Shown here: positions 1 through 64,000 of the stretch, in pieces | Layout: the number at the start of each line of letters is the position of its first letter | Numbering within the stretch: the stretch's first letter is position 1 | Source: Sedimenticola sp. | Lineage (GTDB): Bacteria > Pseudomonadota > Gammaproteobacteria > Chromatiales > Chromatiaceae | Length of the DNA: 64,000 bases | Direction: 5' to 3' | Assembly: GCA_026994195.1 (NCBI GenBank) | Contig: JALWRH010000027.1 | Span: forward strand, 10,212-74,211 | Notes under the pieces: model-generated | The model's input: only the letters and a program-made list of their open reading frames with translations | Database searches by the model: none | What the model was told of the DNA's origin: nothing | Position numbers and translations under genes: made by a program

Positions 1-824
1 GCTTTTTGGCGGCGAGCTGTAAAATCTTCTGGCAGGAGTGTTACCTCACCCATCGCTTTCAGCTCCTGAAGAAGCTCACGGCGTCGGGCCAGTTTCGGTA
101 AAACACGTTGAATACGTTGTAAACGATTCACTTCACGCCTGTCGATGGCCAGATCAGATCGGATTTTCTCCAGTGCCTTCGTGGTACGCCCCAAAGCACG
201 GCGATGCTCATCCCATTCTCTGGATGAAAGTGAATGTTCCCTGATCTCCTTTTTGAGTTCAGCATAGGACTTCAATGCCGAATTGATATTCTGTGTTGAG
301 CCCCTGGGCCGAAAAAGAGCGTCAGCTTCCTCGTCGAACGCTGCAAGTACAGCATGCAGGGCCTGGCTCCCGAGTGCTGCGGAGAAAAGCGCCTGCCCTA
401 CTTCTCCTTTCTGTTCTAGAATCTCCTGCCCGCCCTGCACCAACGCCTGATGATCAATCCCAAAAAGCGTCTCAAAAAGCGCTGGTGTCACGCCTTGGAG
501 AAAAGGCGCCAGCACCTGTTTATCAAGTGTCTCACCCTCAGGACTCAATAAGGTATTTTTCCGGCCTTTACGACGGACAAATGCGAGTTCATGGCCATCA
601 GTTGTGCATAAATGCCCACCAATGCGCAGATCCTTGTTTGCATGAAGGAAATTGTCCTGCGTACGTTCGTCAATGCCGTAAAGCAGTGCTTTAAGCCCCC
701 TGAGCGCTGAGCTTTTCCCGGCCTCATTGGGACCATAGACAATATGCAGGCCAGCCTCATCAAAAGACAACTTTTTGTCGGTAAAGGGGCCAAATGCCGC
801 AAGATCCAATTCCGTTATTCTCAT
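1..824 (-). CDS. YhaN/SbcC-like AAA ATPase, N-terminal part (cut by window edge)
   Basis: The reading frame is open from ATG at 824 to the window edge, giving 274 residues of the N-terminus. It begins MRITELDLAAFGPF and has a Walker A, GPNEAGKS, at residues 31-38, as in SMC/SbcC/RecN-type ATPases whose head precedes long coiled coils. The later part is rich in E, K, R and L and looks like the start of a coiled coil. It lies 18 bases downstream of a SbcD-like nuclease gene, the usual partner of YhaN/SbcC ATPases. By family knowledge, the pair would form an ATP-gated DNA end or hairpin nuclease. The partner pairing is inferred from order; the C-terminal ATPase half lies outside the window. Confidence 0.8.
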   Translation of the reverse strand, partial: MRITELDLAAFGPFTDKKLSFDEAGLHIVYGPNEAGKSSALRGLKALLYGIDERTQDNFLHANKDLRIGGHLCTTDGHELAFVRRKGRKNTLLSPEGETLDKQVLAPFLQGVTPALFETLFGIDHQALVQGGQEILEQKGEVGQALFSAALGSQALHAVLAAFDEEADALFRPRGSTQNINSALKSYAELKKEIREHSLSSREWDEHRRALGRTTKALEKIRSDLAIDRREVNRLQRIQRVLPKLARRRELLQELKAMGEVTLLPEDFTARRQK

Positions 825-842
825 CTTTTTCCTATCCCGACT

Positions 843-2105
843 TTATTCGCCATGCTCAGTGGACAACAAGCGATTGACGAGCAGTTCCTTGATATCCGCC
901 AGTGCTTCCTTCAGTGCATCGGGTTGGGTTGGATCATAAGAATCATCGCCACCCAATAGTTCAGCAGGAAGTTTCCGGCGAAGTGCGGATAGCTCCTCGG
1001 CAAGTTCACCCAAACTTGAAGCATCCACCTCCAAGTTGCGGATGCCATGCAGGAGGCCACTTAATGCATCGTTGCGTTCCAGCACTTCATCTACTGAAAC
1101 AGAAGGTTTTGTCTTGAATAAAACCTTCTCCAACCAGATCCCCGCACCACCAAGTGCTGTTGCCACAGCCCGGTATTCGTGGGTCCAGCGTTCACGGTCG
1201 GCATGCAATGTCGAATGTAACGGGCATGCACCTTTCACAACCAGGCGGACAGCGACTGGCCGTCCTCCCGCTTCATCCAATTCCGACTGCAGCCCCTTAC
1301 TCACCTGCTCAAAGAGTTCGTCCATCGTTTCGCTGGCAGATACATCAATCTCACAGCGAGCCCAGCGCATGACATCTAGATCACGATGTTCCACCGATGC
1401 AATCTCGCTATTTTCAACCGTCACCAGGGTACAGCCTTTTGGGCCTGTCTCACGAATATGCCGGCCCTGTATGTTTCCCGGAAAAACAATCCATGGATCG
1501 TGGCTCACCTCTTCACGATGATGAACATGACCCAGCGCCCAGTACTGGTAGCCTTTTGACCGTAGCCCGTCGACGGTGCAAGGCGCATAGGGCTCGTGAC
1601 CGGGCTTGCCATCCAGACAAGTGTGCAACAAGCCGATGCTAAAGAGTTGGGGATCTCCTTGAGGATAGGCCTGTGAGAGGTCGTCAGTGACGGCCCGCGT
1701 AGCAAAACCCTGACCAATAATGGCTACATTCAGGTCTTCCAGGACAACCGTCTCAGGATGTTTGGTGGAAAATAGCGTGACATTGTCCGGCAAGCGAAGA
1801 TGCTTGGTGATTTGGCTGGCGGCATCATGGTTGCCAGCCACGATGAACACGCGGATACCGGCATCACATAGCCTTGCCATGTGCTGCATGAAATAGAGCC
1901 CCGTGTTGTAATCCTTCCAGTCACCGTCATACAGATCGCCCGCCAGCAAGATAAAAGCGACCTCTTCATCAATTGCCAGTTCGATCAGGTTATCGAAGGC
2001 ACGGCGTGTGGCGCTACGGATTTCATCAACTGGAGCACCTTCATAACGCTCCAGGCCGTGTAGAGAGCTGTCGAGGTGAATGTCTGCTGCGTGAACAAAT
2101 TTCAC
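843..2105 (-). CDS. SbcD/YhaO-like metallophosphoesterase DNA nuclease
   Basis: A protein of 420 residues with the calcineurin-like nuclease motifs in order: D8-x-H10, G56-D57, GNHD at 91-94, H161, and GHVH at 192-195. These bind two metals in the Mre11/SbcD family. The C-terminal 170 residues correspond to the capping and partner-binding part of YhaO-type proteins. The gene starts at ATG 2105 and is followed after 18 bases by the YhaN-like ATPase, so the two are probably co-transcribed. It lies 178 bases downstream of the OLD nuclease gene, so it may share the defence-operon transcript or have its own promoter. YhaO is closer than classical SbcD by its pairing with YhaN. Confidence 0.85.
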   Translation of the reverse strand: MKFVHAADIHLDSSLHGLERYEGAPVDEIRSATRRAFDNLIELAIDEEVAFILLAGDLYDGDWKDYNTGLYFMQHMARLCDAGIRVFIVAGNHDAASQITKHLRLPDNVTLFSTKHPETVVLEDLNVAIIGQGFATRAVTDDLSQAYPQGDPQLFSIGLLHTCLDGKPGHEPYAPCTVDGLRSKGYQYWALGHVHHREEVSHDPWIVFPGNIQGRHIRETGPKGCTLVTVENSEIASVEHRDLDVMRWARCEIDVSASETMDELFEQVSKGLQSELDEAGGRPVAVRLVVKGACPLHSTLHADRERWTHEYRAVATALGGAGIWLEKVLFKTKPSVSVDEVLERNDALSGLLHGIRNLEVDASSLGELAEELSALRRKLPAELLGGDDSYDPTQPDALKEALADIKELLVNRLLSTEHGE

Positions 2106-2120
2106 AAATCTTTATATCCT

Positions 2121-2136
2121 ATTCTTCGAAAGAATG
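2121..2136. promoter_or_regulatory. Near-palindrome upstream of the SbcD-like gene
   Basis: The AT-rich 178-base gap between the OLD nuclease and the SbcD-like gene contains ATTCTTCGAAAGAAT, a near-palindrome lying 16-31 bases upstream of the sbcD-like ATG. It could be an operator or be accidental. No T-tract terminator hairpin is seen in the gap. Confidence 0.25.
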
Positions 2137-2283
2137 TATAACCACCAATTTCACTGGAAACATCGTGTGCGTTTACCCCAGCCTACACGGCCGCAGTAAA
2201 AACAGTGCACAGATTCTCGTAGCATTTATTGCCGCACAAAACCGACTCGATGAACCAGTCTAAAGTTAGGTTAATCGTCACGG

Positions 2284-4005
2284 TTAACCATCAACAATAG
2301 CTAAAGATTCACAGAATGCCTTTCGTAATTCAGTAATTTGTTCAGACGTAATCGTTTTATCTTCAAGAGCCTTCAATATCTGCAAAGGCTTCTGATCATC
2401 ACGTCCTGGCAGCGTGAGGTCCAAGTGTTTTTCAAGACATTTGTTGAACTCAAATGGATCTGCCAATGTAAATTCATTTTTTCTATCGCGGATGAGTTGA
2501 TTAATCGCTGCATGTTCATTCTTCTCGTCATCATTGTCGAACATAACCCCGTGGTAGATTCCGTAAGTCTTGAACAAACTAAGAAAGCGGTGAAAGTTAT
2601 ACTTTCCTAGCGCGTCAACGACTAGAACTCTCTCTTTTGCCAAATCATGCCAATCGTTTGCCAATAAATAATTGAAAAGTGCTTTTTCGGTAGCCCCTTC
2701 GACAAGAATGACCTTGTCAGCAAAAAACATCGATGCCCGGTCAGAATCCAGCCAAAGCTGGAAACGAAACCTTTCATGCTGACTAGCTATTTCATCCCCT
2801 GGCGCATTATCGATTAACTGCTGAGCTCTGTTCTTCCTTTCCTGACCAATACCAGGGTCATTGACATATGCTTTGATCACAGAAAGGAAGTCACCTCCCG
2901 CTTTAATTAAATCATCCACTCCAGATTGCGTTAGCTGATATATCCTCGAAACACCTTCATTTTTTTGAATGCGGCAAATCTGACAGAGCTCATCACTGCT
3001 TTTGCTAACGAATACAGGCGAGTGCGATGAGATGATAACCTGCTGCTCAGACTCATTACCTAGCCTACGCAGGTGATAAGCCATGTTCTCCTGTTGGGCG
3101 GGATGCAAAAATGCCTCAGGTTCTTCAAAAAGGAGCAATGTGAAATCAGGGTTGAATTCCTTCTTTTTTACTTCCTTCTCGTCTTGAAAACTTGGTGCGA
3201 TGCGAATCAACTCATAGATCAAAGAGCGCTGAAAACCATGCCCAAAGCGATCTAGATCAAATGCTGTATCTCCAAGCATTAGATCCACGAAAGCATACTT
3301 AACGAGTGATTTAGATATTTCCTCTGGGGATATGGGATTCACCGATAAGTCAATCTTCACATTCCACTGGCTTAATGCAGAGTTGATCGGTTGAGAAATC
3401 TCGGTAAGAAATCCATCGTCCAACCTCGCTTCAGTATTGAGGGCATCGAACGCCTGGCCAAGTTGACTATAGGCTGGACTTTTTGATACAACCTTCTTCA
3501 ACATGAAATTGAGCATGTTACGCAGAGGCGAAGGCCCCGTCGTTTTCATTTGCTCACTGGGTGTTGTCAGAGCAGGAATATAAACAACGCTTCCGCATTT
3601 GGCAGTCCCTATGTTCTTTGCGCCATAGAATAAGTCTGCCTCTTCATTTCCATTCACGATAGCATAAATATTGCTCTGCTTAGCCTTTACCTTCTTACCC
3701 TTAAAATATCGTTTCAAGATAATACTCTTTTCCTGTACGCCCTCCTTGTATTTATCTGCTAAATTATTCCATTCATCTTCAGAAAGCTTGAAGGATATTT
3801 CAACCCATGAATCTTGATCTGTAGTTCCCTTTTTCGGAAAATCATTATCAGTCCATTTAGTGTCCTCGTAAAAACAACGAATAGCATTAACAACATTGCT
3901 TTTACCTGCGTTATTTGCGCCAACCAACACCAAAAAGTCATATACTTCAATTTCAGCATCAACAATTGACCTAAAATTGTGAATTTTTATTTTCGTAATC
4001 TTCAT
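2284..4005 (-). CDS. OLD-family ATP-dependent endonuclease (AAA + TOPRIM)
   Basis: A protein of 573 residues. The ABC-type ATPase half has Walker A GANNAGKS (29-36), a signature-like segment FGHGFQRS (254-261), Walker B LLLFEEPE (290-297) and the H-loop SSHSP (326-330). The C-terminal half is a TOPRIM nuclease with VEG at 435-437 (E436) and the acidic cluster FDNDD at 489-493. This is the domain order of OLD and of GajA, the nuclease of the Gabija phage-defence system. It starts at 4005, directly against the Res stop codon at 4006, so it is the last gene of the type III restriction operon. The DNA is visibly AT-richer than the core genome to the right. A role in phage defence is inferred from family and context. 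Confidence 0.85.
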   Translation of the reverse strand: MKITKIKIHNFRSIVDAEIEVYDFLVLVGANNAGKSNVVNAIRCFYEDTKWTDNDFPKKGTTDQDSWVEISFKLSEDEWNNLADKYKEGVQEKSIILKRYFKGKKVKAKQSNIYAIVNGNEEADLFYGAKNIGTAKCGSVVYIPALTTPSEQMKTTGPSPLRNMLNFMLKKVVSKSPAYSQLGQAFDALNTEARLDDGFLTEISQPINSALSQWNVKIDLSVNPISPEEISKSLVKYAFVDLMLGDTAFDLDRFGHGFQRSLIYELIRIAPSFQDEKEVKKKEFNPDFTLLLFEEPEAFLHPAQQENMAYHLRRLGNESEQQVIISSHSPVFVSKSSDELCQICRIQKNEGVSRIYQLTQSGVDDLIKAGGDFLSVIKAYVNDPGIGQERKNRAQQLIDNAPGDEIASQHERFRFQLWLDSDRASMFFADKVILVEGATEKALFNYLLANDWHDLAKERVLVVDALGKYNFHRFLSLFKTYGIYHGVMFDNDDEKNEHAAINQLIRDRKNEFTLADPFEFNKCLEKHLDLTLPGRDDQKPLQILKALEDKTITSEQITELRKAFCESLAIVDG

Positions 4006-7000
4006 CTATCGCCCCCTCACACCGACGATATCCATCAGCTTCCCGTAGTCTGTCACGACATCATATTTCACCTTGTCCTTTGCAATCCGCTCATTGATCT
4101 CGGCAAAGAATTTACGGGCGCATTTAATCTTTGTCTTTTCGATTTCTCGCAGCTTCATTGAAGACATCGTGCCCTTTGTTTCAGCGACAAAATAAATGTG
4201 CCTCACACTTCCTTGCTTGAATGATATCGCCCAATCAGGGTTATAGTCTCCGACCGGAGTAGGAATCAGGAAACCTCTTGGAAGCTTGGCATAGACTACA
4301 ACTTCACTGCTTGTATCCAGATCATCAACAAACTTGCGTTCCACATCGGAATCAGTGATACAGTAGTCATAGATGTGGTTGTTGAGCTTTCCGGTAGCGC
4401 GCGAGAAGTCTTGCCCTGTTTGCGCGGCGGTAAAAATATCCGTGTTGTAACGATCCTCGATCTCGTCGTAACAGAGTTGCTCGATTATGGCAGTCGCTTT
4501 TTGCTCGCTGATCAGTCTCGATGCCTCGGCAATGAAGTGCTCCGGATTCATTTTGAACTGATCGAAAATAACGGCTTGTACGCCAGCTAGTATCTTAGCC
4601 ACGGTCTTGCGGGTAAGGTGCACATTCTCCGCAATCTTGCCGATCAGATCGTAAGTTACGTCAGAGTGAATGGCTCCCCCTTTTTCAGTCATGGTGCCGG
4701 TAAGTTCGAAGCTTTCTCCTGTAGCAAGCTGTTCATCTGTAACGGCGTCTCGCTGCTCACCCGCTTGAACGGTATATTGTAGTGGCGTCACACGAAGGTG
4801 ACTGTCCAGCGCGGCAATGGCCTTTTTGATCAGCTCATCTGATTCAAACTCCACCCGATAGACAGCCTTATGGTTGATGCGAGACCAGAGCGCCTGGAAC
4901 GCTTTCTTCTCAAAATTACTATTGAGCGGATTGGTCTTTGGCTTCCTTCCGTCATCGATCTTCGGTAACTTGGTAACATCAAACACACTATCGATCAGAT
5001 CGATAATCTGGTCGGCAAAGGGCTTCAGCTCTTCAGGCAATTCAGCAAGTTTACCTTCGTCCTTCGCGGCGTGGTATGCATCGGTAATAGCGTCATCATC
5101 GTCCGTGTAATCATTTTTAAGTAGATATCGGTAAATCTGTTTGGCCATTTGCGGTGTAACCTCCACCGGCCCATCATCGGTTTCCAGCACCTTGCCTGTG
5201 AAATATTCCTCATTGGCCTTACGGGGGCGAGCCGACAGGGTTTCTGCAATCTCGGTTTGCAGACCCGATACAAAATCCTTGTAACTCTCACTTGCGACAA
5301 CGGTCAGGATATTGATATCGTGAACGATCGCAGGCAGATCCATACGTTCACCGTGCTGATCGACGGATATGCGCAAGCCACGCCCAACCTCCTGGCGGCG
5401 CGATATTGTGTTGTCACTGTGTTTGAGCATACACATGACAAAGACATTCGGGTTGTCCCAGCCCTCACGCAGTGCTGAGTGCGAAAAGATGAAGCGAACT
5501 TTTCTTTTCGCGCTTTGCTCTGTGCTATCGGATGGCCCATGAAAAGTTAATAAACTCTCCTTATCCTTCAGGATCAAGTCATAGGCATCCACGTCATCGG
5601 ACTCGACGGCACGCGCCCCGACCTTGGGGTCTTTCAATCTGTTCGTTTTCTTGTCAATCGCAAAGTAACCATTGTGCGTGCTACTTTCGTCAATGCCGGA
5701 CAGATATTCCCGGTATGCCTTGTTATCAATCGCCAGCTCAGATAGATATTCGTCTTTCAGATAGGCATATTCTTGCTCAAAGACGCGGGCATACTCGCCC
5801 TTTTCATCGTCCTGATCATAGTCACGATATTTGACGACCTCATCGATGAAGAAGAGAGACAATACCTTAATGCCCTGGGAAAAAAGTTGCTTTTCTTTAT
5901 CTAGGTGTGCCTTGATAGTTTCGCGGATCTGAATGCGCCGAATATCGCTTTCATTCACATCACCAATCGCCTCACCCGCATGCAACACGATTCCATTGGT
6001 GAACTCGACAGTGTCCTGGTTATAGTCGATCTGTGAGATGGTGAAGCCGTCTCTATACTGATCCAGCTCTCCCGATTCAACAAACAGGTCACGCCCGAAT
6101 TCCAGCCGTCGGAGCTGGCGTTTTATCTCACCGGACTTAAGCTTTATTTCGAGTTCTATCCGTGCAACAGGGGCCTTTTTTGATATATCAATGCCTTCAA
6201 GATAAAGATAGGCATTGGTGCCTGCCAGACCACGTGTCTGGATACCACGCACGGCAATCTTTTTGACCAGCTTCTGGTTATAGGCATCGAGCGCATCGAG
6301 GCGGTGAACCTTGAGATGGTTGGTTCTGTGCGTTGCTGAGTAACGCAAAATCATCAGCGGATTAAATTTTGGCAGGGCATCGAGGGTCGCCTTGCCTTCC
6401 ATCTTCTGCGGTTCATCCAGAATCAATATTGGGCGGTTTCTACTGATCACGTCGATAGGTCGGCGAGACTGAAAATCATCCAGCTCGTCATATATACGGC
6501 GATTATCTGCACCGCGGGCATTGAACGCCTGGATGTTGATGATCATGACGTTGATTCCCGCATCAGACGAAAAGCTCTCCAATTCGTGCAGGCGTTTGGA
6601 GTTGTAAATAAAGAACCGGGCTTTCTTGCTGTAACTCTCCGTAAAATGATCAGCGGTGATCTGGAAGGATTTATAGATACCCTCACGAATCGCGATGCTG
6701 GGTACCATAATGATGAACTTTGTCCAGCCATAACGCTTGTTCATCTCGAAAATGGTTTTGATATAGCAATAGGTTTTGCCGGTGCCGGTTTCCATCTCAA
6801 TATCGAGATTGATCCTGGCTCCCGGCTTGTAATTCTTCGGTTTCGTTTTGATCTGTCCTTTCTTGTCAACCTCGGTAAAATCGAACAGAGATCTTGATTG
6901 AGGCAGGTTCTGGCGTTTCTGCACAGCTTGAATGTTTGTCAGAAGCTGCCCATCAGTAAGCCTGATATCCGCATTCTTGAAGCCCTCATCAAATGTTGAT

Positions 7001-7134
7001 ATCTGCATCTGATCTGCTTTACCGGGATCGATACGATAGCTAAGTCCCGTGCTCATCGGTTGACCAGCGAAGCAATCGACGACTGCGTCAACGGCATGGG
7101 TTTGATAGGACTGGACCTTGAATTTAAGCTTCAT
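4006..7134 (-). CDS. Type III restriction enzyme Res subunit (helicase-nuclease)
   Basis: A protein of 1042 residues, the usual size for Res. The SF2 helicase core shows Walker A TGTGKT (116-121), DEPQ as motif II (240-243) and SATH as motif III (266-269). Motif VI is seen as QEVGRGLR in the second RecA domain. Near the C-terminus, D967 in NPDWA with E985-x-K987 in VAETKG forms a PD-(D/E)xK nuclease. In type III systems, Res needs Mod for site recognition and translocates on ATP before cutting. The gene is 17 bases downstream of mod and abuts the OLD nuclease gene. It is intact as read, although mod is interrupted. Confidence 0.9.
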
Positions 7135-7151
7135 GCGCTACCTCCCCTTGC

Positions 7152-9023
7152 CTAGATTGACTTCACGTCAGTTGCAGGGGAAAGCTGGCGGAAGATCTGA
7201 TCGACGTTGATCTTGACCGCATCAGAAACAAAGCCATTGTCGCGAAACACCACGCGCATAGGCTCGTACCTGGCGAGCTCCTTAACAAAATCCTCCGTAA
7301 TGCCCGTATCAAAGCAGGCAATCAGGTCATAAGGTTCTTCATTGACGAAGAAAACCGTTTTCTCTTGTATCGTCTCACTGCGAATGGGAAGCGTCAGGTC
7401 AACGCCCCAGTCCACCAGAACCTGGAATAGCAGGTCTTCTGGATTGTCACGCCCTGGCTTAATGTTATCGACGGTGGACAGCAGGTCTTCTTGCTTCACC
7501 TCACCCGGCGTGTAATATACATCCGCCATATTGGAGGTATCGACCTTGAGGACGCGGAAGCCAATATCTTTTTTCCAGTCTTTGTGACATTCACCATCCA
7601 GGATCTTCTTTCCTGCGCGGCGGATGCGTTCCTTACCGATTTCAGCAATAGTTTTGTAGCCCGTCTTGAACGCCTCGGATTTATCATCGCATGGCTCGGG
7701 AATCTGCACCATAATAAAACTGCGGTTCCCACCATCCCTTTTATTTAGATTCATTACAGCATTTGCAGTAACAGATGAACCTGCAAAAAAGTCCAACACT
7801 ATTGATTGATCACTTGTTGCTTGCTCCACAAACAACTCAATAAGCTTAGATGGTTTTGGAAAATCAAATACCCCACCACCAAGTAACGCATTTACTTCCC
7901 GAGTTCCATCAGAAGTGGATACAGTCTGTATTACAGACGATATATTTTTGAAAATACTCACCATTTCATTAAGGAATAACTTTTGACGAGGCCTGCCGCT
8001 ATCTGAAGTCGGCCAAATGATTCTCCTTTCTGAAATTTTCTTGGCCATTGTGTTCGAGTCAAACCGCCAGCCTTTAGGTGGGCAGCCATAATTTATACCC
8101 GTATCTGGATCAATTAGGTCGTAATGAAGGTTTGGGCGCTTATCCTTAGTAGCCAGCCCAGTCATATCTGCACTTCGCCATGGCCCACGCGGATCATCAT
8201 CCGGATTCTTAAATTTATTTAAGTCCTTCTCTGCACCTCTCAAGGAAACATCCCCAACATTCTTATAACATGCTATATACTCGTGATCTGTTGACAATCC
8301 GGTCTTTGCCCTAGTATCTTCACTAACTCTAGATTTCCAAACGAAGAACCCCACAAAATTATCCCCGCCAAACAGTTCATCACAAATCTTTCTTAGGTTA
8401 TGTGCTTCACCATCATCAATACTGATAAAGATAAACCCATCATCTGCCAGAATATTTCTTGCCAACTTTAGTCTTGCGTACATCATGGAAAGCCAGTCGG
8501 AGTGAAATCGACCATTTGATTCGGGATTCGCTACAAGTCGATTACCTTCTTCATCTTTCTGCTCCGATTCCAATAGATACTTTTTGGTTGATTCAGCAAA
8601 GTTATCAGCATATATAAAATCCTTCCCTGTGTTATAAGGTGGATCAATATAAATCATATTCACCTTACCTAGATACGTTTCCTGCAACAGCTTCAATGCC
8701 TCCAGATTATCACCCTCAATAAACAGGTTTTTCGTCGTATCAAAATTGACACTTTCCTCCCGACAGGGGCGAAGGGTTTTGGCAATCGGCGCATTTGCAG
8801 CCAAAAGTGCTTCCCGTTTTCCCGGCCAGTCCAGCCGGTAACGTTCTTGCGGACCTTCGACAATATGATCGCTGAGTTCCTGGCGAAGTTAATCAAAATC
8901 CACCGCATAGTGAAGATTGCCGTTTTCATCCTTCGCTTCTGTAACACAGTCAGGAAATAATTCGCGAATTTTTGCAATATTCTCGTCTGACAGGTCCGGG
9001 GAGTGCATTTTCAGTTTTTCCAT
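7152..9023 (-). pseudogene. Type III DNA methyltransferase Mod, interrupted by an in-frame stop
   Basis: The frame from ATG 9023 encodes 44 residues typical of a Mod N-terminus. It meets TAA at 8889-8891 in the context VDFD-stop-LRQEL, then continues in the same frame to 7152. The equivalent codon in relatives is, as I recall, a glutamine, so a single C-to-T change would explain it. The rest is whole: DPPY at about residues 127-130 of the restored protein and FFAGSS at about 412-417, the beta-class N6-adenine order. After the stop, the first usable start is TTG at 8804, which would drop 73 residues. Mod supplies target recognition for Res, so the system may be silenced. A sequencing error, readthrough or internal restart cannot be excluded. 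Confidence 0.8.
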
Positions 9024-9044
9024 CACTTTATACTCTTTATCAAA

Positions 9045-10865
9045 TCATTCGTGTGACCCATCAATACGCTTGCCATTGATCAACCAGGTTTCTAAGGCCA
9101 GGTTTAGCAGGATCTTCTGTCTTGCTATAACCTGCGCCTTGCTCCATTTTGGGAACTGATATTTATATTGGTCCTTGAATTTATTGAGCTGGGTATTCTT
9201 GCCAATACTATACTCATGGTTCAGTAAGGCCGTAGTCAAAACATTAGACTTGTCATATTCATTCTGTTTCTGAGAAAACCAGTCCTGATTCATGTCATTG
9301 AAATTATTGATGGCCTGGTTGATCGTGCCTTCGAGCAGTGTCACATTACCAAGCATATATAACGTGGACTCATAATCTTCCTGGTCGTCAAACTCCTCAG
9401 AGATAACGCCATCCCTGGGTGTTTGTGGAAATACATGTTCGATTTGCAGGCTATTTATCAGCCCTAGGCCGAGTTCTGCAAAGCCGGATTTTCTTCGGAG
9501 GGTATTCTCCAGCTGCCCAAGTACATAGCGCTGCCTGTAAAGCGGATTGTAGTGATAGTGACGTAAATTAAGAAAGGTCTGTTTAAACTCCCCCACTAGC
9601 TTTTTGAGATATGGGAGAATCGTATCATTCACAACCTGAGCCAAATCATGCTCGGAAGCGGCCTCACGTAATTTCCCCGCCCAGTCTGAAAACAAGCGTT
9701 CGTTATTCTTGGCCTGAATACCGAGTGTGGAACTGTAGAAGAACAGGCTTTCGAGTTGACTTGCCAGATACTCAATCATTTCTTTAGAGCAATCTACTTT
9801 TAAAGCAAGTAACAAAACAAGGTGCTGGCGTGACTTGTATTTATTGATGAAGCCAATTCGAGTTACCGCAGGATAATCACCACCATCTTTTTGGTACATA
9901 GTTGCCTTCGCAAGCTTGCTATAGCGTTTGGACAGTTTTTCAAGTTCTGTTGCGAAACCAAGTGGATTAGCTTCATAAGCAATCGACTCTTTTCCTTCTG
10001 TTGAAATAATCCACTTGTAAATCTCGTCTTCACGGATGATGCCGTTGTAATATCGCGCCATAATAAAATAGCGCAGGAAACGAAGCTGATTCTGATCTTC
10101 TCCGCAAGCAGCCAGGTTAGCGCCAATGTTCTTCCACTTTTCTTTAATTTTCTGAAAATCTCTTTCCTGAGCCTGGCTAAATATCAAGTTCTTTACCAAA
10201 TCCATGGCATTGAGTCCTGCGCCACGCTGGTTAATTGTCTCAAATATTTTCAGAGCGCTGCTAAGATTCTCAGATTTAATGACAACAAGTTCAATTTTTG
10301 AAAGAAAGTATCGAATAAATGCAGTGAAGTTATCTGCGCCAATATTCAGATAACCTTGCATATGTTCTTTTATCGTTTCGTAGGCTTCCTGCATTCGCCT
10401 GATAGATGTCGTCTGTTCATCAGTATATGGCTTAGAAAGGATTAGATTGCTAAGAAAGTCTTTGCTTTCCTCGTACTGAAGGTCAAGTCGGATCTGGGTT
10501 TCATCTGTTTCAATATCAAAATCAGAAAGCCACTCATTAATGGTTTTAAAATAACTTTGCTGTTTAGCATCCAGTTCCATGGGCTGTAGCAAATCACGAA
10601 ATGCACAAAGCGTAAGAACAATAGTGGTTAAGCGCTGCTGGCCATCGATAACATCATATCTGCCTTTATTCTCGACAATAATAATAGAACCAATAAAATA
10701 GCTTTTTTGCTCAGATTGTCCTTCCTCAAATTCATTGTCAATATCAACTAGGAACTGCTCAACCTGATCATCAACTTTCCAGACATACTCTCGCTGGTAG
10801 TCTGGCACCATAAAAAAATAGTCTTTCAGTTTTGCTATGCTGTGAACATCAGCTTTAATTTCCAT
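9045..10865 (-). CDS. GmrSD-like DUF262/DUF1524 endonuclease
   Basis: A protein of 606 residues. The N-terminal DUF262 (GmrS-like, ParB-related) domain has VPDYQREYVW near residues 20-29 and DGQQRLTT at 74-81, a nucleotide-binding and hydrolysis motif. The C-terminal DUF1524 (GmrD-like) part has EHVFPQ at 476-481 and GNVTLLEG at 506-513, matching the His-Me-type nuclease fold. GmrSD proteins are type IV enzymes that cut modified DNA. It sits 21 bases upstream of mod and downstream of the UvrD-like helicase, on the same strand. Its place inside a type III operon suggests it adds an attack on modified DNA. The substrate is not shown by sequence. Confidence 0.85.
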   Translation of the reverse strand: MEIKADVHSIAKLKDYFFMVPDYQREYVWKVDDQVEQFLVDIDNEFEEGQSEQKSYFIGSIIIVENKGRYDVIDGQQRLTTIVLTLCAFRDLLQPMELDAKQQSYFKTINEWLSDFDIETDETQIRLDLQYEESKDFLSNLILSKPYTDEQTTSIRRMQEAYETIKEHMQGYLNIGADNFTAFIRYFLSKIELVVIKSENLSSALKIFETINQRGAGLNAMDLVKNLIFSQAQERDFQKIKEKWKNIGANLAACGEDQNQLRFLRYFIMARYYNGIIREDEIYKWIISTEGKESIAYEANPLGFATELEKLSKRYSKLAKATMYQKDGGDYPAVTRIGFINKYKSRQHLVLLLALKVDCSKEMIEYLASQLESLFFYSSTLGIQAKNNERLFSDWAGKLREAASEHDLAQVVNDTILPYLKKLVGEFKQTFLNLRHYHYNPLYRQRYVLGQLENTLRRKSGFAELGLGLINSLQIEHVFPQTPRDGVISEEFDDQEDYESTLYMLGNVTLLEGTINQAINNFNDMNQDWFSQKQNEYDKSNVLTTALLNHEYSIGKNTQLNKFKDQYKYQFPKWSKAQVIARQKILLNLALETWLINGKRIDGSHE

Positions 10866-10904
10866 TACACTTCTCTCCAGAACCCTTAACTTTTATGCTA
10901 TTAA

Positions 10905-13598
10905 TCATTTATGCCAAGTCTCACCAAAATGGGAACGCAAGCTCTCTATTCTTTCCGGCAACGTGTTATTGCAGGTTACCCCCAAGTAAGTTGCCGCCCG
11001 AGTGATGCCCACGTAGAGGTATTTATCGAACAGATCAGGGTGTTGTTTGGCAAGCTGGTCAATGCCGACAAAGAAAACCGCCTCGAATTCCAGCCCCTTG
11101 ATGTGCTGTAGATCAAACACTCGCACATTGCTTTCTTGCCCTACTGCCTGCCCCTCATGACAGGCTATGACCTGAATATTGTGCTCAACCAGGGCATCAT
11201 TCAGATCCTCTGCCAATATTGCTACCTTGTCTTCCGAATTGACAAAAATGGCGATCGACGGCAGTTGGCCGACAAAGCGCTCGATTTCTTGAATACGTTC
11301 CGCAAGCCAGTTGATAACAATCGAAGCATCCTCCGCATGTTCGAGTAAAGCAGGCGGCACCCCGCTGCTATCTACATGTGCGGGCAAGCTGACTTTCTGT
11401 TCGGTGCCGCCCACTGCGTCGATCATGGCGCGCGCCAGCTCGTTGAGCTGCTTACTTTGCCGATAGGAAACATTGATCTCCCTGATGTCAAAATCTGCGA
11501 ATACCCATTTCAACTCTTCTGTCGAGCGCGTACCCCAAGTGGTCAAGCGCTGGTTGAAGTCACCACAGGCGAAGAACGATCGCAGGCGTGGATGGGCCAG
11601 CGCAGCCATGCAGGCCAGTTGAATCGGTGAGAAGTCCGTCGCCTCATCCACCAGGACCTGGTTACGGTAATGCCCTAGCATCGGCTGGAGCGGTGACCAC
11701 AGTGGGTTATCGATGTCACGCAGGACATTGGGCCTGCCAAGCAGGTCGCCAGCAGCGCGCAAGATGGCCAGCAACACCACGTCGAGCTCTAGTGGATGAA
11801 TATCGCGCGCCTCGAAGCCCTCCTTGCAATACCACAGGCCTTCTTTCTGGCGTTCTCGACGGAATACACGGTAGCGCCGGGGAATACCAGCGAGGTAGCG
11901 CCTAACGGGGTTCACAAAGCGTCGGGCATGGGTTTGTACCAGAAGGCTGGCGCCAACTTCTGCGTGTTCTGACTCTGGTAGCCCACGTTCAGCCAGCCAT
12001 TCGATGATCTTGCCAGTGCGAGACGTTTTACCCGGCTTACGTTTTGTCACTGCGGTACGTGCCTGGGTCCGCGCAGCTTGCATATAGGCATTGAGCGCGG
12101 CGGCACGACCCGTACGTGGTATCTCGGCATCCTCTTCCTCGTCGGGATCGATATCGTCTTGCTCTTCACCCTCTGTAAGCTGGGCTTGTTGCAGGCTATC
12201 AATAAATTCTGCCAGCTCATCCAGAAATGAACGGTTGCGGTTGAGCTGGAGATTGAGCGCGGCCTTGATCTTGTTATCTGTGTTTTCCTTAAGGTTGGCG
12301 ACGAGTGCTTGCACCCTAGGTAACTCTGTAGCCAGCGAACCGAACATCGATGCCAGGGTTTGCTTGTTCGAACGGGCCAGGATTTCTTGCAGGCGCTCGC
12401 CGAGACGCTGAACTTCGGTATCCTCTGCTTCATAAAGCTGGGTCGCCGCAGCAAGCAGCTCCTGCATATAGGATTCGCGTTGCCACGCGTCGAAGTCGCC
12501 AAACCACTCAATGGGTTTTTCTAGCGCTGCCTCTTCCAAGCTCGGTAGCCCTTCTTTGAGGACAAAGGTACCACCACTTGACGCTGTTCTGAGTACGCCA
12601 AAAGTATTTCGGGCAAGCTCTCGGCGGTAGTCTTGCCAGGTTCTGATGCGAAGGTCCGAGGCGGGTACGCCCTCCCGCGCGAATGCCTCTTTGAGGTACT
12701 GTTTAAGCAACTCGGTGGGCGTGAACATCAGCCAACTGTTAGCATGTTCGACGCCGTGCCCGGTTCGTGTCGTCTCTACAAGATATTTCTCGTCTTCACC
12801 CAGAAACATGGGGTCGAGCTTCTGGCCAAGACGGCGAATCAGAGTCGTGGTCTTGCCGGTGCCGGGGGGGCCAAGTATCAATAAACGCTTGTCGAGAGGG
12901 AGACGGAAAATCTCATCCTGATACTGGTCAAGAACAGGTTGATCCCTGAGTCCCATCTTGGTGATTAGGCTGCGTCGAACACCGTCGATAATGTTGGCTT
13001 TTGCAGTCTCCTCAGCCAGCAATTGGTCCACTAAATCTTCTGTAACCTCTTCACCTGCTGCCTCGCTCAGTAGCGCTCGCATCGATTCGATGCTTAGGGG
13101 GCCAAATTCCTCTGCCTCTATTATCGAGTTGACAGAATCCCAACCACCGGCAAGCAAACTTGGCCGGAGTTGGGCGCGCCCCAGAACTTCAACAACAGTG
13201 CCATTAGGAAAGGTATATTCTGAACCGATTTCCAGTGAAGCTAGGCGCCCGACGGGTGCCCGGTAGCTGGCAAGATTGGAAATGCCAGATACGGGCGTGG
13301 TGCGGCAGATGTAGTAGGTCCGTGCTTCATCATTCTCATCCACGACCACTACACGGGCAATTGCAGGCTCGTTTGCCAAGATCTGATAACTGTCTCGATT
13401 TGCCTGGCTGACCCGATTCAGTGTGTCAACAGCTGAACCTGATGTCATTGTATTGATGCTCGCGAACACATCTGCTCCAGTCGCGGAGCCATCGTTAAGC
13501 TTTTTCCTGGCAGACGATGCAATGCTGTCGAGTTTGGCTAATACCTCGTCAGCTATCTGTTTGATATGTTGCCTGGATTCTGTACTGATTTCTGCCAT
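10905..13598 (-). CDS. UvrD-like SF1 helicase with long N-terminal extension
   Basis: A protein of 897 residues. The first 230 residues are an extension of unknown fold. The SF1 core then begins with Walker A GPPGTGKT (243-250). An acidic, low-complexity linker (around residues 485-505) interrupts the core. Walker B appears as VDEATDFSP in the second half, and motif VI as YVGITRA near the C-terminus, as in UvrD/Rep helicases. It lies between DUF4391 and the GmrSD-like gene in one operon. Gabija also pairs a UvrD-like helicase with an OLD nuclease, but those genes are adjacent, and this protein is larger. The extension may bind a partner. Confidence 0.85.
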   Translation of the reverse strand: MAEISTESRQHIKQIADEVLAKLDSIASSARKKLNDGSATGADVFASINTMTSGSAVDTLNRVSQANRDSYQILANEPAIARVVVVDENDEARTYYICRTTPVSGISNLASYRAPVGRLASLEIGSEYTFPNGTVVEVLGRAQLRPSLLAGGWDSVNSIIEAEEFGPLSIESMRALLSEAAGEEVTEDLVDQLLAEETAKANIIDGVRRSLITKMGLRDQPVLDQYQDEIFRLPLDKRLLILGPPGTGKTTTLIRRLGQKLDPMFLGEDEKYLVETTRTGHGVEHANSWLMFTPTELLKQYLKEAFAREGVPASDLRIRTWQDYRRELARNTFGVLRTASSGGTFVLKEGLPSLEEAALEKPIEWFGDFDAWQRESYMQELLAAATQLYEAEDTEVQRLGERLQEILARSNKQTLASMFGSLATELPRVQALVANLKENTDNKIKAALNLQLNRNRSFLDELAEFIDSLQQAQLTEGEEQDDIDPDEEEDAEIPRTGRAAALNAYMQAARTQARTAVTKRKPGKTSRTGKIIEWLAERGLPESEHAEVGASLLVQTHARRFVNPVRRYLAGIPRRYRVFRRERQKEGLWYCKEGFEARDIHPLELDVVLLAILRAAGDLLGRPNVLRDIDNPLWSPLQPMLGHYRNQVLVDEATDFSPIQLACMAALAHPRLRSFFACGDFNQRLTTWGTRSTEELKWVFADFDIREINVSYRQSKQLNELARAMIDAVGGTEQKVSLPAHVDSSGVPPALLEHAEDASIVINWLAERIQEIERFVGQLPSIAIFVNSEDKVAILAEDLNDALVEHNIQVIACHEGQAVGQESNVRVFDLQHIKGLEFEAVFFVGIDQLAKQHPDLFDKYLYVGITRAATYLGVTCNNTLPERIESLRSHFGETWHK

Positions 13599-13604
13599 TT
13601 TTCA

Positions 13605-14273
13605 TCACCCCCTTTTAACCAGCGCATCAAGTTCTGATTGCACCTGCCGTAATGTGGCGTTGATTGCCACTTTTCGGTTGAATTGCTTTTCTTTGGCCAG
13701 GCGCGCCTTGATACGTTCTGCTTCACGCTGTTTTGCCCGAATTGCTTCCATACGCTCAACACGCTTGACGATAGGTTCATCCGCTCCGGATTCTTCCGGG
13801 ATCAGTACATCCAGCAACCTCTCATAGAGTCGCCCAAGATTGAGCGCCTGAGGCAGAGGTTTTCTTTGGTTATCCTCAGATTCCCATTCCGTGCTGAAAT
13901 ATTCGCTCACCACCCACTTTGAGCCATCTGCTTCGCTAGGCCGTTTATAGGCCGCAATGACTTTTCGTTTCCCATTATGTACAAGCTCGAAAGTGATCGG
14001 GTAAGGAATTGCCTTGTCGATAGCGCGCAATACATCCTCATTGATGTTCGCTACACGCAAAGTGATAGTGAAAATCTGAATTTCTGCTACGGACTTCGTT
14101 GCATCCAGATTGATCGTTTCCGGTGCGAGCTTGTATTGCCAGACAATCTGATCAACTTGATCTACGAATAGCTGGCGCAGTTTTGCCGAGGCATTTGCCT
14201 TCTCGTAAATCCTGGATTTCGGCAGCACTCTACCAAATGCGGCTGCTCTGGGGTAATCGAAGAATGCCGTCAT
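13605..14273 (-). CDS. DUF4391 domain protein
   Basis: A protein of 222 residues that I recognise as DUF4391 from its N-terminal block (FFDYPRAAAFGRVLPKSRIY) and general layout. The last 60 residues are charged and probably helical (repeated R, K, E, A). No catalytic motif is visible. Its start overlaps the SNF2-type helicase stop by 4 bases, and the UvrD-like gene follows 6 bases after its stop, so translation is probably coupled. DUF4391 proteins commonly sit beside helicases of this type, which suggests a structural or adaptor role. That role is inference. Confidence 0.75.
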   Translation of the reverse strand: MTAFFDYPRAAAFGRVLPKSRIYEKANASAKLRQLFVDQVDQIVWQYKLAPETINLDATKSVAEIQIFTITLRVANINEDVLRAIDKAIPYPITFELVHNGKRKVIAAYKRPSEADGSKWVVSEYFSTEWESEDNQRKPLPQALNLGRLYERLLDVLIPEESGADEPIVKRVERMEAIRAKQREAERIKARLAKEKQFNRKVAINATLRQVQSELDALVKRG

Positions 14274-17200
14274 GAGCGCTCCTCCTCAACGACCAGAAAC
14301 GCTATCAGTTCAAAATCGTCCAGCCCTGCTATCGTGTTAACAAGTGCTGTCGTCCGGCCTGCCGTGAACAAGCTGTCCAGGTCCTTTTCTTCCTTTACCT
14401 CGATCATTGAATGGATGGCCGTGCTCAAAAGTGCAGATTGTTGATCCATCTTGCGACCATCTTCTGTCCGCTCATTGAAAAGTCTGCAAATAGCTTCTAT
14501 TGGTTCCGCTCGCCCTTTACAGCTTGTGCGGACCAGATCAAGCAAGCGTTTCACCTCAGTGTGATCAGCGACGATCTCGCTGTCATTGGAGATATAAACC
14601 AGATAGTACGGATGTAGGCGGTTCTGTTGGTTAATGTTTACGCTATCGTGGATGTTTCGGAGCGCGAAAATCGTCCCTGGTGGTAGTCCCCGCTCTCGAT
14701 CGGCGGGCACGACCGCATGCAAGCCATTGGGCATGTTATCAAGGTCACCGTTGTCTTTTACATAGTTGAGAAGATCCATGCGAAAGTCATTGAGACCAAG
14801 ATCAGTTATGGAAACACCCGTTTTGACGTCCTCCAGTTCAATGACCTCTTCCTGTAAGCGCTTGAGCTGGTCTTTTCGGTACGCAATCTCACTGCTCTTG
14901 GCGGTCAGGACATTGTCATCACCTGTTGCCGTCACGTCGGCAATCATCATCCGGTTTTCTACACGCTCTTTGAGATTGATGTACTCATCCAGCGAAATGT
15001 CAGGCCAATAATTGACGAGCTGGATTTGCTCATTGGGCGAGCCGATACGGTCAATCCGGCCAAAACGCTGAATAATCCGTACCGGGTTCCAGTGAATATC
15101 GTAATTAATGAGGTAGTCGCAGTCCTGAAGGTTCTGCCCTTCGGATATGCAATCGGTGCCAATGAGCATATCAATCTCGCTATTATCATTTGGCATAATG
15201 AGATGCTTTTCTTTCGCACGCGGTGAGAAAAGCGTCAGGATGGATTGAAAGTCATAGGACTTCTTTAGCGTCGTTTTTGGCGCGTCCGATCCGGTGACTC
15301 TGGCCGTGTTTAGACCATTGCTGGACTGGAGTTCACTTGAAATATTGTTGTAGAGGTAATTCGCAGTATCGGCAAAGGCGGTAAAAATCAGGATTTTTCG
15401 ATTATCACAATTGATTGGCTTGGCTATCTTCTCGCGAATATGAGCTTTCAGGTGCTGAAGTTTGGCGTCATCCTCGGGCCTGATCATGTTCATTGAGGCA
15501 AGCAACGCATCAATGAGTTCCAGGTCACCTTTCAGATCGTGCTGCCAAGACTTTACGTCCATATCCGCCAGGCTGATCTGCACCTTTTTACCCACAGTGA
15601 AGTCACCCAGACCACTTAAATCCTCATCGTCAGGATCAAAACCTGAAGGCGTTGCAGTGAAATCAGAAATATTAGTTTTTCCACCAGCTCGCTCGAAATC
15701 AGCAATTGCGTCCAATGTTTTGGTGAGGTTCTCCTTAAGTGAACCCAGGGTGAGACGGAACGCTTCAACCGAGCTTTCAAGGCGCTTCAGTAGGTTTGTC
15801 GTCATTAGCGCCTGAAGACTGCGCTCACGATCCACCTGCTTGAGACGCCCTCTTCCGCCGCCTACCTCTGTATCATAAAGCGCCTCATATTTCGCAACGC
15901 GGCTAGGTAAGATGTAGCTGAGTGGTGCATAGACAGCGAGTTTCAACAATGAGAGCTGGGCCACAATCTCATTGAGGCTCATGACATCTTCACGCGTTGT
16001 CAGCGGGCAATGGAATGAAAGTGGCTTCCGGCGCTCCGGAAACTTGCCGATTTCAGAGGTATCGTAAAATGTTTCGATATGTTTTCGGGAACGCGCAATG
16101 GTGACGCTGTCCAGAAGCTCGAAAAAGTCAAAATCGAGCATATTCAGGATTGCTGATGCGGTACGTTCCTCAGGTGGTAACCTTGACCACGCGTTGAAAG
16201 CGGTCTGCGCCTTGCGGAAAATTTCCTCAATACTAGTTGTAGTTTTCAGCTTCTTGTTAAGCGCTTCCGACTCGCCTTCGTAGGCAAGAGCAAGCTGGTT
16301 CCTGAGGTCTGTGAAACGATTATTTACAGGGGTGGCCGAAAGCATCAGTACCTTGGTTTTTACGCCCTCGCGGATGACCTGGTTCATAAGTTTCTGGTAC
16401 CGGGTTTCCTTATCCTTGTAAACGTCGTTATTGCGAAAATTGTGGGATTCATCAATCACGACAAGATCGTAGTTTCCCCAGTTGACCTTGGTTAAGTCCA
16501 TACCCATGGATTCACCTCGACTGCGAGAAAGATCGGTATGGAAAAGTAAGTCGTAGTTCAGGCGATCCCCTGCCAGTATGTTTGTCTTGTAATTACTACG
16601 ATAGGTCTGCCAGTTGTCGGCCAGTTTTTTAGGACATAGAACAAGAACAGCGCGGTTGCGAAGTTCGTAGTACTTTATGACCGCCAACGCGGTAAACGTT
16701 TTTCCCAGACCTACGCTATCTGCGAGTATGCACCCGTTAAACGTTTCCAGCTTATTGATGATTCCAGTGGCAGCATCACGTTGGAAATTGAATAATTTAT
16801 TCCAGACAACACTGTCCAGGTAGCCCGTTCGATCATTCGGAAGAACATCCTCGTCAATCTCTTCCAGGAATTCACTGAACAGGTTGTAGAGGATCAGGAA
16901 GTATATCCGCTCTGGAGAATTCTCCTTGTAGACTGACTCGATATGTAGGCATATAGCCTCTGTCACATCCTCCAGTTTTTCAGGGTCGGTCCATATTTGA
17001 TCAAATAGCTCAAGGTAGGTGTTTGTGTGTGGTGCACCGTCGAAACGATTCACAATATTTGAAACGGCATCGCCTTTCTGAAGGCCAAGATCGACGGCAG
17101 TAAATCCATTTACAGGCATATAAGCTATCTGCTCAGAACCATTTTCCACACAAATAAATTGCTGCATCGGTGCTTTGGTCTTATTCGAACGGAAGTTCGC

Positions 17201-17545
17201 TTTTTTGCGTATCCAGGCCGCACATTCGCGAGCAATGGCTCTTTGCGTAAGCTTGTTACGAAGCTGGATCTCAAACTCTGAGCCATAAAGACTGCGTTCA
17301 CGCTGCGACTTAGGAATAAAGAATTCCCGGCGCTCTTTCCTGAATTTGTCAGTCGCACCCTCAGGTACGAAAGTGGGGGCGGTAAAAATGAAATCCAGAC
17401 TATCGATTTTACCAAGTTCTTTTTTTAGCGCCTCATAGGCATAGATTGAAAAGCAGGAAGCAGCAATCTTGAGTTTCGATCCATTACCGAGCACGGAACG
17501 AAGATCATCGCCTAGCAAGGAATTGATGTTATCAATGATCCTCAC
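14270..17545 (-). CDS. SNF2/DEAD-type helicase with PLD-like N-terminal domain
   Basis: A protein of 1091 residues. The first 250 residues resemble the phospholipase D-like region found in this helicase family, but I see no HxK(x4)D motif, so a nuclease function is doubtful. The helicase core has motif I ADSVGLGKT (275-283), DESH (365-368) and LSATPVNN. In the second RecA domain it has ISEGQNLQDCDYLINYD followed by QRFGRIDRIG. Such proteins move along double-stranded DNA without unwinding it fully. It overlaps the HTH gene by 4 bases upstream and DUF4391 by 4 bases downstream, so it is the first large gene of the defence operon. Confidence 0.85.
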   Translation of the reverse strand: MRIIDNINSLLGDDLRSVLGNGSKLKIAASCFSIYAYEALKKELGKIDSLDFIFTAPTFVPEGATDKFRKERREFFIPKSQRERSLYGSEFEIQLRNKLTQRAIARECAAWIRKKANFRSNKTKAPMQQFICVENGSEQIAYMPVNGFTAVDLGLQKGDAVSNIVNRFDGAPHTNTYLELFDQIWTDPEKLEDVTEAICLHIESVYKENSPERIYFLILYNLFSEFLEEIDEDVLPNDRTGYLDSVVWNKLFNFQRDAATGIINKLETFNGCILADSVGLGKTFTALAVIKYYELRNRAVLVLCPKKLADNWQTYRSNYKTNILAGDRLNYDLLFHTDLSRSRGESMGMDLTKVNWGNYDLVVIDESHNFRNNDVYKDKETRYQKLMNQVIREGVKTKVLMLSATPVNNRFTDLRNQLALAYEGESEALNKKLKTTTSIEEIFRKAQTAFNAWSRLPPEERTASAILNMLDFDFFELLDSVTIARSRKHIETFYDTSEIGKFPERRKPLSFHCPLTTREDVMSLNEIVAQLSLLKLAVYAPLSYILPSRVAKYEALYDTEVGGGRGRLKQVDRERSLQALMTTNLLKRLESSVEAFRLTLGSLKENLTKTLDAIADFERAGGKTNISDFTATPSGFDPDDEDLSGLGDFTVGKKVQISLADMDVKSWQHDLKGDLELIDALLASMNMIRPEDDAKLQHLKAHIREKIAKPINCDNRKILIFTAFADTANYLYNNISSELQSSNGLNTARVTGSDAPKTTLKKSYDFQSILTLFSPRAKEKHLIMPNDNSEIDMLIGTDCISEGQNLQDCDYLINYDIHWNPVRIIQRFGRIDRIGSPNEQIQLVNYWPDISLDEYINLKERVENRMMIADVTATGDDNVLTAKSSEIAYRKDQLKRLQEEVIELEDVKTGVSITDLGLNDFRMDLLNYVKDNGDLDNMPNGLHAVVPADRERGLPPGTIFALRNIHDSVNINQQNRLHPYYLVYISNDSEIVADHTEVKRLLDLVRTSCKGRAEPIEAICRLFNERTEDGRKMDQQSALLSTAIHSMIEVKEEKDLDSLFTAGRTTALVNTIAGLDDFELIAFLVVEEERS

Positions 17546-17751
17546 TTATCAAAATCCTTCATATTGCGATCGGCTGCACCGCCTGCCTTCACCCATTCGT
17601 CCACTTCGTTTTTCTTGAACTTCCAAAGACGGCCCATGCGGTGGGCGGGCATACCATGCTTGTCGATCCACTTGTACACGGTGTCATTACTGACTCCGAG
17701 GTGTTTGCATATCTCGGTTATTGAAAACCAGCGGTCTTCCATCTCAACCAT
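17542..17751 (-). CDS. Excisionase-like small HTH protein
   Basis: A protein of 69 residues with a MerR/excisionase-type helix-turn-helix: WFSITEICKHLGVSNDTVYKWI, then a wing rich in R and K (HRMGRLWKFKKNEVDEWV). This fold binds DNA in recombination directionality factors and in small regulators. It is the promoter-proximal gene of the eight-gene defence operon and overlaps the helicase start by 4 bases, so a regulator of the operon is more likely than a true Xis. The tyrosine recombinase lies 1.7 kb away on the same strand, so an excision role remains possible. Confidence 0.75.
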   Translation of the reverse strand: MVEMEDRWFSITEICKHLGVSNDTVYKWIDKHGMPAHRMGRLWKFKKNEVDEWVKAGGAADRNMKDFDK

Positions 17752-18005
17752 TCCTCAAAATCCTCGTGAGCGACGATTCAAAACGTCATAAGCCTGCGAA
17801 ATGCCGACACGGGAGCAACCACCTCCAGCGCCTGAACCAAATCATTGAAAATTATGCGGTTTAACCCCTTGTGTCAACCGATTATTGCCGATTTCACCCG
17901 GTTTCTATCTAGTAGAGGCGATACTATGGGTTCTAGCAGTTTCTCAATGGAGCCACCCTACCCACAGTCATTCACCCATATGTCACCGGATTGCCAAAAC
18001 ATAAT

Positions 18006-18027
18006 ATGTGTAGTATATAGTACACAT
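18006..18027. promoter_or_regulatory. Palindromic operator overlapping the XRE start codon
   Basis: Arms ATGTGTA (18006-18012) and TACACAT (18021-18027) flank a TATATA core. The whole 22 bases are palindromic apart from one mismatched pair. The right arm contains the first two bases of the ATG at 18026. No Shine-Dalgarno sequence precedes that ATG. The XRE product probably binds here and represses itself, and perhaps also the divergent operon that begins at 17751. Autoregulation is inferred. Confidence 0.6.
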
Positions 18028-18376
18028 GTCATTCGGTAAATACATCCGCAAACAACGTGAGGCCTTGAAATCGAAGGATCGCCGATTTTCCGTCCGGCAG
18101 GTCGCCCAGCGAATTGGTGTGGAACCCGCCTACCTCAGCAAGATCGAACGCGGGGATGTGGCGCCACCATCGGAGGCGAAGATCCGGGCATTGGCCGATG
18201 AGCTTGGTGAAGACGCGGATGTGCTGCTGGCCATGGCCGGGAAAGTATCGTCGGATTTGCAGGCGATTATTCGCAAGCGCCCGCAACTGTTCGCTGACCT
18301 GATCCGTCAGCTCAAGTCCGTACCGGATCATGCGCTGTTGCGTATTGCCCGGGATGTCCGTGATGGTGACTGGTAA
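18026..18376 (+). CDS. XRE-family transcriptional regulator
   Basis: A protein of 116 residues. An N-terminal XRE/Cro-type HTH spans about residues 6-62 (FSVRQVAQRIGVEPAYLSKIERGD), followed by a helical tail. The start at 18026 has no ribosome-binding site and sits in the arm of a palindrome, so the mRNA may be leaderless. It is divergent from the defence operon and followed 30 bases later by an unrecognised gene that has a good ribosome-binding site. Restriction systems often have such a controller, so control of the divergent operon is a reasonable inference. Confidence 0.8.
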   Translation: MSFGKYIRKQREALKSKDRRFSVRQVAQRIGVEPAYLSKIERGDVAPPSEAKIRALADELGEDADVLLAMAGKVSSDLQAIIRKRPQLFADLIRQLKSVPDHALLRIARDVRDGDW

Positions 18377-18406
18377 CCAAGTGAAAAAGACACGGGAGGA
18401 ACGACA

Positions 18407-19402
18407 ATGATCGAACTACTGAATAACCAACTGACCTTCCGGTTTCCGGAGGTTCATCAGAAAGCGGTATGCAGCATCGATTTCCAACGTACCCTGCGGA
18501 TCCCGGATGACAACCGGGAATACCCCCTCCCCCCAGGCCTGGGACGCTTCCCAGTAGAACACGTCGACGATTTTGCTGACAAACTTCCGAAGGCTTGGCA
18601 ACGGCATGGCGGTGTGTTTATTCCCATGTATCAATCAGAGGCGCTTTGGATCAATTTCTCTGGCCTCTACCCCTGCGCCGTCAAGATCGCCGCCGGCAAG
18701 ATCAATGCGGTTTCCGGGGAGGCCTGGAGCAATGGGCTTTCGGACAACCCGCAGGATTATGCAGTGATTCCAGAACAACCCTGGCTGGACGGTTTCAACG
18801 TCTCAGAAGGTTTCATCCGGCAGTTTGTTGCCATGCCGCTGGGAGAAGGCTTCACGGCCGAGGAGCAAATTACCGGTGCGGCTGAACACGGCGGGCTACA
18901 GATTATCGTCTACCCGATGAAGCATAATGTTTACGTCGAACATTTCGAGCGGGTGATGGGCGCTGACCTGGGTGAGCTGGATATGGTTTGCATGGAAAGC
19001 CGTGTTTACGAATCTGTCCCCGATATGGGCCTGGCCCCTGGCGGCTTGATGCGGCAGCAAATCTACGAGGACGAGTACGGCATTGATGCCTGGGATCAGG
19101 ACAATGGTTTCCGGTGCTTCATCCACCTTGCCAACAGCGCGCAATATCTGGCAATCACAGGGCACCAGCCACCGCACAAGCCGCCGACAGCCAATGATTA
19201 CACCAGTGCCGGGCTGCCCTGGTTTGACTACTACAGTGACAGCAAGGTACTTTCAGGTTCAGACAAATTGGGCAAGCTGACCAGCGTCGCTGCCAAGGTG
19301 ATTGAGAAAGGTAAAGGACTGCTGCCGGACAACGAACCGGTTCATCCTAAAACTGTCAAGATAATCAGCAAAGGTAATGTGGTCCGGGATGGGAAGTTCT
19401 GA
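18407..19402 (+). CDS. Conserved protein of unknown function (331 aa)
   Basis: I do not recognise a named domain. The protein is soluble, with no signal peptide or membrane segment. It has a Pro/Asp-rich N-terminus (FPEVH, RIPDD, YPLPPGLGRFPVEHVDDF) and many aromatic residues, which suggests a compact enzyme-like or binding fold. The start at 18407 has a clear Shine-Dalgarno (GGGAGGA). It follows the XRE gene by 30 bases and is probably in the same transcript. Its placement next to a regulator and a recombinase at the edge of the island suggests accessory DNA. Confidence 0.7.
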   Translation: MIELLNNQLTFRFPEVHQKAVCSIDFQRTLRIPDDNREYPLPPGLGRFPVEHVDDFADKLPKAWQRHGGVFIPMYQSEALWINFSGLYPCAVKIAAGKINAVSGEAWSNGLSDNPQDYAVIPEQPWLDGFNVSEGFIRQFVAMPLGEGFTAEEQITGAAEHGGLQIIVYPMKHNVYVEHFERVMGADLGELDMVCMESRVYESVPDMGLAPGGLMRQQIYEDEYGIDAWDQDNGFRCFIHLANSAQYLAITGHQPPHKPPTANDYTSAGLPWFDYYSDSKVLSGSDKLGKLTSVAAKVIEKGKGLLPDNEPVHPKTVKIISKGNVVRDGKF

Positions 19403-19452
19403 ATGAACACGCATCGGTGACCACACGAAGGAAAATATTGGCATTTTTCTAT

Positions 19453-20187
19453 CTAATGAAAATCCACCCCTTCCAAAAAATGCCCCCCATCGATAGTCAG
19501 CACATTGGTATAGATCTCGGTGCTGTCCATGGACTTGTGGCCGAGCAGCTGGCTGACGTACTTCAGCGGCCGCCCGTGCAGTAGCAGATGAATGGCGAAG
19601 CTGTGCCGAAACGTGTGGCTGGTGATGCGAAAATCCGCGCCCCCTACCCGCGCCACCAGGGCATGGATATGCCGGTTTACGGTCTGGCGGGCCATGGGAA
19701 AGATCCGCGCGGTTTTCCGGAAGTGTCCGGCATAGAGGTAACTTTGGATCCGGTCCTGCAGCAGCCGATCCAGAATGGGCACGTAGCGTTTGGGTGAACG
19801 CTGCAGGGCTTTTTTGCTCGGGCGCCCGGGGCGTTGTTTCAGGGTTTTCAGGATCACCCCGAAGTCGTAGCCGTCGTCGACAAAACTGCTCGGCGTGAGC
19901 GCCAGCACCTCCGAGATGCGTGCCCCGGTGGTCCACATAAGATCCAGGATGAGGCGGTAAGTGGGGTGTTTTTCTTCGTCCAGTAACGCCAGGATTTCGG
20001 GTTTGAGGAGATAGGCCGGCATGTCGTCAATCGTTGCCAGCACCGTGGGGCGCTTGGCAATGAGCCGATCCCAGTCAATCTGCACCGACTGGATGGGAAA
20101 GGTCGCCACCGGGGGCTCTTCGGGGTGAAAGAGCCCCCGCGGACGGGGTGCTGGAAATGCCGTGTCTGTGGGGAATTTTTGTACCAT
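19453..20187 (-). CDS. Tyrosine recombinase/integrase
   Basis: A protein of 244 residues with the catalytic set R90 (TGARISE), H191-x-x-R194 (HTFRHSF), H217 (LGHKS) and nucleophile Y226 (TEIYTNVL). It lacks the usual separate N-terminal arm-binding domain, so it is closer to short, core-binding-plus-catalytic recombinases. The ATG at 20187 is uncertain: the first 27 codons contain a strong hairpin (20106-20131), and a GTG near 20111 would give a shorter protein. It stands alone on the minus strand between the 331-residue gene and the Tn7-like genes. It could mobilise the left-hand island or be a relic. Confidence 0.85.
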   Translation of the reverse strand: MVQKFPTDTAFPAPRPRGLFHPEEPPVATFPIQSVQIDWDRLIAKRPTVLATIDDMPAYLLKPEILALLDEEKHPTYRLILDLMWTTGARISEVLALTPSSFVDDGYDFGVILKTLKQRPGRPSKKALQRSPKRYVPILDRLLQDRIQSYLYAGHFRKTARIFPMARQTVNRHIHALVARVGGADFRITSHTFRHSFAIHLLLHGRPLKYVSQLLGHKSMDSTEIYTNVLTIDGGHFLEGVDFH

Positions 20188-20722
20188 TTCAAATTATTTA
20201 TTTTGGTGCATTCTGGTGGGTATTTTTCGCTTGCTTTTTTCTCAGTGTAGACCATATCTCATGAAATACTAAGGGGTAGGTGCGATTGCACCAGAATACC
20301 TGTAAATGGTGCAATTCCGGCCCAATCACGCACAATCAAGAATCGACCCCTTGCAATATCGAAATTCCAGTCTAAATTTTGAAATGCGCACCCTCATGGT
20401 CGGAGGTCAACCACAGACCAAGCTCACTGCCAGTCCACCGGACTAAAGCTGAATAATCGTAAACCGCTCGCGCACGGCACAGGATACGCATCCCGCCCAG
20501 GGATGTAACACATGGCAGAAGACCTTGGGTCTTCACTCAAACACGCGTTTGGCAGGACGTGTGAACCTTGGTTTTTTTGGTGAGGTCGTCCTGTGCCTGT
20601 ATCTGATTTGAAAACCCCTGATCCATCCGGTGGCGGCCCCCTATGGGGCGGCTGCCATCCCCCAAATACTATTTCTTGTGGTCGTTTCAGACATCGGCGT
20701 GTTTCGCCCTGGGAGGACGTCA
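20188..20722. other. Intergenic region between the recombinase and tnsA
   Basis: This 535-base stretch has no convincing gene. Visible structure: inverted copies of CACCAGAAT (about 20209-20217 and 20290-20298), the palindrome GGTGC-GATT-GCACC near 20279-20292, and two hairpins, CATCCC/GGGATG near 20488-20504 and GAAGACC/GGTCTTC near 20518-20534. One transposon end is expected here, close to tnsA. TGT-starting candidates exist at 20246 and 20300, but neither matches the candidate end near 26210 well. Confidence 0.5.
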
Positions 20723-21418
20723 ATGAGCATCCATGAAGAAGCGTCATTCAATATGTTTGCGGCGCAGCAAGTGAAAATTAAGGGCGATGTGATGGAACCC
20801 ACGCAGCATGTGATCACCCGAAACTTTAAAACTGCTACGGATTTCTACACACGACACATGTTGAAACATCCTTTTTTGTCAGAATTTCACTCGTATAGCG
20901 AACTCCTGTATGCCGCCTTGTTGGAAGGCGATCCAACGGTGATCAGTTATGTACCCCAACCCTTCCACCTCCAAATTGGCAAACGACATTACAAGCCAGA
21001 CGTCTATGTTCTAAGGGAAAAACAACGGCGCCAAGTCATTGAGTTGAAACCGCGAGGCGAGATGGATGAAACACTTCGTGTGCCGCTTTTTCATTATTTC
21101 AAGAAACATCGTATCGATTTTGAGGTGCTGAGCAATGAAGCCGTGATGGAACGTCGAACCGAAGCTGAAAACTGGTTGGAAATCATTGAGGTCGTGGTCG
21201 AGGCGCGCCATCTCACCACAACCAAAGAAGAACAACAGGTATGGGAAAGGTTGTTCAAGAATCAGGGTTGCACCTTACGAGAAATTGTGGATTCTGGAAA
21301 TCGCGAAGGAACTTATTCGCTTGAAGTTGCCCTCTTTCGTTTACTGCATCAAGGCCATGTGGTCGCTGAACTTTCCGAAAAATCACTCGACTATGACACG
21401 GTGTTTCAATGCGCATAA
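20723..21418 (+). CDS. tnsA: TnsA-like transposon endonuclease
   Basis: A protein of 231 residues from ATG 20723, which has a GGGAGGA Shine-Dalgarno 5 bases upstream. Catalytic residues typical of the TnsA restriction-like fold are seen: E60 in SYSELLY, D93 in YKPDVYV and E107-x-K109 in IELKP. TnsA cuts the 5' strands so that Tn7-type elements move by cut-and-paste. The C-terminal third has a winged-helix look (TLREIVDSG, EVALFRLLHQGHV). The stop overlaps the tnsB start by 10 bases. Its presence distinguishes the element from Tn5053/Tn402-type replicative transposons. Confidence 0.85.
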   Translation: MSIHEEASFNMFAAQQVKIKGDVMEPTQHVITRNFKTATDFYTRHMLKHPFLSEFHSYSELLYAALLEGDPTVISYVPQPFHLQIGKRHYKPDVYVLREKQRRQVIELKPRGEMDETLRVPLFHYFKKHRIDFEVLSNEAVMERRTEAENWLEIIEVVVEARHLTTTKEEQQVWERLFKNQGCTLREIVDSGNREGTYSLEVALFRLLHQGHVVAELSEKSLDYDTVFQCA

Positions 21419-23286
21419 GCTGGCGTCAACAATTGCTGCTAAATCCCCACCTATGCGATTTCGACCAGTGGCCGCTAATTGCACTCGATCAGGTGCCCAA
21501 AAAAGATCAAAAGGATTTTTTGCGCAACAAAAAAATTGTTGCCAAAGTATTGGCAGGTCATCAGTTGACTCAAGTAGCAAAAGAACACAATCTCAGCGAA
21601 GGGCGAATCACACAAATCCTAGATCGTGCATTAGGTAGTGAAGAGGATGCGCCACCAGCGTTAACCGCAGGGCTTATTCCTGGTCGCATCATCGTCAAAA
21701 AACAACGCAAACAGCCCCTGCCAACCTTAACGGAAGAGCTTGGGGCAGGATGTGCATTTAGCGCCCTGCTGCGAGATGTTCCGGGGCTATTGAAAGGATT
21801 AGATGATGTACTTGTGCCCTACATCGCTGAAAAAAATTACGCGCAAAACATTAGCCCCCAAAGCTTTCATAGCGAATTCAAGCGTTTACTCAAAGAAGCC
21901 CACTGGCCGACCGACACCTATCCTTACACAACAGAAAACACGGCCTATGAATCTGTGCGTAGGTATCTACATGAAAGGATGAAAATATTAGTAAAAGAGA
22001 AAGATCAGACAAAGCGAAATCAAACAAGCCGAGTACCAAGGCCCTTTAAAAAAACATTTCGTGCGAAACGGGCAGTACAGATTGATGAGCACAAGTTGGA
22101 CTTGGGAAGCCGCATCAATCTGGTGCTCAATGATGAGTTGATTCCGCTGCGTATCGGGATGATCAGCGTCCTGGTCGCGATGGACGTGGACACGACAGCG
22201 ACACTGGGGTTTTGGCTCGCACAAACCAATGCGCCAAACCAGCAGGATTTGTTGGCGCTGATTGAAAACTGCATTACACCCTGGACACCGATGACGCTGC
22301 AAACACCGGGTTTTAGTTATGAACCAGGGGCTTGTTTTCCCAGCGCCTTGCCTGATACACCAATCAGCTTTGGCATGACGCACATGGATAATGCATGGAT
22401 TCACAGTGCCCTCTCAGTGACTCATATTTTATGCAATAAAATGGGCGGTACGGTAGCCCTGGGTCTGCCCGCCAATCCAAAAATCCGACACTTGATTGAA
22501 TCAGTATTCAATTTTATCAATAAGAATTTTAGTCATCGATTGCCTTCTACAACCGGATCATATCCGACTGATCCAAAAAGAGAATCACGCATTAATCGTA
22601 AAAAGCCGCCAATTATCACCTTTCGCACGGTGCTCGAAGCCCTGAGCATAATTCTGACTTCTTACAACATCATCACGCGAGCACAACTGGGCCACGCCAG
22701 TCCGTTATCATTGTTTCAACATCACTGCACAAACCACTACGTACGTTATTCCCCATCGATCATTACGAATCAATGGCAACCCTTCATCAATGAAAAAATC
22801 GTCGCTTTATGTTGGTATCGGCATGAGAACCGCGCACCGTTTGTCAATTTCGCGGGAACACGTTACTCAGGCCCAGGGTTATGGGACGCTGTAGAAAATC
22901 AAAAACTCATAAGAATTCGCTTTGATCGAAGAAGAATACGCACCATAGATGCGTATACTCTCGACGGTGTTTCCCTTGGGAAGTTATACGCTCCTGCATC
23001 CTGGCAACGGTTTGAGCATAGCCGTGCAACCCGTAAACTGTTGTTGAAACTGACAAGAAAAGATCGTCTATCTCGACAGGACCCTCTCTCAGACTATCTC
23101 CATCTTCTTCTAGAGAACAAAGATAACCCGAAAGATGCTTTGTCCCTCTTGAGAATTTTTACAGAGTTTACTGACTACCAGGATTCCGTATTAATTATGG
23201 ACGGAGTACTCAATGAACAACAATCCATCTCGAACCATTCAGCAACTGCTAGGTGGAACCGGAAAATGGCTAATCACCGGGAGTGA
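21409..23286 (+). CDS. tnsB: TnsB-like DDE transposase
   Basis: A protein of 625 residues with a retroviral-integrase-type catalytic core: D226 (VQIDEHKLD), D327 (THMDNAW) and E364 (HLIESVF). An N-terminal HTH-rich half (for example QVAKEHNLSEGRITQIL around residues 55-71) would bind the transposon ends. A Mu-transposase-like beta-barrel and a C-terminal tail follow the core. TnsB cuts and joins the 3' ends, with TnsA cutting the other strands. The ATG at 21409 lies inside the end of tnsA. The gene is AT-richer than the housekeeping DNA to the right. Confidence 0.87.
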   Translation: MRISWRQQLLLNPHLCDFDQWPLIALDQVPKKDQKDFLRNKKIVAKVLAGHQLTQVAKEHNLSEGRITQILDRALGSEEDAPPALTAGLIPGRIIVKKQRKQPLPTLTEELGAGCAFSALLRDVPGLLKGLDDVLVPYIAEKNYAQNISPQSFHSEFKRLLKEAHWPTDTYPYTTENTAYESVRRYLHERMKILVKEKDQTKRNQTSRVPRPFKKTFRAKRAVQIDEHKLDLGSRINLVLNDELIPLRIGMISVLVAMDVDTTATLGFWLAQTNAPNQQDLLALIENCITPWTPMTLQTPGFSYEPGACFPSALPDTPISFGMTHMDNAWIHSALSVTHILCNKMGGTVALGLPANPKIRHLIESVFNFINKNFSHRLPSTTGSYPTDPKRESRINRKKPPIITFRTVLEALSIILTSYNIITRAQLGHASPLSLFQHHCTNHYVRYSPSIITNQWQPFINEKIVALCWYRHENRAPFVNFAGTRYSGPGLWDAVENQKLIRIRFDRRRIRTIDAYTLDGVSLGKLYAPASWQRFEHSRATRKLLLKLTRKDRLSRQDPLSDYLHLLLENKDNPKDALSLLRIFTEFTDYQDSVLIMDGVLNEQQSISNHSATARWNRKMANHRE

Positions 23287-23289
23287 ACC

Positions 23290-24222
23290 ATGTCAAACAC
23301 CGCAGACTATTACGATCATCCTGTGTTGAACAACCAGGTATTTATCAATACACCCGCGATGCGAGATTTGGAGGAAGTTATTCACCAATGGATCTGGCAC
23401 GGAATTCCAGGAGGCATGGTGATAGGCGACAGTCGAATGGGAAAAAGTTGGGCCGCACGCAGCCTTGAACACAATCTATATTCGCGAGCAAAGGTCAACA
23501 TTCCAAGCAACTACATTTCCATTGGGGATCGTGACCAACCCACCATCGCGACAGTCTTTAAACGGTTATGTCATAGTGTCAATTTACGTGTAACAACACG
23601 CTCTACGGCTGATATGCTTTGTGATTCGTACCTGAATTATGTCAAGGATAGAGTGGTAAAAGCAGGGTGTCCACACTATGTGCTTATTGTTGATGAAGCA
23701 CAGCTTCTTTTGACCAGACAATTTAACGCCTTTATGGAGATCTTTAATGAATTAGACAAAGATAGAGGACTCGTTACATTGCATATTATATTTGTGTTCA
23801 GTAGACCAGAATGTCAAAGTCTCCTAGAAAAAATACGGTGTAAGTCATATACAAAGATTCGTGCGCGATTTTTAACCCAAAAATATGAATTTAGGGGGAT
23901 TACAACCGCTAGTCAAGTGAAATACTGCCTCTCTCAATACGATAGGTTGTGCTTTCCGAAAAATGGCCCTACCTACACCGAGTATTTTTTGCCCGAACAA
24001 TACAAGGAGGGGTGGCGTTTAGCTTGTTTGGCAAAGGAACTGTGGCAGTGCTTTTTGAATTACAAGCTCTCCTTAAAGTTGGATGCATGGGCGATGCAGT
24101 ATTTTATCTCTGCCGTAAATGCACTCTTGTGTGATTATTTGCCCCAGCTCGGCGTGGAAAACCTGTCTCAAGAGAAGATACAGGAATGTATCGCGCTGTC
24201 AGGCATCGAGTGGGTGGAATAA
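23290..24222 (+). CDS. tnsC: TnsC-like AAA+ regulator ATPase
   Basis: A protein of 310 residues with Walker A GDSRMGKS (46-53) and Walker B VLIVDEAQ (131-138), the TnsC/TniB-type AAA+ pattern. TnsC forms filaments on DNA and links the target selector TniQ to the TnsAB transposase. The start is 3 bases after the tnsB stop. Its own stop, TAA at 24220-24222, is followed at once by the GTG start of tniQ. The length is shorter than Tn7 TnsC and nearer to TnsC/TniB of compact elements. Confidence 0.85.
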   Translation: MSNTADYYDHPVLNNQVFINTPAMRDLEEVIHQWIWHGIPGGMVIGDSRMGKSWAARSLEHNLYSRAKVNIPSNYISIGDRDQPTIATVFKRLCHSVNLRVTTRSTADMLCDSYLNYVKDRVVKAGCPHYVLIVDEAQLLLTRQFNAFMEIFNELDKDRGLVTLHIIFVFSRPECQSLLEKIRCKSYTKIRARFLTQKYEFRGITTASQVKYCLSQYDRLCFPKNGPTYTEYFLPEQYKEGWRLACLAKELWQCFLNYKLSLKLDAWAMQYFISAVNALLCDYLPQLGVENLSQEKIQECIALSGIEWVE

Positions 24223-25788
24223 GTGGATCCCTTCCACATAAATGTCGGCCATTGGCTGAAATACCCTTACGAAAGCGATTACAGCATGTGGCGTCGCTGT
24301 CTCGTGGTCAATCCAGGCGTACCTTTATACGCCATCCAGTTACAGTTAAGAATGATGTTTCCAGACTTAAAATCTCCCACTCAACGTCTACAACAGCTGC
24401 AGTTTGATCCGCCATCTATATTTGATAGAGTTATTTTGTTTGATGATCATTCATATCAATGCCCGGAATGCGCAAGGAGTCTTTATCATTCAGAGCTGTA
24501 TTCTCTACCTTGGCTGGTAAAATGCCCTATTCATGAGATTGATTTAGTGAGCCACTGCCCGGCCTGCCATAAACCATGGCCAGATATCGATGAACTGGCA
24601 AGACGAGACTGTCGAGTATGTGGGAGATTTTCACTGTATGGAGATATCGATGGTGATATTGAGATAATCCACCGCGAAGAGTTTCAAGCAATCGCGGATA
24701 TTTATACATTCATCGAGGATGAAGCGTCTGACACATGCCCTTGCCATCTTGTCGATCGACAACCCTATACGCTATATGGATTGGCATGGAACCACTGGTG
24801 GGAAACCCCATCTCTGGGTTCTAAATATTTTCCTTCTTATCATGTAGGTTTGACAGATAACTCAACAAATCATGAGACCCTAAAGCGACTTCACATTCAG
24901 CTAACCAAGCTGTCGGTTAAAACGTCATCAGTGTTACGTAGCGATGGTCGTCCTGGTACACGCCCCATAAAAGAACGCTTAAGGGATCAATACAATGTCA
25001 TGCGCCAAATCGTAAACTGGATCGGAGAGAAGACGTCTCGGAATCACCTTCTTCACATCTCCAGTTATCGCCACCTGTATGCCTCGAATGTGCTTGGCGG
25101 CCCTACATTTTGTCCATATTGCATGGCACTTAGCTTGTGGTTTTTTTACTCCTCCTGCGACGTCTATGCAAGAAACAAGAGTGAAAAATTCAACGATTAT
25201 CCATTTTTAGTACCGATCGAAGCCCGCCCCCCATATATCTATGACATAGCCATAGATATAGAATCCCCACACGGATATTGGGCCTCCCATGTGCCAACCG
25301 ATGGATTTTCTTCATGGTTTTACCGCAGGGGGCTGGAAGTTCTCTATATTTCACTCCTGAAGATTTCATTTGAGCTTGCACTTTACTCGAGCAATCCAAA
25401 CCAGATATTCGTTGGCGCTCAAAGTTCTATTCTCGATAATGAACCAACCGAAAAATATTGTTCTTACACGATTAAGAATGGAAAACTCTTGTTTTTTTAT
25501 GAACACGAACATCCTTTAGAATTGATCACTCCAAAGCAATTACCGCACATCGAGTCACAGTGCAAACGATTTCAAATGTATCTCTATGGCCTAAGGGAAA
25601 CTATATTTAAGTACCAGGAGCAAATCTTGATTAATGAATTTCAATACCAATCGTTCCTTAGACTGCACAGGAGCTTTTCGGCTTTCTTGAATCGATGCCA
25701 AAATTTCGACAACAGGGAAAGATCAGGCATTGTATGGACTGTCGACCCCGAAGAATTATTGAACTGTGCTGCAGGTAAGTTATTATGA
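24223..25788 (+). CDS. tniQ: TniQ/TnsD-family target selector
   Basis: A protein of 521 residues. The N-terminal TniQ domain has paired zinc-binding motifs: CPEC (80-83), CPIH (101-104), CPAC (112-115) and C130-x2-C133. The C-terminal 380 residues, with a further CPYC, would read a specific DNA site, as TnsD does at attTn7. Translation starts at GTG 24223, right after the tnsC stop, so the two are coupled. No cas genes are nearby, so this is not a CRISPR-associated element. glmS is absent from the window, so the target site is unknown. Confidence 0.82.
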   Translation: MDPFHINVGHWLKYPYESDYSMWRRCLVVNPGVPLYAIQLQLRMMFPDLKSPTQRLQQLQFDPPSIFDRVILFDDHSYQCPECARSLYHSELYSLPWLVKCPIHEIDLVSHCPACHKPWPDIDELARRDCRVCGRFSLYGDIDGDIEIIHREEFQAIADIYTFIEDEASDTCPCHLVDRQPYTLYGLAWNHWWETPSLGSKYFPSYHVGLTDNSTNHETLKRLHIQLTKLSVKTSSVLRSDGRPGTRPIKERLRDQYNVMRQIVNWIGEKTSRNHLLHISSYRHLYASNVLGGPTFCPYCMALSLWFFYSSCDVYARNKSEKFNDYPFLVPIEARPPYIYDIAIDIESPHGYWASHVPTDGFSSWFYRRGLEVLYISLLKISFELALYSSNPNQIFVGAQSSILDNEPTEKYCSYTIKNGKLLFFYEHEHPLELITPKQLPHIESQCKRFQMYLYGLRETIFKYQEQILINEFQYQSFLRLHRSFSAFLNRCQNFDNRERSGIVWTVDPEELLNCAAGKLL

Positions 25789-26185
25789 TGGGAACCCTTA
25801 CCCCTGAGAAATTGCTCCATTATCGTTATCGACAAGCTGGATAGAATTCCTACCAGCATATTCGAATGATCCTGATTGTTCGAGCAGACACAGATTAACA
25901 TCCCCTTGCTTCGCGCTATCTCTCGAAGCCATTCCCAGCGTTGCCACACCACAGCACCACCTAAAATCAGATATCGGTACATCGTCACCCTGACCAAGTG
26001 GTACTTGCAATCCTAGCTATAGGCAGAAAATCCTCGTAAGCTGGTCTTGTTCATCAAATTTAGCATTTCCTGTGGAAGTTTGCGATTGTCGCCAAAGAAC
26101 AGAATAGATTTTGGGTCTTTAGTCCTTGTCTTGGAATGTGAATTGATAAGCCATTGATTTTTCAATAAATATATTTCTCATTATT
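25789..26185. other. Non-coding end region of the Tn7-like element
   Basis: About 400 bases with no supportable gene. On the minus strand one frame is open for about 55 codons (near 26160 to 26000), and another for about 70 codons (25798-26010). They do not join without stops, have no ribosome-binding site, and I recognise neither, so they may be decayed coding DNA or chance. TnsB-binding repeats would be expected here, but I could not pick out a clear set by eye. Confidence 0.5.
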
Positions 26186-26395
26186 TTAGAGCGTATTTGG
26201 TGCGTCCACAAATGCAGAACCCTGATGAAACGCCACCTGGCTCAAATTGTCTGCCCCGGCAGCTGTTATCACCGGTTGGGTAGCAAATGAGTGAATAAGG
26301 ACGTAACTGATAACGGCCAGTACCACACCTGTCCACCAAGGCATAAGAGCAACAAGCTCGACCAGATCCTCGAATGTGGTTTTACGTTTGGCCAT
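26186..26395 (-). pseudogene. N-terminal fragment of an Mrr-type restriction endonuclease
   Basis: From ATG 26395, the frame encodes MAKRKTTFEDLVELVALMPWW and a hydrophobic segment (GVVLAVISYVLIHSFA). I recognise this as the N-terminal membrane-associated start of a family of Mrr-like restriction endonucleases. After about 60 residues it runs into the proposed transposon end and stops at 26186 (the last residues, VDAPNTL, come from the transposon terminus). The nuclease domain is missing. It lies just downstream of an HsdM remnant on the same strand, so both are probably leftovers of one restriction locus. Confidence 0.6.
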
Positions 26396-26474
26396 AGGCA
26401 AGTTCTTGTTCTACTTATCTGTCTGTCAGTCCGACACAATCATTCAGCTTGTCAGACATCCACCGCTTCACTTT

Positions 26475-26690
26475 TTACACTCTTCCCCAACCTTCCGCAA
26501 TCTCCCGGAACTGCTCCAACGCGGCTTGCAGTCCTCCACGATCTCCGCAGCCAGTACGTCCGAGTCAGGCAGATTCTCCGAGTCTTCCAGGGAGTCATCC
26601 TTGAGCCAGAAGATATCCAGGCTGGCCTTGTCGCGGTTGATGAGATCTTTGTAATCATAAGCGCGCCAGTGGCCTTCAGGATTGCATTCA
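26475..26690 (-). pseudogene. C-terminal remnant of a type I HsdM methyltransferase, frameshifted
   Basis: The minus strand encodes NPEGHWRAYDYKDLINRDK, then LDIFWLKDDSLED and VLAAEIVED, the typical C-terminus of HsdM/N-6 DNA methylases. Near 26529-26533 one base appears lost. In the next frame the sequence continues LQAALEQFREIAEGWGRV and ends at TAA (26475-26477). The upstream catalytic part is absent, replaced by the tetR promoter region at about 26690. This is a dead fragment, not a gene. Confidence 0.65.
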
Positions 26691-26697
26691 ACTTGAC

Positions 26698-26713
26698 TAG
26701 ACTGACCGGTCTA
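26698..26713. promoter_or_regulatory. TetR-type operator at the tetR promoter
   Basis: TAGACTGACCGGTCTA contains an inverted repeat, TAGAC-N6-GTCTA, ending 15 bases before the tetR start at 26729. Fourteen of its 16 bases recur at 27362-27377, in front of the DsrE2-like gene. The most likely reading is binding by the TetR protein itself. Confidence 0.65.
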
Positions 26714-26728
26714 TTCATAATATTGCCC

Positions 26729-27337
26729 ATGAACACCGTTGTGGACACAAGAGAGCGTATTCTGACAACAGCCCGCGAGCTGTTTCATGGCCGCAGCTAT
26801 GCTGACGTGGGCATCAAAGAGATCTGTGATCTGGCCAAGGTGCAAAAAGGCAGCTTCTATCACTTCTTCCCTTCCAAGCAGGATCTTGCCATGGCCGTCA
26901 TCGATGACATGGCGGAAGACTGGGCGCACGGTTTTGTTGCGGAAGCCTTTGATCGGAACCTGCCCCCTATGGAGCGCCTGGACTACATGATCGATGCGGC
27001 CTATTACTGGCAGAAGGCGGCAAAAGATATCGAAGGGCGTATGCCGGGCTGCCTGTTCGGGAATCTGGCTCTTGAGGTCAGCACCCGGGATGAGGTCTTG
27101 CGGGCCAAGCTCAACGCCGTGTTTCAGAAAGCCAGTTCCCAGTTCCATGAGACCCTGGATGAGGCTATCGAGCAGGGGCAGATTGCCCCCCTAGATGCCC
27201 AGGCAACTTCCCAGGCCATGCTCGCGTTTCTTGAGGGCATCATTCTGTTAGCCAAAACCCGCAATGATCCTGAAGTGATACGCACGCTGGGGCCTGCCAT
27301 CAAGACCCTGAGGGTGGAGCTGCCTATGGAAAACTGA
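26729..27337 (+). CDS. TetR/AcrR-family transcriptional repressor
   Basis: A protein of 202 residues from ATG 26729. An earlier start would put the operator inside the coding region. The N-terminal HTH (RERILTTARELFHGRSYADV, then IKEICDLAKVQKGSFYHFF) is typical TetR. The C-terminal part has the layout of the YxaF/LmrA-like group, with RMPGCLFGNLALEVS near the middle, often seen in repressors of small detoxification genes. Two near-identical operators flank the gene, one at its own promoter and one before the DsrE2-like gene, so it probably represses both. The effector is unknown; reactive sulfur or electrophiles are guesses. Confidence 0.85.
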   Translation: MNTVVDTRERILTTARELFHGRSYADVGIKEICDLAKVQKGSFYHFFPSKQDLAMAVIDDMAEDWAHGFVAEAFDRNLPPMERLDYMIDAAYYWQKAAKDIEGRMPGCLFGNLALEVSTRDEVLRAKLNAVFQKASSQFHETLDEAIEQGQIAPLDAQATSQAMLAFLEGIILLAKTRNDPEVIRTLGPAIKTLRVELPMEN

Positions 27338-27361
27338 GCCGGCTTTTTTTTGCATGGACAC

Positions 27362-27377
27362 TAGACCGACCGGTCAT
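27362..27377. promoter_or_regulatory. TetR-type operator upstream of the DsrE2-like gene
   Basis: TAGACCGACCGGTCAT matches the tetR operator at 26698-26713 in 14 of 16 positions. It lies 24 bases after the tetR stop and about 150 bases before the next start, so the downstream gene probably has its own TetR-controlled promoter. Confidence 0.6.
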
Positions 27378-27410
27378 CTTTGTGCGCCCTGCACCTGCTT
27401 CCACGCCGTT

Positions 27411-27430
27411 GGTCGGACTTCAGTCCGACA
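27411..27430. repeat. REP-like hairpin, single arm
   Basis: GGTCGGACTTCAGTCCGACA forms a hairpin with stem GTCGGACT/AGTCCGAC. It is one arm of the repeat family found in six other places in the window (see 43145, 43881, 43948, 51593, 56208 and 58402). Confidence 0.7.
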
Positions 27431-27523
27431 TTACCCGTCATTTCAGCAGTTGTCAGGCTGAACCCCAACCTACAAACCACATCTATGAAAAATGAACGGC
27501 CATAGCCGTAAATGGAGACCAAC

Positions 27524-28129
27524 ATGAATATGAACACCGCGCAAATCAACCCATCCACCGAAGATCTCAATACCTGGTTTGACCAGCGGTTCGAGGAAAA
27601 AATGTCCGAGTGGGAGGCGTCGCAGACCCCCTCCATGACCATCATCGCCACCAAGGGCACCCTGGATATGGCCTACCCTCCTTTCATCCTGGCTTCCACT
27701 GCGGCGGCTCTGGGTTGGGATGTTTCGATCTTTTTCACTTTCTATGGCCTGTCCCTGCTGAAAAAGGATATGGATCTCAAGGTTACACCTTTGGGCAATC
27801 CGGCCATGCCCATGAAACTTCCCGAAGGACCCGCCTGGATGCAGGGCAAGGAACTGCCCGTGCCGACGTCTATCATGTCCCTGGTGCCGGGCTTCCAGAG
27901 TATGGCCACAAACATGATGCGCAAGACCATGGACAAGAAAGGCATCGCCCGCATCGATGAACTGCGTGAACTGTGCGTAGAGGCCGACGTCAAACTGATT
28001 GCCTGTCAGATGACGGTGGATCTGTTCGACTATGGCAAGGATGAGTTCATCCCGGAAATCGAGGAATGGGTGGGCGCCGCCAGTTTTCTGCCCCGGGCGT
28101 TGAAGGCGGATGTGAACCTGTTTGTCTGA
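27524..28129 (+). CDS. DsrE2-like DsrE/DsrF/DrsH family protein
   Basis: A protein of 201 residues. ATG 27524 is preferred over 27512 because GGAG lies 6 bases upstream. The DsrE-like fold starts at about residue 35: SMTIIATKGTLDMAYPPFIL, then ASTAAALGWDVSIFFTFYGL and a conserved C in VKLIACQMT near residue 166. DsrE2-type proteins bind persulfide sulfur and pass it to TusA/rhodanese partners in sulfur oxidisers. No tusA or rhodanese gene is adjacent. The upstream TetR operator suggests induction. The sulfur-transfer role is inferred from the family. Confidence 0.8.
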   Translation: MNMNTAQINPSTEDLNTWFDQRFEEKMSEWEASQTPSMTIIATKGTLDMAYPPFILASTAAALGWDVSIFFTFYGLSLLKKDMDLKVTPLGNPAMPMKLPEGPAWMQGKELPVPTSIMSLVPGFQSMATNMMRKTMDKKGIARIDELRELCVEADVKLIACQMTVDLFDYGKDEFIPEIEEWVGAASFLPRALKADVNLFV

Positions 28130-28136
28130 GGCAGTA

Positions 28137-28174
28137 TAAAAAAGCCTTGCGGCCAGTTCAGGCGCGCAAGGCTT
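28137..28174 (-). terminator. Rho-independent terminator of the 28198 gene
   Basis: Inverted arms AAGCCTTGCG (28142-28151) and CGCAAGGCTT (28165-28174) form a 10-base stem. Read on the minus strand, it is followed by TTTTTT. It also lies just past the DsrE2-like stop, so it could act in both directions. Confidence 0.75.
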
Positions 28175-28197
28175 CAGAGAGTGTTATCAGCGGCGCC

Positions 28198-28617
28198 TCA
28201 AGGGCACATATCGAAAGCGGCGTTGCGGATATCGCCTTTCAGGTTTTCCATCCATGAAATGGCATTGGGATGCAGATATTTGGTGCCATCATCATCTACG
28301 CGGTAGTTGAGGTTGTCGCTGTCCTTGTAGTCGATGTCGAAGGACTTGCGGTCATAGTTGATGGTCACCCACAGGGTGTGCTTGCCGCGCACGATGACAC
28401 GCGCCACCAGTTGCCCGGGCTTTTTGGACTTTTTGCTTGTCCAGCCCCGTACACGCATGCCTGATTTAATAGCTTTGGTTGCCTTGTCCATGGACAAAGT
28501 GCATCCAAACTCGGTGCGGTCCGGATCGCGCAGTTCAGTTGAACGGGCATGTGCCGATGACAGCAGCATCAGGTTGATGGCCAAGGCCAGAGCGCCAAGA
28601 ATCAGTGACTTCCTCAT
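28198..28617 (-). CDS. Small exported protein of unknown function
   Basis: A protein of 139 residues with a clear signal peptide: MRK, then a hydrophobic core LILGALALAINLMLLS, with cleavage expected after AHA (about residue 24). The mature part is about 115 residues, has two cysteines (FGCTLSM and DMCP) that may form a disulfide, and is rich in basic and aromatic residues. I recognise no domain. It is followed by a strong terminator and appears to be a single-gene unit on the minus strand, just after the YdcF-family gene. Confidence 0.75.
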   Translation of the reverse strand: MRKSLILGALALAINLMLLSSAHARSTELRDPDRTEFGCTLSMDKATKAIKSGMRVRGWTSKKSKKPGQLVARVIVRGKHTLWVTINYDRKSFDIDYKDSDNLNYRVDDDGTKYLHPNAISWMENLKGDIRNAAFDMCP

Positions 28618-28648
28618 ATTCCATTTCTCCCTTTGGGTTTGATCAAGA

Positions 28649-29359
28649 TTATCTCGATTGCTGATTGTCGCCGACCACGGAGATTTTTTCCAGCATGCGC
28701 CGGTTGCCTGTCAGTTGGGCAAACCAGCGTCCACTCCAGTACCAGTGCAGAAAAAGCGTCTCCAGAGGCCAGCGATGGGCGTCCCGCCAAAAGTAAAATT
28801 CAGCCTCTGCCGCACAGGGCTGCACCTTCAGTCCCAGGCCCCGCGCCAAGTCCAGCACCCGAGCCAGGTGGTAACGGTTGCTGATCACCACGACGGAGGG
28901 AAAATCAGTGAACCAATTGCGTGCATGGCGAAAGTTTTCCAGGGTATTCAGGGAGGCTGATTCCCTGTAGATGCATGTTCCCTCCATACCTTGCTGTTCA
29001 AGATACGACTGCCCTGCTTCGGCTTCGGATATCCCGCCGGAGACCGCGCCGCCAATCACCAAAATATCGAAAGGTCCAGATTCCCGCCACAACAGAAGGG
29101 CGCGATCCAGACGTTGCAGATAGTCACCCGAAGGAATGTTTCCGGAGGTGAGCCGGTTGCCCAGAATGGCCAGGGCGGGAATGTTCTGTGGCGCGGCAGA
29201 GGCGCGCCGGGCGGTGTTCAGGATACGCAGAAAGACCCAGAGATGAGAAAGCCCCAGTGTGGCAACGCCTGCCAGCAATGAGAGGAAAAGCGTAAAAAGG
29301 GCATCGACATCCCAGCCCCGCCCCCACTTTTTGTCATGAAGGTTGCCGGAATAGCGCAT
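28649..29359 (-). CDS. YdcF/DUF218-family protein
   Basis: A protein of 236 residues when started at ATG 29359, which has AGGA 7 bases upstream; it then overlaps the glycosyltransferase gene by 26 bases. One membrane helix (ALFTLFLSLLAGVATLGLSHL) anchors it at the N-terminus. The DUF218 domain follows, with ALAILGNRL, LVIGGAVSGG, ASLNTLENFRHA and VVVISNRYHLAR, the pattern of YdcF/ElyC/SanA proteins, which act in envelope or polysaccharide metabolism. The overlap suggests co-expression with the glycosyltransferase. Confidence 0.83.
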   Translation of the reverse strand: MRYSGNLHDKKWGRGWDVDALFTLFLSLLAGVATLGLSHLWVFLRILNTARRASAAPQNIPALAILGNRLTSGNIPSGDYLQRLDRALLLWRESGPFDILVIGGAVSGGISEAEAGQSYLEQQGMEGTCIYRESASLNTLENFRHARNWFTDFPSVVVISNRYHLARVLDLARGLGLKVQPCAAEAEFYFWRDAHRWPLETLFLHWYWSGRWFAQLTGNRRMLEKISVVGDNQQSR

Positions 29360-30065
29360 TGTAGAGTCCTGGCAGATGCATGCCACGGGATAGCAGGCGT
29401 CCCGCCACCATTCGGGTGATCCGCAGAATGTCCAGGACGGAACGGAAATGGCTGGGGCGCATGGCTTCATCATAGAGCGCCGGAATGGGAATATTGTGCA
29501 CCCCTACCCCGCGCCACCCGGCCTCGATAATGACTTCGCTTTCGAACACAAAGCCCCGTTCCGGGCTGGTATCCAGCTCCATGTCTGACAGCAGCGAAGC
29601 CGGATACAGGCGGAAACCGGACTGTGAATCCAGCAAGGGCATGCCTGAGGCCCAGGCGATCCAGAAGTTGGCAAAACGATTGGCATAATAACGCCGCGGA
29701 GGAATCTGCTCCCGGTCATGCAGGCGGGAACCGATGATGATCTTTCCCGGATGCTCCCGGCTGGCTTCGATGAAGCGGGGAATGTCTTCCGGGCGGTGCT
29801 GGCCATCGCCATCCAGGGTGATGATGCCGTCCACGCCCTGTTGCAGGGCGGCTTCGAATCCTTTCCTCAGGGCAGACGCCTTGCCGGCATTTTGCGTGTT
29901 CTGCAGCAGGGTGACCGGCAGATCCTGCAGTTGTGCGGCGGTCTGGTCTTCAGAACCGTCATCGACCACGATAACGGGCAATTGCTGTTCCAGCGTCCGT
30001 TCAACCAGCGCCCTGATGGTGGCGGCCTCGTTATAGGCCGGGATGACCACCGCAAAAGATTCCAT
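29334..30065 (-). CDS. Family 2 glycosyltransferase (DPM1-like)
   Basis: A protein of 243 residues from ATG 30065, with AGGAAG 6 bases upstream. The GT-A fold signature is clear: VVIPAYNEAATI (about residues 6-17), IVVDDGSED (36-44) and TLDGDGQH (the DxD metal site). The second half holds DSQSGFRLYP and a C-terminal arginine-rich segment, as in dolichol- or undecaprenyl-phosphate sugar transferases without membrane helices. It likely makes a polyprenyl-phosphate sugar or modifies an envelope glycan, but the substrate is not evident. Confidence 0.83.
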   Translation of the reverse strand: MESFAVVIPAYNEAATIRALVERTLEQQLPVIVVDDGSEDQTAAQLQDLPVTLLQNTQNAGKASALRKGFEAALQQGVDGIITLDGDGQHRPEDIPRFIEASREHPGKIIIGSRLHDREQIPPRRYYANRFANFWIAWASGMPLLDSQSGFRLYPASLLSDMELDTSPERGFVFESEVIIEAGWRGVGVHNIPIPALYDEAMRPSHFRSVLDILRITRMVAGRLLSRGMHLPGLYNALFRQPS

Positions 30066-30180
30066 GAAATTCTTCCTGTCGATACCGATGCGGTATTCTA
30101 ACCCGTGCGCCCACCTGCATGAAAAATATGTGGGACAATATCCGCCATTGCCAACGCAGAAACCCTTCACTTGCAAGCCC

Positions 30181-31263
30181 ATGAAGCCTTTGTTCAAAAA
30201 CAAGCAACTGTCTGCCCTGGAAGCCCAGTACGAGGCCCACAAGATCGCCTATGCCCCCATCATCTTCCAGGCGGTGCGCAGCCTGCGCGACCTGGGCGTG
30301 CTGGCGGCCCTGGAAAAGGCGGGCCGCGGGGGCGTGGATGCCGAAGCGATTGCAGAACAGACAGGCCTCAGTACCTACGCGGTGAATACCTTGCTGGAAA
30401 GCGGCCTTTCCTGCGGCGTGGTGGAACAACCGGATGAAGAAAACTTTTGCCTGAGCAAGATCGGCTGGTTCCTGCAAAATGATGCCATGACCCGCATCAA
30501 TATGGATTACAACCACTACGTTTGCTACAAGGGCCTGTACGATCTAGACCAGTCCCTGCAAACGGAAAAACCCGTGGGGCTGAAAGTCTTCGGCGAGCAG
30601 TGGGAAACCCTGTATCAGGCCCTGCCCCATCTACCGCAAAAAGTGAAAGACGCCTGGTATGCTTTCGATCACTATTATTCCGATGGCACCTACCCGCTGG
30701 CGCTGCCCATGATCTTTGATCGTCCGGTGGGGCATCTTCTGGATATTGGCGCCAATGTGGGTAAGTTCTCTATCCTGGCCGCAAAAGCCAACCCGGATCT
30801 CCACATCACCATGCTGGATCTGCCGGATCAGTTGCAGATAGCCCTGGACAATGCCGCGGCGGCGGGGCTGACCGGACGGGTCGAGGGGCTGGCGGTGGAT
30901 CTGCTCGATTCACAGGCAGCTATTCCTCCGAAGGGCGACGTGTACTGGCTCAGCCAGTTTCTGTCCTGCTTTGGACGCCCCCAGATCATCAGCATTCTCG
31001 AACGAATCAAGGAAGCCATGGGGCCACAGTCCAGGCTCTTTATCCTGGAAACCTGCTGGGATCGCCAGGAACATGAGGCGGCAGCCTATTCCCTGATCAA
31101 TACCTCGCCCTATTTCACCTGCATGGCCAGTGGCAATTCCAAGATGTACAGCGCCAGGGAGCTTCTTGAGATGATCGAGACGGCCGGGCTGAAACTTCAC
31201 CAGCTGCAGGACAACCTGGGGGTCTGCCACAGCCTTTTTGAATGCCGGCTGGATGCCGCTTGA
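30181..31263 (+). CDS. SAM-dependent methyltransferase with winged-helix N-domain
   Basis: A protein of 360 residues from ATG 30181. The N-terminal 110 residues form a helix-rich dimerisation/winged-helix domain, as in plant-type and hydroxyneurosporene O-methyltransferases (AEAIAEQTGLSTYAVNTLLE). The SAM-binding fold follows, with motif I HLLDIGANVGKFS near residue 184 and MLDLPDQL near 207. It is divergent from the glycosyltransferase. The substrate is unknown. The ribosome-binding site is weak. A small conserved gene follows on the same strand. Confidence 0.78.
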   Translation: MKPLFKNKQLSALEAQYEAHKIAYAPIIFQAVRSLRDLGVLAALEKAGRGGVDAEAIAEQTGLSTYAVNTLLESGLSCGVVEQPDEENFCLSKIGWFLQNDAMTRINMDYNHYVCYKGLYDLDQSLQTEKPVGLKVFGEQWETLYQALPHLPQKVKDAWYAFDHYYSDGTYPLALPMIFDRPVGHLLDIGANVGKFSILAAKANPDLHITMLDLPDQLQIALDNAAAAGLTGRVEGLAVDLLDSQAAIPPKGDVYWLSQFLSCFGRPQIISILERIKEAMGPQSRLFILETCWDRQEHEAAAYSLINTSPYFTCMASGNSKMYSARELLEMIETAGLKLHQLQDNLGVCHSLFECRLDAA

Positions 31264-31329
31264 TTTGGTGCCGCCCGCCCCCATTTGAACAGCATCACTG
31301 ATGCAAAACATGAACCGGAGATCAATCCC

Positions 31330-31530
31330 ATGACCGATGTACAGAAATTTGAAATCGCCCGCTACCGCAAGGAAATCGATGAGGATGTGCGCAAGCTGGT
31401 GGATCACTACCTCAGTATTTCCGATTGGGACATCCCTGAGGTCGATGAAAAGAAAAGCATCGATTACATCCTGATGGCAGTTCGGGAAAGCCTGGATACT
31501 ATCGAAAAGGAATGGCAGGAAAAATCCTGA
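31330..31530 (+). CDS. Small conserved protein of unknown function
   Basis: A 66-residue acidic protein from ATG 31330, preceded by GGAG 9 bases away. An upstream ATG at 31285 would add 15 residues but lacks a ribosome-binding site. It is predicted to be fully helical (YRKEIDEDVRKLVDHYL and YILMAVRESLDTIEKEW). No motif is recognised. It lies 66 bases after the methyltransferase gene and converges on tatD, with which it shares no spacer. Confidence 0.65.
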   Translation: MTDVQKFEIARYRKEIDEDVRKLVDHYLSISDWDIPEVDEKKSIDYILMAVRESLDTIEKEWQEKS

Positions 31531-32319
31531 TCAGTCCGTTTGCAACCGGGCGGTACTGAACAGGCACTGAAAATTGCTGGTAGTGATGGCAGCCAGTTCC
31601 TGCACATCCATGCCGCGTAACCGGGCGACCTGCTCGGCAACCGCTTTGACCCATTTGGGCTGATTGGACTTGCCGCGATGAGGAACAGGCGCCAGATAAG
31701 GCGAATCCGTTTCCACCAGAATGCGGTCCAGAGGCACCCGGGCGGCCACGTCGCGCAGTTCCTGGGCATTCTTGAAGGTGATGATGCCGGAAAAAGAAAT
31801 GTAGAAGCCCATTTCCAGGGCGGCTTCAGCCATGGCCCAGTTTTCGGTAAAACAGTGCAGCACGCCGCCAGCGGCCTGGGCATTCTCTTCGTGCATGATG
31901 CGCAACGTCTCTTCCCGGGCTTCGCGGGTGTGAATGATCAGGGGCTTTTCCGCTTTCCTGGCTGCCTGGATGTGGGTACGAAAACGGTTTCTCTGCCATT
32001 CGAGATCCCCTTCACTGCGAAAGAAATCCAGACCGGTCTCACCGATGGCGACTACCCTGGGATCTGCCGCCAGCTGTATCAGTTCCTCCAGAGATGGCTC
32101 ATGGCGATCCTTGTCGTTGGGATGAACGCCCACGGAAACCGAGATGTCCGCAAAAGGATCCACCAGGGCGCGCATGGCGGGATAGCTTTCGAGATCGATG
32201 CTCACACACAGCATGTGATGGACGCCGGCAGCACGGGTCTCATCCACGAAACGTGAAAAATCGCCGTCATAGGACGACAGGTCCACCCGGTCCAGGTGGC
32301 AGTGAGAATCGACCAGCAT
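31531..32319 (-). CDS. tatD: TatD-family metal-dependent hydrolase/DNase
   Basis: A protein of 262 residues from ATG 32319. Metal ligands of the TatD TIM barrel are seen: DSHCHLD at residues 4-10, GETGLDFF, PLIIHTREA, GVLHCFTE and LVETDSPYL. In gammaproteobacteria this member (YcfH-type) sits at the end of the tmk-holB-pilZ cluster, as here. TatD proteins are 3'-5' DNases. The gap of 130 bases to the pilZ gene may hold a promoter, but no terminator is visible. Confidence 0.9.
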   Translation of the reverse strand: MLVDSHCHLDRVDLSSYDGDFSRFVDETRAAGVHHMLCVSIDLESYPAMRALVDPFADISVSVGVHPNDKDRHEPSLEELIQLAADPRVVAIGETGLDFFRSEGDLEWQRNRFRTHIQAARKAEKPLIIHTREAREETLRIMHEENAQAAGGVLHCFTENWAMAEAALEMGFYISFSGIITFKNAQELRDVAARVPLDRILVETDSPYLAPVPHRGKSNQPKWVKAVAEQVARLRGMDVQELAAITTSNFQCLFSTARLQTD

Positions 32320-32449
32320 GCTCAGGAACCTCTGACCAAGGCGGGATGAAGTCGGTGGTGGTTCAGAAGGCGCCAATATGGGGGGGCTAAAGGCAACATA
32401 TTTGGCCGCCGGGTCAACAGGGAGGCAGAATACAAGTGCAGCGCTTCCC

Positions 32450-32800
32450 TTACATGGTGTCCGTAGGCGTATCCAGCTCCAACATGCCGGCCAGATGCAG
32501 CTCGATTTTTTTGCGCGTGACACCTTCATCATGGGGGCCGAACTGCACGCCCACACCGGCGGTGCGATTGCCCATGGCACCCACAGGGGTGATCCAGATG
32601 ATCTTACCCGCTACGGGCACCCGCTCTGAGTCATCCATGAGGTTCAGCAAAATGAACACGTCATCGCCCAGTTCGTATTTCTTGATGGTGGGAATGAACA
32701 GGCCGCCATTGTCCACGAAAGGCATGTAGGCGCGATACAGCGTGTCCTTGTCCTTGATGGACAGGTTGATGATCCCCTGCTGAAATCCAGGCATGGCCAT
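32450..32800 (-). CDS. PilZ domain protein
   Basis: A protein of 116 residues starting at ATG 32800, two bases after the holB stop. It shows the short PilZ fold of type IV pilus PilZ proteins (YMPFVDNGGLFIPT, DDVFILLNL, KIIWITPVG, GVGVQFG). The RxxxR and D/NxSxxG c-di-GMP-binding motifs are not evident, as in Pseudomonas PilZ itself, which works by protein contact. Its place between holB and tatD is the usual one in gammaproteobacteria. Confidence 0.87.
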   Translation of the reverse strand: MAMPGFQQGIINLSIKDKDTLYRAYMPFVDNGGLFIPTIKKYELGDDVFILLNLMDDSERVPVAGKIIWITPVGAMGNRTAGVGVQFGPHDEGVTRKKIELHLAGMLELDTPTDTM

Positions 32801-32802
32801 GG

Positions 32803-33780
32803 TCAGTTCACCCCCTTGGTGATATGGCCCCATTGCAGCAGAATGCTTTCCAGGGCCAGTTGTGCGTTCAGATTGTTCGCGCTCATGCGCCTGACTTCAT
32901 TCAGGCGGTCGAGGAGCATGTAAAGCTCCTTTAAGTCTACCCAATCACGCAGGCTTTGCAAGGGTGAGGCGCCCTCCGCTTCCCTACCCGCCAGCTTGTT
33001 GCGAACCAGTTCCATGAGCCAGCCGGCCATGATCAGCAGCAACGGTTCCAGCGCTTTGCGTTTCAGCCAGGCTTCGGCAACCCCGGGCGCCTGAGCCTGG
33101 CCCCGGGCCACCGCCACAAAGTCTTCCATCAGCGCCTGCCTTTCCTGGAGGGCGCCGCTGGATGCAAGTTCCCTGGCTTTCAGTGGCGCTCCCCCGGCCA
33201 GGGGCAGTGCCAGCCCGGCATCGGTGGATGAAATGCCCTGCTGCTCCAGCCAGCTTGTAGCGGCCTCTGCCGCAGGGGGCGAGAAGCGCAGCAGTTGGCA
33301 ACGGCTGCGTATGGTCACCGGCAGCTTTTCCGCGGCAGCGCTCACCAGCAGCATCAGGGTGCCGGGAATGGGTTCTTCAAGGGTCTTGAGCAGCGCATTG
33401 GCCGCTGCCTGCCCCATGGCATGGGCTGGCTCGATGATGAAAACCCGGTGGGCATCTTCACCTACCCGCAGGGTGTTGCCTCCCACCAGTTCACGTATGG
33501 TATCGATACGAATGGTGCTGCTGCCTTCTTCCGGTGTGATCAGGCGCAGATCAGGATGACTGCCTGCATCCAGCAGCAGGCACTGGCGGCAGTGGCCGCA
33601 GGCATGGCCCTGGCTGTCCGGCTGCTCACAAAGGACGCTTCGGGCCAGAGATTGAGCGAATGCCAGCTTGCCCAGCCCTTCTGCGCCAGAGAGCAGCAAG
33701 GCGTGAGGGAGGCGGCCCTGGCGGCGGCTGCGCTGCAGCTGTTGCCAGAGAGACTGATGCCAGGGCAACAGCTCCATCAT
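32803..33780 (-). CDS. holB: DNA polymerase III delta' subunit
   Basis: A protein of 325 residues, of normal length for HolB. It has the AAA+-type fold of clamp-loader subunits: HALLLSGAEGLGKLAFAQ in place of a full Walker A, a zinc module (C-x8-C-x2-C pattern around CGHCRQC), and NALLKTLEEP with RSRCQ as the SRC motif. It joins DnaX and HolA in loading the sliding clamp. It overlaps tmk by 4 bases (ATGATG arrangement). Confidence 0.92.
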   Translation of the reverse strand: MMELLPWHQSLWQQLQRSRRQGRLPHALLLSGAEGLGKLAFAQSLARSVLCEQPDSQGHACGHCRQCLLLDAGSHPDLRLITPEEGSSTIRIDTIRELVGGNTLRVGEDAHRVFIIEPAHAMGQAAANALLKTLEEPIPGTLMLLVSAAAEKLPVTIRSRCQLLRFSPPAAEAATSWLEQQGISSTDAGLALPLAGGAPLKARELASSGALQERQALMEDFVAVARGQAQAPGVAEAWLKRKALEPLLLIMAGWLMELVRNKLAGREAEGASPLQSLRDWVDLKELYMLLDRLNEVRRMSANNLNAQLALESILLQWGHITKGVN

Positions 33781-34406
33781 GCCTGCTGCTCCAGAAACCG
33801 CTGGATCACTTCCCGCACCTGCGCCTGCACGTTCTCCAGCGACTGGGAGGCGTCGATCACCTGTACCCGCTGCGGCTCCCGCCGGGCGATCTCCAGGTAG
33901 GCCTTGCGCACGCGCTGGAAAAACGCCAGGGCTTCACTTTCAAAACGATCCGGTGAGGAGCGTTTACCGGCCCGCTCCAGACCCAGCTCCACGGGCAGAT
34001 CCATGAGCAGGGTGAGATCGGGGCGCACATCACCCTGCACCCAGTTTTCCAGTTGCTGTATGCGCTTCATGTCCATGCCCCGGCCACCGCCCTGATAGGC
34101 GTAGCTGGCGTCCGTGAAGCGGTCGCACAACACCCAGCGGCCAGCATGCAGGGCTGGCAGTATGCGCTGCTGCAAATGCTCGGCCCGGGCGGCAAACATG
34201 AGCAGCAGTTCTGTGTCTTCATGCATGCCGGTATGCTTGTGGCCCAGCAGCAGTTGGCGCAGTTCTTCACCCAGGCGGGTGCCGCCCGGCTCCCGGGTTT
34301 CCAGCACGTCCCGGCCAGCGGTTTTCAGCACTGTCAGTACTTCCGCCATGCAGGTGCTCTTGCCAGCGCCTTCGATGCCTTCGAGTGTAATGAATGATCC
34401 TTTCAT
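33777..34406 (-). CDS. tmk: Thymidylate kinase
   Basis: A protein of 209 residues. P-loop EGIEGAGKST (about 9-18), the DR-containing segment LCDRFTDAS and the LID-region pattern are those of dTMP kinases, which phosphorylate dTMP to dTDP. The stop overlaps holB by 4 bases. The gene is 9 bases downstream of mltG, in the same operon. Confidence 0.95.
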   Translation of the reverse strand: MKGSFITLEGIEGAGKSTCMAEVLTVLKTAGRDVLETREPGGTRLGEELRQLLLGHKHTGMHEDTELLLMFAARAEHLQQRILPALHAGRWVLCDRFTDASYAYQGGGRGMDMKRIQQLENWVQGDVRPDLTLLMDLPVELGLERAGKRSSPDRFESEALAFFQRVRKAYLEIARREPQRVQVIDASQSLENVQAQVREVIQRFLEQQA

Positions 34407-34415
34407 GATCCGGCC

Positions 34416-35435
34416 CTATTTCTTGAGCTGGTACTTGCGTACGGCGTTGTTGTGTTGCCTGAGGGTAGCAGAAAACTGGTGGCTGCCGTCTCCTTTGGCG
34501 ACAAAATACAGGGCCTTTTCCTGCGCCGGATGGGCCACGGCCAGCAGGGCTTCACTGCCGGGCATGCAGATGGGTGTGGGTGGCAGGCCGGCGATGACAT
34601 AGGTGTTGTAGGGGGTGGCCTGGCGCAGATCCTTGCGCCGGATATTGCCCTTATAGCTGGCGCCCATGCCATAGATGACCGTGGGGTCGGTCTGCAGCTT
34701 CATGCCTTTTTGCAGACGGCGGATGAACACTCCGGCAATGCGCTTTCGCTCCCCGGCGCGGCCGGTCTCCTTCTCCACGATGGAAGCCAGGATGAGCATT
34801 TCGTAAGGGGTTTTCAGGGGCAGCTTCTCATCCCTTTCCTTCCAGGCAGCGGCCAGTTGTTTTTCCATGGCGGCATAGGCCCGGCGCAGCAGATCCAGGT
34901 CGCTGAATCCCCGGGGAAACAGATAGGTGTCCGGAAAGAAGCGGCCTTCGGGATGCTCTCCGGCATGTCCCAGGCGCTGCATGATCTCTTTGACGGACAG
35001 GCCCCTGAGTTCATGCTGCAGTTGGGCGTTGGCAGCAATGGCCTGCATCATCTGTTCGAAGGTCCAGCCTTCCACCAGGGTGATGGAATGGCTGACGGTT
35101 TTACCGGCTACGAGCAGATCCAGCAAGGCGACAGGGGTCAGCCCCCTGGACAGGTGATATTCACCGGCCTTGATCTGGGTGGCCCGGTGGTTCAATTTGC
35201 CGTATAGGCGCAGCAGGCGCGCATCAGAAGTCAGGCCGTCTTTTTCCAGCCTGGCGGCAAGCTCTCCCAGGGTCATGCCGGGGGTAATGGTCAGGGTCAT
35301 GCCCTGTTCCGGAAGCTTTAGCGGCTGAACCAGGAACTCCTGGTACTGATACCAGATCAGGGCGGCAAGCATTCCTCCCAAGAGAGCCACGGCCAGGATG
35401 GACTTGAGCAGTATTTTGAACGCTGCCTTGATCAT
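34416..35435 (-). CDS. mltG: Endolytic murein transglycosylase MltG
   Basis: A protein of 339 residues with one N-terminal membrane helix (ILLKSILAVALLGGMLAALIW), a LysM-like region, and the YceG catalytic domain. The active-site segment ILASIVEKETG carries the catalytic Glu. The C-terminal blocks NTYVIAGLPPTPI and HQFSATLRQHN are conserved. MltG cuts nascent peptidoglycan strands and sets their length. It overlaps pabC by 4 bases. Confidence 0.93.
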   Translation of the reverse strand: MIKAAFKILLKSILAVALLGGMLAALIWYQYQEFLVQPLKLPEQGMTLTITPGMTLGELAARLEKDGLTSDARLLRLYGKLNHRATQIKAGEYHLSRGLTPVALLDLLVAGKTVSHSITLVEGWTFEQMMQAIAANAQLQHELRGLSVKEIMQRLGHAGEHPEGRFFPDTYLFPRGFSDLDLLRRAYAAMEKQLAAAWKERDEKLPLKTPYEMLILASIVEKETGRAGERKRIAGVFIRRLQKGMKLQTDPTVIYGMGASYKGNIRRKDLRQATPYNTYVIAGLPPTPICMPGSEALLAVAHPAQEKALYFVAKGDGSHQFSATLRQHNNAVRKYQLKK

Positions 35436-36238
35436 GGCGAAAAAACCCGGGATTGCGCGGCCTCGATCACCGGGTGCTGCGCCAGTGCGGGCCGCCAGTC
35501 TTCCTGAAGTATGCCCTGCACCGGGCGTATGCCCAGGAGGGAGCTGGTGAGATACAGTGCGTCAGCGGACAGCAGTGCCTCCCGTTGCACCTCGGTTTTT
35601 TCCACGGTCATGCCCATCCCGGCGGCCGTGTCCAAAACCAGTTGCCGTGTCACGCCAGCAACACCACATTCATTCAGCGCAGGTGTCAGCAGGCGCTCGC
35701 CCTGCTGCAGAATGATATTGGCTGCGATGCCTTCCGTCACCCGGTCTTTGATATCGAGGAGAATGCTTTCCTGGACATCCCCGGGCATCTCCTGCCGGGC
35801 CAATACCTGCTCCAGGCGGTTGAGATGCTTGAGGCCGGCCAGGGTGGGATTCAGCCCCAGGCGCCGGGAAGCGATATTGACCCACACGGATTCGCTGGCC
35901 GGGCCATCCCAGGAAAACAGGCTGAGGATGCGGGTAACCGGGCCATGAGCAGGGGCATAGCCGCGGGCGCTGCTGCCGCGGGTGATGATGATCTTGAGTA
36001 CGGCCTGCTCATGGCTGCTGATCAGCTCCCGGCTTTCCTGCTCCAGCAGCGCCGGGTCCGGCATGGCCATGCCCAGGCGGGCGCAGCCGCTGGCCAGGCG
36101 CGCCACATGGGCCTGCCACAGACAGGGCCGGTTGCGGATCACCGCCAGGGTTTCGAAAAGGCCGTCGCCGAACTGCAGCCCCCGGTCCAGGATGGAAACC
36201 TGGTCCCCGGGGACACCGTTGACGAGAGATGCGATCAA
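35432..36238 (-). CDS. pabC: 4-amino-4-deoxychorismate lyase
   Basis: A protein of 268 residues of the PLP fold-type IV family ([17 protein letters not shown] near the start, [14 protein letters not shown] with the PLP lysine, and [11 protein letters not shown]). It makes 4-aminobenzoate for folate. The start overlaps the fabF stop by 4 bases, the standard order fabF-pabC-mltG. Confidence 0.92.
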
Positions 36239-37479
36239 TCTTTAAGCAGACGGAATGCCAGGGTGCCGTTGGTGCCGCCAAAACCAAAGGAATTGGACAA
36301 GGCCACTTCCATGGGCATTTCCCGGGCGGTATGAGGCACATAGTCCAGGTCACACTCGGGATCGGGGTTGTCCAGATTGATGGTGGGGGGCGCCACCTGG
36401 TCACGCAGGGCGAGAATGGTGAACACCGCTTCCGCGCCACCTGCGGCACCGAGCATATGCCCGGTCATGGACTTGGTGGAGCTCACGCAGAGCTTGTAAG
36501 CGTGATCACCAAAGGCCCGTTTCATGGCCATGGTTTCTGCTACATCGCCTGCGGGAGTGGAGGTGCCGTGGGCGTTGATGTACGCCACTTCCTCAGGATT
36601 GATGCCGCCATCTTCCAACGCCAGGCGCATGCACTCGGCCGCGCCCTCCCCGCCAGGAGATGGTGAGGTCATGTGGTAAGCGTCCGAGTTCATGCCGGCG
36701 CCCACCAGTTCGCAATAGATCTTCGCGCCCCGGGCCTTGGCGTGCTCCAGCTCTTCGATAACCACCACCCCGGCGCCATCGGACAGCACGAAGCCATCGC
36801 GGTCTTTGTCCCAGGGTCGGCTGGCGCCCTGGGGATCATCGTTGCGTGTGGACAAAGCACGCGCGGCGGCAAAGCCACCCAGTCCGGTGGGAGAGGTGGC
36901 CATTTCCGCGCCACCGGCAACGATGACATCACTGGTGCCGTACTGAATCATGCGCATGCCGTCGGCGATACAGTGCGCCCCGGTGCTGCAGGCGGAGACG
37001 ATGGAGATATTCGGCCCCTTGAAACCGTTGATAATGGAGATATGCCCGGCCACCATATTGACGATGTTGGCAGGAACAAAAAAGGGAGAGATCTTTCTCG
37101 GGCCACCTTTCAGGTAAGCAGCGTAGCCCTGCTCGATACCGCTGATGCCACCAATACCGGAGCCTACGACAACGCCAATGCGATTCGCGTTCTCTTCAGT
37201 GGCTTCGATACCGGCATCCTTGATGGCCTGATCCGCTGCGGCGATGCCGTAGTGGATGAACTTGTCCATCTTGCGCGCTTCCTTCCTGGAAATATATTGC
37301 TCGATGTCGAAGTCATAGATGGGGCCGCCGAAACGGACGCTGAACGGCTCTATATCCAGATGCGTAATGGGCTTGATACCGCTGTTGCCTGCGAGGATGT
37401 TCTCCCAGCTGCTGGCAACATCAAGACCGACGGGTGAGACCATGCCCAACCCAGTGACTACTACCCTTCTTTTGGACAT
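36235..37479 (-). CDS. fabF: 3-oxoacyl-ACP synthase II
   Basis: A protein of 414 residues from ATG 37479 (an upstream ATG at 37509 lacks a ribosome-binding site). The condensing-enzyme triad is present: C164 in VSACSTGAH, His in [11 protein letters not shown], and His in [12 protein letters not shown]. It elongates acyl-ACP chains in fatty-acid synthesis. It follows acpP with a 114-base gap that contains a stable hairpin. Confidence 0.95.
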
Positions 37480-37529
37480 CAAGGAAACCTCTGTGTGTAC
37501 ATTAATCAAAAGCCGCGATCCCCGGAGCG

Positions 37530-37550
37530 GCGCTCACCCTGAGTGAGCGC
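37530..37550. other. Hairpin in the acpP-fabF spacer
   Basis: Arms GCGCTCAC (37530-37537) and GTGAGCGC (37543-37550) form a perfect 8-base stem with a 5-base loop, between the acpP stop and the fabF start. No T-tract follows. It could lower read-through into fabF or stabilise the acpP message, which is needed in large excess. Confidence 0.5.
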
Positions 37551-37593
37551 CCGATCCATGCGGGAATCTGCGGCTTGACTGGCCGGTGGCGGA

Positions 37594-37827
37594 TCAGCCG
37601 TTGGCGTTGATGTAATCCACTGCCTGCTGCAGAGTAGTGATGTTTTCTGCTTCCTCATCGGGAATTTCACACTCGAACTCTTCTTCCAGCGCCATTACCA
37701 GTTCAACTGCGTCAAGAGAGTCTGCGCCCAAATCGTCAATGAAGGAGGCGTTAGGCGTTACTTCATCCTCGCTAACACCAAGCTGTTCAGCGACAATCTT
37801 TTTGACACGTTCTTCAATGCTGCTCAT
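37594..37827 (-). CDS. acpP: Acyl carrier protein
   Basis: A 77-residue acidic protein from ATG 37827, with phosphopantetheine attachment at S37 in [11 protein letters not shown]. It carries growing acyl chains for FabD, FabH, FabG and FabF, all encoded next to it. A sigma70-like promoter lies 55 bases upstream. Confidence 0.96.
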
Positions 37828-37881
37828 TTTCGTATTTTTCCTCCAGTAGAGCGCGATCCAGGCGCCGCGCATTAACGTCGT

Positions 37882-37910
37882 ATTGTATGCGGAATTCGCC
37901 TGCCAGCCAA
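37882..37910 (-). promoter_or_regulatory. Sigma70-like promoter for acpP
   Basis: Read on the minus strand: TTGGCT (37910-37905), a 17-base spacer, then TACAAT (37887-37882). Spacing and both hexamers are close to consensus. It is placed 55 bases before the acpP ATG, in the 173-base fabG-acpP gap. Confidence 0.55.
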
Positions 37911-38000
37911 ATCACTTGTGCAGCCAATTCCAGGAAATGTATCGAGAAAATATTCTACAGAATAATCAATGATTTGCCATCATTTTCAGTAGAAACGGAT

Positions 38001-38741
38001 TCATACCATGTACATGCCGCCGTTCACATGAAGGGTGGTGCCGGTCACATAGGCGGCATCTTCGGAAGCAAGAAAAGCGACGGCAGCGGCGATTTCTTCG
38101 GCGGAACCCAGGCGTCCCAGGGGAATGGCGGACAGCAGCGCATTCCGCTGGGCTTCCGGCAGTTCCCGGGTCATGTCCGTATCGATGAAACCCGGCGCCA
38201 CTGCATTCACGGTGATGCCCCGGGAGCCGATTTCCTGAGCCAGGGATTTGGTGAAGCCCAGCATACCCGCCTTGGCTGCGGAATAATTTGTCTGCCCCGC
38301 GTTGCCGCTGCTGCCTACCACCGAGGCGATATTGACGATGCGGCCGCCCCTGGCCTTCATCATCCCCCGAATGCAGGCTTTGCATACCCGGTAAAGAGAA
38401 CTAAGGTTGGTGTTGATCACTGCATCCCATTCTTCGGGTTTCATGCGCAGGAGCAGGTTGTCCCGGGTAATGCCTGCGTTATTCACCAGCACGGTGACAG
38501 GGCCATACTGATCGGCAATGGCGCCGATGACCTCAGTGACGGAATCGTCATCGGAGACATCCAGCTTCATGCCCTGGCCCTGGATGCCCGCTTCCCCGAA
38601 ATAGCGGCTGATGGCTTCAGCGCCACCATCAGAAGTGGCGGTGCCGATGACCGTCATGCCATCGGCGCCCAGGCGGGTGGCGATGGCGCGGCCGATTCCC
38701 CGGCTGGCGCCGGTTACCAGGGCGATAGTCTTGTCAGGCAT
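38001..38741 (-). CDS. fabG: 3-oxoacyl-ACP reductase
   Basis: A protein of 246 residues from ATG 38741. It is a short-chain dehydrogenase with the NADPH site TGASRGIG (10-17), NNAGITRD, and the catalytic Ser...YSAAK. It reduces 3-oxoacyl-ACP. It overlaps the fabD stop by 8 bases. Confidence 0.95.
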   Translation of the reverse strand: MPDKTIALVTGASRGIGRAIATRLGADGMTVIGTATSDGGAEAISRYFGEAGIQGQGMKLDVSDDDSVTEVIGAIADQYGPVTVLVNNAGITRDNLLLRMKPEEWDAVINTNLSSLYRVCKACIRGMMKARGGRIVNIASVVGSSGNAGQTNYSAAKAGMLGFTKSLAQEIGSRGITVNAVAPGFIDTDMTRELPEAQRNALLSAIPLGRLGSAEEIAAAVAFLASEDAAYVTGTTLHVNGGMYMV

Positions 38742-39675
38742 TGCAGGCCTCCAGTGCTTTTTCCAGGGATGCCGGATCCAGTACCGGCAGGAAAGTAAGT
38801 GTTTTGTCGATGCGTTTGCCCAGGCCGGTGAGTACCTTGCCCGGTCCGGGTTCCAGGAGTTGTTCCACACCCTGAGCCTTCATGGCCTGGATGGTCTCCA
38901 CCCAGCGCACAGGTTGGTAGAGTTGTTTTACCAGCTTGTCGCGGATGGCGTCAGCACTGTCGGCCGCCGCCACGTCCACGTTGTGCAAGACAGGAATGAC
39001 TGGCATTTGCACGTCCACACCCGAAAGCATGGCTGCCAGTTCCTCGGCAGCGGGCTTCATCAGGGCGCAATGGGAAGGTACGCTCACAGGCAGCAGCAAG
39101 GCGCGCCTGGCGCCGGCATCCTTGGCCAGGCTGATGGCCCGTTCCACCGCCGCTTTGTTGCCGGCGATGACCACCTGACCCGGCGAATTGAAATTGACGG
39201 CTTCTGCAACCTCGTCCTGGGCAGCCTCCTGGCACAGGGCGGTTACTGCAGCGTCATCCAAACCGAGAATAGCTGCCATGGCCCCTTGCCCGGCAGGCAC
39301 GGCTTGTTGCATGAAGCGCCCGCGGGCAGCCACCAGCTGCACGGCATCGGCAAAGTCCAGAGCGCCCGCAGCGGTCAGGGCGCTGTACTCACCAAGACTG
39401 TGCCCGGCCATGACATCACCCTCGGGACCGCCCTGCTTCCGCCACAGGCGGTACACGGCAATACCGGCTGCCAGCATGGCGGGCTGGGTGTTTTCGGTCT
39501 GGTTCAAGGCTTCCGCCGGCCCTTCACTGGCCAGGGTCCAAAGATCTTGCCCCAGGGCATCGGACGCTTCTTCGAAGGTTTCCCGAATCGAGGAAAACTG
39601 TTCCGCCAGCCCTCCCAGCATGCCTACGCTCTGGGATCCCTGTCCGGGAAAAATGATCGCTGTCAGTTTGCTCAT
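38734..39675 (-). CDS. fabD: Malonyl-CoA:ACP transacylase
   Basis: A protein of 313 residues. The FPGQGSQ motif begins at residue 9 and the catalytic S93 lies in GHSLGEYSA; VPSHCALM holds the conserved His. It moves malonyl groups onto AcpP. It sits 14 bases downstream of fabH. Confidence 0.95.
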   Translation of the reverse strand: MSKLTAIIFPGQGSQSVGMLGGLAEQFSSIRETFEEASDALGQDLWTLASEGPAEALNQTENTQPAMLAAGIAVYRLWRKQGGPEGDVMAGHSLGEYSALTAAGALDFADAVQLVAARGRFMQQAVPAGQGAMAAILGLDDAAVTALCQEAAQDEVAEAVNFNSPGQVVIAGNKAAVERAISLAKDAGARRALLLPVSVPSHCALMKPAAEELAAMLSGVDVQMPVIPVLHNVDVAAADSADAIRDKLVKQLYQPVRWVETIQAMKAQGVEQLLEPGPGKVLTGLGKRIDKTLTFLPVLDPASLEKALEACNA

Positions 39676-39689
39676 GATGGGATCTGGAA

Positions 39690-40670
39690 TCAGTATTTGA
39701 GAAGGATGGAGCCCCAGGTGAAACCACCACCGAAAGCTTCCAGCAACAAGGTTTCACCGCGCTTGATGCGCCCGTCGCGCACAGCGGTGTCCAGGGCCAG
39801 GGGTACAGAGGCGGCAGAGGTATTGCCATGATCGTGTACCGTGACCACGACGTTGTCCATGTCCATGGACAGCTTACGTGCCGTGGCCTTGATGATTCGG
39901 ATATTGGCCTGATGCGGCACCAGCCAGTCGATATCGGTTTTTTTCATCTCATTGGCAGCCAGGGTCTCGTCCACGATGCGCCCCAGGGTGTTGACCGCCA
40001 TTTTGAACACTTCATTGCCCTTCATCTGCATGAAATGGGGATCGCCACCGGATTCCACCTCCACGTCGAACCCCTTGGATACACCGCCAGGCACATGCAA
40101 CAGCTCTTCATAGGCGCCATCCGCATGCAAATGCGTGGAAAGGATACCCGGTTCGTCTGAAGCTTCCAGCACCATGGCGCCGGAACCGTCCCCAAACAGG
40201 ATACAGGTGCCCCGGTCTGTCCAGTCGATAATGCGCGACAGGGTTTCCGCCCCTACTACCAGCGCGGTGCGTGCGGCGCCCGTCCTGATGAACTTGTCCG
40301 CCACGCCCATGGCATACACGAAGCCGGTGCATACCGCCTGGATATCAAAGGCGGCGCACCCGTGATTGCCCAGACGCTGCTGCAACAGGCAGGCGGTACT
40401 GGGAAAGATCTTGTCCGGCGTGGTGGTGGCAACGATGATCAAATCCAGGTCTTCAGCCGTCTTTCCCGCCGCTTCCAGGGCACGCCGGGCTGCCTGCTCG
40501 GCAAGATCACAGGTGGTTTGACCGTCTTCTGCAATGTGGCGCTTGCGAATGCCGGTGCGTTCCTGGATCCACTGGTCGGAAGTTTCCACCATCTTTTCCA
40601 GATCCTGATTGCTGAGCACTTTTTCCGGCAGATAGCTGCCCGTACCTGTAATTCTTGAATACACACTCAT
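39690..40670 (-). CDS. fabH: 3-oxoacyl-ACP synthase III
   Basis: A protein of 326 residues. Active-site C114 ([11 protein letters not shown]), with VPHQANIRI and DHGNTSAAS supplying the His and Asn of the FabH triad. It starts fatty-acid synthesis from acetyl-CoA and malonyl-ACP. The ATG overlaps the plsX stop codon. Confidence 0.95.
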
Positions 40671-41698
40671 GCCGGTTTCCTCAGGGTTTCCAGGTGACGG
40701 GTGACGCCCTCTTCTATCCGTGCGGCAATGTCCGCACGCACGGTCTTGGCTGCTATGTCTATGGCATGGGCATAACCCAGCGCGTCGGTTCCACCATGAC
40801 TCTTCACTACTACGCCACGCAGCCCCAGCAGACTTGCACCATTGTAACGGCGCGGGTCGATACGCCGGCTCAAGCCCTTGAGTACGGGCAAGGCAAACAA
40901 CGCGGACAGTTTGGTCAGAAAATTGCGGCTGAAGCCTTCCTTGAGATTGCCACGAATCATTTTGGCCACGCCTTCGCTGGTCTTGAGGGCGACATTGCCG
41001 ATAAAGCCGTCCGTAACCACGATATCCACCTCTTGATTGAGATAGATATCATCGCCTTCCACATAGCCGATGTAGTTCAAGGCCGCATCCCGCAACAGTT
41101 CATGAGCGCCTTTCACCTGTTCATTGCCCTTGATTTCTTCCTGGCCAATGTTCAGCAAGCCCACCTTGGGGTTGGCCACGTCGTCCACGACGCTCACCAG
41201 TTCAGAACCCATGACGGCAAACTGGAACAGGTGCTCGGCCGTGCAATCCACGTTGGCGCCAAGATCCAGCATCCAGGTGCGCCCATTGACGGCGGGCAAA
41301 GCCGTTATGATGGCGGGCCGGTCCACATTGGGCAGCATCTTCAGCACGAAACGCGCCGTGGCCATCAGCGCTCCGGTATTGCCCGCGCTCACGCAGGCAT
41401 CAGCCTCTCCGGACTTCACCAGGTTCAAGGCGACACGCATGGAAGAGTCTTTCTTTTTACGCAATGCCTGGGAAGGCAGCTCATCCATCTCCACTTCCTG
41501 GGATGCGGAATGGATGGAAAGACGGTCGGGCAGACGTCCCTTGTGGGGAAGATGCTCGCGTATGGCTTCCTCCCGCCCCACCAGGATCAGCGATTGGGCA
41601 GGATGCTCCCGGAGATAATTGAGGGCGGCCGGAACTACGACGGATACGCCGTGATCACCACCCATGGCATCCAGGGCTATGGTAATTTCTTGCTTCAC
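40667..41698 (-). CDS. plsX: Phosphate acyltransferase PlsX
   Basis: A protein of 343 residues. A GTG start at 41698 is chosen because GGAG lies 8 bases upstream and the protein then starts [17 protein letters not shown], as PlsX does. A TTG at 41725 is possible but would be unusual. PlsX makes acyl-phosphate for phospholipid synthesis. It is 64 bases downstream of rpmF, in the conserved order yceD-rpmF-plsX-fabH. Confidence 0.93.
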
Positions 41699-41762
41699 AA
41701 AAGAAACTCCGGAAGTTTTCAGCAAACGACCGGAGTCTGTTTCCTACCGACTGGGTACATTT

Positions 41763-41933
41763 TCAGTCGTTGACTACCTTGCGGCCGCGATAGAAACCAT
41801 CCGGACTTACATGGTGGCGCAAGTGGGTTTCACCGGAAGTGGGATCGATGGAAAGCGTTTCAGGCTTGAGTGCATCGTGTGAACGACGCATGCCACGCCT
41901 GGATGGGGTTTTACGGCTTTTCTGTACGGCCAT
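41763..41933 (-). CDS. rpmF: 50S ribosomal protein L32
   Basis: A 56-residue basic protein ([20 protein letters not shown] at the N-terminus, then [18 protein letters not shown]), of the expected length for L32. It lacks the four zinc cysteines found in some L32 proteins, like the E. coli form. It lies 21 bases after yceD and is clearly co-transcribed. Confidence 0.95.
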
Positions 41934-41954
41934 GGGACTATCTCCTGCAATTTC

Positions 41955-42479
41955 TCAATTGTGGTTTTCGCTGCCCTTGAGTTTGGCAAGGACGGCGAAA
42001 GGGTTGTCTTGTTCCTGTTCGGCTGGTGGATTCTGCTTTTCCTCAACATGAATAGAACAGTTCACATCAGCATGTCTGGGTGAAGCAGGAATCGCCAGTA
42101 GCAACTCGTCTTCTATCAATGCCGCAATATCCAGGTATTCTTCCTCGCCCAGCAGCAATGGATCCAGGTCCTTTGGCAACTGCTCGGCCTCAGTAGGACC
42201 ACTGACCAGCGCCAGAAGCGTGTGAGCATCCACATCCAATGTCATATCGGACAGGCAACGCTGGCACTCCAGCACCAACTGCGCTTTGACGCCAAGATCC
42301 ACTGTGGAACGGCGACTCTCATCCTTGCCAAAACGCAAAGTGAAGAGCGCTGCAGGTGTCGTATCCTGCAACAAAGCCGCAAGACGCGGCAATGCATCCA
42401 CGGGAAGACTGCCGGAAAGGGTTTTCCCCTCCTCGGCAAGCCGCCTGGGATCCACTCGATCAGGAATACGCTGCGACAT
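41955..42479 (-). CDS. yceD: YceD/DUF177 family 23S rRNA accumulation protein
   Basis: A protein of 174 residues with the DUF177 core (ECQRCLSDM near the middle and EDELLLAIPASPRH later), directly upstream of rpmF as in most bacteria. The family is needed for normal 23S rRNA levels. Confidence 0.9.
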   Translation of the reverse strand: MSQRIPDRVDPRRLAEEGKTLSGSLPVDALPRLAALLQDTTPAALFTLRFGKDESRRSTVDLGVKAQLVLECQRCLSDMTLDVDAHTLLALVSGPTEAEQLPKDLDPLLLGEEEYLDIAALIEDELLLAIPASPRHADVNCSIHVEEKQNPPAEQEQDNPFAVLAKLKGSENHN

Positions 42480-42552
42480 AAGCGGCGTATGATATTGAAA
42501 AACACCTTTCAGGTCAAAGTCTTTTCCATTGATCTGACGGGTATTTCGGCAA

Positions 42553-42569
42553 GCCGGGGATACCCCGGC
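42553..42569 (-). terminator. Hairpin after iscR
   Basis: GCCGGGG (42553-42559) and CCCCGGC (42563-42569) form a perfect 7-base stem in the 134-base iscR-yceD gap. No T-run follows on the minus strand, so termination is uncertain. Confidence 0.35.
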
Positions 42570-42613
42570 CAGGCATTCTCAGCAGTGGGGCAGTCTCCTG
42601 CCCGCACAATCGC

Positions 42614-43087
42614 TCAGGCCGCCTTGCCTGTCATTTCATCCACCAGGTGATCGGCCTTGTGCTTGTCGCAGCCGGCATCAGAGTTGCGGCCACGCTCCAC
42701 CAGATCAGCCAACGTGATTTCTTCCAGGAAATCATAGATTTGGCGACTCAGATCATCCCACAGGCTGTGGGTCAGGCAACGCTGACCGCCACGGCAGTCC
42801 TGCTTTCCCTGGCAACGGGTGAACTCCACCCATTCATCCACGGCGCAGATGATATTGGCGATGGAAATCTCGTCCGCTTCACGGCCAAGGAAGTAACCAC
42901 CACCGGGACCACGAACGCCGCGCACCAGTTTTTTTGCACGCAGCGCGGCAAACAGCTGCTCCAGATAAGAAAGGGAGATTCCCTGGTTCTCGGAAATATC
43001 CGCAAGAGTGACGGGGCCGTCCTGACCATTGAGGGCCAGATCCAGCATGGCAGTAACCGCATAGCGGCCTTTGGTTGAAAGTCTCAT
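42614..43087 (-). CDS. iscR: IscR-type Rrf2 iron-sulfur regulator
   Basis: A protein of 157 residues. The winged HTH occupies the first 60 residues ([19 protein letters not shown]). The three cluster-binding cysteines fall at 92, 98 and 104 ([10 protein letters not shown]...RCLTH), the same numbers as in E. coli IscR. IscR senses Fe-S status and represses isc genes. No iscS, iscU or other isc gene is nearby: the next genes are yceD on one side and a DUF1249 gene on the other, so this is an orphan copy or the isc operon has moved. Confidence 0.88.
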
Positions 43088-43144
43088 GTTCTCAGATCCT
43101 CTTCATCTGTTAACGTGGAAATACACACACGTTCTTGATTTTCT

Positions 43145-43211
43145 GTAGGTCGGGCTTCAGCCCGGCACCAGCTGCCATAACGGAGCAATGTCGGACTGAA
43201 GTCCGACCTAC
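43145..43211. repeat. REP-like paired inverted repeat
   Basis: Two hairpins in mirror orientation: an arm starting GTAGGTCGGGCTTCAGCCC, about 20 spacer bases holding AGCTGCCATAA, and an arm ending GACTGAAGTCCGACCTAC. The ends are inverted copies of GTAGGTCGG. It lies upstream of iscR. It is the full-length form of the family seen also at 51593 and 56208. Confidence 0.8.
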
Positions 43212-43319
43212 GGATTCTATGTTTTCAAGGTTCGATGACTGGCCTGCAACAGGCTCAATCAGCACCTCTTTTTGTAAGTGATTATAACACAGTAAATTAC
43301 TAGGGAATTAAGAATAGCA

Positions 43320-43793
43320 TTAACCATGCATTTTAGTCAAGAATTGTTCGGGAGCCTCGAACCGGTGTCCCTGAAGCACACAGAAGCCCAGCCATTTGGA
43401 CAGAAAGACATTCATCTTCCATTTGTTGTACAGGCTGGGATGCTGGTAGATGGATTCAACGGGCAGGATATGTTGCCGGAGCCGTATCACCTCGATCTGA
43501 TGCGCATCGTGGTAAACACGCAGGACAGCGTCCGGGTCCGCCTCCTGCCCTTCCCTGTGGGAGAAATAATAGGTGATATGCAGCATCGTGGTATAGGGAG
43601 TCTGTTCCAGAACCTCAAGGTACAGATCCATATGCCCGGGACGGCAGGAAGCGCTCTTCCCTTCCAATCTGTCCAGATCCGGCGCCAGCTGCAGCAGAAG
43701 CGCATAGTTTTCCTCGCACAGGTCCAGGAGATCGCCCACAGTGGGTGAGCGATTGAGCAGCTTTCCGATTTGTGAAATCCAGGGATATTGCAT
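43320..43793 (-). CDS. DUF1249 family protein (YqiB-like)
   Basis: A protein of 157 residues when started at ATG 43793, which puts LCEENYALLLQLAPDL at the usual N-terminal position. A start at 43880 would abut a repeat and add 29 unrelated residues. Conserved blocks include YTTMLHITYYFS, RVYHDAHQIEVIR and KWKMNVFLSKWLGFCVLQGHRFE. The function of the family is unknown. It is isolated between repeats, with no clear operon partner. Confidence 0.8.
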   Translation of the reverse strand: MQYPWISQIGKLLNRSPTVGDLLDLCEENYALLLQLAPDLDRLEGKSASCRPGHMDLYLEVLEQTPYTTMLHITYYFSHREGQEADPDAVLRVYHDAHQIEVIRLRQHILPVESIYQHPSLYNKWKMNVFLSKWLGFCVLQGHRFEAPEQFLTKMHG

Positions 43794-43880
43794 GAGCCTG
43801 TTGCGAATGTCTCCTTCTGAGACCGGACGTTCCAAGATAGAAAGTCCATAGACTGCGTAATTTAACACGCCGCACATCAA

Positions 43881-43902
43881 GTCGGGCTGAAACCCGACCT
43901 AC
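43881..43902. repeat. REP-like hairpin
   Basis: GTCGGGCTGAAACCCGACCTAC, one arm of the dispersed family, with a 6-base stem GTCGGG/CCCGAC. With the copy at 43948 it forms a pair facing the opposite way to the other pairs. Confidence 0.7.
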
Positions 43903-43947
43903 GACAACAGGTTATGCGCTCAGAACAGATAAGGAAGAAACGGCAGC

Positions 43948-43968
43948 AGGTCGGGCTTCAGCCCGACA
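43948..43968. repeat. REP-like hairpin
   Basis: CAGGTCGGGCTTCAGCCCGAC, a stem of GTCGGGCT/AGCCCGAC with a TC loop; second member of the inverted pair with 43881-43902. Confidence 0.7.
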
Positions 43969-44024
43969 ATTCAGGAAGCAGATGGGCAAGGTCAAGTGAC
44001 GCCGGAGCCGAGGAGCACATCTGC

Positions 44025-44142
44025 CCGTACATCCTGTACATCGCCGCTCCTGCGCATGACCTCCATGGATGGAGGAAATGCTGGAACCGTCAGGAACGGT
44101 TCCAGTGCCCTGCGCCCGCGGCATACCGTACATCCTGTACAT
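44025..44142. repeat. Composite hairpin block bounded by a 17-base direct repeat
   Basis: CCGTACATCCTGTACAT occurs at 44025-44041 and 44126-44142; each copy contains the inverted repeat GTACA-TCC-TGTAC. Between them lie CCTCCAT/ATGGAGG (44060-44075) and a perfect 10-base stem CTGGAACCGT/ACGGTTCCAG (44081-44105). The block fills most of the 405-base gap between the DUF1249 and thioredoxin genes, which holds no other gene. Confidence 0.65.
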
Positions 44143-44143
44143 A

Positions 44144-44172
44144 AGAAAAGCCGAAAGCTTGCGCTTCCGGCT
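44144..44172 (-). terminator. Rho-independent terminator after the thioredoxin gene
   Basis: On the minus strand, AGCCGGAAGC and GCTTTCGGCT pair around a 4-base loop (one mismatch), followed by a TTTTCTTA run. It lies 27 bases past the thioredoxin stop. Confidence 0.75.
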
Positions 44173-44198
44173 CTGCTGCTAGACAAAAGTAAAACCGG

Positions 44199-44579
44199 TC
44201 AGGCGTCAGCGGCATTTCCCTGCTGGGCTTCAGCGATCTGCTTTCTGACATCATCCATATCCAGGGTGGCGGCCTGTTCTACCAGTTGGCGGAAAGAGGC
44301 TTCCGGCAGAGCGCCCGCTTCACTGTATATGATGATCTGGTCACGGAAGATCATTAGGGTAGGAATAGAACGAATCTGGAAATGCGCGGCAATTTCCTGC
44401 TCGTCTTCTGTGTTGATCTTGGCAAAGACCACATCCTCAAAATCTTCGGAAACCTTTTCATAGGTAGGTGCAAAGCTTTTGCATGGGCCGCACCAGGGCG
44501 CCCAAAAGTCAATGATGACAAAAGCGTTGTTGTTGATGGTATCTTCAAAATTTTCTTTGTTCAGTTCGACTACAGCCAC
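44199..44579 (-). CDS. Thioredoxin-like protein
   Basis: A protein of 126 residues. The active site WCGPC lies at 29-33 (C30, C33), with cis-proline in RSIPTLMIF. No signal peptide, so it is cytoplasmic. The C-terminus extends about 15 residues beyond usual thioredoxins with an Ala/Gln-rich helical tail. It reduces protein disulfides. A clear terminator follows, and adk lies upstream with its own terminator, so it is a single-gene unit. Confidence 0.88.
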   Translation of the reverse strand: MAVVELNKENFEDTINNNAFVIIDFWAPWCGPCKSFAPTYEKVSEDFEDVVFAKINTEDEQEIAAHFQIRSIPTLMIFRDQIIIYSEAGALPEASFRQLVEQAATLDMDDVRKQIAEAQQGNAADA

Positions 44580-44645
44580 GCAAGGCCTCCGTTCTCTGGT
44601 TCAATGTATTTGGCCTGAATTATTCAGGTTCAGATGCCGCAGTAT

Positions 44646-44673
44646 AACAAAAACCGGGGTCAGACCCCGGTTT
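44646..44673 (-). terminator. Rho-independent terminator after adk
   Basis: Perfect arms AAACCGGGGT (44651-44660) and ACCCCGGTTT (44664-44673). On the minus strand the stem is followed by TTTTTGTT. Confidence 0.85.
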
Positions 44674-44696
44674 CAGTGAGTTTCAATGCAGGCGGT

Positions 44697-46629
<1,933 letters not shown>

Positions 46630-46633
<4 letters not shown>

Positions 46634-47235
46634 TCCGCCATCCCCCTGATCAGAGCTTTAAAACCTTCGGGATCCAGGGGTTGCTTTCCCGGAACCTCTT
46701 TGGTGATCACGCCGTAGGCGATGCCATGGCTGAGTTCCGCCATGCGGGATTGACGTGCACTGGTATCGATGTCGCTGACAGGCTTTCCACTCAAAGTGGT
46801 GATGGTCTGACGTTTCAGCTTCCTGTCGTATTTCACCAGGAAATGCCCCTGGGACCATCCCACCAGAGGGTTGACCAGACGGCGCCCGATGTCTTCCACG
46901 AAATAAATGCCATGTTCACCTGCCGTGGGCATCTGCATGTCAGATACCCGAACCGTCAGATCCCCCCGGGTGCCGCCAAGAAACGACAGTTCGATGACAG
47001 GTTGGTCGTAACTGCCTTTGATGACATCCAGCACCTCGAAACGTACCCAGGTGTGAATGGTTCGTTCTCCCGGGCCCTGCTCCACCCGGGTACCGATGAC
47101 CCGGCCTTCAAACACCAATTGGGCATCGCGGGTGATTTCCGCCATGTCCGCCAGTTTGATACTGGAGGCCAGCAACAGCCCCGGCATAAGGCAGATGACC
47201 AGCATCGGCCAGAATCTACTCAGAGTTTTTCGCAT
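46630..47235 (-). CDS. Exported protein co-expressed with the matrixin protease
   Basis: A protein of 201 residues from ATG 47235, with AAGGAAGG 9 bases upstream. It has a signal peptide or anchor (FWPMLVICLMPGLLLAS). The mature part is beta-rich, with AQLVFEGRVIGTRVEQG and FEVLDVIKGSY, a pattern found in proteins of unknown function that often precede matrixin-like proteases. No catalytic motif is visible. Translational overlap with the protease suggests a chaperone, inhibitor or substrate-presenting role. That is inference. Confidence 0.68.
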
Positions 47236-47355
47236 GATATCCATCCCTTCCTTGCAACTGATGCGGGTCCGCAAAGTGTCCCCCATCATTGCTGAAGGTC
47301 AGCAATCATGCGAGGCAGCGCTACGGAATTGCAACACCTGTAACCAATACTAGCA

Positions 47356-47388
47356 GGAAGCAGCGAACGCAGGTTGTGCGCTGCTTCC
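47356..47388. terminator. Hairpin in the gap between htpG and the 46630 gene
   Basis: GGAAGCAGCG (47356-47365) and CGCTGCTTCC (47379-47388) form a 10-base stem with a 13-base loop, 40 bases beyond the htpG stop. There is no T-run, so termination is tentative. Confidence 0.4.
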
Positions 47389-47427
47389 CGCCAGAGAACC
47401 TGCCTGAACTCACCCGTTCAGGGCTGA

Positions 47428-49335
47428 TTATTCAGACAGATCCAGCATCAAACGGTTCAACCGGTGTACGAATCCAGCCGGATCCTCCAGTTGACCGCCT
47501 TCCGCCAGCAGACTCTGATCATAAAGCAGGCGCGCCAGTTCAGCAAAACGCTGATCCTCCTTTTCCTGTTCCAGCCGCTCTACCAGAGGATGCTCCAGGT
47601 TCAGCTCCATAATGGGCGTAGGCATGGGCGCATCCTGCCCCAGCTGCTTGAGCACCCGGGCCAGATTCTGGCTCATGTCGTACTCGTCCACCACCAGGCA
47701 GGCGGGTGAATCCACCAGGCGGCTGGATACGCGCACCTCTTTGATCTTGTCGCCCAAAGCTTCCTTGATGCGTTCCAGCAGGGGCTTGTGCGCTTCGGCG
47801 ACTTTTTCCAGCTGCTCCTTCTCTTCCTCGTCTTCCAGTTCGCCCAGATCCAGTTGGCCTTTGGTGACAGACTGGAAGGACTTGCCCTTGTACTCATCCA
47901 GGTGGGACATGAGCCATTCATCCACCCGGTCGGTCATGAGCAGCACCTCGATATCCTTCTTCTTGAAGATTTCCAGGTGCGGGCTGTTGCGCGCAGCGGC
48001 CAGGGAGTCAGCAGTGATGTAATAGATCTTCTCCTGCTTTTCCGCCATACGCTCGATGTATTCATCCAGGGAAACGGTCTCCCCGTCTCCTTCGGACTTG
48101 GTGGTGGCGAAACGGAACAGGCCCGCAATGCGCTCCTTGTTGGCGAAATCCTCCGCAGGTCCTTCCTTGAGCACCTTGCCAAACTGCTCCCAGAAAACCT
48201 TGTACTTGTCTGCTTCGTTCTTGGCCATTTTTTCCAGCAGGCCCAGAATGCGCTTCACATTGGCACTGCGGATGGTGTCGATCTTGCGGTTGTGCTGCAG
48301 CAGCTCACGGGACACGTTCAGGGGCAGGTCATCGGAATCCACTACGCCTTTCACGAAACGCAGATAGTGAGGCATAAGCTTGTCCGCCTCGTCCATGATG
48401 AATACCCGGCGCACATAGAGCTTGACGCCGTGTTTCTGCTCCCGGTCCCACAGATCAAAAGGCGCCTTGGAAGGGATGAAAAGCAAAGAAGTGTACTCGT
48501 TGTTGCCTTCCACCCGGTTATGCACCCAGGCCAGGGGGTCTTCGAAATCATGGGAGATGGACTTGTAGAAGTCCTTGTATTCCTCATCCGTGATCTCGGA
48601 CTTGTTGCGCATCCAAAGGGCCACGCCTTTGTTCACCTGCTCCCACTCGATCTCCTGATCCTTGTCTTCCTCATCTTCACCTATGGATTCTTTGGGCATC
48701 TCGATGGGAATGGTCAGATGGTCGGAGAACTTGTTGATGATCTGCCGCAGGCGCCAGCCATCCAGGAACTCTTTCTCATCCTCGCGCAGATGCAGGGTGA
48801 TCTCCGTGCCACGCTGGGCCTTCTCCACAGTTTCAATGCTGTAGCTGCCCTCGCCATCGGACTCCCAGCGTACACCGTGTTGCGGCTCCATGCCCGCCCG
48901 GCGGGTGGTCAGGGTCACCTTGTCGGCAACGATGAAGGCAGAATAGAAACCCACACCGAACTGGCCAATGAGCTGACTGTCCTGGGCGGCATCGCCGCTG
49001 AGGTTCTCCAGAAATTTCCTGGTGCCTGAACTGGCAATGGTGCCAATGGTTTCCATGACTTCCTCACGGCTCATGCCGATACCGTTGTCCGCCACCGTGA
49101 GGGTGCCGGCCTCCTTGTCCGTCCAGACCCTGATGTGCAGGTTCGGATCATCCTCGAACAAGGCATCATCGGACAGGGCCTCGAAACGCAGCTTCTCTGC
49201 TGCATCGGAAGCATTGGAAATCAGCTCGCGCAGGAAAATCTCCTTGTTACTGTACAGGGAGCGGATCACCAGGTTCAGCACCTGGCTGACTTCCGCCTGA
49301 AACTCCATGGTTTCCTTGTGTGCTTCTACGGTCAT
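47428..49335 (-). CDS. htpG: Chaperone HtpG (Hsp90)
   Basis: A protein of 635 residues, of normal length. The N-terminal GHKL ATPase has [20 protein letters not shown] and [11 protein letters not shown]; the middle domain has [10 protein letters not shown]. It folds and remodels client proteins. A Shine-Dalgarno CAGGAG lies before ATG 49335. No clear sigma32 promoter could be assigned by eye. Confidence 0.95.
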
Positions 49336-49491
49336 GTGCAGAAAACTCCTGATAAGTTGAGGTTGCTGATAAGTTTTAGGTTATAGAATCGAAGCTTACC
49401 TTGGGGCGGCGCAGGTAAAATTCAACCCCATCCTGAAAAATCTTCTCAATCTGCCATACTTGAGCGAAGTTCTCTGTTTTCGGAAAGCGCT

Positions 49492-49773
49492 ATGCCCAAA
49501 TTCCGCAGGATCCTTTTTCTGGCCTGCCTGGTGTTGCTGCCCCTGCAGCAGGCCCAGGCATTTTTCTGTTTTCGCTTCGCCATGGGCGCTGCCAGTCATG
49601 ACCGGGGTCCCCGTCATGGGTTCGGCTCCCGCGCCTATCCCGCCGCGCCCCATCCCTCATGGTATCTGCGCAACAGGCCGCCACCGGCCCCTTACCCTTC
49701 GCCCTATTCCCTGGCACCTGCCATGTCCCCTGCCCCGGATCTGACCATTCCCACACGCCAACCCGGTATGTGA
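49492..49773 (+). CDS. Small exported Pro-rich protein
   Basis: A protein of 93 residues with a signal peptide (FRRILFLACLVLLPLQQAQA) and a short mature part rich in Pro, Ala, Tyr and Arg (NRPPPAPYPSPYS). GGAAAG lies 5 bases before ATG. No domain is recognised, and low complexity makes it a weaker call. It lies between htpG and lpd. Confidence 0.5.
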   Translation: MPKFRRILFLACLVLLPLQQAQAFFCFRFAMGAASHDRGPRHGFGSRAYPAAPHPSWYLRNRPPPAPYPSPYSLAPAMSPAPDLTIPTRQPGM

Positions 49774-49833
49774 TGCTTTTTCAAACCCGTTAGAATAAGT
49801 GGCTGTTGTGTAATTTCAGCCTGAGGAACAATC

Positions 49834-51249
49834 GTGGAAGAAAGAAAAGTCGATGTAGCCATCATCGGGTCCGGCACCGCCGGCCTGAACGCCATGGGAC
49901 GCGTGAAGCGCGCTGAAAAGGATTTCGTGCTCATCAACGGCGGCGAGCCCGGCACCACCTGCGCCCGGGTGGGCTGCATGCCTTCCAAGGCCATTATCCA
50001 GGTGGCGGAGGATTTTCACCGCCGCAGCCTGTTCAAGCGTGAGGGTATCGAAGGCGGCGAACACCTGAAGGTGGATATTCCCGAAGCCCTGGAACACACC
50101 CGGGACCTGCGCGACAACTTCGTGGACCGGGTGCTGTCCAACAGCACGGATCACCTGAGCGAAGAGGTGTTCATCCAGCAGTACGCCCGCTTCATCGAAC
50201 CCGGCGTGGTGGAACTCGAAGACGGCCAGCGTATCCGGGCGGACAAATTCGTGATCGCCACCGGCTCCACCCCCATCGTACCCGATGCCTGGAAAGCTTT
50301 TGGCGACCGTATCGTCACCACGGACGAGTTCTTCGAGCTGGAGGATCTGCCATCTTCCATGGCTGTCATTGGCCTGGGCGTCATTGGCCTGGAACTGGGC
50401 CAGGCCATCGCCCGTATGGGTGTGGAAGTCACCGGCATCGACCTGGCTGAAAATGTTGGCGGCATCACTGACCCGGAAGTGAATAAAGCTGCTGTTGAAG
50501 TCATCAGCAAGGAATTTCCCCTGTGGCTGGGGCACAGCGCTGAGATCAGCGAGGAGCCCGATGGCCGCCTGAGAGTCACTGCCGGCGAAAACAGCGTGGT
50601 GGTGGACAAGGTTTTTGCCAGCCTGGGACGCCGTCCCAACCTGGATCGCCTGGGACTGGAAAACCTGGGCATAGAACTGGATGCGCGGGGCATTCCTGCC
50701 TACAACCCCAACACCATGCAGATCGGCGATCATCCCCTGTTCCTCGCCGGAGACATTAACGCCGACCGCCCCATCCTCCACGAAGCCGGAGACGAGGGCA
50801 AGATTGCCGGCTACAACGCCGCCCACGAGCCCATGCGCGTGTTCAAGCGCAAGACGCCCCTGGCCATCGTGTTCAGTGATCCCAACATCATCAGCGTGGG
50901 CGCCCGCTACGCAGACCTGGAAGCCGACAGCTTCAAGGTCGGTGAGATGAAGATTGCTCCTGTAGGCCGCGCCCTGATCATGGGCAAGAACCGCGGCACC
51001 ATCCGGGTCTATGCCGACAAAGTCAGCGGCAGGCTCCTGGGGGCGGAAATGGTCACCCCCCGGGGAGAACACCTGGCCCATCTTCTTGCCTGGTGCATTC
51101 AAAAGGAGATGCATGTGGGCGAGCTGATTCAGATGCCTTTCTATCACCCGGTCATGGAAGAAGCCCTGCAGGCGGCCCTCACTTCCCTTTATCACCAGGT
51201 GGAAGCGAAGAACCCCGGCCCCATCGCAGAACTTGTCACAATAGATTAA
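49834..51249 (+). CDS. lpdA: Dihydrolipoamide dehydrogenase-like flavoprotein
   Basis: A protein of 471 residues starting at GTG 49834, with GAGGAACA upstream. The FAD site GSGTAG lies at 12-17, and the redox pair C43/C48 in CARVGC is the class I disulfide reductase motif. A second Rossmann site is in IGLGVIGLELG, and the C-terminal interface has YHPVMEE in place of the usual HxHPTxxE. No pyruvate or 2-oxoglutarate dehydrogenase genes are adjacent, so the partner is unknown. It may serve a glycine-cleavage or lipoate-dependent sulfur pathway elsewhere. Confidence 0.85.
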   Translation: MEERKVDVAIIGSGTAGLNAMGRVKRAEKDFVLINGGEPGTTCARVGCMPSKAIIQVAEDFHRRSLFKREGIEGGEHLKVDIPEALEHTRDLRDNFVDRVLSNSTDHLSEEVFIQQYARFIEPGVVELEDGQRIRADKFVIATGSTPIVPDAWKAFGDRIVTTDEFFELEDLPSSMAVIGLGVIGLELGQAIARMGVEVTGIDLAENVGGITDPEVNKAAVEVISKEFPLWLGHSAEISEEPDGRLRVTAGENSVVVDKVFASLGRRPNLDRLGLENLGIELDARGIPAYNPNTMQIGDHPLFLAGDINADRPILHEAGDEGKIAGYNAAHEPMRVFKRKTPLAIVFSDPNIISVGARYADLEADSFKVGEMKIAPVGRALIMGKNRGTIRVYADKVSGRLLGAEMVTPRGEHLAHLLAWCIQKEMHVGELIQMPFYHPVMEEALQAALTSLYHQVEAKNPGPIAELVTID

Positions 51250-51288
51250 TATTAATCAATAAGTTATTGATAAAACAGGAGTTGATAT

Positions 51289-51522
51289 ATGCCATATTTT
51301 GTCTATGAAGTTGTGACGCATCCGGAATCCGGTGCCAAGCTGCTTACCTATCTGGAAACCTACCCCAAGTACCGCGAAGCCAAACTGCGGGTGAAACAGG
51401 AGCGGGATGAGCACCCTGAACGGGATCAGCAGGAGTTCCGTCTGGTTTTCGCCAAAAACCAGGTGGAAGCGGAAAAGCTGTTGAGTATCCCCAGGGACGA
51501 GCGGATCATTGGTGATATCTGA
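51289..51522 (+). CDS. Small conserved protein of unknown function
   Basis: A 77-residue protein with GGAG 7 bases before ATG 51289. It is charged and soluble (YVVTHPESGAKLL-like start, then REAKLRVKQERDEHPERDQ). It follows lpd by 39 bases on the same strand and may share its transcript. No function is known to me. Confidence 0.65.
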   Translation: MPYFVYEVVTHPESGAKLLTYLETYPKYREAKLRVKQERDEHPERDQQEFRLVFAKNQVEAEKLLSIPRDERIIGDI

Positions 51523-51592
51523 GGGAACAGCTGTTCCATGAACCGGCACCGAGCCACTGGTCACACCCCTGACGATGGAAGAACCCCTGTCC

Positions 51593-51658
51593 GTAGATCG
51601 GACTTTGATCCGACATTTCGCATTGTGGCAGCTGAGATCGGGCTGAAGCCCGACTCAC
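51593..51658. repeat. REP-like paired inverted repeat
   Basis: An arm at 51593-51615 (GTAGATCGGACTTTGATCC...) and a reversed arm at 51638-51658 (TCGGGCTGAAGCCCGACTCAC), separated by a spacer containing TTGTGGCAGCT. It has the same layout as the copy at 56208. Confidence 0.75.
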
Positions 51659-51716
51659 AGTCACGGCGCCAATTTGCGTCTTCCCAAATTGCACACTACC
51701 CATAGCTCAGGCATAT

Positions 51717-52901
51717 TCAGACACCTCCCAATGCCAGCAATCCCCCCCATATCACCAGACCTCCAGCGAAAACCCAAAGAATATCGACCTTAAACCAGCG
51801 CACGGCAACGAAAGCCGCCAGCGCCAGCGTCAGGGAAGCCGCACCAACAATGCCGACGCGTCCCAGTTGCACAACAATCATGGCCAACATACCGACGAAT
51901 CCTGCCAACACACCGGACAATGCTCCCCGTACAAACGTCAGGTTTTGAATTCGTCCATACACTTCAGTAAAAACCAAAGTCATCACAAAAGAAGGCGCAA
52001 AGATGGCAAAGGTTGCCAACAACGCAGCCCCTACCCCGCCCAACTTGTAACCAATAAAGGTGGCAATCACCAGAAACGGGCCAGGTGTAATCTGGCTGAT
52101 GGCAATACCGTCGACGAACTGATGCGGGGACAACCAGTGAAAGGTATCCACGGCATCCGCCTGAACAAGGGGCAGGATGGTCATGCCATTGCCAAAAGCC
52201 ACGCTGCCAATCTTGAAAAAGGAAAGGGCCATGCGGCCGATATCGCTGGAGAGCACAGCGCATCCTCCTGCAACCATCAGGGTGATGAATGTCGCCAGCA
52301 GGATGCCCGGCCACCCGCCGCGGGCTTCTGATCCTGCTGATGGCGTTTTCCCTGGTACCTGCTCGGGGCGCGGACGAATGAAAACCGCTCCCACCATCAA
52401 TGCGAGCATGACAACCCAGACGGCGTTGATCCTTGACGCCAGGCCTGCAAAAGCGGCCAACATGATGAGCGCTTCAAGGGGACCTTTGATAGCGCGTTTC
52501 CCAAGATCGAGGGTGACATGGAGCACGATGCCCACAACAAGGGCTTCCAGCCCCACGATAAACGACTGTACCCAGGGCAGGCTGCCGTATCGAAAATAAG
52601 CCGCCGAGAGTACCAGCACCAGAATGGTGGTAGGGATGACGAAACCCAGTATGGCCATGAATGCACCGGCAACACCGCGCAATTTGTAACCCGTATAGGC
52701 GGTAAAATCCACCATGATGGGGCCGGGATACAATTGCACCATCGCCAACCCGTCATTCATTTCTTCTTCTGTCAGCCAGCCATCCTGGCGTACCAATTCT
52801 TTGAGTTTTTGCAGAATCGCCATGCCAAAAGCGGTCAACCCGAGCAGAAAAAAGGCCCGGAAAATGCTTGGCAGAGAAACTCTGTTCTGCGCTGGAGACA
52901 T
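51717..52901 (-). CDS. chrA: Chromate transporter (two-domain ChrA type)
   Basis: A protein of 394 residues from ATG 52901 (AGGA 6 bases upstream); ATG 52979 would add 26 polar residues. It has two homologous CHR halves with about ten to twelve membrane helices. Each half carries a PGP motif: QLYPGPIMVDFTAYTGYKLRG in the first and SQITPGPFLVIATFIGYKLGG in the second. By family it exports chromate in exchange for protons. No chrB regulator is adjacent. Confidence 0.87.
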   Translation of the reverse strand: MSPAQNRVSLPSIFRAFFLLGLTAFGMAILQKLKELVRQDGWLTEEEMNDGLAMVQLYPGPIMVDFTAYTGYKLRGVAGAFMAILGFVIPTTILVLVLSAAYFRYGSLPWVQSFIVGLEALVVGIVLHVTLDLGKRAIKGPLEALIMLAAFAGLASRINAVWVVMLALMVGAVFIRPRPEQVPGKTPSAGSEARGGWPGILLATFITLMVAGGCAVLSSDIGRMALSFFKIGSVAFGNGMTILPLVQADAVDTFHWLSPHQFVDGIAISQITPGPFLVIATFIGYKLGGVGAALLATFAIFAPSFVMTLVFTEVYGRIQNLTFVRGALSGVLAGFVGMLAMIVVQLGRVGIVGAASLTLALAAFVAVRWFKVDILWVFAGGLVIWGGLLALGGV

Positions 52902-53032
52902 GTCTGATCCTGGCAGGTGCAGCGTCCTTTCCCCGTCGCCTGCCCGCTTGACATCAATCACCGGCATTGTCTTGGGCATGACCTACAATGCTGCGGGCCA
53001 TCTCTGCCAGCGAGTCTGAATCCGATACCGCC

Positions 53033-53512
53033 TCATTGCCGGAAAGTGGCATGACATTGTACGCAATACCCCATGGTGTCTCGTAGTGCATGCAGTGACT
53101 TGCTCATGTCTTTGGTCTTCAGTGTTTCACTTAGAACATCTGCGCTCTTGTGAAACTGAAACCCAAGATTCCTGAAGTCGTCATTGTTAAACATGCTACA
53201 CATCTTCTTCATGTCTTCTGTCAGGCCAAGTTTTTCATGAGCCACTTCAGAAGCCTTGTCGAAATCCCCTGTTTCCATCAAGGCGATGATGGTTTGTATC
53301 GCTTCCAGGTGTGATCTCATGTTCATGAGCTGATGGGTTTTCATTTTTGGCGGAAGACCGAGGGATATTCTCCCATCATTGGCATGACTCATCATCCCGT
53401 GCTGTTGCATCGAATTCATCTGTGGCTTTGCGCCTTCGGCAAATGATGTGGAGCCCATCCCCGCAGAAAGCAGAATGGTCAAGAAAAACAAAGTTCGTTT
53501 GAATGTGGTCAT
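53033..53512 (-). CDS. Exported cytochrome c'-like heme protein
   Basis: A protein of 159 residues from ATG 53512 (GGAGA 8 bases upstream). The signal peptide (TLFFLTILLSAGMGSTSFA) takes it to the periplasm. Four-helix character and a single heme site CVQCH close to the C-terminus (C150, C153, H154) match class II cytochromes c'. Members bind NO or act in electron transfer. A Crp/Fnr regulator is divergent, and an FNR-like box lies between them, so control by oxygen or NO is inferred. Confidence 0.75.
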   Translation of the reverse strand: MTTFKRTLFFLTILLSAGMGSTSFAEGAKPQMNSMQQHGMMSHANDGRISLGLPPKMKTHQLMNMRSHLEAIQTIIALMETGDFDKASEVAHEKLGLTEDMKKMCSMFNNDDFRNLGFQFHKSADVLSETLKTKDMSKSLHALRDTMGYCVQCHATFRQ

Positions 53513-53676
53513 ATTCGGTATCTCCAAACAATCATTTATGGGATTTGCTCGCGTCTCCTGTTCTATGCATCTGGCCAAAAAGCCAGAAGTCCCCCTTGGG
53601 AGGACGTTGTAAAAGCACTTCACTGGGCGTTCACGACTCTGAAATGGCATAGTAGACTCATACCTTATGAATTCCC

Positions 53677-53692
53677 TATGATTTGAATCATA
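53677..53692. promoter_or_regulatory. Crp/Fnr-type binding box
   Basis: TATGAT-TTGA-ATCATA is a perfect 6-base inverted repeat with the TGAT-N4-ATCA core of FNR/DNR-type sites. It lies in the 233-base gap between the divergent cytochrome c' and Crp/Fnr genes, 165 bases before one start and 54 before the other. Confidence 0.6.
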
Positions 53693-53745
53693 CATATCAT
53701 CTATAAAGAAAAGGCTCATGCCAGAGTGGCTGCAGAATCAGTGTT

Positions 53746-54423
53746 ATGTCGATTGAGTGGACAGAAATAGCCAAGGAACACACCATACTGGGGGAAATGC
53801 CAGGAATACTGCGCGATGCTGCACATCAACGGTCGTTCGACAAAGGGCGGCTGTTGTATCAACGGGGGCAATCCCCCGAAGCCATGCTGTTCGTCCTGAG
53901 AGGCGAGGTCTGTCTGGTGCGACATGCACAAAACGGCGCAGAGTGTATCCTGCAGCGGGTTAAAACCGGGTTTGTTGCCGAAGCAAGCCTGGACGCGCAT
54001 AGCTACCACTGCGATGTGGTTGGCACCCACGATGGCTCCTTGCTGGCATTTCCCCGCGTACTGTTTCAAACCGCACTGGATGATGAGCCTGCCTTTTACC
54101 ATGCCTGGTCCCGCCTGCTGGCACAGGAAATCCGACGGCTACGCGCCCAGAATGAACGCCTCAGTCTGAACAGCGCCGCTGCACGAATCCTGCACTACAT
54201 CGAAAGCGAAGGTGAGAATGGAAGGATCGTGCTGAATCAGACACGCAAGGCCTGGGCTGCGGAACTTGGCTTGAGCCATGAGGTCTTGTATCGCACACTG
54301 CGACGACTGCGCGAGAAAGGGGAGATCCTGATCAACGAGAGGCAGATTGCGCTGGCCACACAGGATACGGTAAAAAAAACCGGCATCAGAGGAAGTTGCA
54401 CCAGGGCAGACGTAAAGCCCTAA
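53746..54423 (+). CDS. Crp/Fnr-family transcriptional regulator
   Basis: A protein of 225 residues. A cyclic-nucleotide-binding-like barrel (residues 20-120) is followed by a dimer helix (LLAQEIRRLRAQNERLSL) and a C-terminal winged HTH (WAAELGLSHEVLYRTLRRLREKG). The recognition helix keeps the E and R of FNR (E-x-x-x-R). There is no N-terminal cysteine cluster, so it is not an Fe-S FNR; DNR/NnrR-type heme or NO sensing is possible. It is divergent from the cytochrome c' gene, with a matching box between. Confidence 0.83.
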   Translation: MSIEWTEIAKEHTILGEMPGILRDAAHQRSFDKGRLLYQRGQSPEAMLFVLRGEVCLVRHAQNGAECILQRVKTGFVAEASLDAHSYHCDVVGTHDGSLLAFPRVLFQTALDDEPAFYHAWSRLLAQEIRRLRAQNERLSLNSAAARILHYIESEGENGRIVLNQTRKAWAAELGLSHEVLYRTLRRLREKGEILINERQIALATQDTVKKTGIRGSCTRADVKP

Positions 54424-54490
54424 CGGATTGATATCAAAGGCTGGCCGTGATGGATTGCCGAGCAGGATCTGCACTAAGATTGCTTGATCT

Positions 54491-55012
54491 TCAGAATTTG
54501 GCGAGCCACAGCCGCAAGCGCAACCCCAGTTCCGTAGTGTAGCCCACTGCCGCATGGCGGATCTGGCCATGGGCATCGATGATGAAACTGCTGGGAACCC
54601 CGCGTATTCCCCAGGCCACCCCGAGCATTCCTGCTTCGTCCAGTATCACGGGGAAATCCAGGTGATTTTCCCTGATATAGCGGGAAACTTCCTGGGCCTC
54701 CCCCGAGGTGGTCGCCACACTCAACACCTGATGATCCTTTGAGATAGCCTCGATGCTGCCCTGTTCTGCGCGGCATACAGGACACCAGGTCGCCCAGAAA
54801 TGCACCAGCACAGGCTGGCCGCGATAGTCTTTGAGAGAGGCCGTTGCGCCACTTGGCAAAACGCCCTCAAGAGCAGGCGCAGGGCCGCTGGGCAGGTTGC
54901 GCGTCTGCCACAATTGCACCCCGACGATCACCACAAGAATCAGCAAACCATCCCATAACCAGCGTCGCCAGCGGGGGCGGGTTGTTTTATCCTTGTCAGC
55001 CGTGTTGCTCAT
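54491..55012 (-). CDS. Membrane-anchored thiol-disulfide oxidoreductase (TlpA-like)
   Basis: A protein of 173 residues with an N-terminal membrane helix (LLILVVIVGVQLW) and a periplasmic thioredoxin fold. Active site C77-P-V-C80 in ATWCPVC, cis-Pro in GVPSSF. TlpA/ScsD-type proteins reduce or protect periplasmic thiols. It is convergent with the Crp/Fnr gene and divergent from the glycosyltransferase. Confidence 0.85.
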   Translation of the reverse strand: MSNTADKDKTTRPRWRRWLWDGLLILVVIVGVQLWQTRNLPSGPAPALEGVLPSGATASLKDYRGQPVLVHFWATWCPVCRAEQGSIEAISKDHQVLSVATTSGEAQEVSRYIRENHLDFPVILDEAGMLGVAWGIRGVPSSFIIDAHGQIRHAAVGYTTELGLRLRLWLAKF

Positions 55013-55023
55013 ACCAAAATCCC

Positions 55024-56037
55024 ATGTCGTTATTCGTCAGTATTCTGCTGCCCTTCCACAATGCTCTGGATACCCTGCCGGCCTGCCTGCGCAGCATTCA
55101 GGCTCAGGAACACCCTCACTGGGAACTGATCGCTGTAAACGACCAGAGCACGGACGGCTCCCGTCCCTGGTTCCGGCAGCAGGCCCTCCGGGACAAGCGC
55201 ATACGCATCATCGACAACCCGGAGAAAGGCCTGGTCAATGCCCTCAACCTTGGACTGGCGGCCTGTAGCCACCCTCTGGTGGCCCGCATGGATGCCGATG
55301 ATGTCATGTCGCCCCAGCGCCTCTTGCAACAGATCTCCCATTTCCGGCGATGTCCTGATCTGGCCCTGTCAGCAACGCAGGTCCGTCTTTTTCCGAAAGA
55401 GCAGATCCAGAACGGTTTTCTGGAATACATACGCTGGCAGAACCTGTGTTGCAGCCGGGACGACATTGCCCGCCAGATCTATATCGAATCCCCCTTCGCT
55501 CACCCCAGCGTCATGTTCAGGAAAAGCTGCGTTCAACAACTTGGCGGTTACCGCTCAGGTCCCTTCCCTGAAGACTATGACCTGTGGTTGCGCCTGTTTC
55601 ATTCAGGCCTGCCCATGGAAAAGCTGCCCCAGGTGCTGCTGGACTGGCGGGAAAGCCCGGATCGCGTGTCCCGCACCGACCCCCGCTGCTCCCGGGAAGC
55701 CTTTGATCGCCTGCGGGCCAGCTACCTCGCCCGGGATCCCCGGTTTCTGGCCCGGGCAGATGATTTCGTGATCTGGGGGGCTGGACGCAAGACCCGCAAG
55801 CGTTGCCATCACCTGTTGAAACAGGGCTTGCAGCCCCGGGCCTGGGTGGATATCGATCCGAAGAAGATCGGCAACGAGATTCGCGGCATCCCGGTGGTGG
55901 ACAGCGCCTGGCTGGAGGCCCATGGACATCCTTTCGTGCTCATCTATGTGGCCAACCACGGCGCCCGGGGTGACATTGCCCGGGAGCTCGATTCCCAGGG
56001 CTATGTCCTGGGGCAGGACTACCTGGCCGTAGGTTAA
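55024..56037 (+). CDS. Family 2 glycosyltransferase with C-terminal Rossmann-like domain
   Basis: A protein of 337 residues from ATG 55024. The GT-A part has SILLPFHNALDTLPACL, VNDQSTDG and RMDADDVM (the DxD motif). The last 95 residues (from about 245) form a separate domain, VIWGAGRKTRKRCHHLL and WVDIDPKKIGNEIRGIPVV, with a GAGxxxR turn that suggests nucleotide binding. Such fusions may epimerise or otherwise process the sugar. The gene stands alone. Confidence 0.78.
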   Translation: MSLFVSILLPFHNALDTLPACLRSIQAQEHPHWELIAVNDQSTDGSRPWFRQQALRDKRIRIIDNPEKGLVNALNLGLAACSHPLVARMDADDVMSPQRLLQQISHFRRCPDLALSATQVRLFPKEQIQNGFLEYIRWQNLCCSRDDIARQIYIESPFAHPSVMFRKSCVQQLGGYRSGPFPEDYDLWLRLFHSGLPMEKLPQVLLDWRESPDRVSRTDPRCSREAFDRLRASYLARDPRFLARADDFVIWGAGRKTRKRCHHLLKQGLQPRAWVDIDPKKIGNEIRGIPVVDSAWLEAHGHPFVLIYVANHGARGDIARELDSQGYVLGQDYLAVG

Positions 56038-56059
56038 TGAGGAAATACATCCAGTAACT

Positions 56060-56149
56060 CCCTCCCCCGCGTGCGGGGGAGGGTTGGAGAGAGGGCGCGG
56101 AACTTCTGCCCCCCCTCTCCCTAACCCTCTCCCCCAAGGGGGGAGAGGG
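56060..56149. repeat. GC-rich double hairpin
   Basis: Two strong palindromes, CCCTCCCCCGC/GCGGGGGAGGG (56060-56083) and CCCTCTCCCCC/GGGGGAGAGGG (56125-56149), follow the glycosyltransferase stop in a 255-base gap. It resembles intergenic GGGGGAGGG-type elements of gammaproteobacteria. Only one copy is in the window. Confidence 0.65.
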
Positions 56150-56207
56150 ACTTTTCCATGATCTTGGGTGTGGCACTGCTCCTTCATGAAAGTTAGTGCA
56201 GTTTTCC

Positions 56208-56274
56208 GTAGGTCAGGCTTCAGTCCGACATTGCCCCTTTGTGGCAGCTTTTGTCGGGCTGAAGCCCGACCTAC
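56208..56274. repeat. REP-like paired inverted repeat
   Basis: GTAGGTCAGGCTTCAGTCC at the left arm and TCGGGCTGAAGCCCGACC at the right, mirror-oriented, around a spacer containing TTTGTGGCAGCTTTT. It ends 18 bases before the lytic transglycosylase stop codon, on its downstream side. Confidence 0.8.
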
Positions 56275-56292
56275 AGACAGGTTTTTTATGGC

Positions 56293-57039
56293 TCAGTTGA
56301 ATGCCAGCATTCCTTGGGCCATGTACCCTTTGACCTTCTCCACGTAGTTCTGGGTTTCCTTGAAAGGCGGAACACTGCGATTGTATTTTTCCACCGCGCC
56401 TTCCCCGGCATTGTAAGCCGCCACGGCAAGCTCGATATCGTTGCCAAAGCGTTTCATCAGGTAGCTCAAGTAGCGGGTACCGCCCCGGATATTCTGGGCT
56501 GCATCATAGGGATTGCCGACCCCATAGCGTTTTGCCGTGGCTGGCATGAGCTGCATCAGCCCCATGGCGCCCTTGGGAGAACGCGCCTGGGGATCATAGG
56601 CGGATTCGGCCAGGATCACTGCATGAATCAGGTTGGCATCCAGGCCTGTATCCCGGGCGGCCTGCAAAATGAGTGGCTTGTACATCTTCACTCTTTCGCG
56701 CAGCACCTTGAGCACCGGCGCCGGACCACCACTGCGGGGTTTGCCGTAGTAATAGATGGGGCGCCGGGAAACCATTTTCATGCCCTTGCCCGCCTTGCGC
56801 CGGTTGGTGAACAGGGTTCGGCCCTCGCGGTCCTCGAACCGGTAGCTGTAGCCGATGATCTTGCGGCTGTTCTGGGGATGGGTCTTGCCGCTGCGGTTGT
56901 GTTTCTGCGTGATAGATCCCCGGCTGCAGGGGATATTGGTCAGGGTGGTGTCCCCTTCCTCGTCAGTGCAGACATAGGTGTCGGCTGCGGCCTGTGCCCC
57001 AACCAGAATCACCACTAAAGCAAGCAATGATCTGATCAC
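56293..57039 (-). CDS. Lytic transglycosylase (SLT family) with DUF4124-like N-terminus
   Basis: A protein of 248 residues with a signal peptide (SLLALVVILVGAQAAA). A DUF4124-like segment with two cysteines follows. The SLT lysozyme-like domain starts near residue 120, with catalytic E145 (AVILAESAYDPQA) and KGAMGLMQLMPATA and AVAAYNAGEGAV. It cleaves peptidoglycan to 1,6-anhydro products. It abuts the ychJ stop at 57040. Confidence 0.9.
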   Translation of the reverse strand: MIRSLLALVVILVGAQAAADTYVCTDEEGDTTLTNIPCSRGSITQKHNRSGKTHPQNSRKIIGYSYRFEDREGRTLFTNRRKAGKGMKMVSRRPIYYYGKPRSGGPAPVLKVLRERVKMYKPLILQAARDTGLDANLIHAVILAESAYDPQARSPKGAMGLMQLMPATAKRYGVGNPYDAAQNIRGGTRYLSYLMKRFGNDIELAVAAYNAGEGAVEKYNRSVPPFKETQNYVEKVKGYMAQGMLAFN

Positions 57040-57528
57040 TCAACCCCCACAGCACTTCTTGTATTTCTTGCCACTGCCACAAGGACAAGGATCGTTGCGC
57101 CCGACCTTGGCCGAATCGCGCTTGACCGTCTCCGGCGCGGGCATTTTGCCATCGGCATAGTACCAGCGGCCATTTTCCTTCTTGAACAGGCTGATTTCAT
57201 GATGCTCATGCCGCACCCCGTCTTCTTTGTAGGTGGCAATGAATTCCACTGTGCCTACATCATCCTCTTCGGCGCCGCGCTCCGTGGCACGCACTTCCAG
57301 ACCCAACCATTCGGATTGCTCCGCCCATTTGCGCGTGGCGGCTTCATCCCAGTCATGGCGGCTGTCGGGATGCAGGCTGTCACCCAGAAACCCAATGGCA
57401 TCTTTCTGATAGGCCGTGTACCGGGCGCGCATCAGGGCTTCGGCGGTACCGGCTTTTGCCGCTCCCGTGAGAACAGGCTCGCAGCATTCTGCATAATCAC
57501 GACCGGAACCGCAGGGACAACTGGACAT
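57040..57528 (-). CDS. YchJ-family SEC-C motif protein
   Basis: A protein of 162 residues with a zinc-binding SEC-C motif at both ends: [13 protein letters not shown] (4-16) and [13 protein letters not shown] at the C-terminus. The central NTF2-like YchJ domain has [14 protein letters not shown]. Function unknown. It ends one base before the lytic transglycosylase start. Confidence 0.85.
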
Positions 57529-57584
57529 AGGGCATTTTCCTTCGATGTTGGCGAAAGGAAGGAATTATAAAGCTTGCGGGGCGT

Positions 57585-58283
57585 TCAGGACAGTGCGCCA
57601 TCCCCCGGTTCAGGCAGCATATCGTCTTTTTCCGGATCAGCATCGATATAGCAGCCCGGAGCATGAGTGGCGGCAGGTTCCACCGGCCAGCCTTTCAGTT
57701 CGGCATCCAGGGCATTACGCAGATAGTTGTGAGTGGGCGCTTCCTGGGTATAGCCAAAACCATACTGGTCATCAATAGCACCGCGATAGATCAGACGATG
57801 TTCGTCGTCCAGCACAAACACATCCCCAGTGCTTTTTACGCCCAGGGCATGGGCGATGAAGAAACTGCCCTTGCCCACCATGACGCCATTGGGCAGATTC
57901 AGCCTGGCCGCATCCTGAAGCAGTGCTTCCTGATCCAGGCTTTCATTCAGGTAAATGAATACGAAGGAAAAACCCTTCCGGGAAAACTCCCGGCCCATGC
58001 TGGCGATGCGGGGACCATAGCGGCGGGAAACCGGGCACTGGGGATCACGAACCACGACCACGGTCCCTTTCTTTCCCGCCACCTTGTGCAGAGAAAAGGG
58101 TCTTCCCTGCAGATCATGAAACGGCATGTCACCGAGTTGCTTGCCAATAAGGCCATCCTCAGGTTTGACTACTTCTACGCCCAGCCAGCGGGTGGCCTCT
58201 TTGTCTTTCAGGGGTTCCAGAGCCTGCGCATTCCAGCCCGCAGCCAAAAGAACTGCGAATATGAGTATTCGAGACGTGTTCAT
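57585..58283 (-). CDS. Exported redoxin-family protein with CxxS active site
   Basis: A protein of 232 residues. The signal peptide is SRILIFAVLLAAGWNAQA. The thioredoxin fold has active-site C83 but S86 (CPVS), so only one catalytic cysteine. Later blocks GDVFVLDDEHRLIYRGAIDD match redoxins found beside copper or c-type proteins. A CxxS site suggests a sensor, isomerase or thiol-binding role rather than disulfide reduction. No obvious partner is adjacent. Confidence 0.75.
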   Translation of the reverse strand: MNTSRILIFAVLLAAGWNAQALEPLKDKEATRWLGVEVVKPEDGLIGKQLGDMPFHDLQGRPFSLHKVAGKKGTVVVVRDPQCPVSRRYGPRIASMGREFSRKGFSFVFIYLNESLDQEALLQDAARLNLPNGVMVGKGSFFIAHALGVKSTGDVFVLDDEHRLIYRGAIDDQYGFGYTQEAPTHNYLRNALDAELKGWPVEPAATHAPGCYIDADPEKDDMLPEPGDGALS

Positions 58284-58401
58284 TGCCCATTCCTTCCGTA
58301 TTGCCGTTATATACAGCCAGACCGGTTATGGGCGTGATTCCTTGCAACAGAATGTGATCGTTGCAATATACAAAGGCCGGCTTTTCCGATGTGAGTTGCG
58401 T

Positions 58402-58424
58402 TGTCGGGCTGAAGCCCGACCTAC
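58402..58424. repeat. REP-like hairpin that contains the hrpA stop codon
   Basis: TGTCGGGCTGAAGCCCGACC plus TAC is one arm of the dispersed family. Its outer TAG, read on the minus strand at 58423-58421, is the stop codon of hrpA. Confidence 0.75.
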
Positions 58425-61400
58425 AGGCCCAGCTCCCGCCAACGCTTGCGGATACGTTTCACGGATACGGGATAGGCGGTTTTCAGCTCCTGGGCGAACA
58501 GGGAAATACGGAATTCCTCCAGCATCCAGCGGATCTCCTCCAGACGGGGATCCACCATGCCTTTTTCGCTGGCGACCTGCCAGCGCTCCAGCCAGGCATC
58601 CTGCACCGACTGCAACTCATGCAGCAGTTGCTGATCACGCAAGGCAGCATTGGGCAGTTTGTTCAGCCTCGATGCCAGGGCTTTCAGGTAGCGGGGATAT
58701 TGCTTGAGCTGCTCCCAGGGGGTGCTTTGCAGAAACCCCTGAAAGATCAGACGTTCCAGCTGCCACTGCATGTCCTGGGTAGAGGCCAGCCAGTTGATCT
58801 GATTGATGCCGGATAGAGCCTTGCGCAGCTTCTGGTACTGCCCCAGGATCTCCCCGGCCAGCTGACAGACAGCCCCGGCTTGTTCCGGCAGATCCCCGCG
58901 ATGGGCTTCGAGACGGCGGGAAAAGACCTCCCCATCCCGGATATCCGGCCCTTCAGGCAGAAAACTCCGGTCCAGAATCAGGGCCACCAGTTCCTGCTCC
59001 AGGTCCTGGCGCCCGCCCCTGCGCAAATGCGCCGGCGCTTTGGGCGCCTTGGCATACTGCAGCCGCATCTGCTGCAGACCCGGCAGTTGCTTTTTCAGCG
59101 CGCGCAGCTCCCGGGGCAGCGCCAGCATGAACAGGCGGCGCAGGCCCTGGTGATGGTGGCGCAGGGCCTCCGCCTCAGAGCCATACAGGCTCACCGCCAC
59201 ACTGTCGCCTTCATCATTCAGGGCGGGCCACAGGGTCAGGCGGATGCCCTGGTGCTCACTCTCAGCCTGTTCCGGCAGAGGACCGAAGTCCCAGCGGGTA
59301 AGGCCCCGGCGCTCCAGAGGATGAGCGTCCTGCTGGCGCGGTGCCTCCTCACAGGCATCCCCATAACGCCGTTGCAGGGCTACAAGATTTCTGTCGGCCG
59401 CCAGGGTTTTCCCGGAGGCATCGATAACCCGCACGCGCATGCGCAGGTAATCCGGCAGGGATTCGGTTTTCCAGGCATCTTCGGGGATATGTACGCCACC
59501 GGACAGCTCCTTGAGGGCAGCCGCCAGAGCCTGCACCAGGGGCGTATCCGAAGCCTGAAGTTTTGCCAGGGCGCGGGCGGCATAGTCCGGCACCGGCACG
59601 AACGCCTTGCGCAGGGATTTGGGCAAACCCTTGATGAGGGCGATGACCTTTTCTTCCAGCAGGCCCGGCACCAGCCAGTCCAGGCGGCCGGGGCTGATCT
59701 GGCGCAGCACCCCGGCAGGCACCACCAGGGTGACGCCATCGGCCCGGTGCCCCGGTTCAAAGTGATACTCCAGGGGCAGGCTCATGCCGTGCAGTTCCAG
59801 ACTCTTGGGAAACTGGGCTTCGGCATCGGCATCGGTTTCCCGGGCCAGCACATCTTCCAGATCCATGTGCAGGATACGCGGTTGCTTGGCGCTGGCCTTG
59901 CGCAGCCATTTCTCCAGCTGGGGGGTGGAATAGATGCCCTGGGGAATGCGCTGGTCGTAGAAGGCGTACATGCGTTCTTCATCCACCAGCAGATCCGGTC
60001 GCCGGGTACGCGCCTCCATGTCCCGCACATAGTCAACAAGCTCCCGGTTGTGGCGCCAGAAAGGCGCACGGGTTTTCATGTCTCCTTCCACCAGGCCGAA
60101 GCGGATAAAGATCTCCCGGGACTGTTTTGGATCGATGGGACCGAAATTGACCCGCCGCCGGGGCACCAGCACCAAACCGAACAGGGTGACTTTTTCATAA
60201 GCGCCCACTTGTCCACGCTTGCCCTGCCAATGGGGTTCGGAATAACTGTGCTTGACCAGATGCCCGGCCAGGGACTCCACCCAGTCAGGCTGGATGCGGG
60301 CGCACCCGCGAGCGTAGAGTTTGGTGGTCTCCACCAGTTCTGCGGCCATCACCCACTTGGGCCGGGTGCTGAACTGGGAGGAACCGGGAAACAGATGGAA
60401 ACGGCTGTTGCGTGCGCCCAGGTAGCCTTCGCCCTTGCCTGTCTGGCGAAAACCCAGATGACTGAGCAGGCCGGACAACAGGGCCTTGTGAATGGTTTCA
60501 TAGCCGGGATCTTCCTGATTGTCCCGGTAGCCCATCTCGTGCATCTGGCTGCGCAGCTGGCGGTGGATGTCCTGCCATTCCATGAGGCGCGTGTAGGACA
60601 GGAAATACTCCCGGCACAGGCGCCGGAACTTGCGCTGTGTGAGGTGGCGGCGTTTTTCCTGAACAAAATTCCACAAGGCCAGGTAGGCCAGAAAGTCCGA
60701 TTCTTCATGAATGAACAGGGCGTGAGCCTCATCCGCCTGTTCCCGCTTGTCATGGGGACGATCCCGGGGGTCCTGCACCGACAGGGCGGAAGCAATCACC
60801 AGCACCTCACGCAGGGCGTGGGTGTGCGCCGCTTCCAGAAGCATGCGTCCGATGCGCGGATCCACGGGCAGGCGCGCCAGCTTCCGGCCCAGCTGGGTGA
60901 TCTTGCCCAGTCCGTCCACAGCGCCGATCTCCTCCAGCACCCGGTAGCCATCCTTGATCTGGCGGCTGTCGGGCGGATCGATGAAAGGAAACTTATCGAT
61001 ATCGCCAAATCCCAGCATCTTCATTTGCAGGATGACGGAAGCGAGGTTGGTACGCAGAATCTCCGGCTCCATGAACTCGGGACGGGAGGCGTAATCCTCT
61101 TCCGTGTACAGGCGGATGCAAATGCCTTCTGCAACCCGCCCGCAACGTCCCTTGCGCTGGTTGGCGGAAGCCTGGGAGATGCGCTCCACGGGCAGGCGCT
61201 GAATCTTGCTGCGGTGGCTGTAGCGGCTGATGCGCGCAAAGCCGGTGTCGATGACATGGCGGATGCCCGGCACCGTAAGGGAAGTCTCCGCCACGTTGGT
61301 GGCCAGCACGATGCGCCGCTGGCCGGAGGGCCGGAAGATGCGCCCCTGCTCCGCCGGACTGAGGCGGGCATACAGGGGCAGAACCTCGGTCACTTGCAAA

Positions 61401-62332
61401 CGGTGCTTGCGCAGGCTCTCGGCAGTATCGCGGATCTCCCGCTCGCCGGACAGGAACACCAGGATATCCCCCCGGTCCTCCCGGGACAACTCATCCACGG
61501 CATCGAGAATCGCCTGTTGCACGCCCTCCCCGCGTTCGCCGCCGCCTTCATCCTCTTCAGGCGGGGGGCGGTAACGTACTTCCACGGGATAGGTGCGGCC
61601 TGATACTTCTATAATGGGCGCATCACGAAAATGCCGGGAGAATTTTTCCGGATCGATAGTGGCCGAAGTGACGATGAGCTTGAGATCCCGGCGCTTCTTC
61701 AACAACTGCTTGAGATACCCCAGGAGAAAATCGATGTTCAGGCTGCGTTCGTGGGCCTCATCGATAATGATGGTGTCGTATTCGTTGAGCCAGCGGTCCT
61801 GCTGAATCTCGGCCAGGAGCATGCCGTCCGTGAGCAGCTTGATGTGGGTGCTCTCGCTCACCCGGTCATGAAAACGCACCTTGTAGCCCACGGCACTGCC
61901 CAGTTTCCGGCCCAACTCGCTGGAGATGCGGCTGGCCAGGCTGCGCGCCGCGATACGCCGGGGCTGGGTATGGGCAATGCGGCCATAGACGCCACGCCCC
62001 AGTTCCAGGCAGATCTTGGGCAGCTGGGTGGATTTGCCCGAACCCGTCTCCCCGCACAGGATGATGACCTGGTGATTGCGTATCAGGGTGCGTATCTCGT
62101 CCCGCCGGGCGGAAACAGGCAGTTCCGGCGGGTAATGGGGCGCCGGCAGATCCGCACGCCGCGCCAGAGCCCGGGCGCGGGATTTCTCGATGCTGGCAGC
62201 CACCTGCGCCAGGGCCTGCTCCACGTCCTGCCCCTGGGAGAGAAGCCGGGACAGGTTGTTCAGCCGGGTGCGCAGGCGGTGCCGGTCGCGGATCAGGCAT
62301 TCACCCAGGTGTTGCTTGAGGGAATCAGGCAT
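58421..62332 (-). CDS. hrpA: ATP-dependent RNA helicase HrpA
   Basis: A protein of 1303 residues from ATG 62332, close to the E. coli protein. DEAH-box core: GETGSGKS (94-101), TQPRRIAARS, IIIDEAHERS, TSATID, and LATNVAETSLT with QRKGRCGR. After the helicase core come OB-like and DUF3418 C-terminal domains. HrpA processes mRNA and clears stalled ribosomes. It lies 13 bases after the DsbA-like gene. The last codons run into a REP-like repeat that supplies the stop. Confidence 0.93.
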   Translation of the reverse strand: MPDSLKQHLGECLIRDRHRLRTRLNNLSRLLSQGQDVEQALAQVAASIEKSRARALARRADLPAPHYPPELPVSARRDEIRTLIRNHQVIILCGETGSGKSTQLPKICLELGRGVYGRIAHTQPRRIAARSLASRISSELGRKLGSAVGYKVRFHDRVSESTHIKLLTDGMLLAEIQQDRWLNEYDTIIIDEAHERSLNIDFLLGYLKQLLKKRRDLKLIVTSATIDPEKFSRHFRDAPIIEVSGRTYPVEVRYRPPPEEDEGGGERGEGVQQAILDAVDELSREDRGDILVFLSGEREIRDTAESLRKHRLQVTEVLPLYARLSPAEQGRIFRPSGQRRIVLATNVAETSLTVPGIRHVIDTGFARISRYSHRSKIQRLPVERISQASANQRKGRCGRVAEGICIRLYTEEDYASRPEFMEPEILRTNLASVILQMKMLGFGDIDKFPFIDPPDSRQIKDGYRVLEEIGAVDGLGKITQLGRKLARLPVDPRIGRMLLEAAHTHALREVLVIASALSVQDPRDRPHDKREQADEAHALFIHEESDFLAYLALWNFVQEKRRHLTQRKFRRLCREYFLSYTRLMEWQDIHRQLRSQMHEMGYRDNQEDPGYETIHKALLSGLLSHLGFRQTGKGEGYLGARNSRFHLFPGSSQFSTRPKWVMAAELVETTKLYARGCARIQPDWVESLAGHLVKHSYSEPHWQGKRGQVGAYEKVTLFGLVLVPRRRVNFGPIDPKQSREIFIRFGLVEGDMKTRAPFWRHNRELVDYVRDMEARTRRPDLLVDEERMYAFYDQRIPQGIYSTPQLEKWLRKASAKQPRILHMDLEDVLARETDADAEAQFPKSLELHGMSLPLEYHFEPGHRADGVTLVVPAGVLRQISPGRLDWLVPGLLEEKVIALIKGLPKSLRKAFVPVPDYAARALAKLQASDTPLVQALAAALKELSGGVHIPEDAWKTESLPDYLRMRVRVIDASGKTLAADRNLVALQRRYGDACEEAPRQQDAHPLERRGLTRWDFGPLPEQAESEHQGIRLTLWPALNDEGDSVAVSLYGSEAEALRHHHQGLRRLFMLALPRELRALKKQLPGLQQMRLQYAKAPKAPAHLRRGGRQDLEQELVALILDRSFLPEGPDIRDGEVFSRRLEAHRGDLPEQAGAVCQLAGEILGQYQKLRKALSGINQINWLASTQDMQWQLERLIFQGFLQSTPWEQLKQYPRYLKALASRLNKLPNAALRDQQLLHELQSVQDAWLERWQVASEKGMVDPRLEEIRWMLEEFRISLFAQELKTAYPVSVKRIRKRWRELGL

Positions 62333-62345
62333 GGATAAAACCCGA

Positions 62346-63038
62346 TCAACACCAGTCCGGCAGGTCGATAGCGCGTTCCAGCAGTTCCTGTACGTTGGCG
62401 GCAATCGCCCGATAACCCACGTTGCCGTACAGTCGCTGCCGCCCTTCGTTCATGATCCAGGTAGGGCTGCCCTCGATCATGCGGTTGCGATGCTCATCTG
62501 CATCCAGGGCCAGGGCCGCATAGGCGCTGCCGTCCGCGACAGCCCGCTCTACGGCATCCACGGGGATGCTCAAGGCTTCCAAATGCTCATGCAGCACTTC
62601 CCGCAGGGCGATGTTCTGCAAATCCCGGAAGAAGCCCCGGCGCAGCCGCCACGTCAGTTCTTCGAACGCATCCCTGCCTTCGTAGTCTCCTTCCGGCAAC
62701 CGTCCCTGTTCGCCCAGCAGCTGCACGGCCTTGAGGGTGAGATGCACCGGCATGGACGATGCCGGCACATTGCGGGTCCAGATCTCCGGATGAATCTCCA
62801 CATGGGGAAAGTGCCGTCCCAGTTCCCGGACATGGCGGGAATAGCCCTGGTAGCCGCCTTCTTCATAGCCCTGGCCGATTTTGACCGCATTGTTGCCAAA
62901 CAAAGTGATGAAATGGCATTTCAGCCGGACCCGAGGGCCAAACTCCTTTTTGAGTTCATCCACCTTGATCTGAGCAAAATACGCCCAGACACAGAGAATA
63001 TCCGTGTAATAGTCGATGCCGATGCTGCGTTTGTTCAC
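62346..63038 (-). CDS. DsbA/FrnE-like thioredoxin-fold protein
   Basis: A protein of about 230 residues. The GTG start at 63038 is preferred, as it places IDYYTDILCVWAY near the N-terminus; ATG 63080 would add 14 residues and leave only 37 bases to the lemA start. The active site is CVWAY, so the second cysteine of the CxxC pair is missing, which argues against classical oxidase activity. The C-terminal part has GSPTWIMNEGRQRLYGNVGYR, as in FrnE/2-hydroxychromene-2-carboxylate isomerase-like proteins. Cytoplasmic. Confidence 0.72.
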   Translation of the reverse strand: MNKRSIGIDYYTDILCVWAYFAQIKVDELKKEFGPRVRLKCHFITLFGNNAVKIGQGYEEGGYQGYSRHVRELGRHFPHVEIHPEIWTRNVPASSMPVHLTLKAVQLLGEQGRLPEGDYEGRDAFEELTWRLRRGFFRDLQNIALREVLHEHLEALSIPVDAVERAVADGSAYAALALDADEHRNRMIEGSPTWIMNEGRQRLYGNVGYRAIAANVQELLERAIDLPDWC

Positions 63039-63117
63039 AAAGTTTTCCGTTGCGACCTCATAAGCGCTACATGCTACCATTATGACGCCCGTCCATCTCT
63101 AACCAAGGAGGAGAAAC

Positions 63118-63723
63118 ATGGGAACCGGTACTATCGTCACCATCGTTATCGTGGTCGTCATTCTCGGCCTGATCATGTACGTCATCGGAATTTACAACAC
63201 CCTGGTGACTCTGAAGAACCGTTACAAGAACGCTTTTGCCCAGATCGAGGTGCAGCTCAAGCGCCGCTATGACCTGATACCCAACCTCATGGAAACGGCC
63301 AAGGCCTACATGAAGCACGAGCGTGAAACCCTGGAAGCCGTCATCAACGCCCGGAATGCCGCCGCCAATGCCCTGGGCAAGGCCGCCGCCAATCCCGGTG
63401 ATCCGGAAGCCATGGGCGCCCTGGCCGGCAGCGAGCAGGCCCTGGCAGGCGCCATGAGCCGTTTCAACATGGTCATGGAAGCCTATCCCGACCTGAAGGC
63501 CAATCAGAACATGATGCAATTCAGCGAAGAACTGACCAGCACGGAAAACAAGATCGCCTTTGCCCGCCAGGCCTTCAACGACGCTGTCATGCAGTACAAC
63601 ACCTACCGTCAGTCCTTTCCCCAGGTGGTATTTGCGCCCATGTTCGGCCATCCCACGGATGCCAGCCTGCTGGAGTTCGAAGACAGCCCGCAGATGCAGG
63701 AAGCGCCCAAGGTCTCTTTCTGA
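63118..63723 (+). CDS. lemA: LemA family protein
   Basis: A protein of 201 residues with AAGGAGGAG before the ATG. One N-terminal membrane helix (IVTIVIVVVILGLIMYVIGIY) is followed by a coiled-coil/helical domain with FAQIEVQLKRRYDLIPNL, the LemA signature. It is followed 14 bases later by an M48-type protease, its usual neighbour. Confidence 0.92.
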   Translation: MGTGTIVTIVIVVVILGLIMYVIGIYNTLVTLKNRYKNAFAQIEVQLKRRYDLIPNLMETAKAYMKHERETLEAVINARNAAANALGKAAANPGDPEAMGALAGSEQALAGAMSRFNMVMEAYPDLKANQNMMQFSEELTSTENKIAFARQAFNDAVMQYNTYRQSFPQVVFAPMFGHPTDASLLEFEDSPQMQEAPKVSF

Positions 63724-63737
63724 GGGTCTGAATCTCC

Positions 63738-64000
63738 ATGGATTTCTTCTCCGCCCAGGATGACGCCCGGCGCAAGACGCGCTGGCTGATCATCCTGTTC
63801 ATTCTCGCCATTCTGTCTCTGGTGGTGCTGACTAACCTGTTCATCATGTTGTTCGTGGAATATTCCAACGACTACTATGTGCAGAACCACACCCCCATGA
63901 CCTTCTGGCAGAAGTTCGACTGGGGGCGTTTCATTGCCATCAGTATCGGCGTCATCGTGGTGGTCCTGGCGGGCAGCGGCATCCGCACCCTGAGCCTGCG
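63738..64000 (+). CDS. M48-family membrane metalloprotease, N-terminal part (cut by window edge)
   Basis: The first 87 residues are in view: a short cytoplasmic start (MDFFSAQDDARRKTRWLIIL), a first membrane helix, a periplasmic stretch, and a second helix (FIAISIGVIVVVLAGSGI). The layout matches the Ste24/HtpX-like M48 proteases that follow lemA. The catalytic HExxH lies beyond the window, so the family call rests on gene order and membrane topology. Confidence 0.7.
   Translation, partial: MDFFSAQDDARRKTRWLIILFILAILSLVVLTNLFIMLFVEYSNDYYVQNHTPMTFWQKFDWGRFIAISIGVIVVVLAGSGIRTLSL

What the first reader, a model, noticed from the sequence alone, without database searches (positions are those of the whole stretch)
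8889..8891. In-frame stop codon silences the type III Mod gene
The frame from ATG 9023 to 7152 is otherwise whole and carries DPPY and FFAGSS. A TAA sits at codon 45, in VDFD-stop-LRQEL, where a glutamine codon would need one C-to-T change. Res and the other six genes look intact. Loss of Mod would disable recognition, so the operon could be disarmed without losing the nucleases; alternatively, readthrough or a downstream TTG start could make a shorter Mod.
Basis: partly seen in the sequence, partly recalled or inferred. Interest (0 to 1): 0.7.

Follow-up and report, generated by a model that had tools for sequence, protein, structure and literature searches.

The report
Nonsense mutation in type III mod
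The DNA-marking gene of a large bacterial defence operon carries one real premature stop codon that most likely switches off that part of the defence; this is an ordinary, apparently recent gene inactivation of a kind already recorded in other bacteria.

Summary
The TAA at 8889-8891 (minus strand) is really there, at codon 45 of an otherwise open 623-codon type III Mod frame. Every relative examined has a sense codon there, mostly glutamine; the nearest have CAA or CAG. So it is a derived nonsense mutation, not a conserved or programmed stop. The rest of the frame shows no decay, so the change is recent or an assembly error. No Mod paralogue and no tRNA with a UAA anticodon was found. The stop lies in the N-terminal domain, which in EcoP15I forms part of the Mod dimer interface; the first NTG codon after it (TTG, codon 74) would lose that domain but keep all catalytic motifs. 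Mod is required for type III restriction and stabilises Res in EcoP1/EcoP15, so the most likely state is r-m- for the type III arm. The other operon genes have open frames and may still act. Comparable breaks occur in 6 of 78 related mod genes and 3 of 66 res genes, with no significant excess in mod, so selective disarming is not supported. Premature stops in mod are already recorded. The case is ordinary. Open: sequencing error versus true mutation, and whether a shorter Mod is made.

The parts
8889..8891 (-). premature TAA, codon 45 of mod
   Evidence: sense codon (mostly Q or L) in all relatives
7152..9023 (-). mod, type III N6-adenine methyltransferase frame (623 codons with the stop read through)
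   Evidence: PADLOC MTase_III; PF01555; EcoP15I Mod
8838..8987 (-). N-terminal domain of Mod (residues 13-62), equivalent of the EcoP15I dimer-interface NTD; the stop lies in its helix 43-51
8802..8804 (-). TTG at codon 74, first NTG start codon (ATG/GTG/TTG) in frame after the stop; weak GGGAAG upstream
8634..8645 (-). motif IV DPPY (residues 127-130)
   Evidence: invariant
7773..7790 (-). motif I FFAGSS (residues 412-417)
7842..8378 (-). variable region holding the target recognition domain (about residues 216-394); closest to L009 while the rest of the operon is closest to L012
4006..7134 (-). res, open frame; own Shine-Dalgarno-like GGGGAGG at 7147-7141
9045..10865 (-). GmrSD-like gene (DUF262/GmrSD_C) directly upstream of mod
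10905..13598 (-). UvrD-like helicase
13605..14273 (-). DUF4391 protein
   Evidence: PF14335, E 8e-61
14270..17545 (-). SNF2-type helicase (PADLOC HKD+Snf2), first gene of the operon
2284..4005 (-). OLD-family ATPase/TOPRIM; ends in TAA
843..2105 (-). SbcD/Mre11-like phosphoesterase; ends in TAA
3..824 (-). N-terminal part of an SbcC-like ATPase that continues outside the window (L155 7535-11035; 10-base N run at 10202-10211)

Best explanation
A single, recent nonsense mutation (most likely CAA to TAA) at codon 45 inactivates mod in an otherwise intact type III restriction-modification operon. Translation ends after 44 residues, inside the N-terminal domain. Without Mod there is no site recognition, no methylation and no active, stable Res, so the type III arm is r-m- and the missing methylation is harmless to the cell. 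The neighbouring helicase, GmrSD, OLD and SbcCD-like genes keep open frames and may work on their own. Shown here: the stop, its derived nature, the intact frame after it, the absence of another PF01555 methylase and the absence of a suppressor among called tRNAs. Inferred: loss of protein, r-m- phenotype, recency.
For: TAA confirmed. All relatives have sense codons at the position: 53 Q and 22 L of 87 rows, no stop; the nearest are CAA or CAG. Position 45 is flanked by residues invariant in 36 Mods (D42, D44, L46, Q48, E49, L50), so the region is constrained. Rest of Mod undecayed: 3 of 160 positions invariant in relatives are changed, against 2-14 of 159-171 in nine relatives. No other PF01555 methylase in the genome. 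No TTA-anticodon tRNA among 36 called. TAA ends OLD and SbcD of the same operon. Restriction needs both Mod and Res (PMC3498834); mutagenesis of EcoP1 gave only r-m- or r-m+ mutants, and Mod positively regulates Res amount (PMC3874151). The EcoP15I NTD forms part of the Mod2 interface (PMC4490356), and the window's residues 18-66 align to it.
Against: One draft assembly only (126 contigs); no reads, no second isolate. TTG 8804 could start a protein with all catalytic motifs. The absence of decay is also what a sequencing error would show.
Confidence: 0.72

Rival explanations
1. Sequencing or assembly error, or a minor variant in the sequenced sample: the real mod is intact and the system works.
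For: Single draft assembly with an N run nearby; the frame after the stop looks fully maintained.
Against: A clean substitution in unique sequence, not a homopolymer indel; all other operon genes and the neighbouring core genes have open frames.
Confidence: 0.13
2. A shorter Mod is made from TTG 8804 (codon 74), by weak initiation or reinitiation 84 bases after the stop. It lacks the N-terminal dimer domain but holds the MTase, TRD and C-terminal domains, and may methylate weakly or not at all.
For: All motifs lie after codon 74; the fold match to EcoP15I Mod covers model residues 78-623; GGGAAG stands five bases before the TTG; no frame decay.
Against: TTG is a weak start; the lost domain is strongly conserved and lies at the dimer interface in EcoP15I. 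No relative examined was seen to start there.
Confidence: 0.11
3. Readthrough of the UAA by a suppressor or near-cognate tRNA gives a little full-length Mod.
For: The frame after the stop is open and conserved; a glutamine tRNA (ttg) exists.
Against: No TTA-anticodon tRNA among 36 called (one 29-bit match near a contig end, C45, was not called); UAA is a normal stop in this operon; the stop is found in no relative.
Confidence: 0.04

Closest known systems
EcoP15I / EcoP1 type III R-M (mod, res)
   Same: beta-class N6-adenine Mod with NTD, MTase, TRD and CTD; Res directly downstream with helicase and endonuclease domains
   Different: here mod carries a nonsense codon, and the pair sits in a nine-gene operon with SNF2, DUF4391, UvrD, GmrSD, OLD and SbcCD-like genes
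Neisseria meningitidis modB1 with a premature stop (ST-32 strains, PMC2667262)
   Same: type III mod inactivated by a point mutation that makes a stop
   Different: stop after the DPP motif there, in the N-terminal domain here; mod genes of that species also phase-vary by repeats, and no repeat was seen here
M.MmyCI of Mycoplasma mycoides (PMC3498834)
   Same: translation of mod ends early at a TAA and the strain lacks the activity
   Different: there caused by a switchable AG repeat; here a substitution in unique sequence
SNF2-DUF4391-Mod-Res operons, as on E. coli plasmid pJH51-3
   Same: same core order SNF2, DUF4391, Mod, Res
   Different: those mod genes are mostly intact; GmrSD between UvrD and Mod was seen only in the window

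Membership tests
Type III restriction-modification system | Mod of the beta N6-adenine class with DPPY before and FxGxx after the TRD | tested here: met
   met by the frame, not by the predicted 44-residue product
Type III restriction-modification system | Res with helicase (ResIII) and C-terminal endonuclease domain, adjacent to mod | tested here: met
   PF04851 and PF19778; REase_III over residues 1-1035
Type III restriction-modification system | mod translatable as one full-length frame (needed for a working system) | tested here: not met
   TAA at codon 45; so it is filed as an inactivated member by descent, not as a working system
Type III restriction-modification system | methylation and ATP-dependent cleavage at an asymmetric site | not testable with these tools
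   no methylome or enzyme data
Phase-variable type III mod (phasevarion) | simple sequence repeat in mod that changes the frame | tested here: not met
   in-frame substitution; no repeat in the sequence read around codon 45 or the mod start
Programmed stop-codon recoding | stop conserved at the same position in relatives | tested here: not met
   no stop at this position in any of 87 relative rows
Programmed stop-codon recoding | a tRNA that reads the stop codon | tested here: inconclusive
   none among 36 called tRNAs, but the draft assembly may lack some tRNA genes

The most novel reading that the evidence does not exclude
The strain makes a 550-residue Mod without the N-terminal dimer domain that still methylates or recognises DNA, so the operon runs with an altered, perhaps monomeric, Mod. 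This would test whether the NTD part of the Mod2 dimer is needed for type III function.
Probability: 0.06. Interest if true: 0.45.

Novelty: new member of a known kind. Interest (0 to 1): 0.2.

Why it matters
It shows in one genome that a type III operon can lose Mod while Res and the neighbours keep open frames, as expected if Res is inactive without Mod. It also gives a caution: the operon would be called an active type III system by profile search, although its methylase is probably dead. Beyond that it is ordinary gene loss.

Tried and rejected
Programmed or conserved stop: rejected, no relative has it. Alternative genetic code: rejected, TAA ends OLD and SbcD in the same operon. Second Mod that could serve Res: none found with PF01555 or with the Mod protein. 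A repeat-driven switch: none seen. Excess of mod breaks over res breaks in relatives: not significant; two Res genes first flagged as broken (L061, L071) were only their natural ends. A suspected compensated frameshift in SNF2 residues 316-352: rejected, an in-frame divergent patch. Population check for the stop: no exact DNA match in viral contigs, no plasmid DNA covering 80% of the query, no close homologue in the genus. The invariance of MEKLKMHS in the alignment is partly a search artefact, because that peptide was one of the search seeds.

Full report
Observation. The minus strand reads TAA at 8891-8889. The frame from ATG 9023 is open for 44 codons, stops, and is then open for another 578 codons to TAG at 7154-7152. 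A run of 578 open codons has a chance of about 5e-11 at window composition. Profile search places the part after the stop in the type III methyltransferases: PADLOC PDLC03634 matches residues 2-550 of the TTG-started frame to profile positions 71-621, so about 70 family residues lie before it.

Derived, not conserved. A scan of one genome per species gave 80 loci with relatives of this Mod. At codon 45 the 87 aligned relative rows have Q (53), L (22) and a few others, never a stop. The nearest relatives have CAA (L012, L029) or CAG (L009, L068). Residues on both sides are invariant in 36 Mods: D42, D44, L46, Q48, E49 and L50. The stop is therefore a mutation in a constrained region. The invariance of the first eight residues is partly a product of the search seed.

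Recent, or an error. I compared the window with nine relatives outside the TRD. Of 160 Mod positions invariant in the relatives, 3 are changed in the window; each relative, left out in turn, changes 2-14 of 159-171. So the frame after the stop has not decayed. This fits a recent mutation and also fits an assembly error. No reads were available. The genome is a draft of 126 contigs with 99.98% completeness.

What could rescue it. PF01555 finds no other methylase of this kind in the genome. Of 37 tRNA matches, ARAGORN and none has a TTA anticodon; one 29-bit match near a contig end was not called. TAA ends OLD and SbcD in the same operon, so the codon is an ordinary stop here. The first ATG, GTG or TTG codon in frame after the stop is TTG 8804, codon 74, with GGGAAG five bases before it.

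What would be lost. In EcoP15I each Mod has an NTD (aa 14-60), an MTase domain, a TRD and a CTD. The NTD helices intertwine and form part of the Mod2 interface (PMC4490356). Window residues 18-66 align with this part, and the predicted model places the stop in helix 43-51 (NTD confidence only moderate, pLDDT about 70-78). The fold match to EcoP15I Mod covers model residues 78-623. A TTG-started protein would thus lack the NTD and keep catalysis, TRD and CTD. Whether such a protein is made or works was not tested.

Consequence. The review PMC3874151 reports that mutagenesis of EcoP1 lysogens gave only r-m- or r-m+ phenotypes, and that Mod raises the amount of Res in the cell, proposed to be through folding and protection from proteolysis. 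PMC3498834 states that restriction needs both subunits. Res here has its own strong GGGGAGG site, so it may still be translated, but would be inactive. Rho-dependent polarity on res and the genes after it is possible and untested. The most likely state is r-m- for the type III arm (inference).

Is Mod lost preferentially? Among related loci with the whole gene on the contig, mod is broken in 6 of 78 and res in 3 of 66 after two false flags were removed; the difference is not significant (p = 0.51). Many of these loci come from metagenome-assembled genomes, so some breaks may be errors. A Sulfitobacter plasmid has an IS256 element inside mod. Premature stops or point mutations in mod are recorded in N. 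meningitidis modB1 (PMC2667262). So the event is of a known kind.

Setting. The operon is SNF2, DUF4391, UvrD, GmrSD, Mod, Res, OLD, SbcD, SbcC. SNF2, DUF4391, Mod and Res recur together in most of the 80 loci and on E. coli plasmids. The only paper found in the library naming DUF4391 does so once. The Mod TRD is 69% identical to L009 but 34% to L012, while SNF2, DUF4391 and Res are closest to L012, which suggests exchange of the TRD.

Verdict. The most likely reading is simple inactivation of mod by a recent nonsense mutation (0.72). Rivals are an assembly error (0.13), a shorter Mod from TTG 8804 (0.11) and readthrough (0.04). Interest is low because nothing here departs from known behaviour of type III systems.

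Noticed in passing
window 20630-25788 (+): Four genes in Tn7-like order: a TnsA-like endonuclease (weak PF08722), a likely TnsB-like transposase, a TniB/TnsC-like ATPase (PF13401, PF05621) and a likely TnsD/TniQ-like protein; the second and fourth had no Pfam match and are named by order and length only.
   Followed up: partly
window 19453-20187 (-) and L155 6508-7278 (+): Tyrosine integrases (PF00589) stand on both sides of the defence operon, which suggests an inserted island.
   Followed up: partly
window 7842-8378: The Mod TRD is closest to Aminobacter (L009, 69%), while SNF2, DUF4391 and Res are closest to Halioglobus (L012, 74-86%): likely TRD exchange between lineages.
   Followed up: partly
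window 9045-10865: A GmrSD-like gene lies between UvrD and mod; none of the related loci examined was seen to have it in this place.
   Followed up: partly
SNF2, residues 316-352 (about window 16490-16600): An in-frame patch differs from relatives at ten otherwise invariant positions, perhaps a recombined segment.
   Followed up: partly
L050 246-2237: A Synergistaceae mod has its own in-frame TAG at codon 14, and its res is frameshifted.
   Followed up: partly
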